From Lachnospiraceae bacterium (GTDB lineage Bacteria > Bacillota > Clostridia > Lachnospirales > Lachnospiraceae): a stretch of DNA of 64,000 bases. Under the pieces are notes generated by a model. It did not search any database and was not told the origin of the DNA. It saw only the letters and a program-made list of their open reading frames with translations. This document shows, in pieces, positions 1-64,000 of the stretch. The stretch covers positions 124,001-188,000 of the forward strand of contig JAMPFQ010000005.1 of NCBI GenBank assembly GCA_023664345.1, written 5' to 3'. Every line of letters starts with the position of its first letter. Position 1 is the first letter of the stretch. The translations under genes and the position numbers were made by a program.

Positions 1-536
1 AAGAAAAGCTGGCTGATGAAGAATTCCGCCCCCGCGTCCTGCTTTCTCTTTAAATGGTTCAGATCGGATTCCATGCTGAAACTCTCAAAATGCTTTTCGG
101 GATAGCACGCGCCCGCCATGTGCAGGTCGGTGCGCTCTTTCAGGAAACTCATCATATCGTTTGCATGGGCGAAATCCCTTGATTCAAACTGTTCGTCGCT
201 CATATCCTTGGGACGGTCGCCCCGGAGGGCAAGGATGTGGTTTACATTTTTTTCCTTTAATCCTGCCGCCACCTGGAGCAGCTGTTCCTTTTTGTTTCCC
301 ACGCAGGTCATATGTGCCACGGCATCGATCTTAAGTTTGTTCTGGATGTAGGACGCGATCTCCATCGTCTTGCCGGAACGGCTTCCGCCTGCACCGTATG
401 TGACGCTGATAAAGTCGGGCTGCAGAAGCGCCATCTTGTCCAATACTTCAAAGGCAGCGTCAAATTCCCCGTCTTTCTTGGGAGGAAATACCTCAAAGGA
501 AATACTCTTTTTGTTCTCAAACATATCTTTAATCAT
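1..536 (-). CDS. metF: 5,10-methylenetetrahydrofolate reductase (partial, 3' end outside window)
   Basis: Reduces 5,10-methylene-THF to 5-methyl-THF in the cytosol, feeding methionine synthesis and one-carbon flow. About 178 N-terminal residues are present. They contain the family signatures EVFPPK near residue 16, SVTYGAGG in the FAD-binding barrel and AGAEFFISQ at the window edge. The start at 536 is set by a GGAGA ribosome-binding site about 9 bases upstream. The 5' leader (about 570-600) can fold into a short interrupted stem (TCGGT/ACCGA enclosing CCAG/CTGG), which may be regulatory. The gene is transcribed away from the MoxR operon. The assignment is firm. Whether the missing C-terminus is intact cannot be seen. 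Confidence 0.95.
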   Translation of the reverse strand, partial: MIKDMFENKKSISFEVFPPKKDGEFDAAFEVLDKMALLQPDFISVTYGAGGSRSGKTMEIASYIQNKLKIDAVAHMTCVGNKKEQLLQVAAGLKEKNVNHILALRGDRPKDMSDEQFESRDFAHANDMMSFLKERTDLHMAGACYPEKHFESFSMESDLNHLKRKQDAGAEFFISQLF

Positions 537-692
537 GATGAACCGTCTCCTTATTTTGATCAGTAACAGTTCGGTACCAGTGATGTCTGGCGGAACCGAG
601 TCGAAATATTGATCATGAAATTATTGTAACAATTCCTTTATTTTACAACAGGAATATGGTAACATGAAACTGTATGGATTTCAAGAAAAACA

Positions 693-732
693 GTCTCGAA
701 ATGGGAGCGCAGAGGCGCTGGAATGGGGAGAC
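693..732 (+). promoter_or_regulatory. leader stem-loop upstream of the MoxR gene
   Basis: GTCTC (693-697) pairs with GAGAC (728-732). AGCGC (706-710) and GCGCT (715-719) form an inner hairpin with an AGAG loop, separated from the outer stem by purine-rich internal-loop strands. Outer stem and flanks (CAGTCTCG...GAGACCGGAA) resemble those of the 103-bp tandem element at 11.98-12.2 kb. Function is unknown. Confidence 0.4.
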
Positions 733-758
733 CGGAATAGAAAGGCAGGAAGATATAT

Positions 759-1580
759 ATGGAGTTGCAGGGATTTCAGGGAACGGGGGAATATGTGGCC
801 AGCGAGGAACTGATGGCCAGCGTGAACATTGCGATCGCACTCAAGAAGCCGCTTCTGATCAAGGGTGAGCCGGGTACGGGCAAGACCATGCTGGCGGAGG
901 CGGTGGCAAAGGCTCTGGGTAAAAAGCTGCTGATCTGGAACATCAAATCCACCACCAAGGCCCAGGAGGGACTGTATGTATATGATACCATCCAGCGTCT
1001 CTATGACGGCCAGTTCGGCGAGGAAGGGGTGGATGATATCGCCCGTTATATCAAGCTGGGAAAGCTGGGCGAGGCGTTTGACAGTGAGGAACAGGTGGTG
1101 CTTTTGATCGACGAGATCGACAAGGCGGATCTGGAGTTCCCTAACGACCTGCTCTGGGAACTGGATCAGATGGAGTTTTATATCAACGAGACGAAACGCA
1201 CGGTGAAAGCGAAGCACCGTCCCATTGTGATCATCACATCCAACGCGGAGAAGGAACTGCCCGACGCGTTCCTGCGCCGCTGTATCTTCCACTATATCGA
1301 TTTCCCCGACGAGCGCCTGATGGAGGAGATTGTGCGGGTGCATTTCCCCGATGTGGAGGCAAACCTGCTGAAGAACGCCATGGAGGTATTTTACAACATC
1401 AGGGCTATCCGGGATATCCGTAAGAAGCCCAGCACCTCCGAACTGATCGACTGGATCAATGCGCTGCAGATCGGCGGTATCCCCGCTGACAGGATCAAAG
1501 CGGAACTGCCTTTTGTGGGCACGGTGGTGAAAAAGGACGAGGATTTGGAACTGGTGAGGCAGGAAAAGGGAAACTTATAA
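759..1580 (+). CDS. MoxR-type AAA+ ATPase
   Basis: Cytosolic AAA+ ATPase of the MoxR group, a family that works with VWA-domain partners as a chaperone or remodelling pair. The 273 residues show Walker A GEPGTGKT (36-43), Walker B LLIDE (115-119), sensor-1 ITSN (159-162) and an FLRR arginine-finger region (171-174). ATG 759 has an AGGAAG ribosome-binding site. A VWA-domain gene lies 560 bases downstream on the same strand with one unknown gene between, the classic MoxR/VWA pairing. The substrate is unknown. The AAA+ call is very secure; the specific physiological role is not. Confidence 0.9.
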   Translation: MELQGFQGTGEYVASEELMASVNIAIALKKPLLIKGEPGTGKTMLAEAVAKALGKKLLIWNIKSTTKAQEGLYVYDTIQRLYDGQFGEEGVDDIARYIKLGKLGEAFDSEEQVVLLIDEIDKADLEFPNDLLWELDQMEFYINETKRTVKAKHRPIVIITSNAEKELPDAFLRRCIFHYIDFPDERLMEEIVRVHFPDVEANLLKNAMEVFYNIRAIRDIRKKPSTSELIDWINALQIGGIPADRIKAELPFVGTVVKKDEDLELVRQEKGNL

Positions 1581-1582
1581 AA

Positions 1583-1624
1583 AAGCGTCCTGACGGACGC
1601 TTCGAAGAATGCTTCGCATTCTTC
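1583..1624. terminator. two adjacent hairpins after the MoxR gene
   Basis: AAGCGTCC-TGAC-GGACGCTT (1583-1602) is followed at once by GAAGAATGC-TTC-GCATTCTTC (1604-1624). Six A residues precede the first stem, so on the minus strand it would be a good intrinsic terminator. On the plus strand the T-run is missing, so it may only attenuate MoxR transcription. There is no minus-strand gene immediately to the right that needs it. Confidence 0.45.
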
Positions 1625-1786
1625 CCCAACCAGGGCGAAATTTCCTATAAGATAAAATAGTTTCATGACAGTAGAACGGATTCAGGATGGGAATGATATC
1701 TTCGGAAATGAAACCGGGAAAAATCAACTTTGAATCCGCCGAATCGGGATATGAATGAGCGTTGACGCAAGGAGCGGAATTTGTAA

Positions 1787-2140
1787 ATGAGAAGACTGAC
1801 AATCCACAGGGAAAAGGCCATTGCGGCCTGTCTCATGACGGTTAAGATCTATATTACCAGCAGCGCCGTCTTTGATATGGAAAATAAGAAAGAAGTAATG
1901 ATCCAGGGAGAAAAATGCCGGAAGCTGGGAAAACTGAAAAACGGCGAGGAGAAGACTTTCCTGATCGGTGAGGGAAGCGCAAGGGTATATGGTATCTATG
2001 ATCTGCCCAGCAAGAGCATGGGGGATTGCATCAGCATTCCGGAGGGAACGGAAGAGATCCAGATCAGCGGAAGATCGGTGTTTGCCCCGAGTCTGGGGAA
2101 TCCTTTTCAGTTCAACGAACAGATTTTGCCGGAGGTTTAG
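1787..2140 (+). CDS. uncharacterised protein between MoxR and VWA genes
   Basis: 117 residues, not recognised. No signal peptide, membrane segment or known motif is visible. The sequence has the look of a small beta-rich soluble domain, with repeated short hydrophobic strands and a conserved-looking GEKCRKLGKLKNGEEKTF segment. AAGGAG lies 12 bases before ATG 1787. Its last codons contain the GGAGG site of the VWA gene, which starts two bases after its stop, so the two are probably co-translated. Position suggests an accessory or substrate of the MoxR-VWA pair; that is inference from context only. Confidence 0.7.
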   Translation: MRRLTIHREKAIAACLMTVKIYITSSAVFDMENKKEVMIQGEKCRKLGKLKNGEEKTFLIGEGSARVYGIYDLPSKSMGDCISIPEGTEEIQISGRSVFAPSLGNPFQFNEQILPEV

Positions 2141-2142
2141 GG

Positions 2143-3348
2143 ATGTTCATAAAATTTTTTCAGGCCCTGCGCGAAAAGGGGCTGCGGGTCACGCTGGGTG
2201 AATTTCTGACCCTCCAGGAGGCGCTGGACAAGGGGCTGTGCGGCAGTTCCCTGACCCGGTTTTACTATGTGGCGCGGATGATCCTGGTAAAGAGCGAGAC
2301 GGATTTTGACAAATTTGATATGGCCTTTGACGAGTGCTTCCGCCCGGCGCAGAAGGAGACGGAAGTGGGGAAAGAGATGCTCCGCTGGCTGGACAAGTCC
2401 GATATGCTGGAACTTGCCCATGAGGAGGCCCGCGCCCACTTAAACCAGATGGAGGATATCCAGGTGGACAAGGAGCAGGTGGAGGAGACCTTTAAGCAGA
2501 GGCTGAAAGACCAGAACGAGGAACACAACGGGGGCAGCTTCTGGATCGGCACCATGGGAAAGACTTCCTTCGGCAATATGGGCGGCAATGTGGGAGGCGT
2601 CCGGGTAGGAGGACAGACGGGGTATCAGTCCGCGTTTTCTGTTGTGGGTGCCAGGAAATACCGTGATTTCCGGGACGACAGGGTGCTGGACAACAGGCAG
2701 TTCCAGCTGGCGTTCCGCAAGCTGCGGCAGTTTTCCAGCAGGCTGGATATCCCGGAGACGGAACTGGACATCAACGGAACCGTGGATAAGACCTGCAACA
2801 ATGGCGGCTGTCTGCAGATTGTCATGCAAAAGCCCAGGAAGAATGCGGTAAAGCTGCTGCTTTTGATGGATTCCGGCGGGACAATGATCCCCTTCAGCAG
2901 CCTGCTCAACGACCTGTTCCAGGCGGTGCATAAGTCCAATCATTACAAGGACGTAAAGACTTACTATTTCCACAACTGCATTTACAGCAAGGTGTACAAG
3001 ACCCCGGAGTGCGAGAACGGCGATTGGGTGGACACGGAATGGATGTTCCGCAATATTGACAGCGATTACAAGGTGATCATCGTGGGGGACGCCGCCATGG
3101 CGCCGGAGGAACTGTATTCGGATACCGGGAATTACAGGGGGCCTAACGGCGGCCTGTCAGGGTATGAATGGCTGAAGCTGGTGAAGAAGAAGTATAAAAA
3201 GGTGGTATGGCTGAATCCCAAGATGGCGCCCGGCAGGGCTCCGTGGCGGGAGGCGGAGACCGCGGTGAAAGAACTTTTCCCTATGTACAAGCTGACAATA
3301 GACGGTCTCAACCAGGCCATGACGAAACTGATGATGAATAAGGCGTAG
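2143..3348 (+). CDS. VWA-domain protein (CoxE-like partner of MoxR)
   Basis: 401-residue soluble protein with a helical N-terminal half, a glycine-rich linker (about 129-163) and a C-terminal von Willebrand A-like domain. The metal-site strand reads LLLLMDSGGTM (DSGGT at 243-247) instead of canonical DxSxS, so the MIDAS is altered. The start is ATG 2143, chosen because GGAGG at 2131-2135 sits 7 bases upstream; in-frame ATGs further left fall inside the preceding gene. It is probably the effector or adaptor half of the MoxR system. The VWA call is good; metal binding is uncertain. Confidence 0.85.
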   Translation: MFIKFFQALREKGLRVTLGEFLTLQEALDKGLCGSSLTRFYYVARMILVKSETDFDKFDMAFDECFRPAQKETEVGKEMLRWLDKSDMLELAHEEARAHLNQMEDIQVDKEQVEETFKQRLKDQNEEHNGGSFWIGTMGKTSFGNMGGNVGGVRVGGQTGYQSAFSVVGARKYRDFRDDRVLDNRQFQLAFRKLRQFSSRLDIPETELDINGTVDKTCNNGGCLQIVMQKPRKNAVKLLLLMDSGGTMIPFSSLLNDLFQAVHKSNHYKDVKTYYFHNCIYSKVYKTPECENGDWVDTEWMFRNIDSDYKVIIVGDAAMAPEELYSDTGNYRGPNGGLSGYEWLKLVKKKYKKVVWLNPKMAPGRAPWREAETAVKELFPMYKLTIDGLNQAMTKLMMNKA

Positions 3349-3477
3349 GACTGGAAAAGAGGATTGCGGCGACTGCGGGAGGGAGTGACAGGTTCTTGAA
3401 AAATCTCCCCATCCATGATACCATATCTTTGTTTTAAAACAGGATACTAAAATTACAGGAAAGGTACGGAAAATAAA

Positions 3478-4701
3478 ATGACAGTATTTGATGAATTAAA
3501 AGCGAGGGGGCTGTTGGCGCAGCTGACCGACGAGGAGGAGATCAAGGAGTTGATCAACAACGGAAAGGCGGTATTTTATATCGGCTTCGATCCCACGGCG
3601 GACAGCCTTCATGTGGGCCACTTTATGGCGCTCTGCCTGATGAAGAGACTACAGATGGCGGGAAATAAGCCCATCGCCCTGATCGGCGGCGGCACCGGCA
3701 TGATCGGCGACCCTTCCGGGCGCACGGACATGCGGAATATGATGACCACGGAGACCATCGACCACAACTGTGAATGCTTTAAGAAGCAGATGAGCCGCTT
3801 TATCGAGTTCGGTGAAGACAAGGCTCTGATGGTGAACAACGCGGACTGGCTGCGCGACTTAAACTATATTGAATTTATCCGGGATATCGGCGTTCATTTC
3901 TCCGTGAACCGTATGCTTACCGCGGAGTGTTACAAACAGCGCATGGAAAAGGGATTGAGTTTCCTGGAATTTAACTACATGATCATGCAGAGTTACGATT
4001 TCCTCTGCCTGTATGAGAAATACGGCTGTAACATGCAGTTCGGCGGCGACGACCAGTGGAGCAATATGCTTGGGGGCACGGAACTGATTCGCAGGAAGCT
4101 GGGCAAGGATGCCTATGCCATGACCATCACCCTGCTTCTGAATTCCGAGGGAAAGAAGATGGGGAAGACTCAGAAAGGCGCCGTGTGGCTGGATCCGGAT
4201 AAGACATCGCCCTTTGAGTTTTATCAGTACTGGAGGAACGTGGCCGACGCGGATGTGCTGAAATGCCTGCGCATGCTGACTTTCCTGTCCTTAGAGCAGA
4301 TCGATGAGATGGATAAATGGGAGGGCAGCCAGCTGAACCAGGCCAAGGAGATTCTGGCCTTTGAACTGACCAAGATGATCCATGGCGAGGAGGAAGCGGC
4401 GAAAGCACAGGAGAGCGCAAGGGCATTGTTCACGGGCGGAAATGCCGCGGAGATGCCTGCTTATGAGCTGCAGGACGGCGATTTCCTGAACGGGGCCATC
4501 GATATCCTGGGGGTACTGGCCAGTTCCGGGCTGACCGCGTCCCGCTCCGAGGCGAGGCGTGCCGTGGAGCAGGGCGGTGTCACCGTGGACGGCGAGAAAG
4601 TGACGGATGTAAAGACCTCTTATGCGCCCGATCGGTTTATGGGAGAAGGCATGGTGGTAAAGCGCGGCAAGAAGAATTTCAAAAGGATTCTGAAAAAATA
4701 G
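3478..4701 (+). CDS. tyrS: tyrosyl-tRNA synthetase
   Basis: Class I aminoacyl-tRNA synthetase that charges tRNA-Tyr in the cytosol. It is 407 residues, the usual length. HVGH (45-48) is the HIGH motif, and the binding pocket shows [13 protein letters not shown] and [13 protein letters not shown] (227-231) is the KMSKS loop. A C-terminal S4 RNA-binding domain (about 340-407) ends in a lysine-rich tail. AGGAAAGG precedes ATG 3478. No T-box leader is visible in the 129 bases upstream, so it appears to lack the tRNA-sensing control common for such genes in Firmicutes. Confidence 0.97.
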
Positions 4702-4731
4702 GAAAACTTGGTTGAAATAGAAAAAGATCTG

Positions 4732-4760
4732 TTGCGGTATTATCCTATATATGTTAAAAT
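4732..4760 (+). promoter_or_regulatory. sigma-A-type promoter for the mechanosensitive-channel gene
   Basis: TTGCGG (4732-4737), a 17-base spacer, then TAAAAT (4755-4760), followed by a GAGGAGG ribosome-binding site and ATG 4789. Spacing and position fit a housekeeping promoter. Confidence 0.55.
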
Positions 4761-4788
4761 TTTATAAAAAATCAAGAGGAGGAAGCAT

Positions 4789-5994
4789 ATGAGGTTTATT
4801 GATTCTTTTCTGGCTGCCATCGGCAACGGCATATGGTCCGTGATCGCAGCTGCACTGATCCTGGTGGCGGCTTTTGTGGTGGCGGCTATCGTGAAATCGC
4901 TGGTACTGAAGCTGCTTGGCAAGGGCAAGGTAGGTGAGTTCTTTGACAAGCTGGACTCCGCGGACGGTGACGGCAAAGGCGGAAGCACTAAGGAGTTCAT
5001 AGGAAAGCTGGTTCATCTGCTGGTATTCCTGCTCTTTGTTCCCGGCATCTTTTCCGTGCTGGGCATGAGAGAGGTCATTTCTCCCATCACGGGGCTGCTG
5101 AACACGGTCTGGGGCTATATTCCCAATATTGTTGCGGCGGTGATTGTGCTGGTGGTGGGCTGTTTTGTGGCAAAACTGGTGCGTCAGCTTCTGATTCCTG
5201 TGTTCAACAAGCTGAATGTGGATAAGCTGCAGGAGAAAGCGGGCGTTGAGGTTCCCAGCAGCGCGAAGCTTTCCGGGACACTGGCATACATCGTGTATGT
5301 GCTGATCCTGATCCCCATGATCGTGATGGCGCTGGATGTGCTGAACATCAGCGTGATCTCCACTCCTGCGGTACATATGCTGGATATGATCTTCAGCTTC
5401 ATCCCCAACATTTTCGTGGGTCTGGTGATCATTGTGATCGGCTGCATGATCGGCAAGTTTGTGAGCCAGATCGTAACGCGCCTGATCGCATCCGCCGGAC
5501 TGGATGAAAAACTGTCCAAACTGCTGGATGAAGAGAAGAATGCCAAGTTTGAACTGTCCAAATTCGTGGGCACAGTGGTCAATGTGGTGGTAGTGATCTT
5601 CTTTGTGGTAGAGGGCGTAAATGTTCTTAAGCTGGAAGTGCTGACTGATATCGGCGCCGCTGTGATCGGATACATGCCTGCGGTCTTAAGTGCGGTATTG
5701 ATCCTGGCGATCTGCTTTGTGGCAGGTTCCGCGGCTTCCAGGGCGCTGGTGAAGCGCGGACATGTGGCTTACGGGCTGATCGCGAAGTGCGCGATCCTGA
5801 CGGTGGGCGTATTTATGGTACTGAGCCAGCTGGGTATCGCGGAAGAGATCGTCAACACCACATTCAAGCTGGTTCTGGCTGCCCTGGCGGTGGCATTCGC
5901 GATCGCTTTCGGCATGGGCGGCAAAGAGTTTGCCTCTCGCACTCTGAAGAAGCTGGAAGACAGCATGGAGAACGGCGCGGATAAGAAAGAGTAA
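4789..5994 (+). CDS. CmpX-type membrane protein with mechanosensitive-channel TM repeats
   Basis: 401 residues with about eight hydrophobic helices. Three times the protein shows the pattern of a helix ending in a GYIPNI/SFIPNI/GYMPAV turn followed by a long helix with VGCFVAK/IGCMIGK-like small residues. This is the conserved TM-helix repeat found in CmpX/YnaI-like members of the mechanosensitive channel superfamily. The final segment AFAIAFGMGGKEFASR resembles the pore helix and start of the MscS beta domain, but the protein ends soon after, so the usual MscS cytoplasmic vestibule is absent. It is probably a cytoplasmic membrane protein tied to osmotic or envelope stress; gating is not established. 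Confidence 0.8.
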   Translation: MRFIDSFLAAIGNGIWSVIAAALILVAAFVVAAIVKSLVLKLLGKGKVGEFFDKLDSADGDGKGGSTKEFIGKLVHLLVFLLFVPGIFSVLGMREVISPITGLLNTVWGYIPNIVAAVIVLVVGCFVAKLVRQLLIPVFNKLNVDKLQEKAGVEVPSSAKLSGTLAYIVYVLILIPMIVMALDVLNISVISTPAVHMLDMIFSFIPNIFVGLVIIVIGCMIGKFVSQIVTRLIASAGLDEKLSKLLDEEKNAKFELSKFVGTVVNVVVVIFFVVEGVNVLKLEVLTDIGAAVIGYMPAVLSAVLILAICFVAGSAASRALVKRGHVAYGLIAKCAILTVGVFMVLSQLGIAEEIVNTTFKLVLAALAVAFAIAFGMGGKEFASRTLKKLEDSMENGADKKE

Positions 5995-6050
5995 TGTTTT
6001 CATGCCCCCTCTCATATACATATAGCAGAATATGTTAGGAGGGGTTCCCT

Positions 6051-7532
6051 ATGGATCATGCATCGAATACATACGATCTCTATCGTGATATACAAAAAAG
6101 GACCGGAGGAGAAATCTACATAGGCGTACTGGGACCGGTGCGCACCGGAAAGTCTACTTTTATCAAACGCTTTATGGAGGAACTTGTGCTTCCCGTGATG
6201 GAGGATGAGCACGCAAAAGTGCGGGCGCAGGATGAACTGCCCCAGAGCGCGGGCGGCAGGACCATTACCACCACGGAACCCAAGTTCATTCCCAATGAGG
6301 CGGCGAAAGTAGTCTTGAGCGGTGACATACCTGTTTCGGTGCGCCTTATCGATTGTGTGGGATATATGGTGGAAGGCGCCGCTGGACATATGGAAGAGGA
6401 CGTGGAGCGCATGGTGAAGACGCCATGGTTCGACTATGAGATCCCTTTTACCCAGGCGGCGGAGATCGGTACGGATAAGGTCATGAACGATCATTCCACC
6501 ATAGGCCTGGTGATCACCACGGACGGCAGTTTCGGGGAACTTCCCAGGAATAATTACCTGGAGGCGGAGGAGAAGACCATACTGGCCTTAAAGAAGCTCC
6601 GCAAGCCGTTCCTGGTGCTGGTGAACAGCCAGAAGCCTTATTCGGAGGAAGCGAAAGCGGTGGCGGCGGAGATCGGTGAAAAGTACGGTGTAGCCGCTGT
6701 CACGGTGAACTGCGAACAGCTGAAAAAAGACGATATCAACATGCTGCTGGAGAAAGTGCTCTATGAATTTCCCATTTCTTCCATTGAGTTTTATATGCCC
6801 AAGTGGGTGGAGATGCTCTCCAATGACAACCGGATGAAACAGGATATCATTGAGAAAGTGAAGCTTCTGATGAAAGACTACAGCACCATCCGCAATGTCC
6901 TTGAGAAGCCCATCGAGATGGAGAGTGAGTACATAAAACGCTGCAAGACGGATGCGGTAAGGCTTTCTGACGGCGTGATCAGGGTGCAGCTGGATGTGGA
7001 GGAATCCTATTATTATGAGATGCTGACAGAGATGGTGGGAGAGCAGATCGCGGATGAATACCAGCTGATCAGCAAGCTGAAGAATTTCGCGGCCATGAAG
7101 CATGAGTACGCGAAAGTCCTGGACGCGGTGAATATGGTCCGGATGAAAGGATACGGCGTAGTGACGCCGGATCGGGATGAGATCATCCTGGAGAAGCCGG
7201 AACTGATCAAACACGGCAATAAATTCGGTGTGAAGATCAGGGCTTCCAGTCCCTCCATCCACATGATCCGAGCAAACATCGAGACAGAGATCGCTCCCAT
7301 TGTAGGAACGCAGGAACAGGCAGACGACCTGATCAGTTACATCGATCAGACAGATAAAGAGAACGGTATCTGGGACACCAATATTTTCGGGAAGACCATC
7401 GAACAGCTGGTAAATGACGGAATCACTGCAAAAGTGGCGGTGATCGGTGAGGAAAGCCAGATAAAATTGCAGGATACCATGCAGAAGATCGTAAATGACA
7501 GCAATGGGGGCATGGTCTGCATCATCATCTGA
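6051..7532 (+). CDS. spoIVA: stage IV sporulation protein A (spore coat scaffold ATPase)
   Basis: SpoIVA polymerises with ATP hydrolysis on the forespore surface as the basement layer of the coat. The 493 residues match the usual length. Walker A GPVRTGKST is at 28-36, SAGGRTITTTEPKF provides the switch-like region, and the C-terminus MVCIII is typical. GGAGG precedes ATG 6051. A mother-cell sigma-E promoter would be expected. A CATATACAT stretch near 6018 is suggestive, but no convincing -35 was found. The gene's 3' end overlaps the convergent membrane gene by 8 bases. This is strong evidence that the organism makes endospores. Confidence 0.97.
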   Translation: MDHASNTYDLYRDIQKRTGGEIYIGVLGPVRTGKSTFIKRFMEELVLPVMEDEHAKVRAQDELPQSAGGRTITTTEPKFIPNEAAKVVLSGDIPVSVRLIDCVGYMVEGAAGHMEEDVERMVKTPWFDYEIPFTQAAEIGTDKVMNDHSTIGLVITTDGSFGELPRNNYLEAEEKTILALKKLRKPFLVLVNSQKPYSEEAKAVAAEIGEKYGVAAVTVNCEQLKKDDINMLLEKVLYEFPISSIEFYMPKWVEMLSNDNRMKQDIIEKVKLLMKDYSTIRNVLEKPIEMESEYIKRCKTDAVRLSDGVIRVQLDVEESYYYEMLTEMVGEQIADEYQLISKLKNFAAMKHEYAKVLDAVNMVRMKGYGVVTPDRDEIILEKPELIKHGNKFGVKIRASSPSIHMIRANIETEIAPIVGTQEQADDLISYIDQTDKENGIWDTNIFGKTIEQLVNDGITAKVAVIGEESQIKLQDTMQKIVNDSNGGMVCIII

Positions 7533-8961
7533 CCTGCAGTTCGGCGTAATAGGGGAACGCGTGCCCATACACGGTGATGAAAGCGGAAAGAACGATCAAC
7601 AGGATAAGGAACACACACAGGCCTGTGAGCAGATGACCGGATCCGGTTTCGCTCATGGGCTTTTTCAGCTTTGCGGCCAGGACGGGGATCATGCTTACCG
7701 CTTTTTCCAGGCCCCGGACGCAGTAATAGCAGAGCGGGAGCAGCATGGGCATCAGATATCGTCCCTGGGGCTGGTAATCGGTACCGTAGGAATAGATGAT
7801 GCTCAGGATAAAAGGGATAAGAATGCAGAGCGCCATGTTTGCATGAAAGAACCTGTTTAACGCGGTGCGGCCTGAGAAATCGATGCCTTTCGTTTTTCTG
7901 CCCATAAGGGACGTGGGCAGTATGCTCCCCAGGATCCCGACCAGGAACAGGAACTTGTAAAACCGATAGATCCACAGCGCGGTGGTGACGATCATGGGAC
8001 CGTACATGCAGATGAAGCTGTTGATCGAAAGTACCAGAAAATCCGACCGGAACAGCATGGAGGGCACACTGTAGCCCATGGACTGATAGGTGACGCGGAC
8101 GTCCGCTTTCATGTTTTCATTGCCGTAAAGTTCGCCGCACAGGCTTCTGGTGCGCAGCCCAAGGAAATCCCCGTCATAGAGGATATAGCTTCTGATGAAC
8201 CACCAGGCGATTCCCAGCAGCACAAGGGCGCTGATAAAGAGTCCCTTTTTCAGGAGTGGCTTCCAGTCCAGGCGGATGCGGCCGCCCTGTGAGGACAGAA
8301 AATGTGCGGTAAAGAGCAGGATGCAGCTTAAGATAAAGCCATAGGCATTGTAATAGGACAGGGCGCACAGTATGATGCCGATGGACATGATCAGGCAGGA
8401 ACGGTAGCGGAAATGATCCTGCAGGCAGCATGTCAGGCCATAGAGTATGACGGCGATGGACATCATACAGCAGGAGTCGGTATTGACATAGGTATGCAGG
8501 AAGAAACTCTGGGGCATGAACATGGTGAGGAAGCAGAAGAGCCATTGCAGCGCCCGGTTCTGAAACCACTTCCTGCCCAGCAGCAGGAGGAACACCGCCA
8601 TGATCAGGCCAAACACAAAATCCACCATGCGGGCGGTGTAGAACAGGAAATCAGGATCCTGGGTAAAACAGCCTGCCAGCCGCATGGAATAGCCCTGGAC
8701 CATATAGGGCAGGATGGGCTGGAACGCGTAGGAAAAGCCGTAGGACGGGATGCGGATGGATTCGTCAAAGCCGTTGGGGAGCGTGCCATGCTCCGCGATA
8801 TACCGGGGAATCAGGTAACGGTTGAATTCATCCGGAGGATCGCCGAAAGGCTGCCGGAACAGAAGCGAGAGTCCCAGGATAAAATACAGGGCAAAAAAGC
8901 AGATGGTCAGCAGTTTCTGTGGGTCGATATGTTTTAAAAATGTATTCTGTATCTTTTTCAT
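7525..8961 (-). CDS. polytopic membrane protein, GT-C / DUF2142-like glycosyltransferase
   Basis: 478 residues with about eleven predicted membrane helices. A large first extracytoplasmic loop begins with FGDPPDEFNRY, the acidic DxxDE-type motif expected at the active site of GT-C-fold, lipid-linked-sugar-dependent transferases. The overall look is closest to DUF2142 / ArnT-like proteins. The acceptor is unknown. The C-terminus is on the minus strand and overlaps the end of spoIVA by 8 bases, leaving no room for a terminator between them. AAGGA lies 13 bases before the start, so translation may be modest. Family placement is by motif and topology only. Confidence 0.65.
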   Translation of the reverse strand: MKKIQNTFLKHIDPQKLLTICFFALYFILGLSLLFRQPFGDPPDEFNRYLIPRYIAEHGTLPNGFDESIRIPSYGFSYAFQPILPYMVQGYSMRLAGCFTQDPDFLFYTARMVDFVFGLIMAVFLLLLGRKWFQNRALQWLFCFLTMFMPQSFFLHTYVNTDSCCMMSIAVILYGLTCCLQDHFRYRSCLIMSIGIILCALSYYNAYGFILSCILLFTAHFLSSQGGRIRLDWKPLLKKGLFISALVLLGIAWWFIRSYILYDGDFLGLRTRSLCGELYGNENMKADVRVTYQSMGYSVPSMLFRSDFLVLSINSFICMYGPMIVTTALWIYRFYKFLFLVGILGSILPTSLMGRKTKGIDFSGRTALNRFFHANMALCILIPFILSIIYSYGTDYQPQGRYLMPMLLPLCYYCVRGLEKAVSMIPVLAAKLKKPMSETGSGHLLTGLCVFLILLIVLSAFITVYGHAFPYYAELQVR

Positions 8962-9030
8962 AAAGTGTTTGTGATCCTTGCGTTCATATTTTGGACTGTG
9001 TTAATATTGTGTTATGTTACTGCATGTTCC

Positions 9031-9148
9031 GGGCAGAGACCCGAAAAATCAGAGATTTTTCGGGTTCGCTTCGCTCGTCAGATTCCCGAATAAGCATCTG
9101 CTCGTGCAAGCACGGCATCTGCTTTTTCGGGTACTTGACTCTGCCCTT
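9031..9148. other. nested inverted-repeat element in the 377-base gap before punA
   Basis: The gap 8962-9338 has no gene. GGGCAGAG (9031-9038) pairs with CTCTGCCC (9139-9146), and CCCGAAAAA (9040-9048) with TTTTTCGGG (9123-9131), enclosing about 75 bases. An alternative perfect 10-bp hairpin CCGAAAAATC/GATTTTTCGG (9041-9063) competes with it. This looks like a folded RNA or REP-like element. Function is not known. Confidence 0.5.
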
Positions 9149-9171
9149 TGCGGACATTGTACCATGTTTCC

Positions 9172-9227
9172 GTGCGCTTTGGCGCACACTCGATTCAGAA
9201 GTTGACACAATGTCTTTCTGTGTCAAC
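9172..9227. repeat. two short hairpins with perfect arms upstream of punA
   Basis: GTGCGC-TTTG-GCGCAC (9172-9187) and GTTGACACA...TGTGTCAAC (9201-9227, 9-bp arms) lie side by side. The 12-base string ACATTGTACCAT occurs twice (about 9154 and 9226), flanking them. These could be operator sites for the downstream nucleoside operon or parts of one mobile repeat. Confidence 0.45.
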
Positions 9228-9261
9228 ATTGTACCATATTATCTCCCATAAAACAAATAAT

Positions 9262-9290
9262 TTGCTTTTTAATATGTTTTTTTGTATAAT
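9262..9290 (+). promoter_or_regulatory. promoter of the punA-cdd-amidohydrolase operon
   Basis: TTGCTT (9262-9267), 17-base spacer, perfect TATAAT (9285-9290). The leader to ATG 9339 is about 40 bases, with GGGAGG as ribosome-binding site. Confidence 0.65.
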
Positions 9291-9338
9291 GGGTTTGACT
9301 CTATATAGTGACAGTACTGAAACAGGGAGGGCACGCTT

Positions 9339-10169
9339 ATGAACAAGGTCTATGAAAAACTGCTGAACTGTTATGAGGACGTGAGGAAAAAGACGGATTT
9401 CCAGCCCAAAGCAGCCATTGTGCTGGGATCGGGACTGGGCGATTACGCGGAGCAGATCGAAGTCGCCGCGGAGATTCCCTACAGTGAGATAGCGGGCTTT
9501 CCCGTGTCCACAGTGCCCGGACACGCGGGCAGGTTCATCTTCGGAATTGTGGGTGAGGTTCCTGTGGTCTGCATGAAGGGCAGGGTGCATTATTATGAGG
9601 GATATCCCATCAGTGATGTGGTGCTCCCCATCCGGCTGATGAAGCTGATGGGAGCGAAGATCCTGTTCCTGACCAATGCCGCGGGGGGCGTTAATACTTC
9701 TTTTCACGCGGGAGACCTGATGATGATAAAGGATCAGATCTCTGTTTTTGCGCCCAATCCTCTGATCGGGGAAAATATGGAGGAACTTGGGGTGCGCTTT
9801 CCTGATATGAGCCATGTGTATGACAGCAGGCTGCAGGATCTGATCGTAAAGACGGCAAAGGAGAACCATATCTTTTTACAGCAGGGTGTCTATGCACAGC
9901 TGACGGGCCCCTCATTTGAGTCTCCGGCGGAGATCAGGATGCTCCGGGGCATGGGCGTGGACGCGGTAGGCATGAGCACGGTGGTGGAGGCCATAGCGGC
10001 CAACCATATGGGCATGCAGATCTGCGGCATCTCCTGTATCAGCAATCTGGCTGCGGGCATGACGGACAGTCCCCTGACCCATGAGGAAGTGCAGGAGGCG
10101 GCGGATATGGCGGCTCCGAATTTCAAGAAGCTGGTGACGGAGGTCGTAAAAGGCATGGCGTTTCTATAA
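9339..10169 (+). CDS. punA: purine nucleoside phosphorylase
   Basis: Cytosolic enzyme cleaving (deoxy)inosine and guanosine with phosphate to free base and (deoxy)ribose-1-phosphate. The 276 residues match the trimeric PNP class. GSGLG (about 31-35) and HAGR are phosphate-binding elements. GRVHYYEG, NAAGG, a purine-pocket ESPAEIRM and GMSTVVEA follow in canonical order. First gene of a three-gene salvage operon with cytidine deaminase and an adenosine-type amidohydrolase, preceded by a good sigma-A promoter. Trimeric PNPs usually prefer 6-oxopurines, which fits the nucleobase permease further downstream. Confidence 0.95.
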   Translation: MNKVYEKLLNCYEDVRKKTDFQPKAAIVLGSGLGDYAEQIEVAAEIPYSEIAGFPVSTVPGHAGRFIFGIVGEVPVVCMKGRVHYYEGYPISDVVLPIRLMKLMGAKILFLTNAAGGVNTSFHAGDLMMIKDQISVFAPNPLIGENMEELGVRFPDMSHVYDSRLQDLIVKTAKENHIFLQQGVYAQLTGPSFESPAEIRMLRGMGVDAVGMSTVVEAIAANHMGMQICGISCISNLAAGMTDSPLTHEEVQEAADMAAPNFKKLVTEVVKGMAFL

Positions 10170-10231
10170 GGCAGCGGAGAATGCATCCCAGGAGAGGCCA
10201 GGCTGTTTTTCAGATTTCAGAAAGGAGTGAA

Positions 10232-10663
10232 ATGACAGGCAGGATGAATGACCGGGAGAAGCAGGAACTGATCCAAAAGGCCCTGGAGGCAAGGCGGATG
10301 GCATATGCCCCCTATTCCCATTATCTGGTGGGAGCGGCGCTTTTTACGGAGGACGGAAGCCTCTACCAGGGCGGCAATATTGAAAATGCGTCCTACGGCG
10401 CTACCAACTGTGCGGAACGGACGGCGGTCTTTAAGGCGGTCAGCGATGGAAAGCGCAGGATAAAGGCTCTGGCGGTAGCGGGAGGGCTGGAGGGCTCGGA
10501 TCCCACGGATTACGCGTACCCTTGTGGAATCTGCAGGCAGGTGCTACAGGAATTTGGGACGGAGGATACGACGCTGCTCATTGCCAGGAGCGTGACTGAT
10601 TACAGGGAGTTTGGCCTGAAAGAACTGCTCCCGTTCGGATTCGGAGGAGAATCGATCAAATGA
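10232..10663 (+). CDS. cdd: cytidine deaminase
   Basis: Zinc hydrolase converting cytidine and deoxycytidine to uridine forms. The catalytic site is visible: NCAER (C60 zinc ligand, E62 proton shuttle) and PCGIC (C98, C101 ligands). The protein is 143 residues, the homotetrameric size. ATG 10232 follows AAAGGAG after 4 bases; ATG 10244 is an alternative with 16-base spacing. The last four bases overlap the next start (ATGA), indicating translational coupling. Assignment is firm; only the exact start is in doubt. Confidence 0.94.
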   Translation: MTGRMNDREKQELIQKALEARRMAYAPYSHYLVGAALFTEDGSLYQGGNIENASYGATNCAERTAVFKAVSDGKRRIKALAVAGGLEGSDPTDYAYPCGICRQVLQEFGTEDTTLLIARSVTDYREFGLKELLPFGFGGESIK

Positions 10664-11961
10664 ATATAAGATTATATAATGCCCGGATATTGACGATGGA
10701 AAAGAACAAGCCTGTGTTTCGCGGAGAAATATGGGTAAAAAATGAGAAGATCGCGTATATCGCGTCCCAGGAGGAACTGGCGGGGGAATGGGCAAAGGAT
10801 CTGCCAAGGATCCAATGGGATATCGAAATCGACTGTAAGGATAATCTGCTGATGCCGGGATTCAAGGATGCCCATACTCATTCCGCCATGACTTTCCTGC
10901 GTTCCTACGCGGACGACGTGCCCCTTGACAAATGGCTGAACGAAAAGGTATTTCCCCTGGAGGCAAAGCTTTCCGGCGAGGATATCTACCATCTCACCCG
11001 GCTGGCGATTCTGGAATACCTGACCGCGGGCATCACATCCATATTTGAGATGTATCTCACTCCTGACACTATTGCGGAGGCCTGTATGGATATGGGGATG
11101 CGTTGTGTGCTCACCAGCGGACTGAATAATTTCAGTTCCTCCATAGAGCAGCTGGAGGAGGAATATTTAAAATGGAACAAGAGAAATTCCCTGATCAGTT
11201 ATCAGCTGGGCTTCCATGCGGAATATACCTGTTCCAAGGAACTGATCTACAACATATCCAAGCTTGCTCACGAATACCATGCGCCGGTATACACGCATCT
11301 TGCCGAGACCGCGAAAGAGGTGGAAGAGTGCAAGGCCAGGTACGGCATGACTCCGGTCATGTTCCTGGATACCATGGGAGTGTTTGAATTTGGCGGCGGC
11401 GGATATCACTGCGTCCATGTCAATGACAGCGATATGGAAGTGCTCCGCAGGCGCAGGATGTATGTGATCACCAATCCCGCGTCAAACCTGAAGCTGGCCA
11501 GCGGCATCGCTCCCATAGCGGATTTTGAGCGCAGGAAGATTCCTGTGGCCATCGGTACGGACGGCCCCGCCAGCAACAACTGTCTGGACATGTTCCGGGA
11601 GATGTTCCTGGTGGCAGGCTTGAGCAGGGTGCGGGAGGGTGATGCCTCAAGCCCGGATGCCATGAAAGTGCTCCGCATGGCCACCGTTCAGGGCGCCAGG
11701 GCCATGCACCTGTCCAAAGCGGACGTGCTGGCCAAGGGCAAGTATGCCGATATCATCATGATCGACCTGCATCAACCTAACATGCAGCCCATCCACAATA
11801 TCCCCAAGAATCTGGTGTACAGCGGCAGCAAGTCCAACGTATGCATGACCATGATCAATGGAAAGATACTTTACCGTAACGGCGAGTTCAACATCGGCGA
11901 CAGCGTGGAGAGCATATACGCGAAATGTGATGAGATTGTAAAGCGCCTGATCAACGCTTGA
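10660..11961 (+). CDS. amidohydrolase, methylthioadenosine/S-adenosylhomocysteine deaminase family
   Basis: 433-residue metal-dependent hydrolase of the TrzN/MtaD branch of the amidohydrolase superfamily. The metal ligands are present in order: HTH (H72, H74), GFHAEYT near 184, HLAET near 213 and GTDGPASNN near 299, with the usual small flanking beta-sandwich at both ends. The family deaminates adenosine-type nucleosides (MTA, SAH, adenosine). Context with PNP and cytidine deaminase supports a nucleoside substrate, with deaminated product passing to PunA. Start ATG 10660 overlaps cdd by 4 bases. Substrate within the family cannot be fixed from sequence alone. Confidence 0.88.
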   Translation: MNIRLYNARILTMEKNKPVFRGEIWVKNEKIAYIASQEELAGEWAKDLPRIQWDIEIDCKDNLLMPGFKDAHTHSAMTFLRSYADDVPLDKWLNEKVFPLEAKLSGEDIYHLTRLAILEYLTAGITSIFEMYLTPDTIAEACMDMGMRCVLTSGLNNFSSSIEQLEEEYLKWNKRNSLISYQLGFHAEYTCSKELIYNISKLAHEYHAPVYTHLAETAKEVEECKARYGMTPVMFLDTMGVFEFGGGGYHCVHVNDSDMEVLRRRRMYVITNPASNLKLASGIAPIADFERRKIPVAIGTDGPASNNCLDMFREMFLVAGLSRVREGDASSPDAMKVLRMATVQGARAMHLSKADVLAKGKYADIIMIDLHQPNMQPIHNIPKNLVYSGSKSNVCMTMINGKILYRNGEFNIGDSVESIYAKCDEIVKRLINA

Positions 11962-11978
11962 ACAATAGAGTACATAGT

Positions 11979-12081
11979 AACAGTCTCGGAACGGAAACGC
12001 CCGGGAGAATTTTCAGATGCGTTTTGTGCAGATGAAAATTCCTCCCCCGCAAAGGGCGTTGAAGTGCAGAGACGGAACTAA
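11979..12081 (+). repeat. 103-bp structured repeat, copy 1
   Basis: Perfect duplicate of 12104-12206. It folds as three coaxial helices: P1 GTCTC/GAGAC (11983-11987 with 12069-12073), P2 AACGCCC/GGGCGTT (11996-12002 with 12054-12060), and P3 GGGAGAATTTTCA paired with TGAAAATT-c-CTCCC (12003-12015 with 12033-12046). Purine-rich internal-loop strands GGAACGGA and GAAGTGCA separate P1 from P2. A 27-codon ORF (12017-12100) with GGGAG upstream lies inside. It may be an aptamer-like leader or a REP/MITE-like element. Confidence 0.8.
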
Positions 12082-12103
12082 TTGCCGTAAACGGCAATAA
12101 AAA

Positions 12104-12206
12104 AACAGTCTCGGAACGGAAACGCCCGGGAGAATTTTCAGATGCGTTTTGTGCAGATGAAAATTCCTCCCCCGCAAAGGGCGTTGAAGTGCAGAGACGG
12201 AACTAA
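12104..12206 (+). repeat. 103-bp structured repeat, copy 2, in the NCS2 permease leader
   Basis: Identical to copy 1 over all 103 bases, 22 bases further on; the spacer contains TTGCCG-TAAA-CGGCAA. It ends 15 bases before the permease ATG, just ahead of its AGGAGGG site. The internal ORF of this copy starts at 12142, runs 28 codons and ends at 12228, overlapping the permease start, which would allow translational coupling. No intrinsic terminator with a plus-strand T-run is seen, so any switch would act on translation. Confidence 0.8.
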
Positions 12207-12221
12207 AATTAGGAGGGAAAC

Positions 12222-13646
12222 ATGTTAGAGAAAGTCTTTAAACTGAAAGAAAACAAGACCAGTGTGAAAACAGAGATCATTGCCGGGCTGACAACCTTTA
12301 TGACAATGGCCTACATTATCGCGCTGAACCCCAACCTGCTGACCAATTTTGACGCGGGATCGCCCCTGTGGAACGGTGTGTTCCTTGCCACCTGTATCGC
12401 GTCAACGGTCGGTATGCTGGTCATGGCTTTCGGGGCCAACAAGCCCTTTGCCATGGCTCCCGGCATGGGTCTGAACAGCTTTTTTGCCGTGGTGGTTGCC
12501 AATATCGTGAGCATCACCGGCATGACCTACCTGGCATCGTTCCAGGCGGCGCTGTGCCTCATCCTGATCGAGGGCCTGGTGTTTGTGGTGCTCTCCGTGC
12601 TGAATGTGAGAGAGAAGATCGTGGACGCCATTCCCCTGGGTGTCCGGCTGGGCATTGCGCCTGCCATCGGCCTGATGCTGATGAACATCGGCCTGGGTTC
12701 CAACGCGGGCGTTTATTCCGAGACCGGCGGGCCGTTCTACGCAATGCGTGATTTCTTCGGCGCACTGACCCCCAGCCTTGCACAGACCAACATGGGAAGC
12801 GGGTACGGTACCATGGTGCTCACCGTTGTGACCATGTTTGTGGGACTTTTCGTGATCATCGTCCTGGCACAGAAAGGTGTCAAGGCAGCCGTTATCCTGG
12901 GTATGCTGGCAGCCAGTGTGATCTACTGGGCGGGCGAGGCAATCTTCCTGGGAGTCAATCCTTTCGCAAGTTTAAGCACCGCGTCTTTCTTCCCTCCTTT
13001 CAAGGATATGGCGGAGACCACGCTTTTCAAACTGAACTTTGGCGGTCTCATGGAGATCGGCTGGTTTACTGTGATCACCCTGGTGGTTACATTCTGCATC
13101 ATTGATATGTTCGATACCATCGGAACCCTGGTAGGTACTGCAAGCCGTGCGGGCATGCTGGACAAGAACGGCAAGATGCCCCAGATGAAAGAGGCATTGT
13201 TTGCGGATGCAGTTGGTACGGTTGCAGGTTCCCTGACAGGTACTTCCACCGTGACCACCTTTGTGGAGTCCGCTTCCGGCGTGGAGGCAGGAGGACGCAC
13301 CGGCCTTACCGCGCTGACCACGGGTATCCTGTTCCTGGCTTGTATGTTCCTGGCGCCCATTGCGGCGATCATTCCTGCGGCGGCTACTTCTTCCGCGCTG
13401 ATCTATGTGGGCGTGCTCATGGTAACGGGCCTGAAGAATGTGAATTTCGGCGATCTCAGCCAGGCGGCGCCTGTAGCGCTGATGCTGATCGCAATGCCCG
13501 TATCCGGTTCCATTGGACATGCTATCGGCCTTGGCCTCATCGTTTACACCGTGATCAAGCTGTTTACCGGTAAGGCAAAGGATGTTTCCGTATTGACCTA
13601 TGTGCTGTCAGCGATCTTCCTGATCAAGTTCTTCCTGGTGGCATAA
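12222..13646 (+). CDS. NCS2-family (AzgA-type) purine nucleobase permease
   Basis: 474-residue integral membrane protein with about 12-14 helices. It imports adenine, guanine or hypoxanthine by proton symport in characterised relatives (PbuG, AdeQ/GhxQ). Family marks include TEIIAGLTTFMTMAYII at the N-terminus, APGMGLNSFFA, an acidic DMFDTIGTL on TM8 and a TSTVTTFVESASGVEAGGRTGL segment. AGGAGGG precedes ATG 12222. It lies behind the duplicated 103-bp element and follows the nucleoside salvage operon, so uptake and salvage of purines probably go together. Exact base specificity is not readable. Confidence 0.92.
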   Translation: MLEKVFKLKENKTSVKTEIIAGLTTFMTMAYIIALNPNLLTNFDAGSPLWNGVFLATCIASTVGMLVMAFGANKPFAMAPGMGLNSFFAVVVANIVSITGMTYLASFQAALCLILIEGLVFVVLSVLNVREKIVDAIPLGVRLGIAPAIGLMLMNIGLGSNAGVYSETGGPFYAMRDFFGALTPSLAQTNMGSGYGTMVLTVVTMFVGLFVIIVLAQKGVKAAVILGMLAASVIYWAGEAIFLGVNPFASLSTASFFPPFKDMAETTLFKLNFGGLMEIGWFTVITLVVTFCIIDMFDTIGTLVGTASRAGMLDKNGKMPQMKEALFADAVGTVAGSLTGTSTVTTFVESASGVEAGGRTGLTALTTGILFLACMFLAPIAAIIPAAATSSALIYVGVLMVTGLKNVNFGDLSQAAPVALMLIAMPVSGSIGHAIGLGLIVYTVIKLFTGKAKDVSVLTYVLSAIFLIKFFLVA

Positions 13647-13677
13647 AGCAGTTTCGGAACAGAATGGAGATATTTTT

Positions 13678-15375
13678 ATGGGAAATGTAATGCTTTTGAT
13701 CCTGACGGCTGCGGCGGTGGCTTTTGCGCTTTTTCTTCTGGACGCGTACCGCACGAAAAAGGCGGAGAAGAAGTTCATGCGCTCCCTCTACGAGGATGGC
13801 GGCAGGCTGATCGAAAAAGAATACGCGCCGGAGCGTTTCGTCAGGATCGGAAGCTATTTCCTGCGCCATCCCTCCCCGGGTCAGCTGGATGATATCACCT
13901 GGAACGACCTGGGGATGGATGACATCTTTAAACGAATGAATTACACCCTTTCCGCGTCGGGGGAGGAGTACCTGTACTATGTGCTCAGAACCCTGAGACA
14001 GGAGGAGGGGGAACTGCTGCATCTGGAGGAGGTGGTGCAGTTTTTTGCCGAACATCCTGACGAGAGGGTGAAAGTGCAGCTTCAGATGAACAATCTGGGA
14101 CATACGGGGAAGTTCTCCCTGTATGATTATCTGGACAATCTGGATTATCTGGGAGACCGTTCCAACCGAAAAAGTCTGATCCAGGATTTCCTGTTTCTTC
14201 CGTTCACTGCCATGCTGTGGATCAATTTCCCCATGGGGATCATCGGGCTGGTGGCGCTGGCGGTCTATAATATTATCACCTATTTTAAAGAAAAGAGCGA
14301 GATCGATCCCTATATCACCAGCTTTGCGTATATCATGCGGCTGCTGGATGTCTGCGGCGAACTGGAAAAGGTGCAGGCGTCCGTGTGCGGGAAAGAATGG
14401 GAGGAGATCCGCCTCCACAGAAAAGCCATGCAGGCCATGCGGCGAAATTCTTTCTGGGTCATGGATCCGGGCAGAGGACAGTCCAGCGGAAACATTCTGG
14501 AGACCCTTTTGGATTATGTCAGGATGATCTTCCATGTAGATCTGCTGAAATTCAATACCATGCTGAAACATCTGCGGGGGCATATCGAGGATGTGGACGC
14601 GCTGATCGGCATTGTGGGATTCCTGGAGACTGCCATTGCCGTAGGACTTTTCCGTGGTTCCCTGACGGAAGGGTACTGTCTGCCTGTGTTTGGAGAGGAA
14701 AACGGTCTCTCCATGGAGGAGGGATATCATCCGCTGCTTTCCCGGCCAGTGAAGAATGGCATCAGGGCGCAGAGGGGCGTGCTGCTGACCGGTTCCAACG
14801 CTTCCGGAAAATCCACTTTCTTAAAGACTGTGGCTGTCAATGCCGTTTTTGCCCAGACCATACATACCTGTGCGGCGGAAAGCTTTCACAGCGCTTTTTA
14901 TCAGGTCTATTCCTCCATGGCGCTGCGGGACGACCTGGCATCGGGAGAGAGCTATTATATGGTGGAGATCAAGGCGCTGAAAAGGATCCTGGACACGGTG
15001 AAAGAGGGCGGCAGGGTGCTGTGCTTTGTGGACGAGGTGCTGCGGGGCACCAACACGGTGGAGCGGATTGCCGCATCCACCCAGATCTTAAAAAGCCTGC
15101 GCATGTCCCGGACGCTCTGCTTTGCGGCCACCCACGATATCGAACTGACCCGGCTTCTGGAGGAGGAATATGACAACTACCATTTCTCAGAAGAAGTAAG
15201 GGATGGGGATGTGATGTTCGACTATAAGCTGCAGGTGGGCAGGGCCGACACCAGGAACGCCATCCGGCTTCTGGAACTGATGGGATATGATAAGGGAATC
15301 ATAGAGGAGGCGCACCGACAGGCGGAACTCTTTATGGAAACCGGGGAGTGGGGGCAGGAGGGGAGTTATGCGTAG
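13678..15375 (+). CDS. membrane-anchored MutS-family ATPase
   Basis: 565 residues. An N-terminal membrane helix (about 4-21) and a second hydrophobic hairpin near 180-205 precede a helical clamp-like middle. A C-terminal MutS domain V carries Walker A TGSNASGKST (about 369-378), Walker B CFVDEVLRGTN and CFAATHD. It lacks the mismatch-recognition domain I, so it belongs to the short MutS-related group found in Clostridia and is not a mismatch-repair MutS. Role unknown. The GGAG site before ATG 13678 follows a CGGAACAGAATGG stretch resembling the flank of the 103-bp repeat. It overlaps the next gene by 8 bases. Confidence 0.85.
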   Translation: MGNVMLLILTAAAVAFALFLLDAYRTKKAEKKFMRSLYEDGGRLIEKEYAPERFVRIGSYFLRHPSPGQLDDITWNDLGMDDIFKRMNYTLSASGEEYLYYVLRTLRQEEGELLHLEEVVQFFAEHPDERVKVQLQMNNLGHTGKFSLYDYLDNLDYLGDRSNRKSLIQDFLFLPFTAMLWINFPMGIIGLVALAVYNIITYFKEKSEIDPYITSFAYIMRLLDVCGELEKVQASVCGKEWEEIRLHRKAMQAMRRNSFWVMDPGRGQSSGNILETLLDYVRMIFHVDLLKFNTMLKHLRGHIEDVDALIGIVGFLETAIAVGLFRGSLTEGYCLPVFGEENGLSMEEGYHPLLSRPVKNGIRAQRGVLLTGSNASGKSTFLKTVAVNAVFAQTIHTCAAESFHSAFYQVYSSMALRDDLASGESYYMVEIKALKRILDTVKEGGRVLCFVDEVLRGTNTVERIAASTQILKSLRMSRTLCFAATHDIELTRLLEEEYDNYHFSEEVRDGDVMFDYKLQVGRADTRNAIRLLELMGYDKGIIEEAHRQAELFMETGEWGQEGSYA

Positions 15376-16093
15376 CGATGAGGAGATCAGGGACATATCG
15401 GGGGAGGAACGTGATCTTCTGAAAAGGCTCAGAGCCCGTCCCGGTATGTATCTGGCGGCCAATTCTTTTCAGAGGCTTATCAGTTTCCTGGATGGTTACA
15501 GGGCGGCTCTGTATACGCTTGGATTTGGTGATGACCACTGTATCCTGCCTGGGAATTTTCATGATTTTGTGCAGACAAAGTATGGAATGCATGATTCCAG
15601 AGGTTATCATATCATTTCCATGTATGAGCCGGATGATGAGAAAGCACTGTGGCTCTTTTTTGACCTATTGGATGATTACTTGACAACGAACGGTTTTGAG
15701 CCGATCGGGGAAACGCCAGCCGGGCTTTGGTATCGCCTCAGAACGTGTATTGACAGGTATGATGTGTTTGGGAAACCAGGCGGGGCAGAAATTGAGGAAC
15801 TGCTGAAAGGGCGTAAGGCAGGGAAATATCGGGAAGAATATGACAGGGTGAAACGAGCGATCGATGTGCGCAAGACCCCGGAAAACTTTCCTGATTCTGT
15901 TTGCTCCAATCTTGATTATCATAGGGGACTTCTTCAAAAAATCGTGTTTGATCACTGTGCAGATGAAGAGTTGGCGCAGAGTGTGGCCGAGGAGGTCAAC
16001 ATGCTTTGCGAGGGATGCCAGGTGGATTACCATGATGAATGGTATGACAGGGTGCTGGCTGTCTATAAAGGGTCAGGGATTCCATATGAATAA
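15368..16093 (+). CDS. uncharacterised protein, translationally coupled to MutS-like gene
   Basis: 241 residues, not recognised. It is soluble and acidic, beginning with a charged helix and a RARPGMYL turn followed by a helix rich in aromatic residues (SFLDGYRAALYTLGF). No catalytic motif can be named. It starts inside the end of the MutS-like gene (8-base overlap) with GGGAGG about 7 bases upstream, so it is likely co-expressed. Base composition is slightly more AT-rich than upstream, and the gene may belong to an accessory patch that continues into the next regulator. RPGMYL-type N-termini also occur in some immunity-like proteins, but that link is weak. Confidence 0.6.
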   Translation: MRSDEEIRDISGEERDLLKRLRARPGMYLAANSFQRLISFLDGYRAALYTLGFGDDHCILPGNFHDFVQTKYGMHDSRGYHIISMYEPDDEKALWLFFDLLDDYLTTNGFEPIGETPAGLWYRLRTCIDRYDVFGKPGGAEIEELLKGRKAGKYREEYDRVKRAIDVRKTPENFPDSVCSNLDYHRGLLQKIVFDHCADEELAQSVAEEVNMLCEGCQVDYHDEWYDRVLAVYKGSGIPYE

Positions 16094-16278
16094 ACGGAGT
16101 TTATAGAATGATTAAAATTTTTCTCCCTTTTCGTAATTGTGTATCCGTTAAAATCAAGCCTGCAAATCAAAATTTAGCTTAAATGCTACCTTAAGTTGCG
16201 TAAACGCAACATTAAATGGGTGGAATCCCAAGAAGATATGTGTTAGAAATAGAACATAAACGATAGGGAGGTACGCAT

Positions 16279-16836
16279 ATGAGTTTTGCAGATAATTTGA
16301 AAATGATAAGGAAAGACAAAAATTTATCTCAAGAGGATTTAGCTGAATTATTAGATGTAAGCAGACAGGCGGTTTCTAAATGGGAACAGGGGATAGGGTT
16401 TCCAGAAGTTGAAAAGCTATTATTGATTTCCAATAGATTGAATGTTTCGCTGGATAGCCTGATGGCAACTGAAATTGCCAGGAAGAATGATGTTAATAAT
16501 GTGAAGATTACGGGAACTATTGTAATTACATCTCCGAACGAGAATGTTATTTCTACTTGTTATAAAGTGATTTCTTCGAAAAAAATGAGAGGTGGAAAAA
16601 ATTCACCACAATTTGCCCTTTTTGGCGTAAGCACCGGAGGCGCTACATTCTGGGGAGAGCCTACAAGCTTTTTGGGATGGTACGCAGATCAAGAACAAGT
16701 CACAAAAGAAATCAATGACATTAAAAACGCGATTGCAAAAGGCATTCCCACATATGAACTAAAATATGCCGTAAAAGTTGAAAGACATTGGTTAAGCGTT
16801 AAAATGATCGATCAATACCCGGCATACAGTAAGTAA
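16279..16836 (+). CDS. XRE-family transcriptional regulator with extra C-terminal domain
   Basis: 185 residues. Residues 4-60 form a Cro/C1-type helix-turn-helix (LSQEDLAELLDVSRQAVSKWEQ), followed by about 120 residues of unassigned, possibly ligand-sensing domain. GGGAGG stands ahead of ATG 16279. Codon use is AT-rich compared with neighbours and the upstream 185 bases are AT-rich with a GTTGCGT-AAACGCAAC hairpin, suggesting acquired DNA. Targets are unknown; no divergent partner gene is present. Confidence 0.8.
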   Translation: MSFADNLKMIRKDKNLSQEDLAELLDVSRQAVSKWEQGIGFPEVEKLLLISNRLNVSLDSLMATEIARKNDVNNVKITGTIVITSPNENVISTCYKVISSKKMRGGKNSPQFALFGVSTGGATFWGEPTSFLGWYADQEQVTKEINDIKNAIAKGIPTYELKYAVKVERHWLSVKMIDQYPAYSK

Positions 16837-16960
16837 AATTCAAAATGCAGTTATTTGAAAAGATTCTATACGTAAGTTGCCGTCTCTTTATCCGCAAATC
16901 ACCAAGCCACCATCAGAGCGTAACAGCTACATTTTATTTTTATTCTAGCCGATAACAGGC

Positions 16961-16989
16961 TTGACGGAAAATGTCGTGATTGGTATACT
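16961..16989 (+). promoter_or_regulatory. strong sigma-A promoter
   Basis: TTGACG (16961-16966), 17-base spacer, TATACT (16984-16989). It drives the small membrane protein and HAD gene that follow. Confidence 0.7.
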
Positions 16990-17044
16990 AAAAGGTGGAA
17001 AACAGGAATGATTTCCAATGAGAAATAAAAGGAGATGCATTATC

Positions 17045-17206
17045 ATGACAGGTTTTATTAATACTTTTCTGATCTATTTCATACAGTTCCTTGTGATCTG
17101 CGTGGTTGCAGGCGCGGCTGTTGCCATCGGCATCACCATGGCCAAGAAAAAGAATGCCGCAAAGGTGTCTGAAACAGAGGCCGCAGAAAGCGCAGGCAAG
17201 GCTTAA
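17045..17206 (+). CDS. small single-pass membrane protein (53 aa)
   Basis: One hydrophobic helix (about 3-31), then a lysine-rich turn AKKKN and an acidic, alanine-rich tail; probably N-out with a cytoplasmic C-terminus. ATG 17045 was chosen because GGAG (17031-17034) sits 10 bases upstream; the in-frame ATG 17018 lacks a good site. It is directly downstream of a near-consensus promoter and 3 bases before the HAD gene, so it is the first gene of that transcript. Not recognised as a named family. Confidence 0.65.
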   Translation: MTGFINTFLIYFIQFLVICVVAGAAVAIGITMAKKKNAAKVSETEAAESAGKA

Positions 17207-17209
17207 GGC

Positions 17210-17914
17210 ATGGGCAGCTCTTATACCACGATATTATGGGATCTGGACGATACGCTCCTGGATTTCCCCTATTCCCAGAAATATGCCCTGAAAAAATGTT
17301 TTCAGGATATAGGGCGGGAGATCACGGAGGAGCAGATCGCGCGTTATTCCCGGATCAATGACGACTACTGGAAGCGTCTGGAACTCGGGGAGATCACCAG
17401 GGAAGAACTGCAGATCGGTCGTTTTGCCACTCTCTTTCGTGAATATGGGCTCCAAGGCGTTGATGTGGAGGCTTTTCACAGAAAATATGAGGAAGCCCTG
17501 GGCAGTGTGTTCCGGTTCAGGGACGACGGACTGACCGTGGTCAGATCCTTGCAGGGCAGAGTCGGACAGTATGTGATTACCAACGGTATGCCCGCTGTAG
17601 CGCACAATAAATTTAGGATCTCAGGGCTTGAGGAGATCATGGACGGGATCTTTATTTCCGGAGAAATCGGAGTTCCGAAGCCTCAGAGCGGATTTTTCCG
17701 GTATTGCCTGGAGCAGATCCCGGAGAAAGACAGATCTAAAATACTGATCGTGGGAGATTCTCTCACCAGCGACATAAAAGGTGGTATGCAGATGGGGATC
17801 CCCACCTGCTGGTATCACCATGGGGACAGAACAAACGATACACCGTGGATACCCGATCATGAGATCACGGACCTGCATATGGTATGTGACATGGCGGTTC
17901 CGTTTCGGTCGTGA
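17210..17914 (+). CDS. HAD hydrolase, YjjG-type pyrimidine 5'-nucleotidase
   Basis: 234-residue cytosolic haloacid dehalogenase-fold phosphatase. Motif I WDLDDTLLDF has nucleophile D11 and acid D13. Motif II TNG follows near 124, motif III lysine lies in GVPKPQ, and motif IV is VGDSLTSDIKGG. Overall order and cap length fit the YjjG / noncanonical nucleotide phosphatase group, which dephosphorylates pyrimidine and damaged nucleoside monophosphates. It is co-transcribed with the small membrane protein. Substrate is inferred from family only. Confidence 0.85.
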   Translation: MGSSYTTILWDLDDTLLDFPYSQKYALKKCFQDIGREITEEQIARYSRINDDYWKRLELGEITREELQIGRFATLFREYGLQGVDVEAFHRKYEEALGSVFRFRDDGLTVVRSLQGRVGQYVITNGMPAVAHNKFRISGLEEIMDGIFISGEIGVPKPQSGFFRYCLEQIPEKDRSKILIVGDSLTSDIKGGMQMGIPTCWYHHGDRTNDTPWIPDHEITDLHMVCDMAVPFRS

Positions 17915-17954
17915 AGCCGGGCGGTCATCCAGGGATCCTGGGGGTTTTTAAAAT

Positions 17955-18974
17955 ATGGCAAAATCAGCGGGGCAGAAATTAAAACTCTTATATATCATCA
18001 AGTTCCTGTCAGAAACCACGGATGAGAACCATCCTGTCAGTACCGCAGATATCATTGCCTACCTGGATGCCCAGGGAATCCATTCGGAACGGAAGAGCAT
18101 CTATGACGATATCGACAAACTCTGCGAGTTCGGTTATGACATCATACAGGTGCACAGCAGGCTGGGCGGCGGCTATTATATGGCAGGCAGGGAGTTTGAA
18201 CTGGCGGAGCTGAAGCTGCTGGTGGATGCGGTGCAGTCCTCCCGGTTCATCACCACCCGGAAATCCCGGAGCCTGATCAGGAAACTGGAGCAGATGGCGG
18301 GAAAGTATGACGCCGGAAAACTGCAGAGGCAGGTGTTCGTGGCGGGCAGGATCAAGACGGAAAACGAGAGCATCTACTATAATGTGGACAGTATACACAG
18401 AGCCATTCAGGAGAATAAACAGATCCGGTTCCAGTATCTGGACTGGAATCTGCGGAAGCAGCTGGTTCCCAGGGTCAACGCGGAGAGAACGGTAAGCCCC
18501 TGGGCGCTGATCTGGCGGGAAGAAAATTATTATCTGGCGGCCTTTGACAGTACGGACGGCGTCATGAAGCATTTCCGTGTGGACAAGATGGGAAAGACGG
18601 CGGTGCTGGAGCAGAAGCGGGAGGGCATGGAGCAGTTCGCCAGAGTGGATCCCGCAGCCTATACCAACCAGACATTCGGCATGTACAGCGGAGATGAGGA
18701 GAGCGTGACATTACAGTTCCCCAACAGGCTGATAGGCGTGGTGCTGGATCGGTTTGGCAGGGATGCCGATATCCGCCCCATGACGGATCGCATTTTCCGC
18801 GTCAGGGTAAAGGTGGCGGTCAGCGGCCAGTTTTTCGGGTGGCTGGCAGGCATCGGACGGGAGGCGGTGGTGGTCAGCCCGGCCTCTGTCAAAGAGCAGT
18901 ACAGCCGATGGCTGACGGATATTGTGGAAACGATCAAAATCACAGACGGATTGAACAATGGAAAAGGTATCTAA
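17955..18974 (+). CDS. WYL-domain transcriptional regulator
   Basis: 339 residues. A winged helix-turn-helix (about 8-65, with VSTADIIAYLDAQGIHSERKSIYDDI) precedes a WYL sensor domain (about 135-215, including SPWALIWREENYYLAAFD) and a C-terminal WCX extension. WYL proteins bind nucleic-acid-like or nucleotide ligands and often control defence or DNA-metabolism genes. Here the next genes encode deoxynucleotide synthesis, but a terminator and separate promoter lie between, so a direct link is not shown. Confidence 0.87.
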   Translation: MAKSAGQKLKLLYIIKFLSETTDENHPVSTADIIAYLDAQGIHSERKSIYDDIDKLCEFGYDIIQVHSRLGGGYYMAGREFELAELKLLVDAVQSSRFITTRKSRSLIRKLEQMAGKYDAGKLQRQVFVAGRIKTENESIYYNVDSIHRAIQENKQIRFQYLDWNLRKQLVPRVNAERTVSPWALIWREENYYLAAFDSTDGVMKHFRVDKMGKTAVLEQKREGMEQFARVDPAAYTNQTFGMYSGDEESVTLQFPNRLIGVVLDRFGRDADIRPMTDRIFRVRVKVAVSGQFFGWLAGIGREAVVVSPASVKEQYSRWLTDIVETIKITDGLNNGKGI

Positions 18975-18992
18975 AAATCAGATGCCTTTTTT
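18962..18992 (+). terminator. intrinsic terminator after the WYL gene
   Basis: AAAAGGTATCT (18962-18972) pairs with AGATGCCTTTT (18980-18990), one G-T wobble, followed by T residues. It overlaps the stop codon of the WYL gene. Confidence 0.75.
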
Positions 18993-19017
18993 GTTTATTT
19001 TTATGATATATATCGAA

Positions 19018-19046
19018 TTGACAAGAGAGGAAAACTTCCTTATACT
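19018..19046 (+). promoter_or_regulatory. consensus promoter of the nrdD operon
   Basis: Perfect TTGACA (19018-19023), 17-base spacer, TATACT (19041-19046). The predicted transcription start falls just before the first NrdR box. Confidence 0.8.
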
Positions 19047-19058
19047 GTAATGTAATGG

Positions 19059-19104
19059 ACACAATATATAGGGGGAAAGTGTTGGAAAGCCCCAAATATT
19101 GCGC
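19059..19104 (+). promoter_or_regulatory. tandem NrdR boxes
   Basis: Box 1, ACACAATATATAGGGG (19059-19074), fits the NrdR consensus acaCwAtATaTwGtgt. Box 2 has core CCAAATATTG (19092-19101), with 8 of 10 core positions. The cores are 30 bases apart, about three helical turns as in known NrdR operators, and lie right downstream of the -10. NrdR represses ribonucleotide reductase genes when dATP is high. Confidence 0.7.
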
Positions 19105-19138
19105 TTTTTCAACGAGTTTCACGAAGGGAATGGAGCAG

Positions 19139-21328
19139 ATGAGCAGTAACTTTGACCAGAAGATAACGGAAAATGTGGATTATGCCGGGGAGTTTCAGCC
19201 TGAGAGGACAGTCTATGTGATAAAGAAAGATGGCAGTACGGAGGCTTTCAATGTCCAGAAAGTGATCAACGCGGTAGGAAAGAGCGCTTACAGGGCGTTG
19301 ACGAAATTTACCGAGGAAGAAGAGCGACACATTTGTCAGTATGTTATCGATAAGGTGAATGAGATGGAAGTGGATCAGATCCCCATTCCCGTGATGCATA
19401 ATATCGTGGAGAGCGCTTTAGAGCAGGTCAAGCCCATTGTGGCAAAGAGTTACCGGGACTATCGCAATTATAAGCAGGATTTTGTGCGTATGCTGGATGA
19501 CGTCTATAAAAAGAGCCAGTCCATCATGTACATAGGCGACAAGGAAAATGCCAACACCGACTCCGCCCTGGTGGCCACCAAGAGGAGCCTGATCTTCAAT
19601 CAGCTGAACAAGGAACTGTACCAGAAATTCTTCCTGACCACCGAGGAGATTCAGGCATGTCGTGACGGCTATATCTATATCCATGACATGTCGGCCAGGA
19701 GGGACACCATGAACTGCTGCCTTTTTGACGTGCAGAATGTGCTGAGCGGCGGGTTCGAGATGGGAAATGTGTGGTATAACGAGCCCAAGTCCCTTGATGT
19801 GGCCTTTGATGTGATCGGCGACATCGTGCTCAGCGCGGCAAGCCAGCAGTACGGTGGTTTCACCGTGCCCAGCGTGGATCTGATCCTGGAGCCTTATGCG
19901 GAGAAATCTTATCAAAAATATCTGGAAAAATATAAGCGGCTTGGTGTCGACGACCAGAGGGCGGAGCAGGAAGCTTACGGGGATGTGGTCAGGGAATACG
20001 AGCAGGGATTCCAGGGCTGGGAATATAAATTCAACACCGTGGGAAGCAGCCGGGGCGATTATCCTTTTATCACCGTGACGGCGGGAACCGGGACTGGAAG
20101 ATTTGCCAGACTTGCCACCATCACCATGTTGAAAGTGAGGAAGAACGGCCAGGGCAAGAAAGACTGCAAGAAGCCCGTGCTGTTCCCCAAGATCGTGTTC
20201 CTGTATGACGAGAACCTGCACGGCCCCGGAAAGCCCCTTGAGGACGTGTTTGAGGCGGGCGTGGAGTGTTCTGCAAAGACCATGTATCCCGACTGGCTGA
20301 GCCTGACGGGAAAGGGCTATGTGGCAAGTATCTATAAGAAGTACGGGCGGATCATCTCCCCCATGGGATGCAGGGCATTTCTCTCGCCCTGGTACGAGAG
20401 GGGTGGCATGCATCCCGCGGACGACCAGGACAGGCCTGTGTTTGTGGGGCGTTTTAACATCGGTGCGGTATCCCTGCATCTGCCCATGATCCTGGCAAAG
20501 GCGCGGAAGGAGAGCCGGGATTTTTATGAGGTGCTGGACTATTACCTGAACCTGATCCGCCAGCTGCATATCCGTACTTACGCCTACCTTGGCGAGATGA
20601 GGGCGTCCACCAATCCCCTGGCATACTGCGAGGGCGGTTTCCTGGGCGGAAAGCTGGGGCTGCATGACAAGATCAAGCCGCTGCTGCGATCCGCCACCGC
20701 AAGCTTCGGCATCACGGCGCTGAATGAACTGCAGGAACTTTACAACGGAAGATCCCTGGTGGAGGACGGCGCTTTCGCCCTGGAGGTCATGGAATATATC
20801 AACGCCCGGGTAAATGAGTTCAAGGAGGCGGACGGGAATCTTTACGCCATTTACGGCACCCCTGCGGAGAATCTCTGCGGCGTGCAGGTCACTCAGTTCC
20901 GGAATAAATACGGTATCGTGGAGGGCGTTTCCGACAGGCAGTATGTGAGCAACAGTTTCCACTGCCATGTGAGCGAAGATATCACGCCCATTGAGAAGCA
21001 GGATAAGGAAGAGCGTTTCTGGAATCTCTGCAACGGCGGTAAGATCCAGTATGTGAAATATCCCATTGATTATAATATCACCGCGGTGAAGACATTGATC
21101 CGCCGGGCCATGGATATGGGATTTTATGAAGGGGTAAATCTTTCCCTGGCTTATTGCGACGACTGCGGGCATCAGGAACTGGAAATGGACGTGTGCCCCA
21201 AGTGCGGCAGCCGCAATCTGACGAAGATCGAGCGTATGAACGGTTATCTGTCCTATTCCCGGGTACATGGGGACACCAGACTGAACGATGCCAAGATGGC
21301 AGAGATTGCGGAAAGGAAATCAATGTGA
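19139..21328 (+). CDS. nrdD: anaerobic ribonucleoside-triphosphate reductase (class III)
   Basis: Glycyl-radical enzyme that makes dNTPs from NTPs without oxygen. It has 729 residues from ATG 19139. An ATP-cone regulatory domain (about 23-115), the 10-stranded barrel with MNCCLFDV, a CDDCG...CPKCG zinc site near the end and an RMNGYLS glycyl-radical loop are all present. Start 19139 has AAGGGA nine bases upstream. The longer in-frame start at 19055 would sit at the transcription start and inside the NrdR boxes, so it is unlikely. Operon with nrdG and dut. It implies anaerobic growth. Confidence 0.95.
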   Translation: MSSNFDQKITENVDYAGEFQPERTVYVIKKDGSTEAFNVQKVINAVGKSAYRALTKFTEEEERHICQYVIDKVNEMEVDQIPIPVMHNIVESALEQVKPIVAKSYRDYRNYKQDFVRMLDDVYKKSQSIMYIGDKENANTDSALVATKRSLIFNQLNKELYQKFFLTTEEIQACRDGYIYIHDMSARRDTMNCCLFDVQNVLSGGFEMGNVWYNEPKSLDVAFDVIGDIVLSAASQQYGGFTVPSVDLILEPYAEKSYQKYLEKYKRLGVDDQRAEQEAYGDVVREYEQGFQGWEYKFNTVGSSRGDYPFITVTAGTGTGRFARLATITMLKVRKNGQGKKDCKKPVLFPKIVFLYDENLHGPGKPLEDVFEAGVECSAKTMYPDWLSLTGKGYVASIYKKYGRIISPMGCRAFLSPWYERGGMHPADDQDRPVFVGRFNIGAVSLHLPMILAKARKESRDFYEVLDYYLNLIRQLHIRTYAYLGEMRASTNPLAYCEGGFLGGKLGLHDKIKPLLRSATASFGITALNELQELYNGRSLVEDGAFALEVMEYINARVNEFKEADGNLYAIYGTPAENLCGVQVTQFRNKYGIVEGVSDRQYVSNSFHCHVSEDITPIEKQDKEERFWNLCNGGKIQYVKYPIDYNITAVKTLIRRAMDMGFYEGVNLSLAYCDDCGHQELEMDVCPKCGSRNLTKIERMNGYLSYSRVHGDTRLNDAKMAEIAERKSM

Positions 21329-21885
21329 GATATCATAATATAACAAAGGATGACATGCTCAACGGCGACGGGCTCCGCGTGGTACTGTGGGTGGCGGGCT
21401 GCAACCATTGCTGCAGGGAATGCCATAACCCCATTACCTGGGATCCGGAGGGCGGACTGCTTTTCGATGAGGCCGCCAGGCAGGAAATCTTCGAGCAGCT
21501 GGACAAGGATTATATTTCAGGCATCACTTTTTCCGGCGGCGATCCGCTGCATCCTGCCAACGGAATGGAAGTCAGGGAACTGATGGCGGAAGTAAAGCGG
21601 AAGTACCCGCATAAGACGATCTGGCTTTACACTGGTGACGTGTGGGAAAATATATACGGTTACGCCATGATGAAATACGTGGATGTGCTGGTGGATGGGG
21701 AATTCATGGCGGATAAAAAGGACGGGCAGCTGCTCTGGAAGGGCAGTTCCAACCAGCGGGTCATCGATGTGCCAAAAACCTTAGCGCAGAAAGATGTGAC
21801 GGTTCCCGTGCTGTACTGCGGCGATTACGCGGAAGGGTACAAGATAACGGAAAGGCCGGAAAATGCGGGTAGTTGTTGTGGATGA
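21325..21885 (+). CDS. nrdG: anaerobic ribonucleotide reductase activating protein
   Basis: Radical-SAM activase that installs the glycyl radical on NrdD. The 186 residues carry the cluster motif CxxxCxxC (C26, C30, C33 in GCNHCCRECHN) and the SAM-binding SGGDPL segment. The start is GTG 21325, overlapping the nrdD stop by 4 bases (GTGA), with AAAGGA 7 bases upstream; this start gives the canonical MRYHNI N-terminus. The tail ends in cysteines (GSCCG). Neighbours and motif make this call very safe. Confidence 0.95.
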   Translation: MRYHNITKDDMLNGDGLRVVLWVAGCNHCCRECHNPITWDPEGGLLFDEAARQEIFEQLDKDYISGITFSGGDPLHPANGMEVRELMAEVKRKYPHKTIWLYTGDVWENIYGYAMMKYVDVLVDGEFMADKKDGQLLWKGSSNQRVIDVPKTLAQKDVTVPVLYCGDYAEGYKITERPENAGSCCG

Positions 21886-21968
21886 AGCACAGATAAAGGA
21901 GATATGGGTCAGCCTGTATTCAATGGCAGGAATTGTGATACTTTTTGAAAAGGAAGAAACGGAGAAAT

Positions 21969-22484
21969 ATGGAAGGAATAGCGCAATTTTATAAAGTTAG
22001 TGAGGCCTTGTTCCTACAGGCGGTGAAAGAGGATTTCCCACAATATTCGGAGGAAGAGATCCGGGGCATGTATGAAGCCCTGAAACTGCCCAGGAGAGCC
22101 ACAAAGGGCAGCGCGGGATATGACTTTTTTGCGCCTTTCGCTTTCTTCCTGCCGCCTGCGGCCACCATAAAGATCCCCACGGGCATCCGGGTGAAGATGG
22201 ACGAGGACTGGGTGCTGCAGCTTTATCCCAGGAGCGGGCTTGGTTTTAAATACAGGCTGCAGATGAACAATACGGTTGGCATCATTGACAGCGATTATTT
22301 CTATTCCGACAATGAGGGACATATTTTCGTGAAACTCACCAACGATTCCAACGAGGGAAAGACCCTGACGGTGGAGCAGGGGACGGGGATCGTACAGGGG
22401 ATTTTCCTGGAGTACGGCATCACCGTGGACGACGATGCGGAGGGAATCCGCAACGGCGGTTTCGGGAGCACCACAAAATCATAA
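21969..22484 (+). CDS. dut: dUTP diphosphatase
   Basis: Trimeric dUTPase that hydrolyses dUTP to dUMP and keeps uracil out of DNA. The 171 residues show motif 1 GSAGYDFFAP (47-56), motif 2 YPRSGLG (86-92), motif 3 GIIDSDYF (104-111) and motif 5 GGFGSTTKS at the C-terminus. The N-terminus is about 40 residues longer than minimal dUTPases. ATG 21969 with GGAG close upstream is preferred; a TTG at 21945 is possible. Placement behind nrdDG makes one deoxynucleotide-supply operon. Confidence 0.92.
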   Translation: MEGIAQFYKVSEALFLQAVKEDFPQYSEEEIRGMYEALKLPRRATKGSAGYDFFAPFAFFLPPAATIKIPTGIRVKMDEDWVLQLYPRSGLGFKYRLQMNNTVGIIDSDYFYSDNEGHIFVKLTNDSNEGKTLTVEQGTGIVQGIFLEYGITVDDDAEGIRNGGFGSTTKS

Positions 22485-22555
22485 ATTGACAGGATAAAAA
22501 ACTTCTCTTTGGGAAATAATGAAAAGCAAGATTATTTCGGAAGGGGAGTTTTAAT

Positions 22556-23986
22556 TTGAGCGAAGAAAAGAAAACCGCCATAAGCGGCTCTCTGGCACAG
22601 GATATGGAATATCTGAACCATGTGCTGGGGGCGGGACGCAATTTTGATATTATCTACCGGGTCATCCATGTGGGCGGAAAGGAAGCCTGCATGTACCTGG
22701 TGGACGGATTCTGTAAGGACGACCTGGTACAGAAGCTGCTGCAGTATCTCATGGATCTGACGCCGGACAAGATGCCGCAGGACATGCACGGAATCTCCAA
22801 GCAGTTTGTCCCCTATGTGGAAGTGGAGGTCAACGATCAGTTTGATACGGTGATCGATTCCCTGCTGTCGGGCATGTTCATCCTGCTGATCGACGGCTAC
22901 AGCAAGGCGCTGCTGATCGATTCCCGTACCTACCCCGCCAGAAGCGTGGAGGAGCCGGAGAAAGATAAGGTGCTGCGGGGCTCCAAGGACGGCTTTGTGG
23001 AAACGGTGGTGTTCAACACCGCCCTGATCCGCCGCAGGATCCGCAGCACGGATCTCTGCATGGAAATGCTCAACGCGGGGGAAAGTTCCCACACGGACAT
23101 TGTGCTCTGCTATATGGACAAAAGGGTGGATCACAATTTTCTGGAGGCGGTCAGACGCAAGATAAACGCCATTACGGTGGATGCCCTGACCATGAACCAG
23201 GAATCCCTGGCGGAGTGCCTTTACCAGAAGAAGTGGTACAATCCGTTCCCCAAGTTCAAATATACGGAGAGGCCGGACGCGGCGGCAGCCCAGGTGCTGG
23301 AGGGAAATATCGTGATCCTGGTGGACAATTCCCCCTCGGCAATGATTCTGCCTACTACAATATTTGATGTGGTGGAGGAGGCGGACGACTATTATTTCCC
23401 GCCTATCACGGGGACTTACCTGCGGATCACGAGACTTTTGATCTCCATTCTGACCTATATCCTGACGCCCACCTTTCTGCTGCTGGTGAACCATAGCGAA
23501 TGGGTGCCGGAAAGCTTTTCCTTTATCCTGTTAAAGGAGGAGCCGAATATTCCGCTGATCTGGCAGTTCCTGATCCTGGAACTGGCCATAGACGGGCTGA
23601 AGCTGGCGGCGGTGAACACGCCCAACATGCTGAGCACGCCGCTCAGTGTGCTGGCGGCGCTGGTGCTGGGAGAGTTCTCGGTGAACAGCGGATGGTTTAG
23701 CGCGGAGGTCATGCTGTACATGGCTTTCGTGGCGGTGGCCAATTATACCCAGCAGAATTATGAACTGGGGTATGCGCTGAAATTCATGCGGATCCTTAAT
23801 CTGCTGCTGACCCAGTGGTTCGGGCTGTGGGGATATATCGGAGGGATATTGGTCACGGTTCTGGCCATTGCCTGCAATAGGACAGTGGCGAAGACCAGTT
23901 ATATTTATCCGCTGATCCCCTTTAACTGGAAAGATCTGAAGAACCGCGTGATCAGGCGCAGGCTGCCAGAGGCGTTGAAAAAGTGA
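22556..23986 (+). CDS. spoVAF: stage V sporulation protein AF / GerA-family protein
   Basis: 476-residue membrane protein of the GerA-A family. The large soluble N-terminal half is typical (NFDIIYRVIHVGG, DTVIDSLLSGMFILLIDG, ETVVFNTALIRRRI), followed by a PPITGTYLRI loop and about five membrane helices. SpoVAF sits in the inner membrane of spores and supports germination and Ca-dipicolinate handling. Without the spoVAC-AE genes beside it, a stand-alone SpoVAF-like role is likely. The start is TTG 22556 with AAGGGGAG seven bases upstream. No convincing sigma-G promoter could be marked. Confidence 0.88.
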   Translation: MSEEKKTAISGSLAQDMEYLNHVLGAGRNFDIIYRVIHVGGKEACMYLVDGFCKDDLVQKLLQYLMDLTPDKMPQDMHGISKQFVPYVEVEVNDQFDTVIDSLLSGMFILLIDGYSKALLIDSRTYPARSVEEPEKDKVLRGSKDGFVETVVFNTALIRRRIRSTDLCMEMLNAGESSHTDIVLCYMDKRVDHNFLEAVRRKINAITVDALTMNQESLAECLYQKKWYNPFPKFKYTERPDAAAAQVLEGNIVILVDNSPSAMILPTTIFDVVEEADDYYFPPITGTYLRITRLLISILTYILTPTFLLLVNHSEWVPESFSFILLKEEPNIPLIWQFLILELAIDGLKLAAVNTPNMLSTPLSVLAALVLGEFSVNSGWFSAEVMLYMAFVAVANYTQQNYELGYALKFMRILNLLLTQWFGLWGYIGGILVTVLAIACNRTVAKTSYIYPLIPFNWKDLKNRVIRRRLPEALKK

Positions 23987-24004
23987 GGGAGAGGTGGTAT
24001 ACTA

Positions 24005-24034
24005 AGCTGCAGGACGGATGTCCTGCGGCTTTTT
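24005..24034 (+). terminator. intrinsic terminator after spoVAF
   Basis: AGCTGCAGGAC (24005-24015), loop GGAT, GTCCTGCGGCT (24020-24030), one G-T pair, then TTTT. Confidence 0.85.
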
Positions 24035-24148
24035 AAGTGATGCGGTGGGGACGGCGTGGGGAAAGAGCCACTAAAAAACCTGACGCCCGCCGAAGCAGTT
24101 GATGGACATGGAACAGTGGTTATGTGGATTGTGAGGTGATTTATCCGT

Positions 24149-24631
24149 ATGGACACATTGGAGATAAAAAAAGTAGACAAGGGCACAGACCTGGCGGATG
24201 AATTAATCTGTTTTGTGGAAAATTTCTCGTGGGAAGACGTTAAAAACCATATGTTGGGCGAACTTCGGGCATGGACGTTTACTGATTGGGAAACCCCATT
24301 TGTGGCAATCATGAATGGCCGGATCGTAGGAATAGCCTATATCAGGAAGAAAGACTATTATCCGTTGCCTGAAATATATCCGTGGGTATCAGGTGTCTTT
24401 GTGGCGGAGGATTATCGCGGGCACAGGATCAGTGAAAAGCTGATCGCCTTTGCAAACAAGTACGCAAGGGAAAATGGGTTTGATCAAACATATATCCCGT
24501 CGATACATACAGGTTTGTACGAAAAGTATGGGTATCGTTATCTCAGGGATATTGTCAATTATGGCAATGGAATAGACAGATTGTATGTCAAGGAAATCAA
24601 TATACATTGTAAGCAAAAGGCAAATAAATAG
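24149..24631 (+). CDS. GNAT-family N-acetyltransferase
   Basis: 160-residue acetyl-CoA-dependent acetyltransferase. The GNAT core is visible: beta4 WVSGVFVAEDYRG followed by the acetyl-CoA pyrophosphate loop YRGHRISEKLI, and a late YEKYGYRY strand-loop. Substrate cannot be told. A GAGGTG site stands upstream of ATG 24149. It lies in a small accessory, somewhat AT-rich patch with the DUF5808 and antitoxin genes. Confidence 0.82.
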   Translation: MDTLEIKKVDKGTDLADELICFVENFSWEDVKNHMLGELRAWTFTDWETPFVAIMNGRIVGIAYIRKKDYYPLPEIYPWVSGVFVAEDYRGHRISEKLIAFANKYARENGFDQTYIPSIHTGLYEKYGYRYLRDIVNYGNGIDRLYVKEINIHCKQKANK

Positions 24632-24675
24632 GTTATAATCAAGTACATAAATCAGAGGCCGGCAAGGAGGATTTT

Positions 24676-24882
24676 ATGAAAACAGGCAATAAAGATGATG
24701 GCTGGGTAACTGGAAGATTATATTTCAATAAAGAAGATAAAAGAGTGGTTATCAAGAGGCCGCAAAGTGGTTTTGGATATACAATGAATTTAGGGAATAA
24801 ATGGACATGGATATTTAGTATTGTTGTATTTATTATAGTTATATTAGTCGGTAAGTATATCATATGTTTCCATTGTTTTTAA
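24676..24882 (+). CDS. DUF5808-type small membrane protein
   Basis: 68 residues. The N-terminal DDGW-x-GRLYFNKEDKR and SGFGYTMNLGNKW pattern is that of DUF5808 domains (usually DxxWxxGxxYxNPxD). One C-terminal membrane helix follows (about 44-63). Such domains usually sit beside membrane segments in Firmicutes proteins of unknown role. AAGGAGG is five bases before ATG 24676. Strongly AT-rich. Confidence 0.7.
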   Translation: MKTGNKDDGWVTGRLYFNKEDKRVVIKRPQSGFGYTMNLGNKWTWIFSIVVFIIVILVGKYIICFHCF

Positions 24883-24901
24883 CGCATAATTATGCTATAA
24901 T
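24873..24901 (+). promoter_or_regulatory. antitoxin promoter with palindromic operator
   Basis: TTGTTT (24873-24878), 17-base spacer, TATAAT (24896-24901). The 12-bp perfect palindrome GCATAATTATGC (24884-24895) fills the spacer, the position expected for autorepression by a Phd/YefM-type antitoxin. Confidence 0.65.
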
Positions 24902-24927
24902 TATGTCGAAGAAAGGAGCGAAGCATT

Positions 24928-25191
24928 ATGCCACTTATTATGCCTATCAAGGATTTACGTAATACAACCGAAATTTCCAATATTGCTCACAAGGAGCAGG
25001 AGCCTATTTTTATTACCAAAAACGGATATAGCGACCTGGTCGTAATGAGTAGTGAATTGTATGATAAATTCGCAGGGATTAACCGCATTGACCAAGCTAT
25101 CTATGAATCCGAACAGGAAATTGCAAACGGAGCAGAGGCAGCCGACGCAGAGATAGTGTTTGCAGAATTGGAGAAAAAGCATTTTGGATAA
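24928..25191 (+). CDS. Phd/YefM-family antitoxin
   Basis: 87-residue protein. The N-terminal DNA-binding fold is typical (MPIKDLRNTTEISNIAHKEQEPIFITKNGYSDLVVMS, given in parts by the motif IKDLRNT...FITKNG). The helical acidic C-terminal half normally wraps the RelE/ParE toxin. It represses its own operon in relatives, and a palindrome sits in its promoter. Only a decayed toxin relic follows, so it appears to be an orphan antitoxin now. AAGGAG is 10 bases before ATG 24928. Confidence 0.85.
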   Translation: MPLIMPIKDLRNTTEISNIAHKEQEPIFITKNGYSDLVVMSSELYDKFAGINRIDQAIYESEQEIANGAEAADAEIVFAELEKKHFG

Positions 25192-25265
25192 ATACAAGGT
25201 CATGTGACGAACCGCACAAAACGGTTTATGTGGTAACGATACAGTATCAAGGAAGAAATCTATAA
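25184..25265 (+). pseudogene. relic of a RelE/ParE-type toxin (internally deleted)
   Basis: A TTG overlapping the antitoxin end opens with LDKYKVM, the usual first strand of these toxins, then hits a stop. A few bases later another frame reads HKTVYVVTIQYQGRNL then stop, matching the C-terminal strands of RelE/ParE toxins (VYVxxIxxxxRN). The middle of the gene, about 60-70 codons, is gone. Inferred from short fragments only. Confidence 0.45.
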
Positions 25266-25398
25266 GATAAGCGCCAATGACGGAGTAAATCATTTGACGC
25301 TTTTTTCAATTTAAGAATCAGTTGCCATATTTCTAATAATTCTCTGCAAGCGTCGGATGCGGCGAGGTTGGGGATGATTGTAAGGAGAAAACAGGGAT

Positions 25399-26094
25399 AT
25401 GTATCGGTTTGCAATTTGTGATGACAGGCGGGAGGATGTGGCGTATATGGAGGGGCTGATCCGGGAGTGGAACAGGGAAGCGGGGTATCAGATCCGGATC
25501 GACAGGTTTTCTTCGGGGGAGGCGTTTTTGTTTGCTTTTGAGGAGGATCAGGGGTTTGACGTTTTGCTTTTGGATATTGAGATGGGGGATTTGAGCGGTA
25601 TCGAGTTGGCGCGGAGGCTCAGGCAGCTGGGAACCGGGATCCAGATCGTGTTTGTGACGGGGTATATGGAATATATCGCGCAGGGATATGATGTGGAGGC
25701 GTTGCATTACCTGTTGAAGCCGGTGACGGCAAAGAAGCTGTGCGGCGTGCTGGACCGCGCCATGGAACGGCTGAAAGACCGGGAGCGGGAGCTGACGCTC
25801 ACTGTGCCGGAGGGGATCGTCAGGATCCCTTTGGCAAAGATACGGTACCTGGAAGTGATGGGGAACTATGTGACGGTTCATGGGGAGAAGAGTTACAGCG
25901 TGAAGCGGACGCTGGGGCAGATGGCGGAACTGCTGGACGAGCGGTTTTACCGGATACACCGTTCCTATATCGTCAATCTGCAGTTTGTGAAAAAATGCAC
26001 GCGCACGGAGGTGGTTCTAAAAGATGACGTTTCCCTGCCTCTTTCCAGGAAGCGCTACGACGGACTGAACCGTGCCATTATCATGTGTTTTTAG
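25399..26094 (+). CDS. LytTR-family response regulator
   Basis: 231 residues. The receiver domain (1-120) has acidic pocket D8/D9, phospho-acceptor D59 in LLLDIEM and conserved K in LLKPV. A LytTR DNA-binding domain (about 130-230) follows, with IRYLEVMGNYVTVH and FYRIHRSYIVN. Same architecture as AgrA/VirR/LytR regulators that control peptide signalling or bacteriocin export. The kinase gene follows after 15 bases. Targets unknown; the ABC exporter pair downstream is an obvious candidate. Confidence 0.92.
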   Translation: MYRFAICDDRREDVAYMEGLIREWNREAGYQIRIDRFSSGEAFLFAFEEDQGFDVLLLDIEMGDLSGIELARRLRQLGTGIQIVFVTGYMEYIAQGYDVEALHYLLKPVTAKKLCGVLDRAMERLKDRERELTLTVPEGIVRIPLAKIRYLEVMGNYVTVHGEKSYSVKRTLGQMAELLDERFYRIHRSYIVNLQFVKKCTRTEVVLKDDVSLPLSRKRYDGLNRAIIMCF

Positions 26095-26109
26095 GTTTGT
26101 GGAGCGCCT

Positions 26110-26769
26110 ATGTTATTTTTGGAGAAACTGATCGACAAGAGAATAGCGGAGTACCAGAGCGACCTGCTGGCGGTGCATTATGCCGAGGTGGAGAATATGT
26201 ACCGCCAGACCAGGGGCTGGCGGCATGATTACCGCAACCATATCCAGGTGCTGAAAGGGTATGCAGGACAGGGTGACCTGGAGGCGCTGAACCGGTATCT
26301 GAACGAACTGGCGGTAGACCTGGACACGGTGGATACGGCGCTGAAAACAGGAAATAAAATGACGGATGTGATCCTGAACAGCAAGATCTCCCTGGCCAGA
26401 TCCAGGGAGATCGCGGTGAAAGCGGATGCCCATGTACCGGTCGCCCTGACCACAAAGGAGATCGACCTGTGCATTATCCTGGGGAATCTTTTTGACAATG
26501 CCATAGAAGCCTGTATGCAGCTTCCGAAAGAGGAGAGGCTGATCCGGGTCTATATGGATATGAAGCAGACCCAGCTTTATATGTCCTTTACCAATACCAC
26601 CGCTTTAAAGAAGCAGCAGAAGATAGGGCGGCGTTTCCTCACCACGAAAGGGGCGGGGCATGGCTATGGGCTGGTCAGGATCGATACCATCGTGGACCGC
26701 TATCAGGGCTATATCAGCCGCAACAGCGAGGATGGCGCGTTTACGACGGAGATATTGCTGCCGCAGTAG
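26110..26769 (+). CDS. GHKL-type histidine kinase lacking a membrane sensor
   Basis: 219 residues. A short coiled N-terminus precedes the AgrC-like H-box WRHDYRNHIQ (H39), N-box LGNLFDNAIEA (about 123-133) and G-box GAGHGYGL (about 181-188). AgrC/ComD-like kinases normally have six membrane helices before this core; here there are none and the whole protein is cytosolic. It therefore needs another membrane partner or senses an internal cue. Partner of the upstream LytTR regulator. Confidence 0.9.
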   Translation: MLFLEKLIDKRIAEYQSDLLAVHYAEVENMYRQTRGWRHDYRNHIQVLKGYAGQGDLEALNRYLNELAVDLDTVDTALKTGNKMTDVILNSKISLARSREIAVKADAHVPVALTTKEIDLCIILGNLFDNAIEACMQLPKEERLIRVYMDMKQTQLYMSFTNTTALKKQQKIGRRFLTTKGAGHGYGLVRIDTIVDRYQGYISRNSEDGAFTTEILLPQ

Positions 26770-26790
26770 TCAAGACATTTCATCCCCCAG

Positions 26791-26828
26791 GACACGCATT
26801 TCGTCACCGAAACGCCGTGTCTTTTTTT
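26791..26828 (+). terminator. intrinsic terminator separating the two-component system from the ABC pair
   Basis: GACACGCATTTCG (26791-26803), loop, CGAAACGCCGTGTC (26808-26821), small bulge, then seven T residues. Confidence 0.85.
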
Positions 26829-26900
26829 GGTTATGATAATATGTCCGTATTCAAGGCAGTCATCAGCCGCACAATTCAAACAGAAAGGGATAACCGGAAA

Positions 26901-28730
26901 ATGAAAATCAATAACCCCACTTCTCCCAAACCTCAATACCACATGCCAGGCAACCTCCTGTACATGCTGCGTCATGCCGCCGCTGTGCCGGGCGTGCTGG
27001 GGCTTTTGGGCGCGGAGGTGGCGTCCGGGGTGGCGGTCAGCGTGACCGCGCTGTACATGGCGCCGTCTTTCCTGCGGCTGCTGGAAAACCACGGAACCCT
27101 GCGGGAACTGCTGCTTACGATTGCTGCCTTTTCCCTGGTGATGATCTGCCTGAACGGTGTGGAAACGTATGTGAAGACTATAAAATGGGTGGGCAGGAAC
27201 CAGGTGCGGCTGGGCATCCTCCAGGAGATCGACCGGAAGCTGGGAACCTGTTCCTACGCGCTGCTGTTTTCCAGGGAATTTCAGGATAAAAGGGTAAGCG
27301 CCCGAAGCGCCATCCAGAGCAACAGGGCCGCCACGCGGGAGTTCTGGGAGACGCTGCGTGGGCTTTCCCAAAATGTGATCTGCTTCCTGATCTACCTTGT
27401 CCTGATGGCCAGGGTAAAACCAGCGCTGGCGGTGATGGCCACGCTGATCACCGGGATTGGTTTCGCATGGACACGCCGCTTTGACAGATGGGGCTATGCC
27501 CACCGCAGGGAGGAGGCGGATATCCTCAGGAGAGGGAACTACTTTTATAACTGTGTGAGAAACAGGAAGCTGGCAAAGGATATCCGGATATTTGGGATGC
27601 AGGACTGGCTCTGGGATCTGGAACAGGACGCGCTCAGGCTGTTTCGGGATTTCAGGGTCCGCAGCGAGAAGAATAACCTGACCGCTGATATCATTGGGAT
27701 CGCACTTGATCTCCTGCGCAACGGCCTCGCTTACGCTTACTTGCTGGCGGTCACGCTGCAGGGCGGGCTGTCCGCCGCGGAATTCCTGCTTTATTTTACG
27801 GCGGCTTCGGGATTTACGGCGCAGGTGACGGGGATTCTGTCCGGCGTGGGGGAAATGTACCGGGAGAGCCTGGAGATTTCCAGCGTCAGGGAATTCTGCG
27901 GGATGGAGGAGCCGTTTTTGCTTGAGGGTGGCAGGAAGATAAAGCATTGCCCGGGAGATAAATATGAATTTGAGTTCAAGGACGTGACGTTTTGTTATCC
28001 CTATGCGGAAAAGCCGGTGCTGGAGCATTTTAACCTGAAGATCAGGGCCGGGGAAAAGCTGGCGGTGGTGGGGCTGAACGGCGCGGGAAAGACCACCATG
28101 ATCAGGCTCCTGTGCGGGCTGTTTGATCCGGATTCCGGCCAGGTGCTGATGAACGGCATTGATATAAGGGCGTATAACAGGCGGGATTATTATGATCTGT
28201 TTGGCGCCGTGTTCCAGGATTTTTCCGTGCTGGCGGGAACCATTTCGGAAAATGTGTCCCAGTCGCGCACGCCGGACAGGGAGCGGGTAAAGGAATGTTT
28301 GGAGCAGGCGGGCATAGGGGAGTGCATCCTGCGGCTGCCCGGGCAGTGTGACACTAAGCTGAACCGGCAGGTTTACCCGGAAGACGCGGTGGAACTGTCG
28401 GGCGGGGAACTGCAGCGGCTGATGCTGGCCCGGATGCTGTACAAGGGTGCGCCGGTGCTGATCCTGGATGAACCCACCGCTGCCCTGGATGCGCTGGCGG
28501 AACGGGATATCTATGAGCGGTATGAGGACTTTACCAAAGGCAGTACCGCCGTCTATATCTCCCACAGGCTGGCGAGCACCCGGTTCTGCGACAGGGTGAT
28601 TCTGCTGGGGGAGGGCGGCATTCTGGAGGAAGGAACCCATGAGGAACTGATGAATCTGGGCGGCAGATACGCCGAACTGTTCGAGATACAGAGCAAGTAC
28701 TACAAGGATGGGCAAGAGCAGGGGCGCTGA
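26901..28730 (+). CDS. ABC exporter half-transporter 1
   Basis: 609 residues. The N-terminal exporter membrane domain has about six helices (30-320). The ATPase domain carries Walker A VVGLNGAGKTT (about 389-399), signature ELSGGELQ (about 496-503), Walker B VLILDEPTAALD (about 519-530) and H-loop SHRLAS. ATG 26901 is preferred over ATG 26817, which overlaps the terminator. It pairs with the next gene as a heterodimer, since both have intact but differing sites. Substrate unknown; an agr-like kinase/regulator pair upstream hints at peptide or lipid export. Confidence 0.88.
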   Translation: MKINNPTSPKPQYHMPGNLLYMLRHAAAVPGVLGLLGAEVASGVAVSVTALYMAPSFLRLLENHGTLRELLLTIAAFSLVMICLNGVETYVKTIKWVGRNQVRLGILQEIDRKLGTCSYALLFSREFQDKRVSARSAIQSNRAATREFWETLRGLSQNVICFLIYLVLMARVKPALAVMATLITGIGFAWTRRFDRWGYAHRREEADILRRGNYFYNCVRNRKLAKDIRIFGMQDWLWDLEQDALRLFRDFRVRSEKNNLTADIIGIALDLLRNGLAYAYLLAVTLQGGLSAAEFLLYFTAASGFTAQVTGILSGVGEMYRESLEISSVREFCGMEEPFLLEGGRKIKHCPGDKYEFEFKDVTFCYPYAEKPVLEHFNLKIRAGEKLAVVGLNGAGKTTMIRLLCGLFDPDSGQVLMNGIDIRAYNRRDYYDLFGAVFQDFSVLAGTISENVSQSRTPDRERVKECLEQAGIGECILRLPGQCDTKLNRQVYPEDAVELSGGELQRLMLARMLYKGAPVLILDEPTAALDALAERDIYERYEDFTKGSTAVYISHRLASTRFCDRVILLGEGGILEEGTHEELMNLGGRYAELFEIQSKYYKDGQEQGR

Positions 28731-28748
28731 AATACAGAGAACGGAATA

Positions 28749-28768
28749 AGTTCCTGCAAGCAGGAACT
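28749..28768 (+). promoter_or_regulatory. hairpin just upstream of the second ABC gene
   Basis: AGTTCCTGC-AA-GCAGGAACT (28749-28768) lies between two GGAATA strings, the second running into the GGAG ribosome-binding site. It may tune the ratio of the two ABC halves. Flanks resemble other leader hairpins in the window. Confidence 0.45.
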
Positions 28769-28788
28769 GGAATAGGAGACTTTCACAC

Positions 28789-30672
28789 ATGAGCAGATCA
28801 AAACAGTCGGAAAACACAACGGTAAAGCTTTCCGCAAAAGAAACCATTAAACTTTATATACGCGCCCTGAAAACAGTGTGGAAGCATTTCCCCAATTACC
28901 TGCTCAGCACTGTCCTGAGCAGCCTGCTGAAAGCGGTATCCCCCTATATCACCCTGTATTTTTCAGCCTGTTTCCTGGACGAACTGGCGGGGATGCGGAG
29001 GACGGAGGTTTTGTTCCGGTGGGTGCTTCTGGTGTTGGCGATGTCTGTGGCGGCTTCCCTGCTGGAGAGAGTTTTTTTCCGGTGGAAGACGGCGGAGGAA
29101 TCCTGCTTTCATGTGCACCATGGGAAGAGGATCTATGGCAGGAAACTGCTGGATGCGGACTTTGAGCGGATGGACGATCCGGATACCCTGGACAGGGTGA
29201 CCCAGATTGAGCGGAACAATGATTCCATGCGATATGGTTTTACCCTGTTCATGATGCACATGGAGACTTTTCTGGAGGCGTTTTTTAAGATCGCGGGCGG
29301 CGTCCTGCTGTCCTGGTCGTTGTTTGCCAGCCCGGTGGCGGAGCAGTACAGGGAGAGCGTATGGTTGAAGGCGGTGCTGGCGGGAGTGATGGCAGCCATA
29401 TTGCTCACGATCCTGCTGCGCCCCCTGGCCAGCAGGGCGGAAAGGGCTGTGGCTCTTGCATACGGCGATTTTGCCACCCTGATCAACCGGCTGTTCTGGT
29501 GGTATGGGCTTCGCTTTTTTGAAACACTGGAGTATGCCGCGGATATCAGGCTGTATAAACAGGAAGTTTACGGAAACGACATACTGGAGGAGGTCTGTAA
29601 AAAGGAATCGGGACAGCTGGAGAACGGATTCCGGAGAGTCCTTGGCAGGTGCAGGTCGGGGAATGTCATGCTGTCTCATCTGATGATGGGATTCATCTAC
29701 CTGTATGTCTGCCTGAAAGCATGGTTCGGCGCCTTTGGCGTGGGAAGCGTGACCCGGTATGTGGGAGCGGTCCACGCCGTGGCGGGCGGGGCTGCATCTA
29801 TCCTCAACACCATGGCGGAGGCGGGAACGAACGCATATTACCTGAACAAAATATTTGAATTTCTGGATATCCCCAACGGAATGTATCAGGGCAGCCTGAC
29901 TGTGGAGAAGCGCAATGACCGGGATTATGAGGTGGAATTTCAGGATGTCGGTTTCCGGTATCCCAACGCTTCGGAGTACGCCCTGCGCCATGTGAGCATG
30001 AAGTTCCGGGTGGGGGAGCGGCTGGCGGTGGTGGGGGAGAACGGTTCCGGCAAGACCACTTTCATCAAGCTGCTCTGCAGGCTCTATGACCCCACGGAGG
30101 GGCGGATCCTGTTAAACGGCATCGATATCAGGAAATATGATTATCGGGAATACCTGTCCGTCTTTTCCGTCGTGTTCCAGGATTTTCAGCTGCTGGCGCT
30201 GGAACTGGGGCGGAATGTGGCGGCAGGGACGGATGTGGACGCCGGACGGGCCAGGGAATGCCTGGGGAAAGCAGGACTGTCAGACTGGCTGCGGGGGCAG
30301 GGGGCAGGACTGGATACGAGATTATATAAAGACGTGTACGTGGAAGAGGGGGTGGAACTGTCCGGCGGGGAGGAGCAGAAGATTGCCATTGCCCGGAGCA
30401 TGTACCGTGACGCGCCCTTTATCATACTGGACGAGCCCACGGCGGCGCTTGACCCTGTGTCGGAGCATGAGGTCTACACCCATTTCAATGATATCGTCAC
30501 CGACTGTACAGCCATCTACATCAGTCATCGGCTGTCCTCCTGCCGGTTCTGCGACGAGATCGCCGTATTCCACCAGGGAAACGTGATCGAGCAGGGAACC
30601 CATGAGGAACTGTTGGAAAAGGGAGGGAAATACAGCGAACTTTGGAACGCGCAGGCGCAGTACTATGTGTAG
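28789..30672 (+). CDS. ABC exporter half-transporter 2
   Basis: 627 residues. The membrane domain (about 25-345) includes ERMDDPDTLDRV, a coupling-region motif common in this family. The ATPase domain has Walker A VVGENGSGKTT (about 413-423), signature ELSGGEEQK (about 523-531), Walker B FIILDEPTAALD (about 543-554) and SHRLSS. Both halves keep a catalytic glutamate-position E, so neither is plainly degenerate. GGAG precedes ATG 28789. Co-transcribed with the upstream half. Confidence 0.9.
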   Translation: MSRSKQSENTTVKLSAKETIKLYIRALKTVWKHFPNYLLSTVLSSLLKAVSPYITLYFSACFLDELAGMRRTEVLFRWVLLVLAMSVAASLLERVFFRWKTAEESCFHVHHGKRIYGRKLLDADFERMDDPDTLDRVTQIERNNDSMRYGFTLFMMHMETFLEAFFKIAGGVLLSWSLFASPVAEQYRESVWLKAVLAGVMAAILLTILLRPLASRAERAVALAYGDFATLINRLFWWYGLRFFETLEYAADIRLYKQEVYGNDILEEVCKKESGQLENGFRRVLGRCRSGNVMLSHLMMGFIYLYVCLKAWFGAFGVGSVTRYVGAVHAVAGGAASILNTMAEAGTNAYYLNKIFEFLDIPNGMYQGSLTVEKRNDRDYEVEFQDVGFRYPNASEYALRHVSMKFRVGERLAVVGENGSGKTTFIKLLCRLYDPTEGRILLNGIDIRKYDYREYLSVFSVVFQDFQLLALELGRNVAAGTDVDAGRARECLGKAGLSDWLRGQGAGLDTRLYKDVYVEEGVELSGGEEQKIAIARSMYRDAPFIILDEPTAALDPVSEHEVYTHFNDIVTDCTAIYISHRLSSCRFCDEIAVFHQGNVIEQGTHEELLEKGGKYSELWNAQAQYYV

Positions 30673-30725
30673 CAGATCATATGTATTACAATGAAATATA
30701 GCATATAATTATATTCATTAAGACT

Positions 30726-30754
30726 TTGACAACGGATTGCCTTGGCAGTAAAAT
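30726..30754 (+). promoter_or_regulatory. promoter of the membrane AraC regulator
   Basis: Perfect TTGACA (30726-30731), 17-base spacer, TAAAAT (30749-30754). An in-frame ATG at 30763 would be nearly leaderless, which supports the internal start at 30856. Confidence 0.7.
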
Positions 30755-30855
30755 AATAGAAAATGCGCAACTGTCAGATTGAGGCGGAAATATATTTTTG
30801 CGGCGCTGGATCTGAACAGTGGCGGAGATGCAGAAGGTTTGACGAGGTTAAAGGA

Positions 30856-32814
30856 ATGGATCATAGGGGAAAAAACACGCTTTCATACCGGCAGCGCATA
30901 TTTTGCTGTTTCGGGGGACTGATGGGGGTCCTTGTTCTGATTTTTTTCGTGTACGCCTATTGCGATTTTCGGGAAGAGTGCCGGGAAAATGCTCTGCGGG
31001 AAGCCCAAAATACGGCGGATCATGCAGTGGTCTGGACGGAGGAATATTTTGCCCTGACTGATGAGGAGAGCATGGAACAGGAAGGGATTGGCATCGAACA
31101 GGATGTGGACGGCGCGACCGACAGGGATCGGATCATATCCGGGTGGGAGCAGGGGCTGAGAGCGCTTTTGGGGGCAGGGGAGGAGATTGTGATCCTGGAC
31201 GGCCAGGGTCAGGCAGTTTTTTCCACCGATCCGGAGTGGAACGACCTCTGCCAAAGGGTTTTGGAGGAAAATACGGAAAGCCCCATTTTAAGCGCGGGGG
31301 GGGGCATTTTTCTGGCGGCGGCAGAAAGGGCCCTGGAAAGACGGGATTGGAGTTGTTTTGTGTTCCATGACGTGGCAGTGGAAAAGGATATTTACCGTTT
31401 TCCCTATGGCCGCTTCCTCTTGCTGGTGCTGCTGGCGGGGATCGGTTTTGCTGTGGCGGCATACCTGCTCTACCGTCCCATCGGCAGACTGGTGGAGATC
31501 GCGGATGGGGAGACCACACGGAAAGCGCCGGGGGAGAAAGAACTGGAATTTCTCAGCGGCAGTCTCAGTGTACTGAAAGATGACAGTCGGAAGCTGCAGA
31601 AGCTGATGCGCCAGAGGCAGGACAAGCTTCTGGAAATGTTCACTCTGCGCCTGATCCGGGGCGATGTCTCCACCCAGGAGGAGTATGAGGAATATGTGAA
31701 AGACCTTGACCTGCCTCCGTGGCAGTGCTTTGTCACCATAGTGGCGGTGCTGAATTTAAGAGAAGAGGAAGAGACCCAGAGCAATATCAAGGAAGATGTC
31801 ATATGTCTGAAGATCGTGGAGGAAATGCCGCAGCAGCTGAAAGATCTGGCATGGATGCCGCCCATCTATAATGCCTGCGCCATTGTGGCGATACTTGGCG
31901 GGAACGATGAGGAAGAACTGTTTAAGCAGATAGAGATATACTATACGGAACTTCAGAAATTTTCAAGAGAGACCTGCGGTTATCCGCTTTTGATGGGAGT
32001 CAGCGCAACCCATACGGATCCATGGCTGAATGCGGCATACCGGGAGAGTGTCCGCGCGCTTGTCCGGTCGGGAAACGCGAGAGAGGGAGAGAGGCAGGCA
32101 GATCCGGGTACCGATCTGACAGATTGTTATTTTTATCTCACCGGCGCCATGACATCCGAAACGCCCTATGACACATCCTATGAGAAAAAAATGCAGCAGG
32201 GGATCAAGAACATAGACAAGGCGCAGTGCTATCAGGCGGCAAATGAATTTTTCCGATATCTGACAGAGGAAAATTACGATCAGGATGAGTTTGTGGTGTA
32301 TGTCCTGCGGTTTGTGGACACGATCCTGCTCACTGCGATGGAGATCCGGGTGGATATGGAGGCGTTGTATCCGGACGGGCTCCGCAGGCTTTATGATGAA
32401 CTGCTGGAGGTGCTGGAACCCTCCCGGGAGAGAAGGTATATCAAAAGGAACCTGATCGATCCGATCCTGGAGGCGCGCAGCGAACTGATGGAGAAGCGTT
32501 CCTACTCCCTGCTGGAGGATATCGAACAGCTGATCCGTGAGAAAAATGGAGACATCTCCCTGGTGGAATGCGCGGAGAGCCTGGGCGTCCACACCACGTA
32601 TATCTGGAAAGTATTAAAGGCAGAGAGAGGAAAGACATTCAGCGATTTCCTGGAGGAGTACAAGCTGGAGGAGGCCAAGAGGCTTTTATTGAACACAAAT
32701 ATGACAGTGGCGGACATTGCCGCGGCGCTTAATTATACAAACGCCCAGAATTTTATACGTTTTTTTAGCAAGAGTACAGGCATGACGCCTGGAAAATTCC
32801 GCAAATTATACTAA
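30856..32814 (+). CDS. membrane-bound AraC-family regulator
   Basis: 652 residues. One helix (about 16-38), an extracytoplasmic sensor loop and a second helix (about 192-214) are followed by a cytosolic linker. A middle PucR/GGDEF-like fold comes next (with YPLLMGVSATH). A C-terminal AraC double helix-turn-helix (about 560-652) contains SLVECAESLGVHTTYIWKVLK and MTVADIAAALNYTNAQNFIRFF. It combines sensor and DNA-binding protein in one chain, a layout common next to LplB/YtcP-type sugar ABC systems in Clostridia. It probably senses the sugar and activates the downstream transporter operon. GAGG precedes ATG 30856. Confidence 0.88.
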   Translation: MDHRGKNTLSYRQRIFCCFGGLMGVLVLIFFVYAYCDFREECRENALREAQNTADHAVVWTEEYFALTDEESMEQEGIGIEQDVDGATDRDRIISGWEQGLRALLGAGEEIVILDGQGQAVFSTDPEWNDLCQRVLEENTESPILSAGGGIFLAAAERALERRDWSCFVFHDVAVEKDIYRFPYGRFLLLVLLAGIGFAVAAYLLYRPIGRLVEIADGETTRKAPGEKELEFLSGSLSVLKDDSRKLQKLMRQRQDKLLEMFTLRLIRGDVSTQEEYEEYVKDLDLPPWQCFVTIVAVLNLREEEETQSNIKEDVICLKIVEEMPQQLKDLAWMPPIYNACAIVAILGGNDEEELFKQIEIYYTELQKFSRETCGYPLLMGVSATHTDPWLNAAYRESVRALVRSGNAREGERQADPGTDLTDCYFYLTGAMTSETPYDTSYEKKMQQGIKNIDKAQCYQAANEFFRYLTEENYDQDEFVVYVLRFVDTILLTAMEIRVDMEALYPDGLRRLYDELLEVLEPSRERRYIKRNLIDPILEARSELMEKRSYSLLEDIEQLIREKNGDISLVECAESLGVHTTYIWKVLKAERGKTFSDFLEEYKLEEAKRLLLNTNMTVADIAAALNYTNAQNFIRFFSKSTGMTPGKFRKLY

Positions 32815-32841
32815 AAGACAAAATAAAAACCGTCTTTTTGG

Positions 32842-32896
32842 ATAATCATTAAATTTATTTTTGTAATCAGAAAATAAATTTAATGATTATTTTTTT
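32842..32896 (+). terminator. long AT-rich hairpin terminator after the AraC gene
   Basis: A perfect 20-bp stem (32842-32861 with 32871-32890) with a 9-base loop, starting ATAATCATT, followed by a T-run to 32896. Such a long perfect stem is unusual for a simple terminator and could also act as a processing site. Confidence 0.8.
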
Positions 32897-33081
32897 GAGT
32901 TTTGCACAAAGAAGCGGCTGATAGAGGACACATATTGAAAGTTTTCAACAAAGGAATCCGAGAGTAAATAAGATGATTATAGACGTAATTACTAAAAAGA
33001 GACTAAAATTTTTATTAGTAAAAAGGATGCATTTTTGTTTAATCTATCCGTTTTATGACTAATTATGAAAGGTGGTTTCCT

Positions 33082-34059
33082 ATGGCAGAGAAAGTTAAGA
33101 AACAAAAAGGCGCCGTTACCCTCTCTGACGGACGGGTGATCGTGCCAAAACAAAAAAGCACCTGGCAGTATATGGTGCAGCACAAATGGCTGTACTTCTT
33201 ATTGCTTCCCGGATTCATCTACTTTATTATGTTCCGCTATATTCCTATGGGCGGTCTGGTGATCGCATTTAAGGAATATTCTCCTTTCAAGGGGATTTGG
33301 GCGAGCCCCTGGGTTGGATTTGATCAGTTCATAAAGTTCTTCAGCAATAACGATTTCCTGAAGCTGCTGACCAATACCCTGGGAATCAGTTTATTGCAGC
33401 TGATCTTTTATTTCCCGGCGCCGATCATTCTTTCTCTGTTTTTAAATGAAGTAAGGCACAGCGGCTATAAGAGAGTAGTGCAGACACTGGTGTACATCCC
33501 CCACTTCGTATCCTGGGTTATCGTAGCCAGCCTGACCTATCAGCTGTTCAATGTAACCGACGGTGTGTTCAATGTGATCTACAGGGCGTTGTCCGGCGGA
33601 CAGACCTTTGATATCCTGCAGAAATCTTCCACGTTCTGGGGACTGATCGTAGGCCAGGATATCTGGCGTGAGACAGGTTACGGCACCATCGTGTTCCTGG
33701 CGGCGCTCTCCGGCGTGGATCAGGAACTGTACGAGGCGGCGAGAGTGGACGGCGCAGGGCGTTGGAGACTGATGTGGCACATTACCCTTCCCGCTATCCG
33801 TGGGACCATCGTCATGATGCTGATCATGCGTGTGGGAAGTATCCTGAACACAGGTTATGAGCAGATCTTCCTGATGAGGAACGACCTGAACCTGGCCAGG
33901 GCGGAAGTGTTCGATACCTACATTTACACGAAGGGTATCAAGAGCGGAATGTATTCATTCTCCTCGGCCGCAGGTATGTTCAAATCCGTTGTTGGTATGA
34001 TCATGGTGCTCACTGCCGATAGGGTGGCCAAAGCGTTCGGCGAGAGCGGACTATATTAG
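33082..34059 (+). CDS. sugar ABC transporter permease, LplB-type
   Basis: 325-residue inner-membrane permease with six helices and the binding-protein-dependent EAA loop YEAARVDGAGRWRLMWHITLP. The N-terminus is charged, as in LplB/YteP proteins that import oligosaccharides. ATG 33082 is chosen for AAAGGTGG 7 bases upstream; 33055 has no site. Partner of the next permease and the binding lipoprotein. No ATPase gene is in the cluster, so a shared MsmX-type ATPase is likely encoded elsewhere. Confidence 0.92.
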   Translation: MAEKVKKQKGAVTLSDGRVIVPKQKSTWQYMVQHKWLYFLLLPGFIYFIMFRYIPMGGLVIAFKEYSPFKGIWASPWVGFDQFIKFFSNNDFLKLLTNTLGISLLQLIFYFPAPIILSLFLNEVRHSGYKRVVQTLVYIPHFVSWVIVASLTYQLFNVTDGVFNVIYRALSGGQTFDILQKSSTFWGLIVGQDIWRETGYGTIVFLAALSGVDQELYEAARVDGAGRWRLMWHITLPAIRGTIVMMLIMRVGSILNTGYEQIFLMRNDLNLARAEVFDTYIYTKGIKSGMYSFSSAAGMFKSVVGMIMVLTADRVAKAFGESGLY

Positions 34060-34076
34060 AAAGGGGGATGTGACAC

Positions 34077-34985
34077 ATGGCGAAAGAACATAAAGTGAAA
34101 GAGGGCGCCAAGGTTCGTAAGAGTACCGGCGACCGCATTGTGGATGTGATCATCTATGTTGTGCTGGGATTGATTGCGTTAAGTACCGTATTACCGTTCT
34201 TATATGTGCTTGCAGGCTCCTTTGCCACAGAGAAAGAACTGACGGAGAAAGCGTTCTTCATCATACCCAGCGTGTGGTCCATCAACGCTTATCGTTACGC
34301 GATCCAGACGGCTAATATCCTGAGAGGATTGAGGAATTCCATTCTGTTGACGATACTGGGAACATTCTGCTGTATGGCGTTTTCCCTGACCTTTGCGTAT
34401 CCTCTGTCCAAATCCCATTTCAGGGGACGCAACTGGCTCATGAACATGGTTATCTTTACCATGCTGTTTGGCGGCGGCATGATTCCTTCCTACCTGGTAT
34501 TCCAGGCATACGGCCTGCTGGACAGCTGGTGGGCGCTGATCCTGCCCGGACTGATCAATCCTTTTAATATGATCATCATCAAGAAGTTTTTCCAGGGACT
34601 GCCTGTGGAGTTGGACGAGGCGTCTTACATGGACGGCGCGAACGATCTGCAGATATTCGCTAAGATCGCGCTTCCCCTGTCAAAGCCCGTTATCGCTTCC
34701 ATATCCCTGTTTTACGGCGTGGGGTTCTGGAATGATTACTTCAATTCCATGATCTACCTGTCCACACCGGAGAAGTATCCGATCCAGATCCAGCTGCGTT
34801 CCATTATCCTGCTGTCGTCGAAGGTTTCCGATACCATGCTGGATTACGATATGTTCGGCGCACCGCCCGACAAAGCGGTTAAGATGGCTTGTACTGTTAT
34901 CGCTACCGTACCTATCCTGATCGTGTATCCGTTCGTACAGAAGTACTTTACAAAGGGCGTTATGGTAGGCGCGGTAAAGGGTTGA
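34077..34985 (+). CDS. sugar ABC transporter permease, YtcP-type
   Basis: 302 residues, six helices, EAA loop DEASYMDGANDLQIFAKIALPLSKP-type (key residues E, A, D, G at about 181-192). Forms the heterodimeric channel with the LplB-type protein encoded 17 bases upstream. The C-terminal KYFTKGVMVGAVKG is typical of this family. GGGGG precedes ATG 34077. Confidence 0.92.
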   Translation: MAKEHKVKEGAKVRKSTGDRIVDVIIYVVLGLIALSTVLPFLYVLAGSFATEKELTEKAFFIIPSVWSINAYRYAIQTANILRGLRNSILLTILGTFCCMAFSLTFAYPLSKSHFRGRNWLMNMVIFTMLFGGGMIPSYLVFQAYGLLDSWWALILPGLINPFNMIIIKKFFQGLPVELDEASYMDGANDLQIFAKIALPLSKPVIASISLFYGVGFWNDYFNSMIYLSTPEKYPIQIQLRSIILLSSKVSDTMLDYDMFGAPPDKAVKMACTVIATVPILIVYPFVQKYFTKGVMVGAVKG

Positions 34986-35083
34986 TCAGATCAGCCGCAC
35001 CATACGGTGATTACGGGATATTCCCGTTTTCATAAATCAGTCTCTCTTTTTAAGGGAGACTAGAAGAAACAAGGAGGATTAAA

Positions 35084-36724
35084 ATGAAAAGAAAAAGTTT
35101 AAGCAAAGTCTTTGCCCTGGCGCTGGCTTCTGCTATGACCCTTGGTCTTGCAGCCTGCGGCGGCGGTGACGACGGCGCGGCAGGTTCCAGCCAGGCGTCC
35201 ACAGCAGGTTCCAGCCAGGCGTCCACGGCAGGTTCCAGCCAGGCATCCACAGGCGGGGATTCAGCATCTACCCCCATTGCGCGTCAGACCATCACATGGA
35301 GCGTTATCGATCTGAACGCGGGCAACAACAATGTAGGTGATTACGCGGAGCAGATCTTCCAGCAGATCGAGGACTATGTAGGTCATGACATCGATATCAC
35401 ATGGGTTATGAACGATGCGCTGTCAGAGACCAACTCACTGGCTTTTGCAAGCCCCAAGACTATGCCCATGATCATGTCCTACGGCGGAACCATGACAGGT
35501 GACGTTGTGCGTGCGGCAAAGGACGGCGCGTTCGTAGACCTGAACGAGTACATCTGGGATGCTGAGAAGTACCCCAACCTTGCAGGTATGTCCCCGGCTG
35601 TTGCGGCGAACCTGACCGTGGACGGTAAGCTGATCGCCCTTCCCCGTACTCGTGTGGTAGGCCGTTATGGTCTCTGCTATCGTCAGGACTGGGCTGAGGC
35701 TCTGGGCGTGGAACTTTCCGAGAACGCTACTCCTGAAGACGTGTACAACATGCTGGTAGCCATGAAGAACGGCAATGACAAGCATGAAGGTTTCTGTACT
35801 TATCCTATGGAAATGACTTCCTACACCGGTCCTTTTGATATCATCCAGACATGGTTCGGATGCGGCAATGCATGGGCTGATGTGGACGGACAGCTGGTTC
35901 CTGTATGGATGCAGGACGAGTACTTTGAGGCAGTGGAATACATCAAGAAACTCTATGATGAAGAGCTTATGCCTCAGGACTGGCCTTCCAGAGGAACAGA
36001 CACATGGTCTGACGGATGTAAGAAAGGTGACAACGGCGTGTATATCGACGTTCTTGACTCCGGTAAGAGAATCTGGAACTACTTCGTAGCAGAAGAAACC
36101 TATACTCCTTCTGTGGTAAATCCTGATGAGTCTGCTTCCATGGTTCTGTACGGCGCTGTAAACGGCCATACCCTTGCAACCGCTGGATATAACGGATTCT
36201 TCACCCTGTCCGCATCTACTCTGGATACGCCCGAGAAGATTGAGGCAGCTCTGACCATCCTTGACAAGCTGAGCGATCCTGAGATGCAGGTACTGACCCA
36301 GTTCGGTCTGGAAGGCATCAACTATGAGCGCGACGATCAGGGCAGAGTTGTGAAGCTGGATGCAGAAGATGAGAAACTGGCAGGCAACTACAAGGGTCTG
36401 AACCAGCTGCTGACATTCCTTCCCTCCACAGAGGCTACAACCGTTCCCGTTGTTACCACGGAGAGAGACGACGCACAGAACGCAGCCTACGCTGCAGCGC
36501 TTCCTTTGGCAGAGGTTGATCCCGCGCTTTCCTTCAAGGTGAACTCTGAGTCATATTCCCTGAACGGTGCGGATCTGGATACTCAGGCTACAGCATTGAG
36601 ATCCCAGTACATCTGCGGCGAGATCACTCTGGATCAGTTCAAGTCCGGTCTGGATGGGATCAGAGCGGCTGGCTATGACCAGATCATCGCTGAGATCAAC
36701 GAGCAGTATGCGGCAAATAAGTAA
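35084..36724 (+). CDS. sugar-binding lipoprotein of ABC importer (LplA-type)
   Basis: 546 residues, exported and lipid-anchored. The signal peptide ends in lipobox LAAC with C25 lipidated. A flexible linker with three AGSSQAST repeats (about 32-55) lifts the binding domain from the membrane. The rest is a family 1/LipO-like solute-binding fold. GGAGG precedes ATG 35084. It ends at a strong terminator, closing the importer operon. The ligand is probably a complex oligosaccharide; it cannot be named. Confidence 0.92.
   Translation: MKRKSLSKVFALALASAMTLGLAACGGGDDGAAGSSQASTAGSSQASTAGSSQASTGGDSASTPIARQTITWSVIDLNAGNNNVGDYAEQIFQQIEDYVGHDIDITWVMNDALSETNSLAFASPKTMPMIMSYGGTMTGDVVRAAKDGAFVDLNEYIWDAEKYPNLAGMSPAVAANLTVDGKLIALPRTRVVGRYGLCYRQDWAEALGVELSENATPEDVYNMLVAMKNGNDKHEGFCTYPMEMTSYTGPFDIIQTWFGCGNAWADVDGQLVPVWMQDEYFEAVEYIKKLYDEELMPQDWPSRGTDTWSDGCKKGDNGVYIDVLDSGKRIWNYFVAEETYTPSVVNPDESASMVLYGAVNGHTLATAGYNGFFTLSASTLDTPEKIEAALTILDKLSDPEMQVLTQFGLEGINYERDDQGRVVKLDAEDEKLAGNYKGLNQLLTFLPSTEATTVPVVTTERDDAQNAAYAAALPLAEVDPALSFKVNSESYSLNGADLDTQATALRSQYICGEITLDQFKSGLDGIRAAGYDQIIAEINEQYAANK
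35180..35251 (+). repeat. three 24-bp tandem repeats in the lipoprotein linker
   Basis: Three nearly identical units beginning GCAGGTTCCAGCCAGG (35180, 35204, 35228) encode AGSSQAST each. Copy number may vary between strains by slippage. Confidence 0.9.
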
Positions 36725-36770
36725 TCATATTTGAGCGGTTTTGTCCGCCAGATTGTCGGATCGAAGAGGG

Positions 36771-36805
36771 ACACCGGCATCCACATGATTGGATGCCGGT
36801 GTTTT
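36771..36805 (+). terminator. terminator of the sugar ABC operon
   Basis: ACACCGGCATCC (36771-36782) pairs with GGATGCCGGTGT (36791-36802), followed by TTT. Confidence 0.9.
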
Positions 36806-36897
36806 CTGTGCGAAACTTTTTCCCATCGTTCAAACACCAATTTTCCCCGGTCACATATTATATATCAATGAAAACAACTTAAAAGGAAGGATTCAAA

Positions 36898-37065
36898 ATG
36901 CAGGATTACTTGTATGAGAATAACATTGACAAATTTCCGGTAGCCATGGCCTATGTGCCCTGGCAGAGATTTGACAAGATGTATGACGACCTGGAGAAAG
37001 CCTATTGTGCGGGCACCATTTTCCCTGAACTGGATAAACCTTTTACAGGAAGGAGATGTGTATGA
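36898..37065 (+). CDS. cotJA: spore coat-associated protein CotJA
   Basis: 55 residues, starting MQDYLYENNIDKFPVAMAYV with the family's VPWQRFDKMYDDLEKAYCAGTIFPELDKPF core (in parts: PWQRF, GTIFPEL). CotJA, B and C form a mother-cell operon and enter the inner coat. AAGGAAGG lies before ATG 36898. The stop overlaps the cotJB start (ATGA). It is short but unmistakable from sequence and context. Confidence 0.92.
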   Translation: MQDYLYENNIDKFPVAMAYVPWQRFDKMYDDLEKAYCAGTIFPELDKPFTGRRCV

Positions 37066-37322
37066 TGGGCAATAATAAGGAGCAGCTTTTGAGGGATATC
37101 GGTATTGTGTGCTTTGTGCTGACGGATCTCACATTGTATCTGGACACTCATCCCTTTGACCGCAATGCCATGGAGTATTTCAACCATTACAACAGGATCA
37201 AGAATCAGATGGAAAAGGAATTTTCCATGAAGTATTATCCGTTGAACACCAATCTGGCTGAGAGCAACAAGGAATGGCGCTGGGGTATGGCGCCCCTGCC
37301 CTGGGAAGGAGAGTGCAGCTAA
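37062..37322 (+). CDS. cotJB: spore coat protein CotJB
   Basis: 86 residues. The conserved pattern is CFVLTDLTLYLDTHPFD in two pieces plus FNHYNRI and a C-terminal WRWGMAPLPWEGE. ATG 37062 was chosen since GGAAGGAG lies about 7 bases upstream and the ATGA overlap with cotJA is typical; ATG 37065 is a near alternative. The stop abuts the cotJC start. Confidence 0.92.
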   Translation: MMGNNKEQLLRDIGIVCFVLTDLTLYLDTHPFDRNAMEYFNHYNRIKNQMEKEFSMKYYPLNTNLAESNKEWRWGMAPLPWEGECS

Positions 37323-37961
37323 ATGTGGAGTTATGAGAAAAGATTAGAGTTTCCCGTGAATATCAAAGAACCCAATGCGATGCTGGCACAGGCGATCATT
37401 TCCCAGTACGGCGGGCCTGACGGCGAGATGGGAGCCAGCCTGCGTTATCTGTCCCAGCGGTATTCCATGCCTGACCGCGAAGTGGCGGGACTGCTGACGG
37501 ATATCGGTACCGAGGAACTGGCGCACCTGGAGATCGTGGCCACCATCGTACACCAGCTGACCCGCAATCTGTCCATGGAAGAAATCGAGAAGAGCGGATT
37601 CGCCAATTACTACGTGGATCATACCGTGGGCGTATGGCCCCAGTCCGCCGGAGGATTCCCTTTCTCTGCGGCAGAGTTTCAGGTGACCGGAGATCCTGTT
37701 ACGGATCTGATGGAAGACCTGGCGGCGGAGCAGAAAGCCCGCACCACCTATGACAATATCCTGCGCCTGATCAAGGAGCCGGATGTATGCGAGCCCATCA
37801 AATTCCTGCGCATGCGCGAGGTGGTTCATTTCCAGAGGTTCGGCGAAGCCCTCCGCATCGTACAGGACAGACTGAACTCCAAGAACTTCTACGCGTTCAA
37901 TCCCGCTTTTGATAAATGCAGGGATTGCGACGACAAGCCGGACTGCGGCTGCAGCAACTGA
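37323..37961 (+). CDS. cotJC: spore coat protein CotJC, manganese-catalase family
   Basis: 212 residues with a ferritin-like four-helix bundle. Metal ligands of Mn-catalases are visible: E in GEMGASLRY, EELAHLE, AEQKARTTYDNI and REVVHFQRFGE. It probably removes peroxide or scaffolds the coat. The C-terminus has a cysteine-rich tail (CRDCDDKPDCGCSN), which could bind metal or cross-link in the coat. ATG 37323 follows the cotJB stop directly. Confidence 0.94.
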   Translation: MWSYEKRLEFPVNIKEPNAMLAQAIISQYGGPDGEMGASLRYLSQRYSMPDREVAGLLTDIGTEELAHLEIVATIVHQLTRNLSMEEIEKSGFANYYVDHTVGVWPQSAGGFPFSAAEFQVTGDPVTDLMEDLAAEQKARTTYDNILRLIKEPDVCEPIKFLRMREVVHFQRFGEALRIVQDRLNSKNFYAFNPAFDKCRDCDDKPDCGCSN

Positions 37962-37976
37962 ATGTAAGAAAAAGAA

Positions 37977-38011
37977 ATGGCAGGGTGCGATATCCCTGCC
38001 ATCATTTTTTT
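37977..38011 (+). terminator. terminator of the cotJ operon
   Basis: ATGGCAGGG (37977-37985), 8-base loop, CCCTGCCAT (37994-38002), then seven T residues. Confidence 0.9.
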
Positions 38012-38043
38012 GAACCTTTATCCGATTCATTACAATATACAGT

Positions 38044-38063
38044 TGAAGGACAAAACTCCTTCA
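38044..38063 (+). promoter_or_regulatory. inverted repeat in the ECF sigma leader
   Basis: TGAAGGA-CAAAAC-TCCTTCA (38044-38063), 7-bp perfect arms, 28 bases before the sigma-gene ATG. It is either an operator or an mRNA hairpin. Confidence 0.4.
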
Positions 38064-38091
38064 CAAAAGACGTCTTTGGATAGGAGCAGTA

Positions 38092-38622
38092 ATGACAAAG
38101 CAGGAACTGACAGATTGCATTGATACATATGGCAGGGAACTCTATTCCTTTTGCAGGCATCTGACCGGGAACGCGCAGGAAGCGGACGAACTGTATCAGG
38201 ACACGTGGCTGAAAACCATGGAATTGCTGGAAGATATCGATCCCATGGGAAATGTGAAAAGCTACTGCCTGTCCGTAGCGCTGCGGCTCTGGAAGAACAG
38301 GAAGCGCAAGTTCGCCTGGCGGAAACGGATCGCCGGAACGCAGGACATTCTGGATGAAGAGGGACTGGAATATATCAGCGATGGCAGCCCCACCTCGGAA
38401 GAGCGGGTCCTGGAGAAAGAGCGGGACAGGATGGTCTGGAACGCCGTGGACGCCTTGCCGGAGAAGTTACGGACGGTCATTCTCCTGTACTACATGGAGG
38501 AACTGAGTGTTTCGCAGATCGCGGCTGCAGCGGGAGTGCCGGAGGGAACGGTAAAGAGCAGGCTGTATCATGCAAGGAAGATCCTGGAACAGAAATTGGA
38601 GGGTGTTTACTATGAAAAGTGA
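38092..38622 (+). CDS. ECF-type RNA polymerase sigma factor
   Basis: 176 residues. Region 2 (about 10-75, with FCRHLTGNAQEADELYQDTWLK-type core: DELYQDTW) recognises the -10. Region 4 (about 120-172) includes LPEKLRTVILLYYMEELSVSQIA and PEGTVKSRLYHARK. AGGAG precedes ATG 38092. The last 11 bases overlap the next gene, which encodes a membrane protein with an anti-sigma-like cytosolic head, the standard ECF sigma/anti-sigma arrangement. Confidence 0.93.
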   Translation: MTKQELTDCIDTYGRELYSFCRHLTGNAQEADELYQDTWLKTMELLEDIDPMGNVKSYCLSVALRLWKNRKRKFAWRKRIAGTQDILDEEGLEYISDGSPTSEERVLEKERDRMVWNAVDALPEKLRTVILLYYMEELSVSQIAAAAGVPEGTVKSRLYHARKILEQKLEGVYYEK

Positions 38623-39859
38623 GCTGGATGAGCTTTTGACACGTGTCCTTACTCCAAGGGAGGAACCCGGTGATATCCTGAACCGGAAGATCTTAAACCA
38701 GGTAAAGGAGAGAGAGTCTATGAGATCAAAGAAATATAAGAGAGCCTCCGCCGCAGTGATCGCGGCTGCCGTTGTAGCCGCCAGTTCCATCACCGCCGTG
38801 GCGGCATGGCAGTACAGGAGCGCGTCCCAGGTGGCGGAAGAATTCGGGGATGAAAGCCTTGCGGGCCATTTTGCGGAGCAGGCGTCCCAGGGCGCGGTCA
38901 CAGATCCCCCCGCAGGGCAGGCAGGGAGTGCGGAAACGGGCAGCAATGGCATTTCGGAGATTGCGGGAGAGAGCCAGAGTTTCGGCGGTTATAAGGTGAC
39001 CGTGCTGGGGCTGTTGTCCGGCGAGAACCTGTCCGAGTACCGGAGCAGGATCAACGGAAATGTGCGGAACGACAGTACCTACTGCGTGGTAGCCATTGAG
39101 AGGGAGGATGGCGCTGCGGTGGATGCGGAGAAGAGTGAGTTCTTCGTGTCGCCCCTGATCGGCGGCCTGGAGCCCTGGAAGTATAACGCGGCGTCCATGG
39201 GCGGAAATTACAGTGAGTTTGTGGAAAACGGTGTGCTTTACCGGCTGTCGGAGTGCGATAATATTGCATATTTCGCAGATCATGAACTGTATCTGTGCGT
39301 CACTGACACCAGTTTTTATGACACGCGCCTCTATCATTATGACGAGGCTGCGGGAAGCATTTCCAGGAATACGGATTATGAGGGCTTGAACGCGCTGTTC
39401 GAACTGAAGCTGGACGCCTCCCTGGCCGACCCGGTGAAGGCACAGGCGCTGATCGATGCGGTCAACGCGCCCGATGAGGATGACGGGACGGAAGTTGAAG
39501 TCCCCCCGGAGGCAGCGGAAGCCATGGCATGGGCAGGGAACCTGACCTCAGAGAACCTGGAGCAGTACTGCGTCAGGATGGAGAATACGGTGCAGACGGT
39601 CTTTCCCGACAGGGATGGAATTTATGTCATCGAGTCCTGGCTGGTAAACGAGGCGGTTTCCGATACCGCGGGCGGCAGCGCGACATTTCCTGCTGAGTTA
39701 TATAATGCCGAAAACTATACGCTGGGAACGCTGTATATCGGCGGCTATGGCGGCAGCAGCATGGAGGACCTGGTGATCGACACATTTATCTTAAATGAGG
39801 ACGGCAGCCTGACTTTCGCGGCGTGGGTGCCCAGAGAGGTCAGCATGTATCTGAAATAA
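38612..39859 (+). CDS. putative transmembrane anti-sigma factor (DUF4179-like)
   Basis: 415 residues. The short charged cytosolic head (1-45, with ELDELLTRVLTPREEPGDI) precedes one membrane helix (about 46-66) and a large extracytoplasmic domain of about 350 residues. It is encoded 11 bases inside the sigma gene's end. The head is expected to hold the sigma factor at the membrane until a signal arrives; the outer domain would sense envelope stress. Start ATG 38612 has GGAGGG 8 bases upstream. The anti-sigma role is inferred from position and topology. Confidence 0.75.
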   Translation: MKSELDELLTRVLTPREEPGDILNRKILNQVKERESMRSKKYKRASAAVIAAAVVAASSITAVAAWQYRSASQVAEEFGDESLAGHFAEQASQGAVTDPPAGQAGSAETGSNGISEIAGESQSFGGYKVTVLGLLSGENLSEYRSRINGNVRNDSTYCVVAIEREDGAAVDAEKSEFFVSPLIGGLEPWKYNAASMGGNYSEFVENGVLYRLSECDNIAYFADHELYLCVTDTSFYDTRLYHYDEAAGSISRNTDYEGLNALFELKLDASLADPVKAQALIDAVNAPDEDDGTEVEVPPEAAEAMAWAGNLTSENLEQYCVRMENTVQTVFPDRDGIYVIESWLVNEAVSDTAGGSATFPAELYNAENYTLGTLYIGGYGGSSMEDLVIDTFILNEDGSLTFAAWVPREVSMYLK

Positions 39860-39964
39860 AAAGTATTAATCATTAACCCCTGAAACACTGCAAAGTTACG
39901 AAAAGGAGCGTCGATCTCAACGGGATTGGCGCTCTTTCGACTATCATGCCGACTGTTGTGCGGT

Positions 39965-40321
39965 TCACGATTCCGGACAGGCGGCGAGGAACAGTTTCAG
40001 CATATCCAGGGCATATTTCCTGTTCCGTGTCTGGGCGTGATCCAGCATATTTACAATGGCGGCCACCTCCTCGGTATGGCTGCCTTTTTCGTCTTCTCCA
40101 TCTTCTTTTCCATAAATGATATAGTCCATGGACATATTCATGGAGGCGGAAATGGCCATCAGGGTCTCCACGGACATGCCGCAGCTGCCCCGTTCTATGT
40201 CTGCGTAGTATTTTGACGCGCGGTTGATCCGTTCTGCCATCTCATCCTGCGTAAAACCCAGCAGTGTGCGCTTTAAGCGTATTCTGTCCCCGGCGGCGAG
40301 CCGGTCATAAGTTTCTTTCAT
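39965..40321 (-). CDS. XRE-family helix-turn-helix regulator
   Basis: 118 residues. Cro/C1-type HTH at about 13-66 (LLGFTQDEMAERINRASKYYADIERG), followed by a short helical tail for dimerisation. ATG 40321 is chosen for the GGAGG site 8 bases upstream; two further in-frame ATGs upstream have none. It is divergent from the surface glycan locus, sharing a 137-base intergenic region with its promoter, so it is a candidate regulator of that locus. Confidence 0.85.
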   Translation of the reverse strand: MKETYDRLAAGDRIRLKRTLLGFTQDEMAERINRASKYYADIERGSCGMSVETLMAISASMNMSMDYIIYGKEDGEDEKGSHTEEVAAIVNMLDHAQTRNRKYALDMLKLFLAACPES

Positions 40322-40369
40322 ATCATATTTATCCTCCGTGATCATTTTATTATCTGCGAAATAATTATG

Positions 40370-40399
40370 TTGACGACACACGTTATGGACGTATATAAT
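40370..40399 (+). promoter_or_regulatory. promoter of the surface-glycan operon
   Basis: TTGACG (40370-40375), 18-base spacer, TATAAT (40394-40399), with the transcript leader running about 55 bases to ATG 40459. The divergent XRE gene starts 49 bases away from the -35. Confidence 0.7.
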
Positions 40400-40458
40400 A
40401 AGTATGTTTAAAACGTATATGATATAGGGAGCATGAAACGAAGCAGCGGCAGAGGAAG

Positions 40459-41601
40459 ATGAAGAAAATACTGATCATTACGGCTATTGGCGGTTTTCTG
40501 CCGCAATTTGAGATGAATGACGTGAAAATACTGATGGAACAGGGTTATGAGGTCCATTATGCCTCCAATTTTGCCAATCCCATATATGAATTGGATATGG
40601 GATCGCTGGAACAGATGGGGATCAGGCTCCATCCCATCGACATACAGAAGTCCCCTTTAAGGTTCCTGCGCAATATGCGGGCGCTGAGAGAAATCATTTC
40701 CATCCTGCGGAAAGAAAAGATCAGTGTCGTCCATTGCCATAATCCCATGGGTGGGGCGTTGGGGAGACTGGCGGCCATGGCATGCGGTCCGTCGGGTCCT
40801 TATGTGTTATATACGGCCCACGGATTTCATTTTTATGATGGGGCGCCGCCTTTGAACTGGCTGTTGTTCTTTCCGGCGGAGTACCTGCTTGCCAGACATA
40901 CGGATACCATCATCACCATCAACGGGGAGGATGATGCCCGGGCGCGCAGATGCCTGGCCGGAAAGAGAAAAGAGGTATACAGGATCCCCGGAGTAGGGGT
41001 GAAGACATCCCGTTTCGCGCCGGATCCGGATATGCGGAAAGAAGTGCGGAAGACCCTGGGGATAAGGGACGGCATCTTTTACATATTATCGGTAGGAGAA
41101 CTGAACCGCAATAAGAACCATGAGGTGATCATCCGAGCCATTGCCAGCCTGCATGATCCCGATATCTGTTATGGCATATGCGGTAAGGGTTATCGACAGG
41201 GATATCTGGAAGAACTGGCCAGGAAAGAGGGCATAGAGGATCAGGTAAAGTTGTTTGGATTTCGGAACGATATCCCCCGGATGCTCCAGGGCGCGGACTG
41301 CTTTGTTTTCCCGTCCAGGCGGGAAGGCCTTGGGATCGCGGCGCTGGAGGCCATGGCGGCGGGACTGCCCATGATCACATCCGACTGCCGCGGCACAAGG
41401 GAATATATGGAGGATAACGTGACCGGTTATATGTGCCGCAGCGGACAGGTCAGCGAATACGCGCGTCTGATCAAAAAGATGAAGGACAACCCGGAGAAAC
41501 GGGCAGAAATGTCATGTGTGTGCCACAGGGTCGCGGAGAACTTTAACCTGGACAGGACAGACAGGATCATGAGAGAGATCTATGGAGGTCTGAAACAATG
41601 A
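40459..41601 (+). CDS. glycosyltransferase family 4
   Basis: 380-residue GT-B fold retaining transferase, cytosolic or membrane-associated. An N-terminal Rossmann domain carries MKKILIITAIGGFLPQ and the acceptor-side TAHGFHFYDGAPP. The C-terminal donor domain has LSVGELNRNKNHEVII and the EX7E signature in REGLGIAALEAMAAGLP (about 286-302). First gene of the surface-glycan operon. Donor sugar not readable. Similar proteins transfer hexoses or N-acetylhexosamines in capsule and exopolysaccharide assembly. Confidence 0.92.
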   Translation: MKKILIITAIGGFLPQFEMNDVKILMEQGYEVHYASNFANPIYELDMGSLEQMGIRLHPIDIQKSPLRFLRNMRALREIISILRKEKISVVHCHNPMGGALGRLAAMACGPSGPYVLYTAHGFHFYDGAPPLNWLLFFPAEYLLARHTDTIITINGEDDARARRCLAGKRKEVYRIPGVGVKTSRFAPDPDMRKEVRKTLGIRDGIFYILSVGELNRNKNHEVIIRAIASLHDPDICYGICGKGYRQGYLEELARKEGIEDQVKLFGFRNDIPRMLQGADCFVFPSRREGLGIAALEAMAAGLPMITSDCRGTREYMEDNVTGYMCRSGQVSEYARLIKKMKDNPEKRAEMSCVCHRVAENFNLDRTDRIMREIYGGLKQ

Positions 41602-41646
41602 AAAGAAGAGAGTCGGTCAGACGGATGGCGGAGGAATGAGGAAACA

Positions 41647-42549
41647 TTGAAAGAAAGCAGGGACGAAAAAAGAGCGCCGAAGATCAGCGTGATCATGAGT
41701 ATATACAATCAGCGGAACAGCGGATATCTGGACCAGGCGGTCATGTCCATCTTGAACCAGACTTTCGGGGATCTTGAGTTTATCATCTACGACGACGGAT
41801 CGGACGCGGCTGTCTGCCGCCAGCTTGAAAAATATGAGCAGCTTGACGACAGGATCACTCTGATCCACAGCCATGAGAACTGCGGGCTGGCGTATTCCCT
41901 GAACACCTGCATCAATGTGGCCAGGGGAAAATACCTTGCCAGGATGGACGACGATGATATCAGCGATCCGGAACGGCTGGCTGTACAGTATGAATACATG
42001 GAAAACCACCCTGAGATCGCTTATGTGGGCTGTAACGCCCGGCTGATCGATTCCAGAGGCGTGTGGGGGCACAGGGTCATGCCGGAGTTCCCCATGAAGC
42101 ATTCTTTCCTGCGCTATTCGCCTTTCATCCATCCATCGGTGATGATCCGGCGGAGCATCTTTGACACCCAGGAAGCCTATCGCTTTTCCAAGGATACATG
42201 GCGGTGTGAGGATTATGAACTGTTCATGAGACTGATGCGGCTGGGGTATCGCGGCGGGAATATCCAGCAGGAATTGTTCTGTTACAGAGAGGATGCCGAT
42301 TCCTATCGGAAAAGGAAGTTCAAGTACCGGATAGATGAGATGAAGCTCAGATACCGGAATTTCAAAGACCTTGGGCTGTTGTATCCCATTGGCTGGCTGT
42401 ATGTGGCCAGACCACTTGCGGCTGCCATTGTGCCGTCCAGGCTGACCTATATGGCGAAGAAGCTGTACCACAGGCAGCCACGGGTTGAAAACAGCGGAGA
42501 GGAGGTCCTTGCCCTGTCAGGACCGTTATATGCACAGAGAGGAATGTAA
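41647..42549 (+). CDS. glycosyltransferase family 2
   Basis: 300 residues, GT-A fold inverting transferase. Nucleotide-binding start SVIMSIYNQRN, FIIYDDGSDA, and metal-binding DDDD near 100-103 (LARMDDDDIS), then a W-rich CEDYELFMRL segment. The start is TTG 41647 with GAGGAA about 4 bases before; no better start exists. A 13-codon ORF (41598-41639), overlapping the GT4 stop as ATGA and with its own GGAGGT, lies between the two genes and may couple translation. Donor unknown. Confidence 0.88.
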   Translation: MKESRDEKRAPKISVIMSIYNQRNSGYLDQAVMSILNQTFGDLEFIIYDDGSDAAVCRQLEKYEQLDDRITLIHSHENCGLAYSLNTCINVARGKYLARMDDDDISDPERLAVQYEYMENHPEIAYVGCNARLIDSRGVWGHRVMPEFPMKHSFLRYSPFIHPSVMIRRSIFDTQEAYRFSKDTWRCEDYELFMRLMRLGYRGGNIQQELFCYREDADSYRKRKFKYRIDEMKLRYRNFKDLGLLYPIGWLYVARPLAAAIVPSRLTYMAKKLYHRQPRVENSGEEVLALSGPLYAQRGM

Positions 42550-42551
42550 GA

Positions 42552-43451
42552 ATGCAGAAGACATCGGGACAGAAGATCATCAAGATAGCCGCCGGGATCG
42601 TGGGGCTGGCATTGGTATTCTTTTTCGGAGTATGGATCAGCAGACAGATATACCACAGGCCGGACGCGGAAGCAGCCTCGGCGTCTCAGGCGGAGGAACT
42701 GGCGGAGGCAGCTTCCGCGCCGACACACACGGAGGAGGAACTGGAAGAACTGTATCGTTCCATAAAGGAGACTGCGCTGCTCTCCGGAGGTTCGGAGGAG
42801 GTTATCGGCATCCTGTCGGGAAAGGATCCGGCGGGATCTGACGGAAACGCGCAAGAACCTGGAAACGGCCAGACGGAGGTTGATTTCGAATATTTATGGA
42901 CAGTCAACGAAGACATCATCGCCTGGATAACCATCCCTGGAACCAATATAGATTACCCGGTCCTGCGGCATCCGTCAAATGACGGCTATTATCTGAACCA
43001 TAATATCGACGGTTCACCCGGATATCCCGGCTGTATCTATATCGAAAGCCTTAATTCCGCCGACTTTACGGACGCAAATACCGTGCTCTACGGGCATAAC
43101 CTGAAAGCAAAGACCATGTTCACAGAACTGCACAGATTTGAGAACCGGGACTTTTTTGATGAGAATGATGAAGTTATCATCTATCTGCCTGACAGGGAGC
43201 TCCATTATCAGATATTTGCCGCCCATGTCTATGACGACAGGCACCTGCTGTACAGCTTTGACTTTGCAGACGAGGATATCTATGCCGGATTTTTGCAGTC
43301 GATCTACGATATCCGCGATATGAGCGCCAATATCAACAGGGATCTCACAGTGACTTCACAGGACAGGATCATTACCATGTCAACCTGTATGCCTAACAAG
43401 GCAGATGCGGAGAAGAGGCTGTTGGTGCATGCGGTCCTGCTGCAGGAGTAG
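42552..43451 (+). CDS. srtB: class B sortase
   Basis: 299 residues. A membrane anchor (about 8-28) and a long acidic linker are followed by the sortase B domain (about 110-299). The catalytic His is in LYGHN (about 180), Cys in MSTCMPNK (about 279) and Arg in KRLL (about 288). It cleaves a sorting motif and transfers the protein to an envelope nucleophile. Class B sortases of clostridia can recognise (S/P)PxTG motifs. A small secreted protein ending SPKTGEY is encoded two genes downstream. Confidence 0.92.
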   Translation: MQKTSGQKIIKIAAGIVGLALVFFFGVWISRQIYHRPDAEAASASQAEELAEAASAPTHTEEELEELYRSIKETALLSGGSEEVIGILSGKDPAGSDGNAQEPGNGQTEVDFEYLWTVNEDIIAWITIPGTNIDYPVLRHPSNDGYYLNHNIDGSPGYPGCIYIESLNSADFTDANTVLYGHNLKAKTMFTELHRFENRDFFDENDEVIIYLPDRELHYQIFAAHVYDDRHLLYSFDFADEDIYAGFLQSIYDIRDMSANINRDLTVTSQDRIITMSTCMPNKADAEKRLLVHAVLLQE

Positions 43452-43484
43452 CATGCGGGGAAGTCTTGAGCATGGAGGTTGGGA

Positions 43485-44546
43485 ATGGCAGGGAAGAGAA
43501 TAAAACGTGTTTTGATCGTGCTTCTTGTGGTCGTGCTCTTACTGTTGGCGCTGTTGGCGGGCGGATTCGGGGTCTACCGTATGATGGGCAGGGCGGCGCT
43601 GCAGAGCCATGCGGCGGCGCTGCAGGCGGAGCCAATGCTGCCTTTGCAGTCCGATGGCAGTGAGCAGGAACTATCTTTGGAAGAGGGGCAGATCGCCTAT
43701 CACAACAAAATATATGAGTACAATGACGATCTGCTCATTTTCCTGTGCCTGGGCATTGACAGCAGGCAGGATATCCAGAAAGAAAAGATCCCGGGCGAAG
43801 GGGGGCAGGCCGATACCATTATCCTGGCGGTCCTGGATCAGAACGCCAGGACACTGAAGATCATCAATATATCCAGGGATACCATGACAAAGATCAAAAT
43901 GTATGATATCAACGGCCTGTACCTGTATGATGAGGAAGCCCAGCTGGCATTACAGTACGCCTATGGGGATGGACGGGAGAAAAGCTGTGAACTGATGGAG
44001 CAGGCGGTCTCCAACCTCTTTTACGGCATTCCCATCCACGGTTATGCCGCGATCGATATCAAGGCGGTATCCCAGCTGAACGATGCCGCAGGCGGCGTGG
44101 AAGTGACTGTGATCGAAGACCTGTCCCGCTTTACGCCGGAACTGGCGCTGGGCAATACATTGACCCTGACAGGCAGGCAGGCTCTGCATTATGTACAGGA
44201 ACGCCAGGTGGAAACGGAGGAACTGGGCGCCAATAACCTCAGGATCGAGAGACAGAAGCAGTATCTCATGGCCTTTTTCGCCAAAGTAAAGGAGGGCACG
44301 AAAAAGGACATCACGCTCCCCGTAAAGCTGTTCAATACGGCCTCACAGCATATGATCACCAGCTTTACCGCCGATCAGGCGGCCTATCTGAGCACCATTG
44401 TGCTGGACTGCAGCTTTGGAGAGGAAGATATGATCTCCGTGCAGGGAACGGTGGGAAAAGAAGATGTATATGAGGAATTCCATGTGGATGAGCAGGCGCT
44501 GTATGACCTGATCGTCAACGTGTTCTACCGGGAAGCAGATCTGTGA
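43485..44546 (+). CDS. LytR-CpsA-Psr (LCP) family glycan ligase
   Basis: 353 residues. An N-terminal membrane helix (about 9-30) precedes an extracytoplasmic LCP domain (about 80-265) with CLGIDSRQ, GQADTIILAVLD and NISRDT (pyrophosphate/metal site). GGVEV, ALHYVQER and NLRIERQKQ follow. LCP enzymes move glycans from lipid carriers to peptidoglycan. ATG 43485 has GGAGG six bases upstream. In this locus it would ligate the exported polysaccharide. A pyrophosphate-binding arginine is present in RIERQ. Confidence 0.9.
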   Translation: MAGKRIKRVLIVLLVVVLLLLALLAGGFGVYRMMGRAALQSHAAALQAEPMLPLQSDGSEQELSLEEGQIAYHNKIYEYNDDLLIFLCLGIDSRQDIQKEKIPGEGGQADTIILAVLDQNARTLKIINISRDTMTKIKMYDINGLYLYDEEAQLALQYAYGDGREKSCELMEQAVSNLFYGIPIHGYAAIDIKAVSQLNDAAGGVEVTVIEDLSRFTPELALGNTLTLTGRQALHYVQERQVETEELGANNLRIERQKQYLMAFFAKVKEGTKKDITLPVKLFNTASQHMITSFTADQAAYLSTIVLDCSFGEEDMISVQGTVGKEDVYEEFHVDEQALYDLIVNVFYREADL

Positions 44547-44620
44547 CAAACGGTATTACTACCGGGCAGCCGGTATTAATATATAGAAACCAACTATCAA
44601 ACGAAAGGAGGAAATGTCCA

Positions 44621-45139
44621 ATGAAAAAGTTATACAGAATGATGCTGGCAGTAGCGATGATAGCCGCTATGGCGTTGCCCGTGATGGCTTCACCCAGCCC
44701 GGAGGCAGAGACCATTTCTCTTTCTGAATCCGTTACCACACCTGTAAAAGGTGTGCTGCCGGAGGAGCCTTCCAAAGAACTGTCTGACGAAGTGGTAAGA
44801 GTCACTTCAAACGCGCAGGTATTAACGGATCTCAATGTATCCTCATCCGCGCATCTTGCCGCAACGATCGACGTAAGCTTTGAGGGTACCATCCCCGCGG
44901 GTGGAATACAGGTTCCCTTTAATGTAAGCGCCTTTGCCAAGAAAGGGGATCTGGTCTATATATTGCACAGGCGTCCGTTCGCTCCTTACCAGTGGGAAGT
45001 CGTAGGACAGACTATCGTGGGAGACGATCTGACCGCAACAGGAACTTTCACATCATTTTCACCTGTGGCATTTATGGTGCTGGACGCTTCCCAGGTGAAG
45101 TCCGCCGGGGTCAAGTCGCCCAAGACGGGAGAATATTAA
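44621..45139 (+). CDS. small secreted protein ending in a sortase-like SPKTGEY motif
   Basis: 172 residues. Signal peptide MKKLYRMMLAVAMIAAMAL with cleavage after VMA (residue 23), then a low-complexity N-terminal stretch and a compact beta-rich domain (GIQVPFNVSAF, APYQWEVVG, TFTSFSPVAFMVL). It ends in KSPKTGEY. SPKTG fits the (S/P)PxTG sorting motif, but the usual hydrophobic segment and basic tail are absent. AAAGGAGG precedes ATG 44621. Possibly a sortase B substrate variant or a truncated one. Confidence 0.75.
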   Translation: MKKLYRMMLAVAMIAAMALPVMASPSPEAETISLSESVTTPVKGVLPEEPSKELSDEVVRVTSNAQVLTDLNVSSSAHLAATIDVSFEGTIPAGGIQVPFNVSAFAKKGDLVYILHRRPFAPYQWEVVGQTIVGDDLTATGTFTSFSPVAFMVLDASQVKSAGVKSPKTGEY

Positions 45140-45192
45140 GAGAAGCACATGAGTAGTATGGTTTCTATCAAAATGGGATGAGCGCATCCCGG

Positions 45193-45216
45193 AGGGGCGT
45201 TCCGATGAGCGCCCCT
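45193..45216 (+). terminator. GC-rich hairpin between the LCP/sortase genes and the export genes
   Basis: AGGGGCG (45193-45199), 10-base loop, CGCCCCT (45210-45216). Only two T residues follow, so termination may be partial and the operon may read through. Confidence 0.4.
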
Positions 45217-45295
45217 TGAACTGGCAATATTGCCATAGGGCAAAACATAGATCAAGGCAATCGTTCAGGATCGGTTTAAAAGATATGACAAGATC

Positions 45296-46726
45296 ATGAT
45301 GCAGGATTTATCAAAAAGATTTCGATCATACAGGGATATATCGGGCGGGCATCCCTTGTACGGCAAGGCCGCCTGCCGGACAGAAAGCAGCTTAAAGCTG
45401 TCAGAACCGACTCCGGGCGCAGGGTTTTATCTGTACGGATTTATCCCGGCGATCATGGGATTTGCCGGATGGACGCTGGAGGAGGCCGTCCGTTCAGGGA
45501 AGAAACGACTCTATTTCCTGAGCAGGGATGGGCATCAGATCTGTCTGGCGGCCCGCAGACTGGCAGAACTTCGGAAGCTGCCTGTAGAATGCCGATACCT
45601 CCACGTATCCCGGTATGCCATGCGGGTTCCCGCATATCATCTGGATATGGAGCATGGTCTGGAACAGATCTGTTCGAACGGGATGGAGGTCACGCTGGAG
45701 CGGGTCTTAAAGCGGGGCGCGCTCACGGAGGAGGAAGCCCTCAGAGTGGCGGAGCGGATCGGCCGGAAAGAGGCATACAGGGATATCCTGGACCGCCGCC
45801 GGATAACGGAACTGAAAGATATCCTGAGAAAAGAGCCGCAGTTTCTGAACTATGTAAAGGCTCATTCCATGGAAGCATATGACAACACCATGGGTTATCT
45901 GCAGCAGGAGGGGCTGCTTTCAGACGTTCCTTACGCCATTGTGGACAGCGGCTGGGTGGGAACATTCCAACAGTCTTTATCAACGCTGCTTCGGAGCCGT
46001 ATGCCCCATATTCGTCTGGAGGGCTATTATTTTGGCCTGTATGAGATCCCCGATGACGCGGATATCCGGGACTATCATGCATGGTATTTCTCGCCGCGTG
46101 CAGGCCTGAGGCGGAAGGTATATTTCAGTAACTCCCTCTTTGAAGCGGTATGCGGCGCAGATGAGGGCATGACGGTGGGATACTGTCAGGAGAACGGCAG
46201 GTATCTGCCCCGCCTGGATCCGAAAGGGAATCCGAATGGGAAAGTCCTGCGCAAGGAGCAGAAAGTATTGGAATGTTTCCTGGAGCAGTATGCCAGGGCG
46301 GAGGAAGAATCTGCTCTGACAGGTTCCCGGAGAAATTTGGACCGCAGCGGCATGAAAAGATCAGTGAACAGGCTCTTTACGCTGCTGATGGCCAAGCCGT
46401 CAATGCCGGAGGCGGTAAGTTTTGGAGGACTGCTTTTTTCCGATGATGTGCTGCCGGGGAACTATCGGGAAACAGCCGCCCGGCTGACAGCAGAAGAGAT
46501 CCGGGATCTGTATATCCTGCGCAGGCTGGCTGTCTTTAGCGGGATGCGGAAAGGAACGATCCGGGAGAGCGCCTGGATCGAGGGCAGCATTGTCAGATGT
46601 GGGATGCACAGACGCCGCGTCCGAAAGAACCTGCGGCATATCAGATGGTATAAATGGCTGGTATATGGCAGGAAGCAGTTGAGAGCATGGACGCATATTG
46701 TGCGGTGGGAGAGAAACGATCATTGA
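45296..46726 (+). CDS. COG5610-like C-terminal domain protein of glycan loci
   Basis: 476 residues, cytosolic. The motif order FLSRDGHQICLAARRL, YLHVSRYAMRVP and IVDSGWVGTFQQSL corresponds to the C-terminal half of the 1035-residue GT2-HAD protein in this same locus (FTSRDGFYLKKV, YVSRKSMIPF, IFDLGYSGKLQAS). This region appears in COG5610-type predicted HAD hydrolases in polysaccharide loci. The HAD half is missing here. The role is unknown but clearly tied to glycan assembly. The start is weakly supported (no clear GGAGG), and ATG 45299 is an alternative. It overlaps the next start as TTGA. Confidence 0.7.
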   Translation: MMQDLSKRFRSYRDISGGHPLYGKAACRTESSLKLSEPTPGAGFYLYGFIPAIMGFAGWTLEEAVRSGKKRLYFLSRDGHQICLAARRLAELRKLPVECRYLHVSRYAMRVPAYHLDMEHGLEQICSNGMEVTLERVLKRGALTEEEALRVAERIGRKEAYRDILDRRRITELKDILRKEPQFLNYVKAHSMEAYDNTMGYLQQEGLLSDVPYAIVDSGWVGTFQQSLSTLLRSRMPHIRLEGYYFGLYEIPDDADIRDYHAWYFSPRAGLRRKVYFSNSLFEAVCGADEGMTVGYCQENGRYLPRLDPKGNPNGKVLRKEQKVLECFLEQYARAEEESALTGSRRNLDRSGMKRSVNRLFTLLMAKPSMPEAVSFGGLLFSDDVLPGNYRETAARLTAEEIRDLYILRRLAVFSGMRKGTIRESAWIEGSIVRCGMHRRRVRKNLRHIRWYKWLVYGRKQLRAWTHIVRWERNDH

Positions 46727-47505
46727 AAATAAAGGAAAAACTCAGGGAACGCAGACAATATTTCTTTGCAATCAAACAGATGGTGGCAAGGGAAGTGAAA
46801 AGGAAATATGCCAGATCCTATCTGGGCATTGCGTGGAGCGTGCTGAACCCGCTCCTTACCATGGCGGTCATGTCCATGATCTTTTCCACTATTTTTAAGC
46901 GCTCCATTGAGAATTACCCCATATATTACCTGACGGGATCCCTTTTCTGGCAGCTGTTTTCCGGCGCCACACAGTCGGCGATGACGGCGCTTGTGGACAA
47001 CCGTTCGCTGCTCCTCAAGGTAAAGCTGACAAAACAGACTTTTGTGATCGCCAGGGTCTTTACGGCGCTGACGAACTTCGGCTATTCCTGTGTCGCGTAT
47101 GTGCTGATGCTCCTTGTCTTCCGGGTGAAGTTTAATATATATATGCTCCTGTTCCCCGTGGACGCGTTCTTCATGCTGCTGTTTGCCATGGGGATCGGAT
47201 ATGCGCTCTGTATCTTATATGTCTTTTTCGCGGATATCAAGTATTTATACTCGGTGTTCCTGACCCTGTGGATGTATATGTCGGCATTGTTCTACCCGGT
47301 GGATAACCTGAGTGAGATCATGCAGAAAGTGGTCAACGCGAATCCGATTTATAACTATGTCCGGTTTGCGCGGGATATCATGCTCTATGGGAATCTGCCG
47401 GAACCCATGGTTTGGGTGAAAATCATTGTCTGGGGAGTTCTCAGCTTCGCGATAGGGTATTTTGTATTCAGGAAAAATGAAAATCTGGTCATGCAGAGGA
47501 TTTAA
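46723..47505 (+). CDS. ABC-2 polysaccharide export permease (Wzm/TagG-type)
   Basis: 260-residue membrane protein with six helices. The N-terminal amphipathic region is typical (AIKQMVAREVKRKYARSYLG, then AWSVLNPLLTMAVMS), as is LKVKLTKQTF after helix 2. TTG 46723 is proposed as start: it overlaps the preceding stop (TTGA) with GGGAGAG about 10 bases upstream. Starting at ATG 46654 would need a 73-base overlap. It works with the next gene to flip lipid-linked glycan across the membrane. Family identity is firm; the start is a judgement. Confidence 0.9.
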   Translation: MKIKEKLRERRQYFFAIKQMVAREVKRKYARSYLGIAWSVLNPLLTMAVMSMIFSTIFKRSIENYPIYYLTGSLFWQLFSGATQSAMTALVDNRSLLLKVKLTKQTFVIARVFTALTNFGYSCVAYVLMLLVFRVKFNIYMLLFPVDAFFMLLFAMGIGYALCILYVFFADIKYLYSVFLTLWMYMSALFYPVDNLSEIMQKVVNANPIYNYVRFARDIMLYGNLPEPMVWVKIIVWGVLSFAIGYFVFRKNENLVMQRI

Positions 47506-47511
47506 GCGAGA

Positions 47512-48699
47512 ATGAAGAAGACGAAAAAACGAAATGCCAGAATAGATCGAATGAACAGGCCGCCTGATGAACTGGAATTTATAGAAGGGTTTAATTCTAT
47601 TGAAAAAATAAGTAATCTGGATGATTATGGAACCTCCGAAAATTACGATGGCCAGGCAGGTTATGATTCACCGGACGGATTTGAGGATATAGGGGATTTT
47701 GAAACTTCAGCGGAGGTCAGCTTTCCGGAAAATGAGGGAGAGACAGCGGAATCTGATGACTTGGAAAAACTTGAGATCGGGTATGTGGAATTAGATTATG
47801 ACGATTTTGAGTATAAGGATTTTGACTATGAAGTCTATGACAATGAGGACTTCGATTATGAAATAAATGAATACGAAGACTTCGATTACCAGGACTTTGG
47901 AACTGAGGGACTGGAATATATCGAAATGGGCAGCCGACCGCAGGACGAGGGAGAGCATCCCATCATTTCCGTGCGGGACGTGACAATGAACTTTAAAGTG
48001 CCTGCCAGCGCCGCATCCGGCATCAAGGAGTATGTGATTCAGAAGATCAACCACCAGATGAAATTCCGGGAACTGATTGCGCTGAACCATGTCAGCTTCG
48101 ATATTCTTCCGGGAGAGGTGGTGGGGCTGATCGGTACCAACGGTTCCGGGAAGAGCACCCTGCTGAGGATCGTATCAGGGGCGCTGAAGCCCACCGAGGG
48201 AGAAGTGCTCATAGACCGCAGGAAAGTGCAGCTGCTCACTCTGGGGACGGGCTTTGACATGGAACTGTCCGCAAGGGAGAATGTGTATCTGAACGGCTCC
48301 ATTATCGGGTATTCCAAGGAATTTCTGGATGAGCATTATGAGGAAATCGTGGAGTTCGCGGAACTGCAGGATTTCATGGAAGAGAGGGTGAAGAACTTTT
48401 CCTCCGGCATGGTGTCCAGGCTGGGCTTTGCCATCGCCACGGCGGGCGACGCGGCGGAGATACTGATACTGGATGAGGTGCTCAGCGTGGGGGATGAGTT
48501 TTTTCGGAAGAAGAGTTTGAAGAGGATCAAAGAGATGATACATGGGGGGAGCACGGTGATCATGGTGTCGCATGGTATGGGGACGATATTGGAGAACTGT
48601 ACTAAGGTGGTGTGGATTGAGAAAGGGGTCTTGCAGATGGTCGGGGACGCTAAGACTGTGTGCGGGGCTTATCAGAGGATGAATGGAAGACGATACTAA
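47512..48699 (+). CDS. polysaccharide export ABC ATPase (Wzt/TagH-type) with acidic N-terminal extension
   Basis: 395 residues. Residues about 150-395 form the nucleotide-binding domain: Walker A IGTNGSGKST (about 206-215), signature FSSGMVSR (about 298-305), Walker B ILILDEVLSVGD (about 319-330) and SHGMG. Before it come about 150 residues not seen in ordinary family members, lysine-rich at the very start and then extremely acidic and aromatic, with repeated FDY/YED/DFEY units (about 95-135). It has no C-terminal carbohydrate-binding domain. It powers glycan export with the preceding permease. The extension could regulate the ATPase or bind a basic partner. Confidence 0.9.
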   Translation: MKKTKKRNARIDRMNRPPDELEFIEGFNSIEKISNLDDYGTSENYDGQAGYDSPDGFEDIGDFETSAEVSFPENEGETAESDDLEKLEIGYVELDYDDFEYKDFDYEVYDNEDFDYEINEYEDFDYQDFGTEGLEYIEMGSRPQDEGEHPIISVRDVTMNFKVPASAASGIKEYVIQKINHQMKFRELIALNHVSFDILPGEVVGLIGTNGSGKSTLLRIVSGALKPTEGEVLIDRRKVQLLTLGTGFDMELSARENVYLNGSIIGYSKEFLDEHYEEIVEFAELQDFMEERVKNFSSGMVSRLGFAIATAGDAAEILILDEVLSVGDEFFRKKSLKRIKEMIHGGSTVIMVSHGMGTILENCTKVVWIEKGVLQMVGDAKTVCGAYQRMNGRRY

Positions 48700-48716
48700 C
48701 AGAGGAACAAATAAAT

Positions 48717-51700
48717 ATGGACGAAAAAAAATGCAGTGTGATAATAACGGAACCCTTGGTTTCGGTTATTGTGCCCGTTTATCACGTTTCGGATAATTTA
48801 CTTCAAAAATGTATTACTAGCATATTAAAACAGACGTATCGCAATTTTGAAGTTATATTGGTGGATGATGCTACAAATGAAACAAATAAAAAAATAATCC
48901 AACAATATGCATTTACTCATGAAAATGTGAAAGCAGTTACACATCAAATAAATAAAGGGTTGTTTCAAGCAAGGCTTACAGGAGTAAAAGCATCTTGTGC
49001 GGATTATATAATGTTTGTTGATGCAGATGATTATATAACTGTGGATTGGATTAGACTGCTGGTTGATAAAAGTGAAAATGAAAAATCAGATATTACAATG
49101 GGACAATTTATTTCGATAGATGAAAATGGAAATAAAACTATTTATAATGCTACATACAACTATTGTCATAACAGAAAGTGTCTTTGTGGAAAAGAGATTT
49201 TGAAAGTTCTTGCGGAAGATGAAGGTCTTTTTTTCGGATTACATACAATGTGGAATAAGTTGTATACAATGAAGTTATGGAAAAAAGCAATGCCCTTTTT
49301 GGAAAAATACGATAAGCATTTTGTAATGACCGAGGATATTGCGTTATCATTTGTATTATTTTTATTTGCAGATAAAATGGCTTTTTCTTCTCACGACGGA
49401 TATTTTTATTACCGCAATTCCGAGTCTTCAACGGTAAGTGCGAGACAACATAATTTGGAAAAAGCGAAAAAAAATGTGGAAGATTTAATTTACTCATTTT
49501 CTATAGTAAATGACCTTTTAGTCAAGTTTGATTTGTTGAAAGAGTACAAAGGTAATATCCAAGAATGGAAAGACAGATATTTTAGAATTTGGTCATATAA
49601 TGTAAAATTTAATACTGAGAATCCCTTAAATTGTGAACAAGCAGAATTGAAAGATAGATTCCTAAAGTATTTCAATAAAACAGAATTTGAAGAGTGTCGA
49701 GAGGATGATAGCTTTTGTACTAACGAAACCACCGCGTGGAACAGCCGTTTGGAAACGCTGAAAGAACTTATATGCTCAGATGATATAAAAATAGTTTCTC
49801 TTGACATTTTTGATACATTGATATTAAGGCCACTTCTTGCGCCGGAGGAAATTTATGACCTTATTCAGTGGGAGCAGTCTCTAAGTATAAAACAGCATTT
49901 CCGTACTTTTAGAGTTTTTGCCGAGAAATACGCCAGAAAGGAGGCTTCAGTTAAGAGTTCGGGTAAAGAGGATATAACTTTAGCAGATATATATAGAGAA
50001 ATGGAGCGGTCTTTCGGTATTCCCCATGATGATTGTGTTTTTTTGTATGAAGCTGAATTGAATCTGGAAAAAGATATGGCGTCAGAAAGAAAGATAGGAA
50101 AGGAAATTTACGAACTTTCGGCTTATTTGGGGAAAGACATTATTTTACTTTCTGATATGTATCTTGAAAGGACAACAGTTGAGCAAATTCTGAGAGATAA
50201 CGGGTACGATAAACATAGAAAACTGTATCTGTCTTCCGACTGTAAAAAACTTAAGGCAACTGGCAAGCTATTTGACTATATGCTGAAAAGCGAGAATGTA
50301 TTATCTCCGAATACCATACTTCATATAGGAGATAACTGGAACTCGGATTATCTTGTGCCCAAATCAAAGGGGATACAGGCTTATTTTTTGCCTAAAACAA
50401 AAGATATTTTATTTAATACGTTGGGGGATCAATATACAGGAAACTCTATTGGATATGCAGTAGATAACAGAAATTCATTTATAGACCTCTCAACTCATCT
50501 GAAAAAGTTTCCTGTTCGCTGCCTATATAAACTTGTTGCAAATGAAATGTTTGACAATCCATTTTGTTCATTTAAACCTGATTCAGATTATAACTGTGAT
50601 CCTTATTTTATAGGGATGTTTCCTGTGGGAATGCATATGTTTGGTATCGCAAAATGGATGCTTGAGCATTCGGAGAAAAGGGGAATTCAAAAGATACATT
50701 TTACATCCCGGGATGGATTTTACCTAAAAAAGGTTTATGATCAGCTGCGGGAAAAGTGTTATGTAAATGCCCCTGAGTCAAATTATATTTATGTAAGTCG
50801 TAAATCCATGATACCCTTTGAAATTGAAAGCGAATTAGATATTCTAGGAATATTGGACAATATATCATGGAGCAAGCAGTCTCCTATAAGCATAATGGAT
50901 ACATATGAGGCTGTTCTAAGGCCTTTAGATAAGGAAGCAGTGTCCAAGTACAAAAAGGAAGGCATATGCTTGGACGATAATTTTGCAAGTGCAGATGATT
51001 GTTTATTCTTTTTAAAACAAATGAGCCGTATTTCGTATTCGAAAGAAAAGGCTGAAAAAAATCGTAAGCTTTGTAGCAGGTATTTTAAAACTTATATTGG
51101 CCCCTCTGACGCAATTTTTGATTTGGGTTATAGCGGTAAGCTACAGGCTTCGATTGTAAAGGCACTGGGGTTTCCAATAGACTGCTATTATGTGCATGGC
51201 AATGGGTTTGAATCCATAAAACGTGCTCAAAAATATAATTTTAATATTTACAATTTTTATAGTTTTGCTCCTTCTATGTCAGGGATTATTAATGAATTTA
51301 TTTTTTCCGATTACAGACCATCCTGTATCGGTTACAAATCAAGTGATTCAGAAGTGATTCCGGTTTTTGAGAAGACCTCTTTCTCTGCTGTGGAAAAGTA
51401 TATTCATGATGAAATATCAAGAGGAACTTTAGATTATGCTTTCGCTGTTTCAAACTTTTTAAAAGAGCATAAAAGCCTGCTTGAATTAGAGAGTTTGGAT
51501 ACAGGACTTCAATATGAAAAGTTTCTTATGTCCGAAAAATATGCAGACCGTGTTTTTTTTAAATGTTTCCACTTGGAGGATCAATATTATGGTGATAAAA
51601 ACAAAATAAATATGCTTGGTCTTTGGGATTGGCAGTTATTGGACAAAAAAGTGCATGCAAATTTGCCGCTAGTCCCTATTGATAATAATCAGTTGGAGTT

Positions 51701-51824
51701 TTATCAAGATGGAGTGTTTATGACTCTCTATAATAAAATCAATAAGTGGTTTCCTATAAAAAGTAAGAAAAGAGAATTAGTAAAAAAAATAGCGTCGGTA
51801 TTTCTCGGAAAAAAATGCGAATAA
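48717..51824 (+). CDS. GT2 glycosyltransferase fused to HAD/COG5610 domain protein
   Basis: 1035 residues in three parts. A GT2 domain (about 12-240) has SVIVPVYHVSDN, ILVDDATNE and metal site FVDADD. A HAD-type hydrolase domain (about 355-590) has nucleophile strand VSLDIFDTLI and motif IV IGDNWNSD. A C-terminal domain (about 620-900) is homologous to the 476-residue protein upstream (FTSRDGFYLKKV, IFDLGYSGK). ATG 48717 has GAGGA 10 bases upstream. Base composition drops sharply to AT-rich at this gene. It probably transfers sugar or sugar-phosphate in cell-surface glycan synthesis. Confidence 0.85.
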   Translation: MDEKKCSVIITEPLVSVIVPVYHVSDNLLQKCITSILKQTYRNFEVILVDDATNETNKKIIQQYAFTHENVKAVTHQINKGLFQARLTGVKASCADYIMFVDADDYITVDWIRLLVDKSENEKSDITMGQFISIDENGNKTIYNATYNYCHNRKCLCGKEILKVLAEDEGLFFGLHTMWNKLYTMKLWKKAMPFLEKYDKHFVMTEDIALSFVLFLFADKMAFSSHDGYFYYRNSESSTVSARQHNLEKAKKNVEDLIYSFSIVNDLLVKFDLLKEYKGNIQEWKDRYFRIWSYNVKFNTENPLNCEQAELKDRFLKYFNKTEFEECREDDSFCTNETTAWNSRLETLKELICSDDIKIVSLDIFDTLILRPLLAPEEIYDLIQWEQSLSIKQHFRTFRVFAEKYARKEASVKSSGKEDITLADIYREMERSFGIPHDDCVFLYEAELNLEKDMASERKIGKEIYELSAYLGKDIILLSDMYLERTTVEQILRDNGYDKHRKLYLSSDCKKLKATGKLFDYMLKSENVLSPNTILHIGDNWNSDYLVPKSKGIQAYFLPKTKDILFNTLGDQYTGNSIGYAVDNRNSFIDLSTHLKKFPVRCLYKLVANEMFDNPFCSFKPDSDYNCDPYFIGMFPVGMHMFGIAKWMLEHSEKRGIQKIHFTSRDGFYLKKVYDQLREKCYVNAPESNYIYVSRKSMIPFEIESELDILGILDNISWSKQSPISIMDTYEAVLRPLDKEAVSKYKKEGICLDDNFASADDCLFFLKQMSRISYSKEKAEKNRKLCSRYFKTYIGPSDAIFDLGYSGKLQASIVKALGFPIDCYYVHGNGFESIKRAQKYNFNIYNFYSFAPSMSGIINEFIFSDYRPSCIGYKSSDSEVIPVFEKTSFSAVEKYIHDEISRGTLDYAFAVSNFLKEHKSLLELESLDTGLQYEKFLMSEKYADRVFFKCFHLEDQYYGDKNKINMLGLWDWQLLDKKVHANLPLVPIDNNQLEFYQDGVFMTLYNKINKWFPIKSKKRELVKKIASVFLGKKCE

Positions 51825-51984
51825 ACCAAAGAAAAGTATAATTATGGCTTGAATTCCGTATTGAAATATAACGAAAACTTCAAGCCCTTGTAAACGCTGA
51901 CGTGCAAAATGCATAGTTATAAAGTGACAAGCTTTAATCCCTTTTAAATACTGACTCGTTATAATTTTGAGAGGAATTTGGATC

Positions 51985-52116
51985 ATGAAATTGTTCCTAA
52001 TTGAAAAAATTACTTTATATATGGAATCAAAGAACCACATTTTTCGATGGTTGCCAAGAGCTTTTTTAATTAAAATGAGAAATATTAATATAAAGGATTG
52101 GCATTTACTGATTTAG
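51985..52116 (+). CDS. small ORF (43 aa) in the 323-base gap after the GT2-HAD gene
   Basis: ATG 51985 has AGAGGAA about 9 bases upstream; the ORF ends at 52116. The peptide is basic and aromatic (ending in KDWHLLI) with no recognised domain. It may be a remnant of a longer acquired gene or a chance ORF in AT-rich DNA. The rest of the gap 51825-52147 shows nothing else convincing. Confidence 0.25.
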   Translation: MKLFLIEKITLYMESKNHIFRWLPRAFLIKMRNINIKDWHLLI

Positions 52117-52147
52117 AGATTATAGCACATTATTGGAGGAAAAAAAT

Positions 52148-53077
52148 ATGACACTTGAACAAGCCAACAAGCCTACTGCGATTTTATGGGCAGACCGAAT
52201 TCATGCGATGATAAATTTGAGATTATGTATTGCACGGCATTATGAAGATACGGGTGAATTAGATATTTTAGGAATTACAACTAATGATATATATTACGAG
52301 GAAATTTATGGATATCAATATATTAAAAAAGCTGATATTAATCCCCAAAATATTAATTATGTGATTGCGCTTGAAACGGATGACAAATATACTAAAATCA
52401 GAAACGAAATAATTTCCTGTGGTTTTTCTGATGAGGCAATAATCCCAATTCGCCCAATGACTTTAGATGGTTTTACTGTACAAAAATACAATCGTCTTAA
52501 AATATCCAAACCGAGTATTTTCTCTAAGAATTGTTGGGGTAGTGTTACGTATAATAAATTAGGCTTGCAATTTAATTCGCCTACAATAAATATGTTTTTT
52601 TTAGATAACGATTATATTAAATTTCTTGGTAATCCCAAATATTATTTAAGTTTGCCTCTTGATTATGATTCATTGGGATATGATGAAACACAGCGCAAAA
52701 GTTATCCAATTGCAAAATGCGACGATATTTTATTGCATTTTAATCATTATGAAACATTTAGTAATGCGGAAGAATGTTGGAGAAGACGAGTTCAGAGAAT
52801 TAATTGGGATAATATTTTTGTAATGATGTATACCGAAGATAAAGATATCGCGTCTCAATTTGTAAAACTGCCTTATGAGAAAAAAATTTGCTTTGTGTCG
52901 TTTCCAACCGATGAAAAGTCTCTCTTGTACATTGATTATATGCCGAAGATTCCTAGTTTTAAAATTTGGCAGACTGTTATTAATCTGGCAGGAAATAACC
53001 TTCTATATTATGATATTTTCGATTTACTTAATGATGGGAAAGTTACTAGAACTACTGTTTTGAGAGAACGAAGATAA
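52148..53077 (+). CDS. DUF1919-family exopolysaccharide-locus protein
   Basis: 309 residues. An N-terminal Rossmann-like segment (ILWADRIHAMINLRLCIA) precedes the DUF1919 core with KPSIFSKNCWGSVTYNKLG and FNSPTINMFF, then YDSLGYD and LHFNHYETFSNAEECWRRR. DUF1919 proteins are frequent in capsule and exopolysaccharide loci and are thought to be transferases, without proof. ATG 52148 has GGAGGA 7 bases upstream. AT-rich, part of the acquired tail of the locus. Confidence 0.8.
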   Translation: MTLEQANKPTAILWADRIHAMINLRLCIARHYEDTGELDILGITTNDIYYEEIYGYQYIKKADINPQNINYVIALETDDKYTKIRNEIISCGFSDEAIIPIRPMTLDGFTVQKYNRLKISKPSIFSKNCWGSVTYNKLGLQFNSPTINMFFLDNDYIKFLGNPKYYLSLPLDYDSLGYDETQRKSYPIAKCDDILLHFNHYETFSNAEECWRRRVQRINWDNIFVMMYTEDKDIASQFVKLPYEKKICFVSFPTDEKSLLYIDYMPKIPSFKIWQTVINLAGNNLLYYDIFDLLNDGKVTRTTVLRERR

Positions 53078-53091
53078 GAGAGAGGGAAAAG

Positions 53092-55236
53092 ATGAGAATA
53101 GATACTCTATTAAAATCTAAGTGTACAGGATGTTCGGCATGTTTAAATGTTTGTCCTAACCAAGCTATAGAAATGCAAAGTGATAATGAAGGATTTTTAT
53201 CGCCGGAAATCAACGAACAGTGTATTGATTGTGGGTTATGCGCTGAAATATGTCCATCTATTACAAAGAGCCCTCATTTGAATCAAGAACCAAAGTGTTT
53301 TGCTGTCTGGGCAAGATCTCAATATAGAGAACAAGGGAGTAGCGGCGGCGTTTTTGCATGTATTGCAGAACATATTTTGAATATGAATGGAACCGTTTAC
53401 GGTGCAGCTTTTGAAAAAAACTTCAAGAAAGTCCATCATATTAAAGTTGCTGAAAAAAGTAATTTGCCACGGCTGTATAAGTCAAAGTATGTGCAAAGCG
53501 AAATCGGCGATGTATATTCTGAAATAAAAGAACAACTGGAAATTGGAAAAAATGTATTGTTCAGTGGCTGCCCTTGTCAGGTAGATGGTTTAAAATCATA
53601 TCTGAGACAAGAATATGATAATCTGTATACTATTGATATAGTATGTCTAGGTGTGCCTTCCCCATTAGCATATAATAAGTTTCTTGAGGAGGTTTCACAA
53701 AAGAGAGAAATAGAATCTGTTGATTTTCGTGATAAGAAATACGGCTGGGGAAGTTTATTGAATATTACATTTGGCGACGGAAGCATATACTATGAGCATT
53801 ATGATGAAAAATATTTTAGAGCGTTTCATTCAGGGTTATTTACACGTGAGGCTTGTTTCTATTGTCAGTATGCTCAACCGTTGAGAGTAGGAGATCTTAC
53901 TCTCGGAGATTTTTGGGGGATAGATAGATATAAGAAAGAGTTGAATGACGGTAAAGGAACATCAATTGTCCTCTGTAGTTCAAAAAAAGGGTTGAAGTTA
54001 TTTAATGATATATCTGAAAAACTTGATAAGAAAGAAGAAATTCCCTATGAGACAGTAATAAATATTGCAAAAAAAAGCAATGGTGCTCTAATTCGACCAG
54101 CACATAAGCCGGAGATGAGAAAGTGCTTTTTGGAACATCTTGAAAAGGGAGATTCTTTTTCAAAGTCATTAAGATATGCGGAAAAAGCCCTTATGGATAT
54201 TGGTATTTTAGGATGGTGGATCGAGACTCCATGGTCAAATTATGGTTCAACGCTTACATGTTATGCTCTATATCGTTATTTATCGGATGAGGGATACTCC
54301 GTAACATTTGTTTCACCCCCAGATTTTGATCGAAAAAAGGCGGGGAAATTTAATCTCGAAAATGGTTATCGTATGACTATGAAGAGGTCTATGGAAGAGA
54401 TGTCGGAAAACAACAAATATATTGATACGTTTATTGTAGGATCAGATGTTTTGTGGTATTATGATGCTTTTATTAAGATAGGTTATACATTTCTGCTGGA
54501 TTTTGTTAATGATAGTAAGAAAAAAATAGCATATTCAACTTCTTTTGGAAATACGGCGAGATTTTTTCCAAAAGAAGAAATGGAAAAGGCAAGGGCACTT
54601 ATGAGACGTTTTGACAGCATTGCAGTGCGTGAACTTGAAGCCGTTGATATATGCAGAGACAGATTCGGAGTTCATGCAACTCTTGTGTTAGATCCTGTTT
54701 TTCTGTGCAGTAATTATTCTTGGCAAAAACTTGCCGATAAAGCAGTGATTAGAACAGAAGGAAAATACTTGTTTGCTTATATGCTTGATCCAACGGAAAA
54801 GAATGCAAATGAAATTAAGATTTTTGCCGAAAGAATGAATCTGAAAGTAGTTTCAATCACAGACAAGCAATTTAAGCCGGATCAAAAGAAGGAAATTTTA
54901 AATGAGTGCGGAATTATTAGGAATGCAAACGTCAATGATTATATATATCACTTGATGAATGCAGAATATATTGTGACGGATTCTTATCATGGTTTTTGTT
55001 TTTCGTTAGTGTTTAGAAAACAGTTTGCGGTTCTTATTAACCGTTCACGAGGCGGGGCAAGATTTGAAACTCTTATTTCTTTACTCGGTGTGAGTGACCG
55101 AGCCCTTGAAGATATTTCTGAACTTTCAACTAACAATAGAATTACTGAACCGGTAAATTATAAAAAGATTACACCTATTATTGAAAGTGAAACTTTGCGA
55201 TGTAAAGAATGGCTTAAAAATGCTATTGAACTGTAA
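53092..55236 (+). CDS. FrhB-type iron-sulfur flavoprotein fused to polysaccharide pyruvyl transferase
   Basis: 714 residues. Two 4Fe-4S ferredoxin motifs, CTGCSACLNVCP (11-22) and CIDCGLCAEICP (43-54), lead into an F420-hydrogenase/dehydrogenase beta-subunit-like domain (about 68-345, with GSSGGVF, SGCPCQVDGLK and VGDLTLGDFWGI). A CsaB/WcaK-like pyruvyl transferase domain follows from about 365 (ETPWSNYGSTLTCYALYRYL, VGSDVLWYYD, VTDSYHGFCFSL). The first half may reduce or otherwise modify a sugar and the second attach pyruvate or a related group from a PEP-type donor. Adjacent FrhB-like and pyruvyl transferase genes are frequent in glycan loci. Confidence 0.85.
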   Translation: MRIDTLLKSKCTGCSACLNVCPNQAIEMQSDNEGFLSPEINEQCIDCGLCAEICPSITKSPHLNQEPKCFAVWARSQYREQGSSGGVFACIAEHILNMNGTVYGAAFEKNFKKVHHIKVAEKSNLPRLYKSKYVQSEIGDVYSEIKEQLEIGKNVLFSGCPCQVDGLKSYLRQEYDNLYTIDIVCLGVPSPLAYNKFLEEVSQKREIESVDFRDKKYGWGSLLNITFGDGSIYYEHYDEKYFRAFHSGLFTREACFYCQYAQPLRVGDLTLGDFWGIDRYKKELNDGKGTSIVLCSSKKGLKLFNDISEKLDKKEEIPYETVINIAKKSNGALIRPAHKPEMRKCFLEHLEKGDSFSKSLRYAEKALMDIGILGWWIETPWSNYGSTLTCYALYRYLSDEGYSVTFVSPPDFDRKKAGKFNLENGYRMTMKRSMEEMSENNKYIDTFIVGSDVLWYYDAFIKIGYTFLLDFVNDSKKKIAYSTSFGNTARFFPKEEMEKARALMRRFDSIAVRELEAVDICRDRFGVHATLVLDPVFLCSNYSWQKLADKAVIRTEGKYLFAYMLDPTEKNANEIKIFAERMNLKVVSITDKQFKPDQKKEILNECGIIRNANVNDYIYHLMNAEYIVTDSYHGFCFSLVFRKQFAVLINRSRGGARFETLISLLGVSDRALEDISELSTNNRITEPVNYKKITPIIESETLRCKEWLKNAIEL

Positions 55237-55872
55237 GTATCCATGATAGATGGTAAATGGTTATTGCACGTGAAACAAAATTTTATACGATTTTTTGTGA
55301 GTAATGTAAATATGAAATAGAAAAATGAGGAGTCTTTTCGATTCTACATCTTTAAGAAACCACAATATATGTGTAATAGTGGTAGATGTAAATTGGTCTA
55401 ATGGATTAGAATACCATATTATGGTGTTCTAAAAGGACAAAGACTGCATCCCACATGGTTTTATGTAATTGACCTCTGTTCTGTAACAAAATAATAACCA
55501 ATTATTTCTGTTTTACTTTCTCCAGGAAGAAATCCCCATGATGTCCCGGTGGAGAAACTGTATCCCTGTTAGGGAAGGAAACGATAAAAACATGCCGGAT
55601 GATATCTGCAGGTGGCTGCATTTTGAACCTGCCAGATAGATTACGAAAAGCACAGCATGACGCTCATTCCTTGGTAGCTGGAATTTATCAACTCCAAATA
55701 TGTGAACAGCAGTCCGCTGGATTGTGCGGCTAGTGCGTTTCGAATAAACGGATTATATTTATCGAAAGTATGTTCCGGCTTTCATAATTCTAAAAAATAT
55801 GATAATATAACACCATAAAGTATATCGATTAAATTATAATAATATTCTCGAAACATATAATGGAGGTATATC
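55237..55872. other. 636-base intergenic stretch without a supported gene
   Basis: AT-rich ends surround a less AT-rich core (about 55520-55740). The core holds only short ORFs, such as 33 codons from about 55540, with no ribosome-binding site and no recognised protein. The compositional change inside the gap suggests a decayed insertion, but no inverted ends, target duplication or transposase motif could be identified. Confidence 0.4.
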
Positions 55873-56508
55873 ATGTCAAAAAGAATGGCAGCTATATTAA
55901 GGATGTTGGTGTCTTTTGTATTTGTATTGTTCTCATTTGTTATCGTGTCTATGAATGGGGTAGTAAATGGACAAACAAAATTTTACGAAACTTTTTTTGT
56001 GTTCAACGAAAATTATATTGATGATAAATTGCTTATTAATATAGCTACGGGTATTTTTTTTGTAGCATTTTTGGTTTTTATTATGTCTGGACTTCTTTTG
56101 TATAAGAAGAAGAAAATAATATTTAGCTTAAACACTATTTTCAATATATTAGGTTTTATATTGACTATGTTTTTTTGTCAACAGCAAAGCTACATATTTA
56201 TGATGATTTGTGTTTGCGCTTGCGTCACAATAAATCTCATATCAGTAAGCGTGAATGGGACTAAAAAACAATCAAATATAGTTGTGGTCATTCTCGCTTT
56301 TGTAATTGCATTTATAAATATATTAGAATTGAGTGAGCACCTCATAATAAGTATGCAATGGAAATTATGCGGTGTAAATAATTTGATTCTTGAACGTGTA
56401 ATAGAGAATTCAACAACAAACGCGGTATTTTTTTCCCTATACTTCATGCTATGTTTAATATTATTTTTTCAAGAAAAAAGGATAAATAAAAAATTTAGGA
56501 GGATTTAA
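55873..56508 (+). CDS. uncharacterised polytopic membrane protein
   Basis: 211 residues with about six membrane helices, short loops and a basic C-terminus (EKRINKKFRRI). No catalytic or binding motif is recognised. GGAGG precedes ATG 55873. The next gene starts after one base and also has a membrane segment, so the two likely form an operon. Strongly AT-rich, like the surrounding acquired block. Confidence 0.7.
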   Translation: MSKRMAAILRMLVSFVFVLFSFVIVSMNGVVNGQTKFYETFFVFNENYIDDKLLINIATGIFFVAFLVFIMSGLLLYKKKKIIFSLNTIFNILGFILTMFFCQQQSYIFMMICVCACVTINLISVSVNGTKKQSNIVVVILAFVIAFINILELSEHLIISMQWKLCGVNNLILERVIENSTTNAVFFSLYFMLCLILFFQEKRINKKFRRI

Positions 56509-56509
56509 A

Positions 56510-56911
56510 ATGTTTGATTCGATTATAAAAGTAGAAAATGTTAAAATAGAGGATGTGGTTGGCGGAGGTATAGCTGCAGTTATTATAATAGTCTTTATGT
56601 CTCTATTAAGCATTATAAAATCGCCCCAAAGTAACATTATAGGCGTTTGGGAAAGGAATGATACCAAATTGCTTTATGAATTTACAAAGGATGGGCATAT
56701 TTATTTAAATGGAAGTAATTATGGGACTATTACATTCAACGAAGCAAATGATAAGATAGAAATAGATATTGATATATTGTGGTCTCATACGAGGCTGTTT
56801 GCTGACGTAAATTATTATGGGGATACAATAACATTATCAAATTTTACTGATTCAGATAACATATTTGGTGTCGGTAGTGATGACACATGGGTTTTTACAA
56901 AAGTCTATTAG
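56510..56911 (+). CDS. uncharacterised membrane-anchored beta-rich protein
   Basis: 133 residues. An N-terminal helix (about 17-37) anchors a small extracytoplasmic or cytosolic beta domain with GVWERNDTKLLYEFTKDGHIYL, TITFNEANDKIEI and YYGDTITLSN. This pattern resembles DUF5640/lipocalin-like domains (GxW at start, repeated beta hairpins). AGGAGG lies before ATG 56510. Co-transcribed with the membrane protein before it. Function unknown. Confidence 0.65.
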   Translation: MFDSIIKVENVKIEDVVGGGIAAVIIIVFMSLLSIIKSPQSNIIGVWERNDTKLLYEFTKDGHIYLNGSNYGTITFNEANDKIEIDIDILWSHTRLFADVNYYGDTITLSNFTDSDNIFGVGSDDTWVFTKVY

Positions 56912-56970
56912 ATTTTTTACATGGTTCATATTTCTTCTGACTTAAAATATTCAATATCTACAAAAAGCAA

Positions 56971-57066
56971 GGGGGATTCTTGTAACGGAAATGTTTCAGT
57001 ATCTTTTCTGCGGATTTTTTCCAGCAGAAGTATGTACAGGAATCTCCTTATCCGCAGAAATCCCCC
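56971..57066. repeat. nested inverted repeat of about 96 bases
   Basis: GGGGGATT (56971-56978) pairs with AATCCCCC (57059-57066). Inside, CTGCGGAT (57008-57015) pairs with ATCCGCAG (57050-57057). The GC-rich arms stand out in AT-rich DNA. It may be a folded RNA, possibly linked to the toxin-like gene downstream, or a MITE remnant. Confidence 0.5.
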
Positions 57067-57252
57067 AATTTTTGCCAAAGACAGCATACCGTTTCCTGAA
57101 CATTCAGATCAATGGGATTTGTTTCACAGCGCCTAAAGTATATAAAAATCCCCATCAGATATCAACAATCTTTTACAAAATAAAAATATGCCACAAATAT
57201 ATATTGAAATATTTAATGTAAGGTTGTAAAATATAATTGTTGTACCGAAGGT

Positions 57253-57294
57253 ATGACGGAGCACCACCCCCTGGAAAGGGGGTGGCCGTCATGA
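57253..57294 (+). CDS. 13-codon leader ORF overlapping the toxin-like ORF
   Basis: ATG 57253 runs 13 codons through the hairpin and stops at TGA 57292-57294, overlapping the next ATG as ATGA. Translating ribosomes would open the hairpin and re-start at the toxin ORF, as in leader-controlled type I toxins. It has no strong ribosome-binding site of its own. Inference from layout. Confidence 0.4.
   Translation: MTEHHPLERGWPS
57264..57285 (+). promoter_or_regulatory. hairpin hiding the Shine-Dalgarno of the toxin-like ORF
   Basis: CCACCCCCT (57264-57272), GGAA tetraloop (57273-57276), AGGGGGTGG (57277-57285): a perfect 9-bp stem capped by a GNRA loop. The AAGGGGG ribosome-binding site, 8 bases before ATG 57291, lies in the 3' arm and would be blocked when folded. 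Confidence 0.75.
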
Positions 57295-57386
57295 CAGAGT
57301 TCATAGTAGCTTTGCTAGGTGCTATCATGGGTAATATAATTTCGCATTATATTATCAAGTGGTTAGATAGCTTAAAAAACAACTAA
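57291..57386 (+). CDS. 31-residue type I toxin-like membrane peptide
   Basis: The peptide has one hydrophobic helix (IVALLGAIMGNIISHYIIKWL core, shown as residues 5-25) and a short polar, lysine-containing tail. This is the layout of Firmicutes type I toxins and holin-like toxins. The gene is a compact unit: TATAAT at 57232-57237, leader ORF, hairpin-blocked ribosome-binding site, the ORF and a terminator right after. No antisense RNA promoter could be fixed. Such peptides disrupt the membrane when made in excess. The assignment is from architecture and peptide character. Confidence 0.6.
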   Translation: MTEFIVALLGAIMGNIISHYIIKWLDSLKNN

Positions 57387-57393
57387 CCAAATG

Positions 57394-57420
57394 AGGCCAC
57401 ATTTTGTATGTGGCCTTGTT
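57394..57420 (+). terminator. terminator of the toxin-like gene
   Basis: AGGCCACAT (57394-57402), loop TTTGT, ATGTGGCCT (57408-57416), then TGTTT. Confidence 0.8.
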
Positions 57421-57459
57421 TAGGTGCGTATGGCGGCGCATTCTATACACTCTGACACA

Positions 57460-57957
57460 TTATCTGGAATCAGAAATCGCTGATTCATATTCAGGTTGAT
57501 GAAAGCCATCATAATCCTTGATCTTTTTGCATAATGACCAGCATTCTTCAAAATATGCCAACATGATGTTCACAATCTTGTCATCGAAAACAGAGCAGTA
57601 ATTATCTTTGTATTCGTAGCTTGCAAATATGACTTCTGCACTGTCGATGATAAGGAAATTCAGTTTGGGGAATCTTGGAATCTGCCCATTAGATTCATAA
57701 AAACCACACCAATAAGAATCATATTGCATTAAGTTATTCATTTTATTAATACGTTCTTTCCGTTTGTAAAATGTAAATATATCTTTATAAAAAATACCCT
57801 CCACTAATTTTGATTCAATCGTTTGGAGCAGATCTTGTTGAAAGCACATATATGCCATGTGGTTAGGGCGGCTGGAATTTGGATTGAAATCTTTCCAGGA
57901 TAAATGATATATGGATTTTTTCGCGCTCGCGATCCGCTCGACGATATATGAGTCCAT
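57460..57957 (-). CDS. uncharacterised protein, possibly a 3' fragment
   Basis: 165 residues. It starts MDSYIVERIASAKKSIYHLSW, a pattern reminiscent of the first strand and helix of PLD-like or DUF5919-type domains, followed by a beta-rich body (LNFLIIDSAEVIFASYEYKDNY) and helical C-terminus. No catalytic HxK is visible. ATG 57957 has no ribosome-binding site, and a second reading frame continues upstream to 58102, suggesting that the true N-terminus was split off by a frameshift. AT-rich. Confidence 0.45.
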   Translation of the reverse strand: MDSYIVERIASAKKSIYHLSWKDFNPNSSRPNHMAYMCFQQDLLQTIESKLVEGIFYKDIFTFYKRKERINKMNNLMQYDSYWCGFYESNGQIPRFPKLNFLIIDSAEVIFASYEYKDNYCSVFDDKIVNIMLAYFEECWSLCKKIKDYDGFHQPEYESAISDSR

Positions 57958-58102
57958 TGCATCGCTGCTGCCTAAGATTCATAAAAAGTGCATGATTATA
58001 TTCAATCTTTAAATAAAGCAAATATGTTTTTGTGATAATAGACACAGACCGCGCGGAATAGAACTTTTGGATCCAGTAGTGCATAAAAAAGTCAAACTTC
58101 AT
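57863..58102 (-). pseudogene. probable N-terminal fragment of the neighbouring minus-strand gene
   Basis: The reading frame from ATG 58102 gives a plausible start MKFDFFMHYWIQKFYSARS and reaches NHALFMNLRQQ at about 57965. Beyond that it turns into an arginine-rich shadow of the gene at 57460-57957, which is in another frame. A single indel near 57960-57970 would join the two. The evidence is indirect. Confidence 0.35.
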
Positions 58103-58111
58103 ATTTCCGTA

Positions 58112-58139
58112 TTGACTTTTACCGTTTATCGGTTATAAT
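58112..58139 (+). promoter_or_regulatory. promoter upstream of the Rpn-family gene
   Basis: TTGACT (58112-58117), 16-base spacer, TATAAT (58134-58139). The leader to ATG 58330 would be about 185 bases and includes a TGGTAT-CC-ATACCA palindrome (58176-58189). Confidence 0.55.
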
Positions 58140-58329
58140 ATAATCAAAGCATATTTTTCACATTAGGCATGGCCTTGGTATCCATACCATGTGCTGCATG
58201 TTTGTCGGTTATCGTTAGTGTTTATTCTGTTCATGAAAATTCATGCTTTTAACCCCACTATAACAAGAGCAGGAGTTTTTATCAGGCAGGGTAAATGCCA
58301 TGGCTCCTGCATATACGCAAGGAGGAAAA

Positions 58330-59346
58330 ATGATGAAAGGCAACAGGGAGTACAAGAGTGATGTTTTCAGCATGCTGATGGAGGACAGGGAAAGGGCTCT
58401 GCAGCTTTACAATGCGGTGAACCGTTCGGATTACAGGAATCCGGAAGCGGTGGAGATGCACAACCTCGACAAGGGGATCTCGCTGACGGTAAGGAATGAT
58501 GCGGCGTTTGTCCTTGATATGAGCCTGAGTATCTATGAGCACCAGTCCACGGTATGTCCGAACATGCCGATAAGGAGTTTGGTCTACTTTTCCGTGATGT
58601 TGAAGAAGTATGTCAATGATCGCAACATTTATGGAAGGTCGCTGGTGACGATACCGACGCCGCGGTTTGCGGTATTTTACAATGGGGATGAGGAGCAGCC
58701 GGAGCAATATGACCTGAAATTGTCCGATGCATTCCAGAAACCGATGGAGAAGCCGGAAATCGAACTGGTATGCAGAGTGTATAACATCAACAGTGGGAAG
58801 AACCGGGAACTGCTGGATGGCTGTCCTTGGTTAAGGGAATACATGACCTTTGTGGAACTGGTCAGAAAATTTTATGCGGACAACGGCCATGAAGACCTGA
58901 AAGACGCGATCGAGAGGGCGATAGACCGCTGTATAGAGGAAAATGTATTAAGGAACTTCCTGGCGGCACATCGATGGGAGGTAGTGAAAGCAATGACATT
59001 GGATTACACATTTGACAGGCAGCTCATGCTGGAGCGTCAGGAAGCCAGGGTGGAAGGACGCGAAGAGGGACGTGCGGAGGGACGTGAAGAGGGACGTGCG
59101 GAGGGACGTGAAGAGGGACGTGCGGAGGGACGCGAAGAAGGACGTGCGGAAGGTTTTGTGGAAGGCGAAGAAAAAAGCCTTATTCGTCTTGTATGTAAAA
59201 AGATGAAAAAAGGGATAGCTCCGGAAATGATCGCGGAGATATTGGAGGAAGACCTGGAAGAGATTGTGCGTATCTGTAGTGCGGCAGAGAGATTTTCGCC
59301 AGATTATGACTGTGGCAGTATTTATGAAGAATTAAAACTCCGATGA
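58330..59346 (+). CDS. Rpn-family (PD-(D/E)XK) recombination-promoting nuclease-like protein
   Basis: 338 residues. The N-terminal nuclease-like core has KSDVFSMLMEDRERALQLYNAV, AAFVLDMSLSIYEHQST (D and ExQ active-site region), RFAVFYNG and ELVCRVYNIN. The family is often labelled transposase, though relatives act as nucleases that raise recombination. The tail has four 8-residue GREEGRAE repeats (about 243-274) expected to form a charged coiled coil, then a helical end. AGGAGG precedes ATG 58330; ATG 58333 is equally possible. A typical multi-copy gene in Lachnospiraceae. Confidence 0.85.
   Translation: MMKGNREYKSDVFSMLMEDRERALQLYNAVNRSDYRNPEAVEMHNLDKGISLTVRNDAAFVLDMSLSIYEHQSTVCPNMPIRSLVYFSVMLKKYVNDRNIYGRSLVTIPTPRFAVFYNGDEEQPEQYDLKLSDAFQKPMEKPEIELVCRVYNINSGKNRELLDGCPWLREYMTFVELVRKFYADNGHEDLKDAIERAIDRCIEENVLRNFLAAHRWEVVKAMTLDYTFDRQLMLERQEARVEGREEGRAEGREEGRAEGREEGRAEGREEGRAEGFVEGEEKSLIRLVCKKMKKGIAPEMIAEILEEDLEEIVRICSAAERFSPDYDCGSIYEELKLR
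59056..59151 (+). repeat. four 24-bp tandem repeats in the Rpn gene
   Basis: Units start at 59056, 59080, 59104 and 59128 with GGACG(C/T)GAAGA(G/A)GGACGTG and encode GREEGRAE. They keep the frame whatever the copy number. Confidence 0.92.
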
Positions 59347-59858
59347 TTTACATGATGGATCTCTGGAACAAGATAACAAACAATTTTCTCCGCTTTTTTC
59401 CGGCAGCGTTTCTGATATCGCTGGCGTTGACTTTGCTGTATAGGAAAATATTGCGGAAAGACAGGTGGGTGCCATTTTTCTTCTTCTGCATCTACCTGGT
59501 GCTGCTTATCGGCGAGACGGTCTGGGGACGTCTGGGACAAAATATTGTGACGAAAGACTTCATCGGTATAGGTTCCTTATTTGAAGATCCCTGGTATATG
59601 GCGGCTGCGGTGGAAAATGTTATCATGTTTCTTCCGTTTGGGTTCCTGAGTGTCAGCGCATTCCCGGCTGAAAAGGCGTGGAAACGCCACCTGGCCGGGG
59701 CGGCGTTTATGAGTGGCTGTATTGAACTGGCCCAGTATGCATTACATATCGGAGAAGCGCAGGTGGTCGATATATCAGCCAACGTACTGGGAGCCGTGCT
59801 GGGTATTCTTTTGCAGAATATTTTCACGATGATGGCCAAAAAGCCGGCACGCTTTTAG
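59343..59858 (+). CDS. VanZ-like membrane protein
   Basis: 171 residues with four to five helices. VanZ-family marks are ENVIMFLPFGFL and SGCIELAQY with a later VDISANVLGAVLG. VanZ relatives have been linked to glycopeptide or lipid modification, but most members have no known role. The start ATG overlaps the Rpn stop (ATGA) and lacks a strong ribosome-binding site, so it is probably translationally coupled; ATG 59355 is an alternative. It converges on the helicase gene 13 bases away. Confidence 0.85.
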   Translation: MIYMMDLWNKITNNFLRFFPAAFLISLALTLLYRKILRKDRWVPFFFFCIYLVLLIGETVWGRLGQNIVTKDFIGIGSLFEDPWYMAAAVENVIMFLPFGFLSVSAFPAEKAWKRHLAGAAFMSGCIELAQYALHIGEAQVVDISANVLGAVLGILLQNIFTMMAKKPARF

Positions 59859-59871
59859 GTTATGATCCTGA

Positions 59872-62800
59872 TCAAAGTTCTCCTTTCAGGAACTGGCAGG
59901 CGTTCATCAGCATATCAGGATTTTTCCCCGCGATAAAATAGTAGTCCATCTGAACCTCCTTTTCTGTGTGCAGGTAAGTGCCATATGTCGGCAGGTCACA
60001 GTAGATCACAGGGGCATCAGAGGCGACCAGGATGCCATAACCCTGATTGGAGAACAGGAAGGGCAGTTCGTCCATGGCGGAGATATATCGTGCTGTTCTC
60101 CGTAGGGAGAGCGCTTTAGTGCCGCTGGGGCCAATGGCGAAAAGCTGTTCTTTTCTGGCGGGTTCCAAAAAGAGCCATGACTGCAATCCTCCGCCGGGAA
60201 TAGGTTCCTGCTGCCTGCATTCCCTGTTGCGTTCCGCCAGCAAAAGCTTTTTGTTATGGTCAAGATAGCGGATCGCACCTGTCGATTTGTCTGCCTGAAG
60301 AATCAGTTCATCTGTAGAGAATGTGACCGTCTGCCCGGATTCTTTATAAAGCCAGAATTTCTCCAGTCTGTCCACTTTGATCTGTGGATGTATACCGTCT
60401 AAAAGTTTCCCGCCTTTTGCAAAAGTTATCCGAACAATGCCGCTGCCCACAGGTGAAAGCCGCAGGATGCCGTAGCGGCTCTGTAAATACAGACCGTCAG
60501 GCTGTTTCATCACCCAGCGCACGGCCAGATCGATCCTGGCATGCCCCGCGGGACGAAGCTTCTCGGTGGGAGGAAAGTCCCCGAAATCCGGATATCCGTT
60601 TTGGGAGGATATAGCGGTCACGTTCGTGGCAGGAAAGTGCGATTCGGGGCTTTGACGGGTGCAGGCGTCTGTCGGATCACTTTGACCAGCATGGTCACTA
60701 TCTTTGCTTGGGGCATTTTGGACTTGTTGACTGGTTGAGACATTTTGACCAAAACGGTCATTTTCCGCCGCTTTATTCTCGCGAGGCTTGTATCGGGGTT
60801 GTTGGCGCTGACGGTTGTTTCTATACACCTGCATGACGGACGCTGCAGGAGATGCAGCCCTCATTTCAGGTATGTTTTCTGGACTTGCGGCGACCGGACG
60901 GGGCTTTCTTGTGTTGTATGCATTTCCGTGAGTTCTCCCGGAAGCGTCTTTATTGCCTGGATTCCCTGACGGAACATTCCTCTGTATAAAGTTTTCTGAA
61001 ACTGCTTTTTCCTGCGGAACCGCTTCGCCCGGCATCATTTCCGCCGCTTCCGGCACAGGATCCGCGATCAGCCTGGTGAGGTTTCCGGTATGCAGCACGC
61101 AGAGTTCGTGCAACGCTCTGGTGGCTGCTACATACAGAAGCTTTGCGTGTCCGTCATCCACAGGATATTCTTCCCTGGTGGGATTTAAAATCAGCACGGC
61201 GTCAAATTCCAGGCCTTTCGTATATTCCACCGGAAGCACTATGATGCCGTTGCCAAATTCGGCCTTTTCCGGGTCTGTCTCCATGATCTCGATCCGTTTC
61301 CCAAGTTCCCCGGCAGCCTTATCGGCGCTTTCCCGATCCCTGCATATGACGGCAATGGTAGGCAGGTCTTTTTCCTGCCATTCATGGCACTTTTGGACGA
61401 CTGCCTGCCACAGTGCATCGCCGTCCGGAACGGACTGCACCGTTACGGGCTCTCCATGGCGGATGATGGGTTCTACAGGATAGCGCACCGATTGCCCATG
61501 GTGCAGGATATCTGTGGCGAAATGGGAAATTTCTACCGTATTGCGATAGCTTTTTTTCAAAACGCCGAAGCTGGACATGGGATCGTTGTCCAGAAGAAGC
61601 TTTCTTAAGTCCTCCCAGTCGTTCAGCCCGAAACCAAAGCGGATATTCTGGGACACATCCCCCATGATGGTGTAAGTACAGTCCTTGATGCAGAAGTGCA
61701 GGCAGTGGTATACCATCATTCCGAAATCCTGTGCCTCGTCGATCACAATGTGGTGCGCCTCGCTGATGACATCTGTCTCCTTGGTGCGCTTATAAATATA
61801 AGCCAGCGCCGCCAGATCGTAGATGTCAAACTCATTGCCGGGAAGCGTGATCGGCATATCCGCGTCGGGGCTGCAGCCGGGCGCTTTCGTCTGTAGGTGA
61901 TCGATCGTTTCGCTGTTGGCAGGCAGGGACGCCTGCTCTTTGAGGAAATCGTCATACAGCCTGTAGGTGGACCGTTTCCAGTTCCTGCCGCCATAACGGT
62001 TCCGATAAGCTTTCAGGATGGCTTTCCGCTCGGCCTCCGTGTATTTGATGCCTTTTCCCAGAAATTCATCTTTCACCCTGGTCAGCAGCCGCTCGTTCAG
62101 CATGTTGATCTTGCTCTGGATGGAAACATGGGGATTCTGCCGGATATACCGTTCCACAGCCTGTCCGTCCATCAAAAGTATCAGCGCACTCTCGTCAGGC
62201 GTTTCCCCGCCGCTCCTGTCATAGATCCCGGATCGGCCGTTCTCGATCCCCTCGACGAACTGTCTGGGGTTTAGATAGATGGATTTTGTGGAGATCATAT
62301 CCCGTTCCAGCCTGTCACAAAACCGCTCCAACGCGTGAAACCAGCCGTCCGTTCCCTTGATGTTTCCGCTGTCCGCGTTCTGCGCTTTTTTGCGGATGTG
62401 GTATTTTTTCCCATCCCAGTCCTCGTAAAGCAGCCTGACGAAAAGCTGTTCCATGGTCATCTGGTGTACGCCGCGGACGTCCAGGCTGGGCAGGACGCCG
62501 GTGATGTAATTTAACAGGATACGGTTGCTGCCCACAATATAAAAGTCCCTGGGCTGGAAGCGTTCCGCGTAATTATACAGGATAAAGGAGATCCGGTGCA
62601 TGGCCACGGTGGTCTTCCCGGAACCCGCCACTCCCTGTACGATCATATTGTGGTAAGGGGACTTGCGGATGATGTCATTCTGTTCTTTCTGGATGGTAGC
62701 GACGATCTCGCCCAGCACGGCCTGCTTGTTCTTTGCCAGATATTTGGTGAGCAGGTCGTCATTGGAGATCACCTCGCTGTCAAAATAATCCAGAAGTTTT

Positions 62801-63297
62801 CCCTGTTCGATCTCGTAAGTGCGTTTTAACCGCAGGTCTATCCACAGGGGAGCGCCGCCGGGGGAGGGGTAACTGCATCTTCCCAGGCCGTTTTCGTAGT
62901 AGGCGTTGGCCACGGGGGCACGCCAGTCGATCACTTCCTGATGGGTGGAGTCCCGGGAGATGCCGCCTTTGCCGATATAAAGGGATTCCTCTTTGCCCAG
63001 GGCCTCGTCATGGAAGCAGATGCGCCCGAAATAAGGCTTGTTCGCAGCCCTTTCGTTCCGCTCCAGGGCGCGCTTCATGTGGTCGTGCAGGGTGATGGTG
63101 TTGTTCAGGATCACATACACCTCGGCGTCATTATCGTGGTAATGTTCCAGCATCTCGTCAATATTTTCTTTCATTTCCCGAACCTGACGACCATAGCTAT
63201 CCATGTTCGCATGGATCACATCGAGTGTCTCTTTCAGGTGCTTCTCCTCGTCTTCGCGGGAGGTTCCCTGAACGTGCTTTTGCTCTTCAAGTTTCAT
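59872..63297 (-). CDS. HelD-type UvrD-like helicase fused to a GH31 N-terminal-like domain
   Basis: 1141 residues. A coiled N-terminal arm (about 1-85) as in HelD is followed by a superfamily 1 helicase core: Walker A GVAGSGKTT (222-230), Walker B VIDEAQDF (about 513-520), TKGLEFDAV and YVAATRALHEL (about 722-735). HelD frees stalled RNA polymerase from DNA. After a polar linker of about 180 residues (about 740-920) comes a beta-sandwich-like region (about 925-1141). Its pattern (VRITFAKGG, FSTDELILQADKSTGAI, FAIGPSGTKALSLRR, LPFLFSNQGYGI, YYFIAGKNPDMLM) is that of the N-terminal domain of GH31 alpha-glucosidases; the protein ends before the catalytic barrel. AAAGGAG precedes ATG 63297. Confidence 0.85.
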   Translation of the reverse strand: MKLEEQKHVQGTSREDEEKHLKETLDVIHANMDSYGRQVREMKENIDEMLEHYHDNDAEVYVILNNTITLHDHMKRALERNERAANKPYFGRICFHDEALGKEESLYIGKGGISRDSTHQEVIDWRAPVANAYYENGLGRCSYPSPGGAPLWIDLRLKRTYEIEQGKLLDYFDSEVISNDDLLTKYLAKNKQAVLGEIVATIQKEQNDIIRKSPYHNMIVQGVAGSGKTTVAMHRISFILYNYAERFQPRDFYIVGSNRILLNYITGVLPSLDVRGVHQMTMEQLFVRLLYEDWDGKKYHIRKKAQNADSGNIKGTDGWFHALERFCDRLERDMISTKSIYLNPRQFVEGIENGRSGIYDRSGGETPDESALILLMDGQAVERYIRQNPHVSIQSKINMLNERLLTRVKDEFLGKGIKYTEAERKAILKAYRNRYGGRNWKRSTYRLYDDFLKEQASLPANSETIDHLQTKAPGCSPDADMPITLPGNEFDIYDLAALAYIYKRTKETDVISEAHHIVIDEAQDFGMMVYHCLHFCIKDCTYTIMGDVSQNIRFGFGLNDWEDLRKLLLDNDPMSSFGVLKKSYRNTVEISHFATDILHHGQSVRYPVEPIIRHGEPVTVQSVPDGDALWQAVVQKCHEWQEKDLPTIAVICRDRESADKAAGELGKRIEIMETDPEKAEFGNGIIVLPVEYTKGLEFDAVLILNPTREEYPVDDGHAKLLYVAATRALHELCVLHTGNLTRLIADPVPEAAEMMPGEAVPQEKAVSENFIQRNVPSGNPGNKDASGRTHGNAYNTRKPRPVAASPENIPEMRAASPAASVMQVYRNNRQRQQPRYKPRENKAAENDRFGQNVSTSQQVQNAPSKDSDHAGQSDPTDACTRQSPESHFPATNVTAISSQNGYPDFGDFPPTEKLRPAGHARIDLAVRWVMKQPDGLYLQSRYGILRLSPVGSGIVRITFAKGGKLLDGIHPQIKVDRLEKFWLYKESGQTVTFSTDELILQADKSTGAIRYLDHNKKLLLAERNRECRQQEPIPGGGLQSWLFLEPARKEQLFAIGPSGTKALSLRRTARYISAMDELPFLFSNQGYGILVASDAPVIYCDLPTYGTYLHTEKEVQMDYYFIAGKNPDMLMNACQFLKGEL

Positions 63298-63390
63298 TTG
63301 GTGCTCCTTTCTGTGGGTGATCGTTCAAAGCTAAGGGACGGAGGCGTGCCGTTCCCTTGGCGCCAGCTCACCGGACGCCACCGGTGCTGA

Positions 63391-63413
63391 ACTGTTACAA
63401 CTGTACTAACAGT
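63391..63413. promoter_or_regulatory. dyad with TACA-AC-TGTA core upstream of the helicase gene
   Basis: ACTGTTA (63391-63397) and TAACAGT (63407-63413) flank a TACAACTGTA core (63396-63405) that matches the TACAnnTGTA operator pattern of CopY/BlaI-type repressors. On the minus strand a weak TTGATA-17-TAACAG promoter overlaps it. The 324-base gap 63298-63624 also has CACCGG-ACGCCA-CCGGTG (about 63369-63386). Confidence 0.4.
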
Positions 63414-63560
63414 GTATCAAAAACAAAAAATAATACTAGACTTTTCTTTTCCCATATGTTATCATACATACTGAAGTTTGACCTGGATCACAGAACACCC
63501 CATCAGCTATTGCAGGCAGCCGGAGGAGCCGCCAGCGCAATGGCTTTTTTTGATTTTCTT

Positions 63561-63588
63561 TGTAACATTTTCCGTTCTCGACCGTTAT
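63561..63588 (+). promoter_or_regulatory. possible ECF-type autoregulated promoter
   Basis: TGTAAC (63561-63566), 16-base spacer, CGTTAT (63583-63588), similar to the TGAAAC/TGTAAC-N16-CGT promoters of ECF sigma factors. It lies 40 bases before the ECF sigma gene, fitting self-activation. Confidence 0.4.
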
Positions 63589-63624
63589 TGATACAGCAGC
63601 CGGATACAAGGGAGGTGAAAAGCA

Positions 63625-64000
63625 GTGCGCGATATGGATTTTGACAGCATTTACCGGAATTATTTCAGGGACGTCTATTTCTATATCTACGGCATCGCCC
63701 GCAGCGAGAGCCTGGCGGAGGAGATCACCCAGGAGACGTTTGTGAAAGCCCTGAAAGCGATCGACGGTTTTGACGGCGGGAAAGATATCAGGGCATGGCT
63801 TTTCACCATAGCCAGAAATACCTTTTACACCTGCTGCAGGCGGCGGAAGATTTACGCGGAACAGCCCCTGGACGAGAATACCGACGCGCCGGGGCCGTCC
63901 CTGGTGGATCGGATCGTTGATGAGGAGACCGCTTTTTGCATCCATCGGTTCCTGCATGAAATGAGAGAACCCTATAAAGAGGTCTTTACGCTGCGGGTAT
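63625..64000 (+). CDS. ECF-type RNA polymerase sigma factor (partial, runs off the window)
   Basis: 125 residues visible. Region 2 (about 5-75) has YFRDVYFYIYGIARSESLAEEITQETFVKAL-type sequence (key: EEITQETF) and AWLFTIARNTF; region 4 begins at about 110 with MREPYKEVFTLRV. The start is GTG 63625 with GGAGGTG about 7 bases before; ATG 63634 would be too far. The right end is cut by the window. Target genes and anti-sigma partner are expected downstream, outside the window. Confidence 0.88.
   Translation, partial: MRDMDFDSIYRNYFRDVYFYIYGIARSESLAEEITQETFVKALKAIDGFDGGKDIRAWLFTIARNTFYTCCRRRKIYAEQPLDENTDAPGPSLVDRIVDEETAFCIHRFLHEMREPYKEVFTLRV

Follow-up and report, generated by a model that had tools for sequence, protein, structure and literature searches.

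A HelD-family motor protein of Lachnospiraceae ends in a GH31 N-terminal domain without its barrel

HelD proteins and their described architectures

HelD clears stalled RNA polymerase and helps Bacillus subtilis tolerate rifampicin (PMC12802891). In B. subtilis HelD, the arm tip is D56/D57 (PMC7749167). Section 3.5 of a survey of the family gives HelD lengths of ~680–850 aa, ascribes the variation to the arms, and calls it “currently not clear” why some bacteria keep several HelD isoforms (PMC8655204). This class survey makes no mention of a fusion, of glycosidases or other glycoside terms, of a linker, of an additional domain, or of a C-terminal extension.

A probable trace of a further architecture was found in print, in the only paper retrieved that names both HelD and DUF4968. 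The methods of Newing et al. 2020 (PMC7749167) state that HelD-like sequences for alignment were taken from matches named “DUF4968 domain-containing protein.” In the passages of that paper that concern these proteins, neither a GH31 relationship nor a linker, a distribution, a lost loop, or a function is described. NCBI applies the DUF4968 name to several HelD–GH31N fusions and to some GH31 enzymes (among the matches listed, the best 120 of 549 and the best 120 of 738). By our reading, the HelD-like DUF4968 proteins of PMC7749167 probably have the same architecture as the fusion described here. Outside subscription papers, preprints, and supplements, we found no description of a HelD–GH31N fusion.

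The fusion has in common with class I HelD (B. subtilis, 6wvk, 6zca) the motor domains and a predicted acidic-tipped arm, and a helical insertion is predicted in it at the place of the clamp arm; class I HelD is without the disordered linker and the GH31 N-terminal domain that follow domain 2A in the fusion. HelD–GH31N fusions are ~1000–1265 aa long, versus the ~680–850 aa given in section 3.5 of PMC8655204. The actinobacterial HelD and HelR proteins (class II) belong to the same motor family, match more weakly in NCBIfam (123–139 bits), and are farther in structure than B. subtilis HelD (1.1e-25 versus 9e-36).

The fusion gene and a proposed role

The window, the whole stretch analyzed here, comprises 64,000 nucleotides of a Lachnospiraceae bacterium (GCA_023664345.1, contig JAMPFQ010000005.1). 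The fusion gene lies at 59872–63297 on the minus strand, begins with ATG, and runs for 1141 codons without an internal stop; it has a 100% match in its own genome, on contig C43. All parts of the 1141-aa product are thus read from the minus strand. Residues 1–745 (61063–63297) form the HelD motor, as judged by NCBIfam and PDB matches and the full-length AlphaFold model. Residues 746–903 (60589–61062) are a linker predicted to be disordered (pLDDT < 50 over 753–900). The tail, residues 904–1141, consists of a tail-specific lead-in at 904–927 (60517–60588; consensus FGDxPxTEKLRPxGHxKIDLAVR) and a GH31 N-terminal beta-sandwich at 928–1141 (59875–60516), the latter assigned by sequence and structure matches. 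Confidence in the full-length model is intermediate (mean pLDDT 73.9, pTM 0.52), and its best PDB matches are, in order, HelD chains, UvrD-type helicases, and GH31 N-domains.

An earlier note on this DNA had read the first ~740 residues as a HelD helicase and the tail as a GH31 N-domain that stops where a TIM barrel should begin. The searches and the end of the chain at the domain border agree with each of these points, whereas the linker, put at ~180 residues, has 158. The arrangement was also not one that the author of the note knew. We found no description of it, but HelD-like DUF4968 proteins had been mentioned in print in 2020 (PMC7749167).

The same genome encodes a canonical HelD (locus L154, 3928–6132, minus strand) that scores 427.1 bits, passes the NCBI cut-off of 419, and is only ~30% identical to the fusion motor. 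We lean slightly toward an explanation in which, taken as a whole, the fusion is a second, lineage-specific HelD isoform beside the canonical one and its tail is a docking or regulatory module. Judging from the parts preserved, the motor would act on RNA polymerase that has stalled: the acidic-tipped arm would enter its secondary channel, the clamp arm would pry the clamp open and let the nucleic acids leave, and ATP turnover would reset or release the motor. The GH31 sandwich, hanging at the C-terminus on a disordered tether of roughly 70–260 residues, would bind a protein surface, either on RNA polymerase itself or on a partner, and so recruit, hold, or switch the motor. The canonical HelD in the same cell would do the housekeeping, which would amount to a division of labor.

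More tentatively, we speculate that the GH31 sandwich was exapted into transcription, such that it now senses a protein partner or a newly acquired ligand as a signal and gates where or when this HelD isoform strips stalled RNA polymerase. If so, Lachnospiraceae possess a conditional polymerase-recycling pathway beside housekeeping HelD. With an added domain that sets it apart, apparently of single origin and clearly constrained, this isoform provides a handle on the question of why several HelD isoforms are kept.

The tail: fold, losses, and gains

The tail has the GH31 N-terminal, galactose-mutarotase-like sandwich fold along its length. It has 81 matches at E <= 0.001, 50 of them listed, and it shares this fold with the N-terminal domains of the alpha-glycosidases FjDex31A (6jr6/6jr8), BoGH31A (5jou), MeXyl31 (5zn6), and YicI (1xsi). 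In these enzymes, the N-domain is followed by a TIM barrel and C-terminal domains; the fusion has none of them. Its tail ends in a helix (1127–1137) that would otherwise run on into the TIM barrel, and no PF01055 match is present anywhere in the protein. The fusion is therefore an example of a GH31 N-domain living without its barrel. Around the lead-in, the blocks 902–911, 912–921, and 922–931 have pLDDT values of 94, 76, and 95.

We compared 82 tails with 127 GH31 N-domains, 117 of the latter coming from one search and mostly from one subfamily. Mean pairwise identity is 0.49 among the tails and 0.50 among the GH31 N-domains; the two sets are equally diverse, so conservation is comparable between them. 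The GLGQ-type motif G[LFM]G[QEH] is found in none of the 82 tails and in all 127 GH31 N-domains. The QxN-type motif [QH]xN occurs in 3 of the 82 tails and again in 127/127 GH31 N-domains, and the tail of the window's own fusion has neither. The N-loop of GH31 enzymes forms part of the active-site pocket (PMC4742823), and by alignment we place both motifs at the border of, or within, that loop. Residues 1052–1079 of the fusion (60061–60144, minus strand) are the remodeled region that corresponds to the GLGQ-type motif and N-loop of the enzymes. Between residues 1034 and 1039, moreover, a loop of ~30 residues present in the compared enzymes is deleted.

Many fold positions are common to tails and GH31 enzymes: P949, R956, W982, L1019, E1022, E1050, L1065, Y1071, P1079, S1083, G1086, Y1087, G1088, G1106, D1118, F1121, and G1124. 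Other residues are near-invariant in the tails and new to them: F905, G906, P909, G918, H919, D923, W928, R941, Y942, L945, F959, K1004, G1007, R1028, K1048, A1069, S1073, A1092, C1100, and Y1105. Positions 905–919 are a gap in 98–100% of the 127 GH31 N-domains, and the lead-in residues F905, G906, G918, and D923 are present in 53/53 fusions. By these alignments, the signature bordering the sugar pocket in the parent enzymes is gone from the tail, which has gained near-invariant residues of its own.

The earlier note offered two readings of the tail, namely that it binds a sugar or that it provides a new interaction surface. The loss of the GH31 signature together with the new near-invariant residues favors the second over the first. 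The tail could nonetheless be a ligand sensor for a sugar, a nucleotide-sugar, or a sugar-bearing small molecule that gates the HelD motor, and thereby make RNA polymerase recycling responsive to carbon status or a glycosylated inhibitor. We regard such sensing as unlikely. The fold itself would suit it, the tail is under purifying selection, and in B. subtilis HelD is linked to tolerance of rifampicin (PMC12802891). GH31 barrels, moreover, are somewhat commoner in genomes with the tail (14 of 16 within the family sample versus 125/200 for that sample as a whole), so a link to carbohydrate metabolism is possible. Against this, the GLGQ-type signature is absent from 82/82 tails and the N-loop signature from 79/82, the remainder of the sugar pocket was in the barrel that the fusion lacks, and no sugar gene family stands beside the fusion in more than 15 of 76 loci. 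The window's own genome, furthermore, retains the tail without any GH31 enzyme. Its sole PF01055 match is a GH36 melibiase, and the barrel without an N-domain that the earlier note had proposed to look for is not present there. A different part of the sandwich may have acquired a ligand site of its own.

Origin and constraint

A tree built from 100 HelD cores places every one of the 77 tailed rows in a single clade (support 98). The only two rows in that clade scored as having no tail, loci L058 and L167, carry it in a second frame. The nearest tail-less relatives (L136, L137, and L138) are ~53–55% identical in the motor. We note that L138 (1990–4527, minus strand) encodes an 846-aa HelD without a tail match that is sister to the tailed clade, and that its neighbors L136 and L137 are 682–696 aa. 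A tree of the domain sets the 82 tails apart from 45 GH31 N-domains (support 99), with one row labeled as a tail being the GH31 of L153. That sequence was rejected as a tail, since it is a GH31 enzyme, and was removed from the counts. Both trees were built by a quick method, and their support values are SH-aLRT alone. With the tailed rows in one HelD clade and the tails separate from GH31 N-domains, the clustering fits a single capture of a GH31 N-domain. GH31 is far more widespread than the fusion tail, which suggests that the direction of capture was from GH31 to HelD.

We estimated dN/dS in 15 pairs, hand-picked for closeness and some of them sharing a sequence. Values are 0.04–0.15 for the motor and 0.07–0.29 for the tail, indicating that the tail is kept nearly as firmly as the motor. 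The linker gives 0.18–0.82 (in the 13/15 pairs where it is computable), and in the pair L051/L052 linker and tail are about equal. In the full-length AlphaFold model, residues 753–900 all have pLDDT < 50, mostly 24–32. Across 76 loci, linker length ranges from 68 to 257 with a median of 118.5, and net charge is positive in 72/76; the linker in the window carries +1.

It is improbable, in our estimation, that the tail serves only as a passive cap, folded but without a specific partner, or as an aid to solubility, and is kept by drift. Consistent with such a cap, the linker is nearly free of constraint, one congener (G241) is without the tail, and in some copies a second frame encodes it. However, tail dN/dS is near that of the motor in the 15 pairs, several of the tail-specific near-invariant residues lie outside the GH31 core, and the tail is kept in 76 loci.

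The HelD motor

The best NCBIfam model for the fusion is HelD_BACSU, at 322.7 bits. This score is under the equivalog cut-off of 419, as is that of the Acetatifactor muris homolog (319.7 bits); thus, by this measure, the fusion is a HelD-family paralog rather than NCBI's HelD equivalog. The best PDB sequence match of the motor is B. subtilis HelD from its complex with RNA polymerase (E 1.2e-63), and the best structure match of the full-length model is B. subtilis HelD 6wvk (E 9e-36, with a TM of only 0.32/0.45).

Helicase domains 1A and 2A are present. Helicase motif residues are kept, position by position in the alignment, in 49–53 of 53 fusions. These are Walker A (G222–T230), DEAQD (520–524), GDxSQ (546–550), YR (584–585), TKGLEFD (693–699), and VAATRA (723–728), segments that correspond to SF1 helicase motifs I to VI and in which each position is kept in 50–53 of 53. 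On paper, motifs I to VI appear intact. The AlphaFold model predicts an N-terminal two-helix secondary-channel arm (helices 14–51 and 58–86) whose tip, HYHDND, is acidic, with D55 in 51/53 and E59 in 53/53 fusions. A helical insertion is predicted at ~290–490, where the clamp arm would lie, in a model whose whole-chain TM to 6wvk is 0.32/0.45.

Could the motor have left the HelD role and become an SF1 motor on another target, for example DNA repair intermediates? The 322.7-bit score, under the cut-off that the genome's other HelD passes with 427.1, is what such a departure might leave behind. We give it little chance, as HelD models are by far the best NCBIfam matches, the top PDB matches in both sequence and structure are HelD complexed with RNA polymerase, and the predicted acidic-tipped arm and the helicase motifs are kept.

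Recurrence and distribution

The fusion occurs in common gut bacteria, cultured strains among them. Scanning the GTDB contigs turned up 69 loci. Most of them are titled Lachnospiraceae, Acetatifactor, or Eisenbergiella, and some metagenome-assembled genomes, few in number, bear the names Clostridium sp., Acetivibrio sp., Blautia sp., or Bacillota. These loci, after ORF calling, together with loci from whole-genome searches, yield 78 in which HelD and tail share one frame of > 950 aa, or 76 once two duplicates are removed. Included are A. muris DSM 23669, Eisenbergiella tayi DSM 26961, and E. porci, as well as a genome in one contig (G205). In the protein database, the best 120 of 549 matches all have helicase domains in the Pfam column. 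The earlier note had suggested a survey of Lachnospiraceae HelD proteins for the same tail, which turns up in dozens of independent assemblies. An assembly or annotation artifact joining two genes, the danger that the note itself had named, might be suspected from the low-complexity linker and from the frames split there in L058 and L167, but it is refuted by recurrence in 76 non-duplicate one-frame loci, cultured Acetatifactor and Eisenbergiella, and the one-contig genome.

Among 200 genomes of the family, 69 have a HelD match at E <= 1e-10 and 36 match the tail query. One-frame fusions, judged by frame length, account for 13 of the 200, and in three more the fusion seems to be interrupted, either at a contig end (G006, G048) or by a frame (G149). 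The remaining tail matches are mostly frames of ~660–860 aa, those scanned with Pfam being GH31 enzymes, and one match, 122 aa long, is what remains of a GH31 N-domain next to GH31 barrel sequence. Of 61 genomes of the genus, counting the window's own, 30 encode HelD and tail together in a single frame of 1000 aa or more, with the tail match crossing a stop codon in 3 of the 30; in G235, the HelD and tail parts sit at contig ends. In a sample of the class (391 genomes, some of the family included), only 5 besides the own genome match, in frames of 798–818 aa, the size of GH31 enzymes.

Exceptions to the one-frame arrangement were also seen. In the congener G241, the frame of a tailed-type HelD (locus L183, 64% identical) is 817 aa long, stops within the linker, and has no tail match, an apparent secondary loss. 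In L167 (6860–7240) and L058 (2380–3000), HelD and tail occupy different overlapping frames, the break falling within the linker; either a sequencing error or a true split gene would account for this. Given G241 and the few copies that encode the tail apart from HelD, some strains may be able to do without it. Short relatives of the tail number 91 proteins, of which 9 were read. P0326 is a fragment of a GH31 enzyme that includes the beginning of its barrel, P0274 retains the end of a HelD motor, and the other seven seem to comprise the tail, either by itself or preceded by linker. Because of P0326, P0274, and the linker-bearing rows among these 9 of 91, we do not claim a free-standing tail family.

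Neighborhood

A two-promoter alarm has been described for B. subtilis helD. A weak promoter scan of 63100–63800 gave two consensus-like sites on the plus strand and none on the fusion's own strand, and such an alarm is therefore not supported for the fusion gene. An Rfam search of 57000–64000 (E <= 0.5) returned just one below-threshold microRNA chance match. Clustering of neighboring genes found no family in more than 15/76 loci, using crude ORF calls and, in many loci, at most ~2.6 kb upstream and 6 kb downstream.

Upstream of the fusion and divergent from it by 327 bp is an ECF-like sigma-70 region 2 protein (63625–63999, plus strand) that is cut by the window end; the gene is not conserved as a neighbor in the relatives examined. 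Downstream and convergent with the fusion is a VanZ-like membrane protein (59343–59858, plus strand). Beside it, a 348-aa protein with GREEGRAEG repeats (58300–59346, plus strand) has no Pfam match and may resemble Rpn/PD-(D/E)XK transposase-type proteins.
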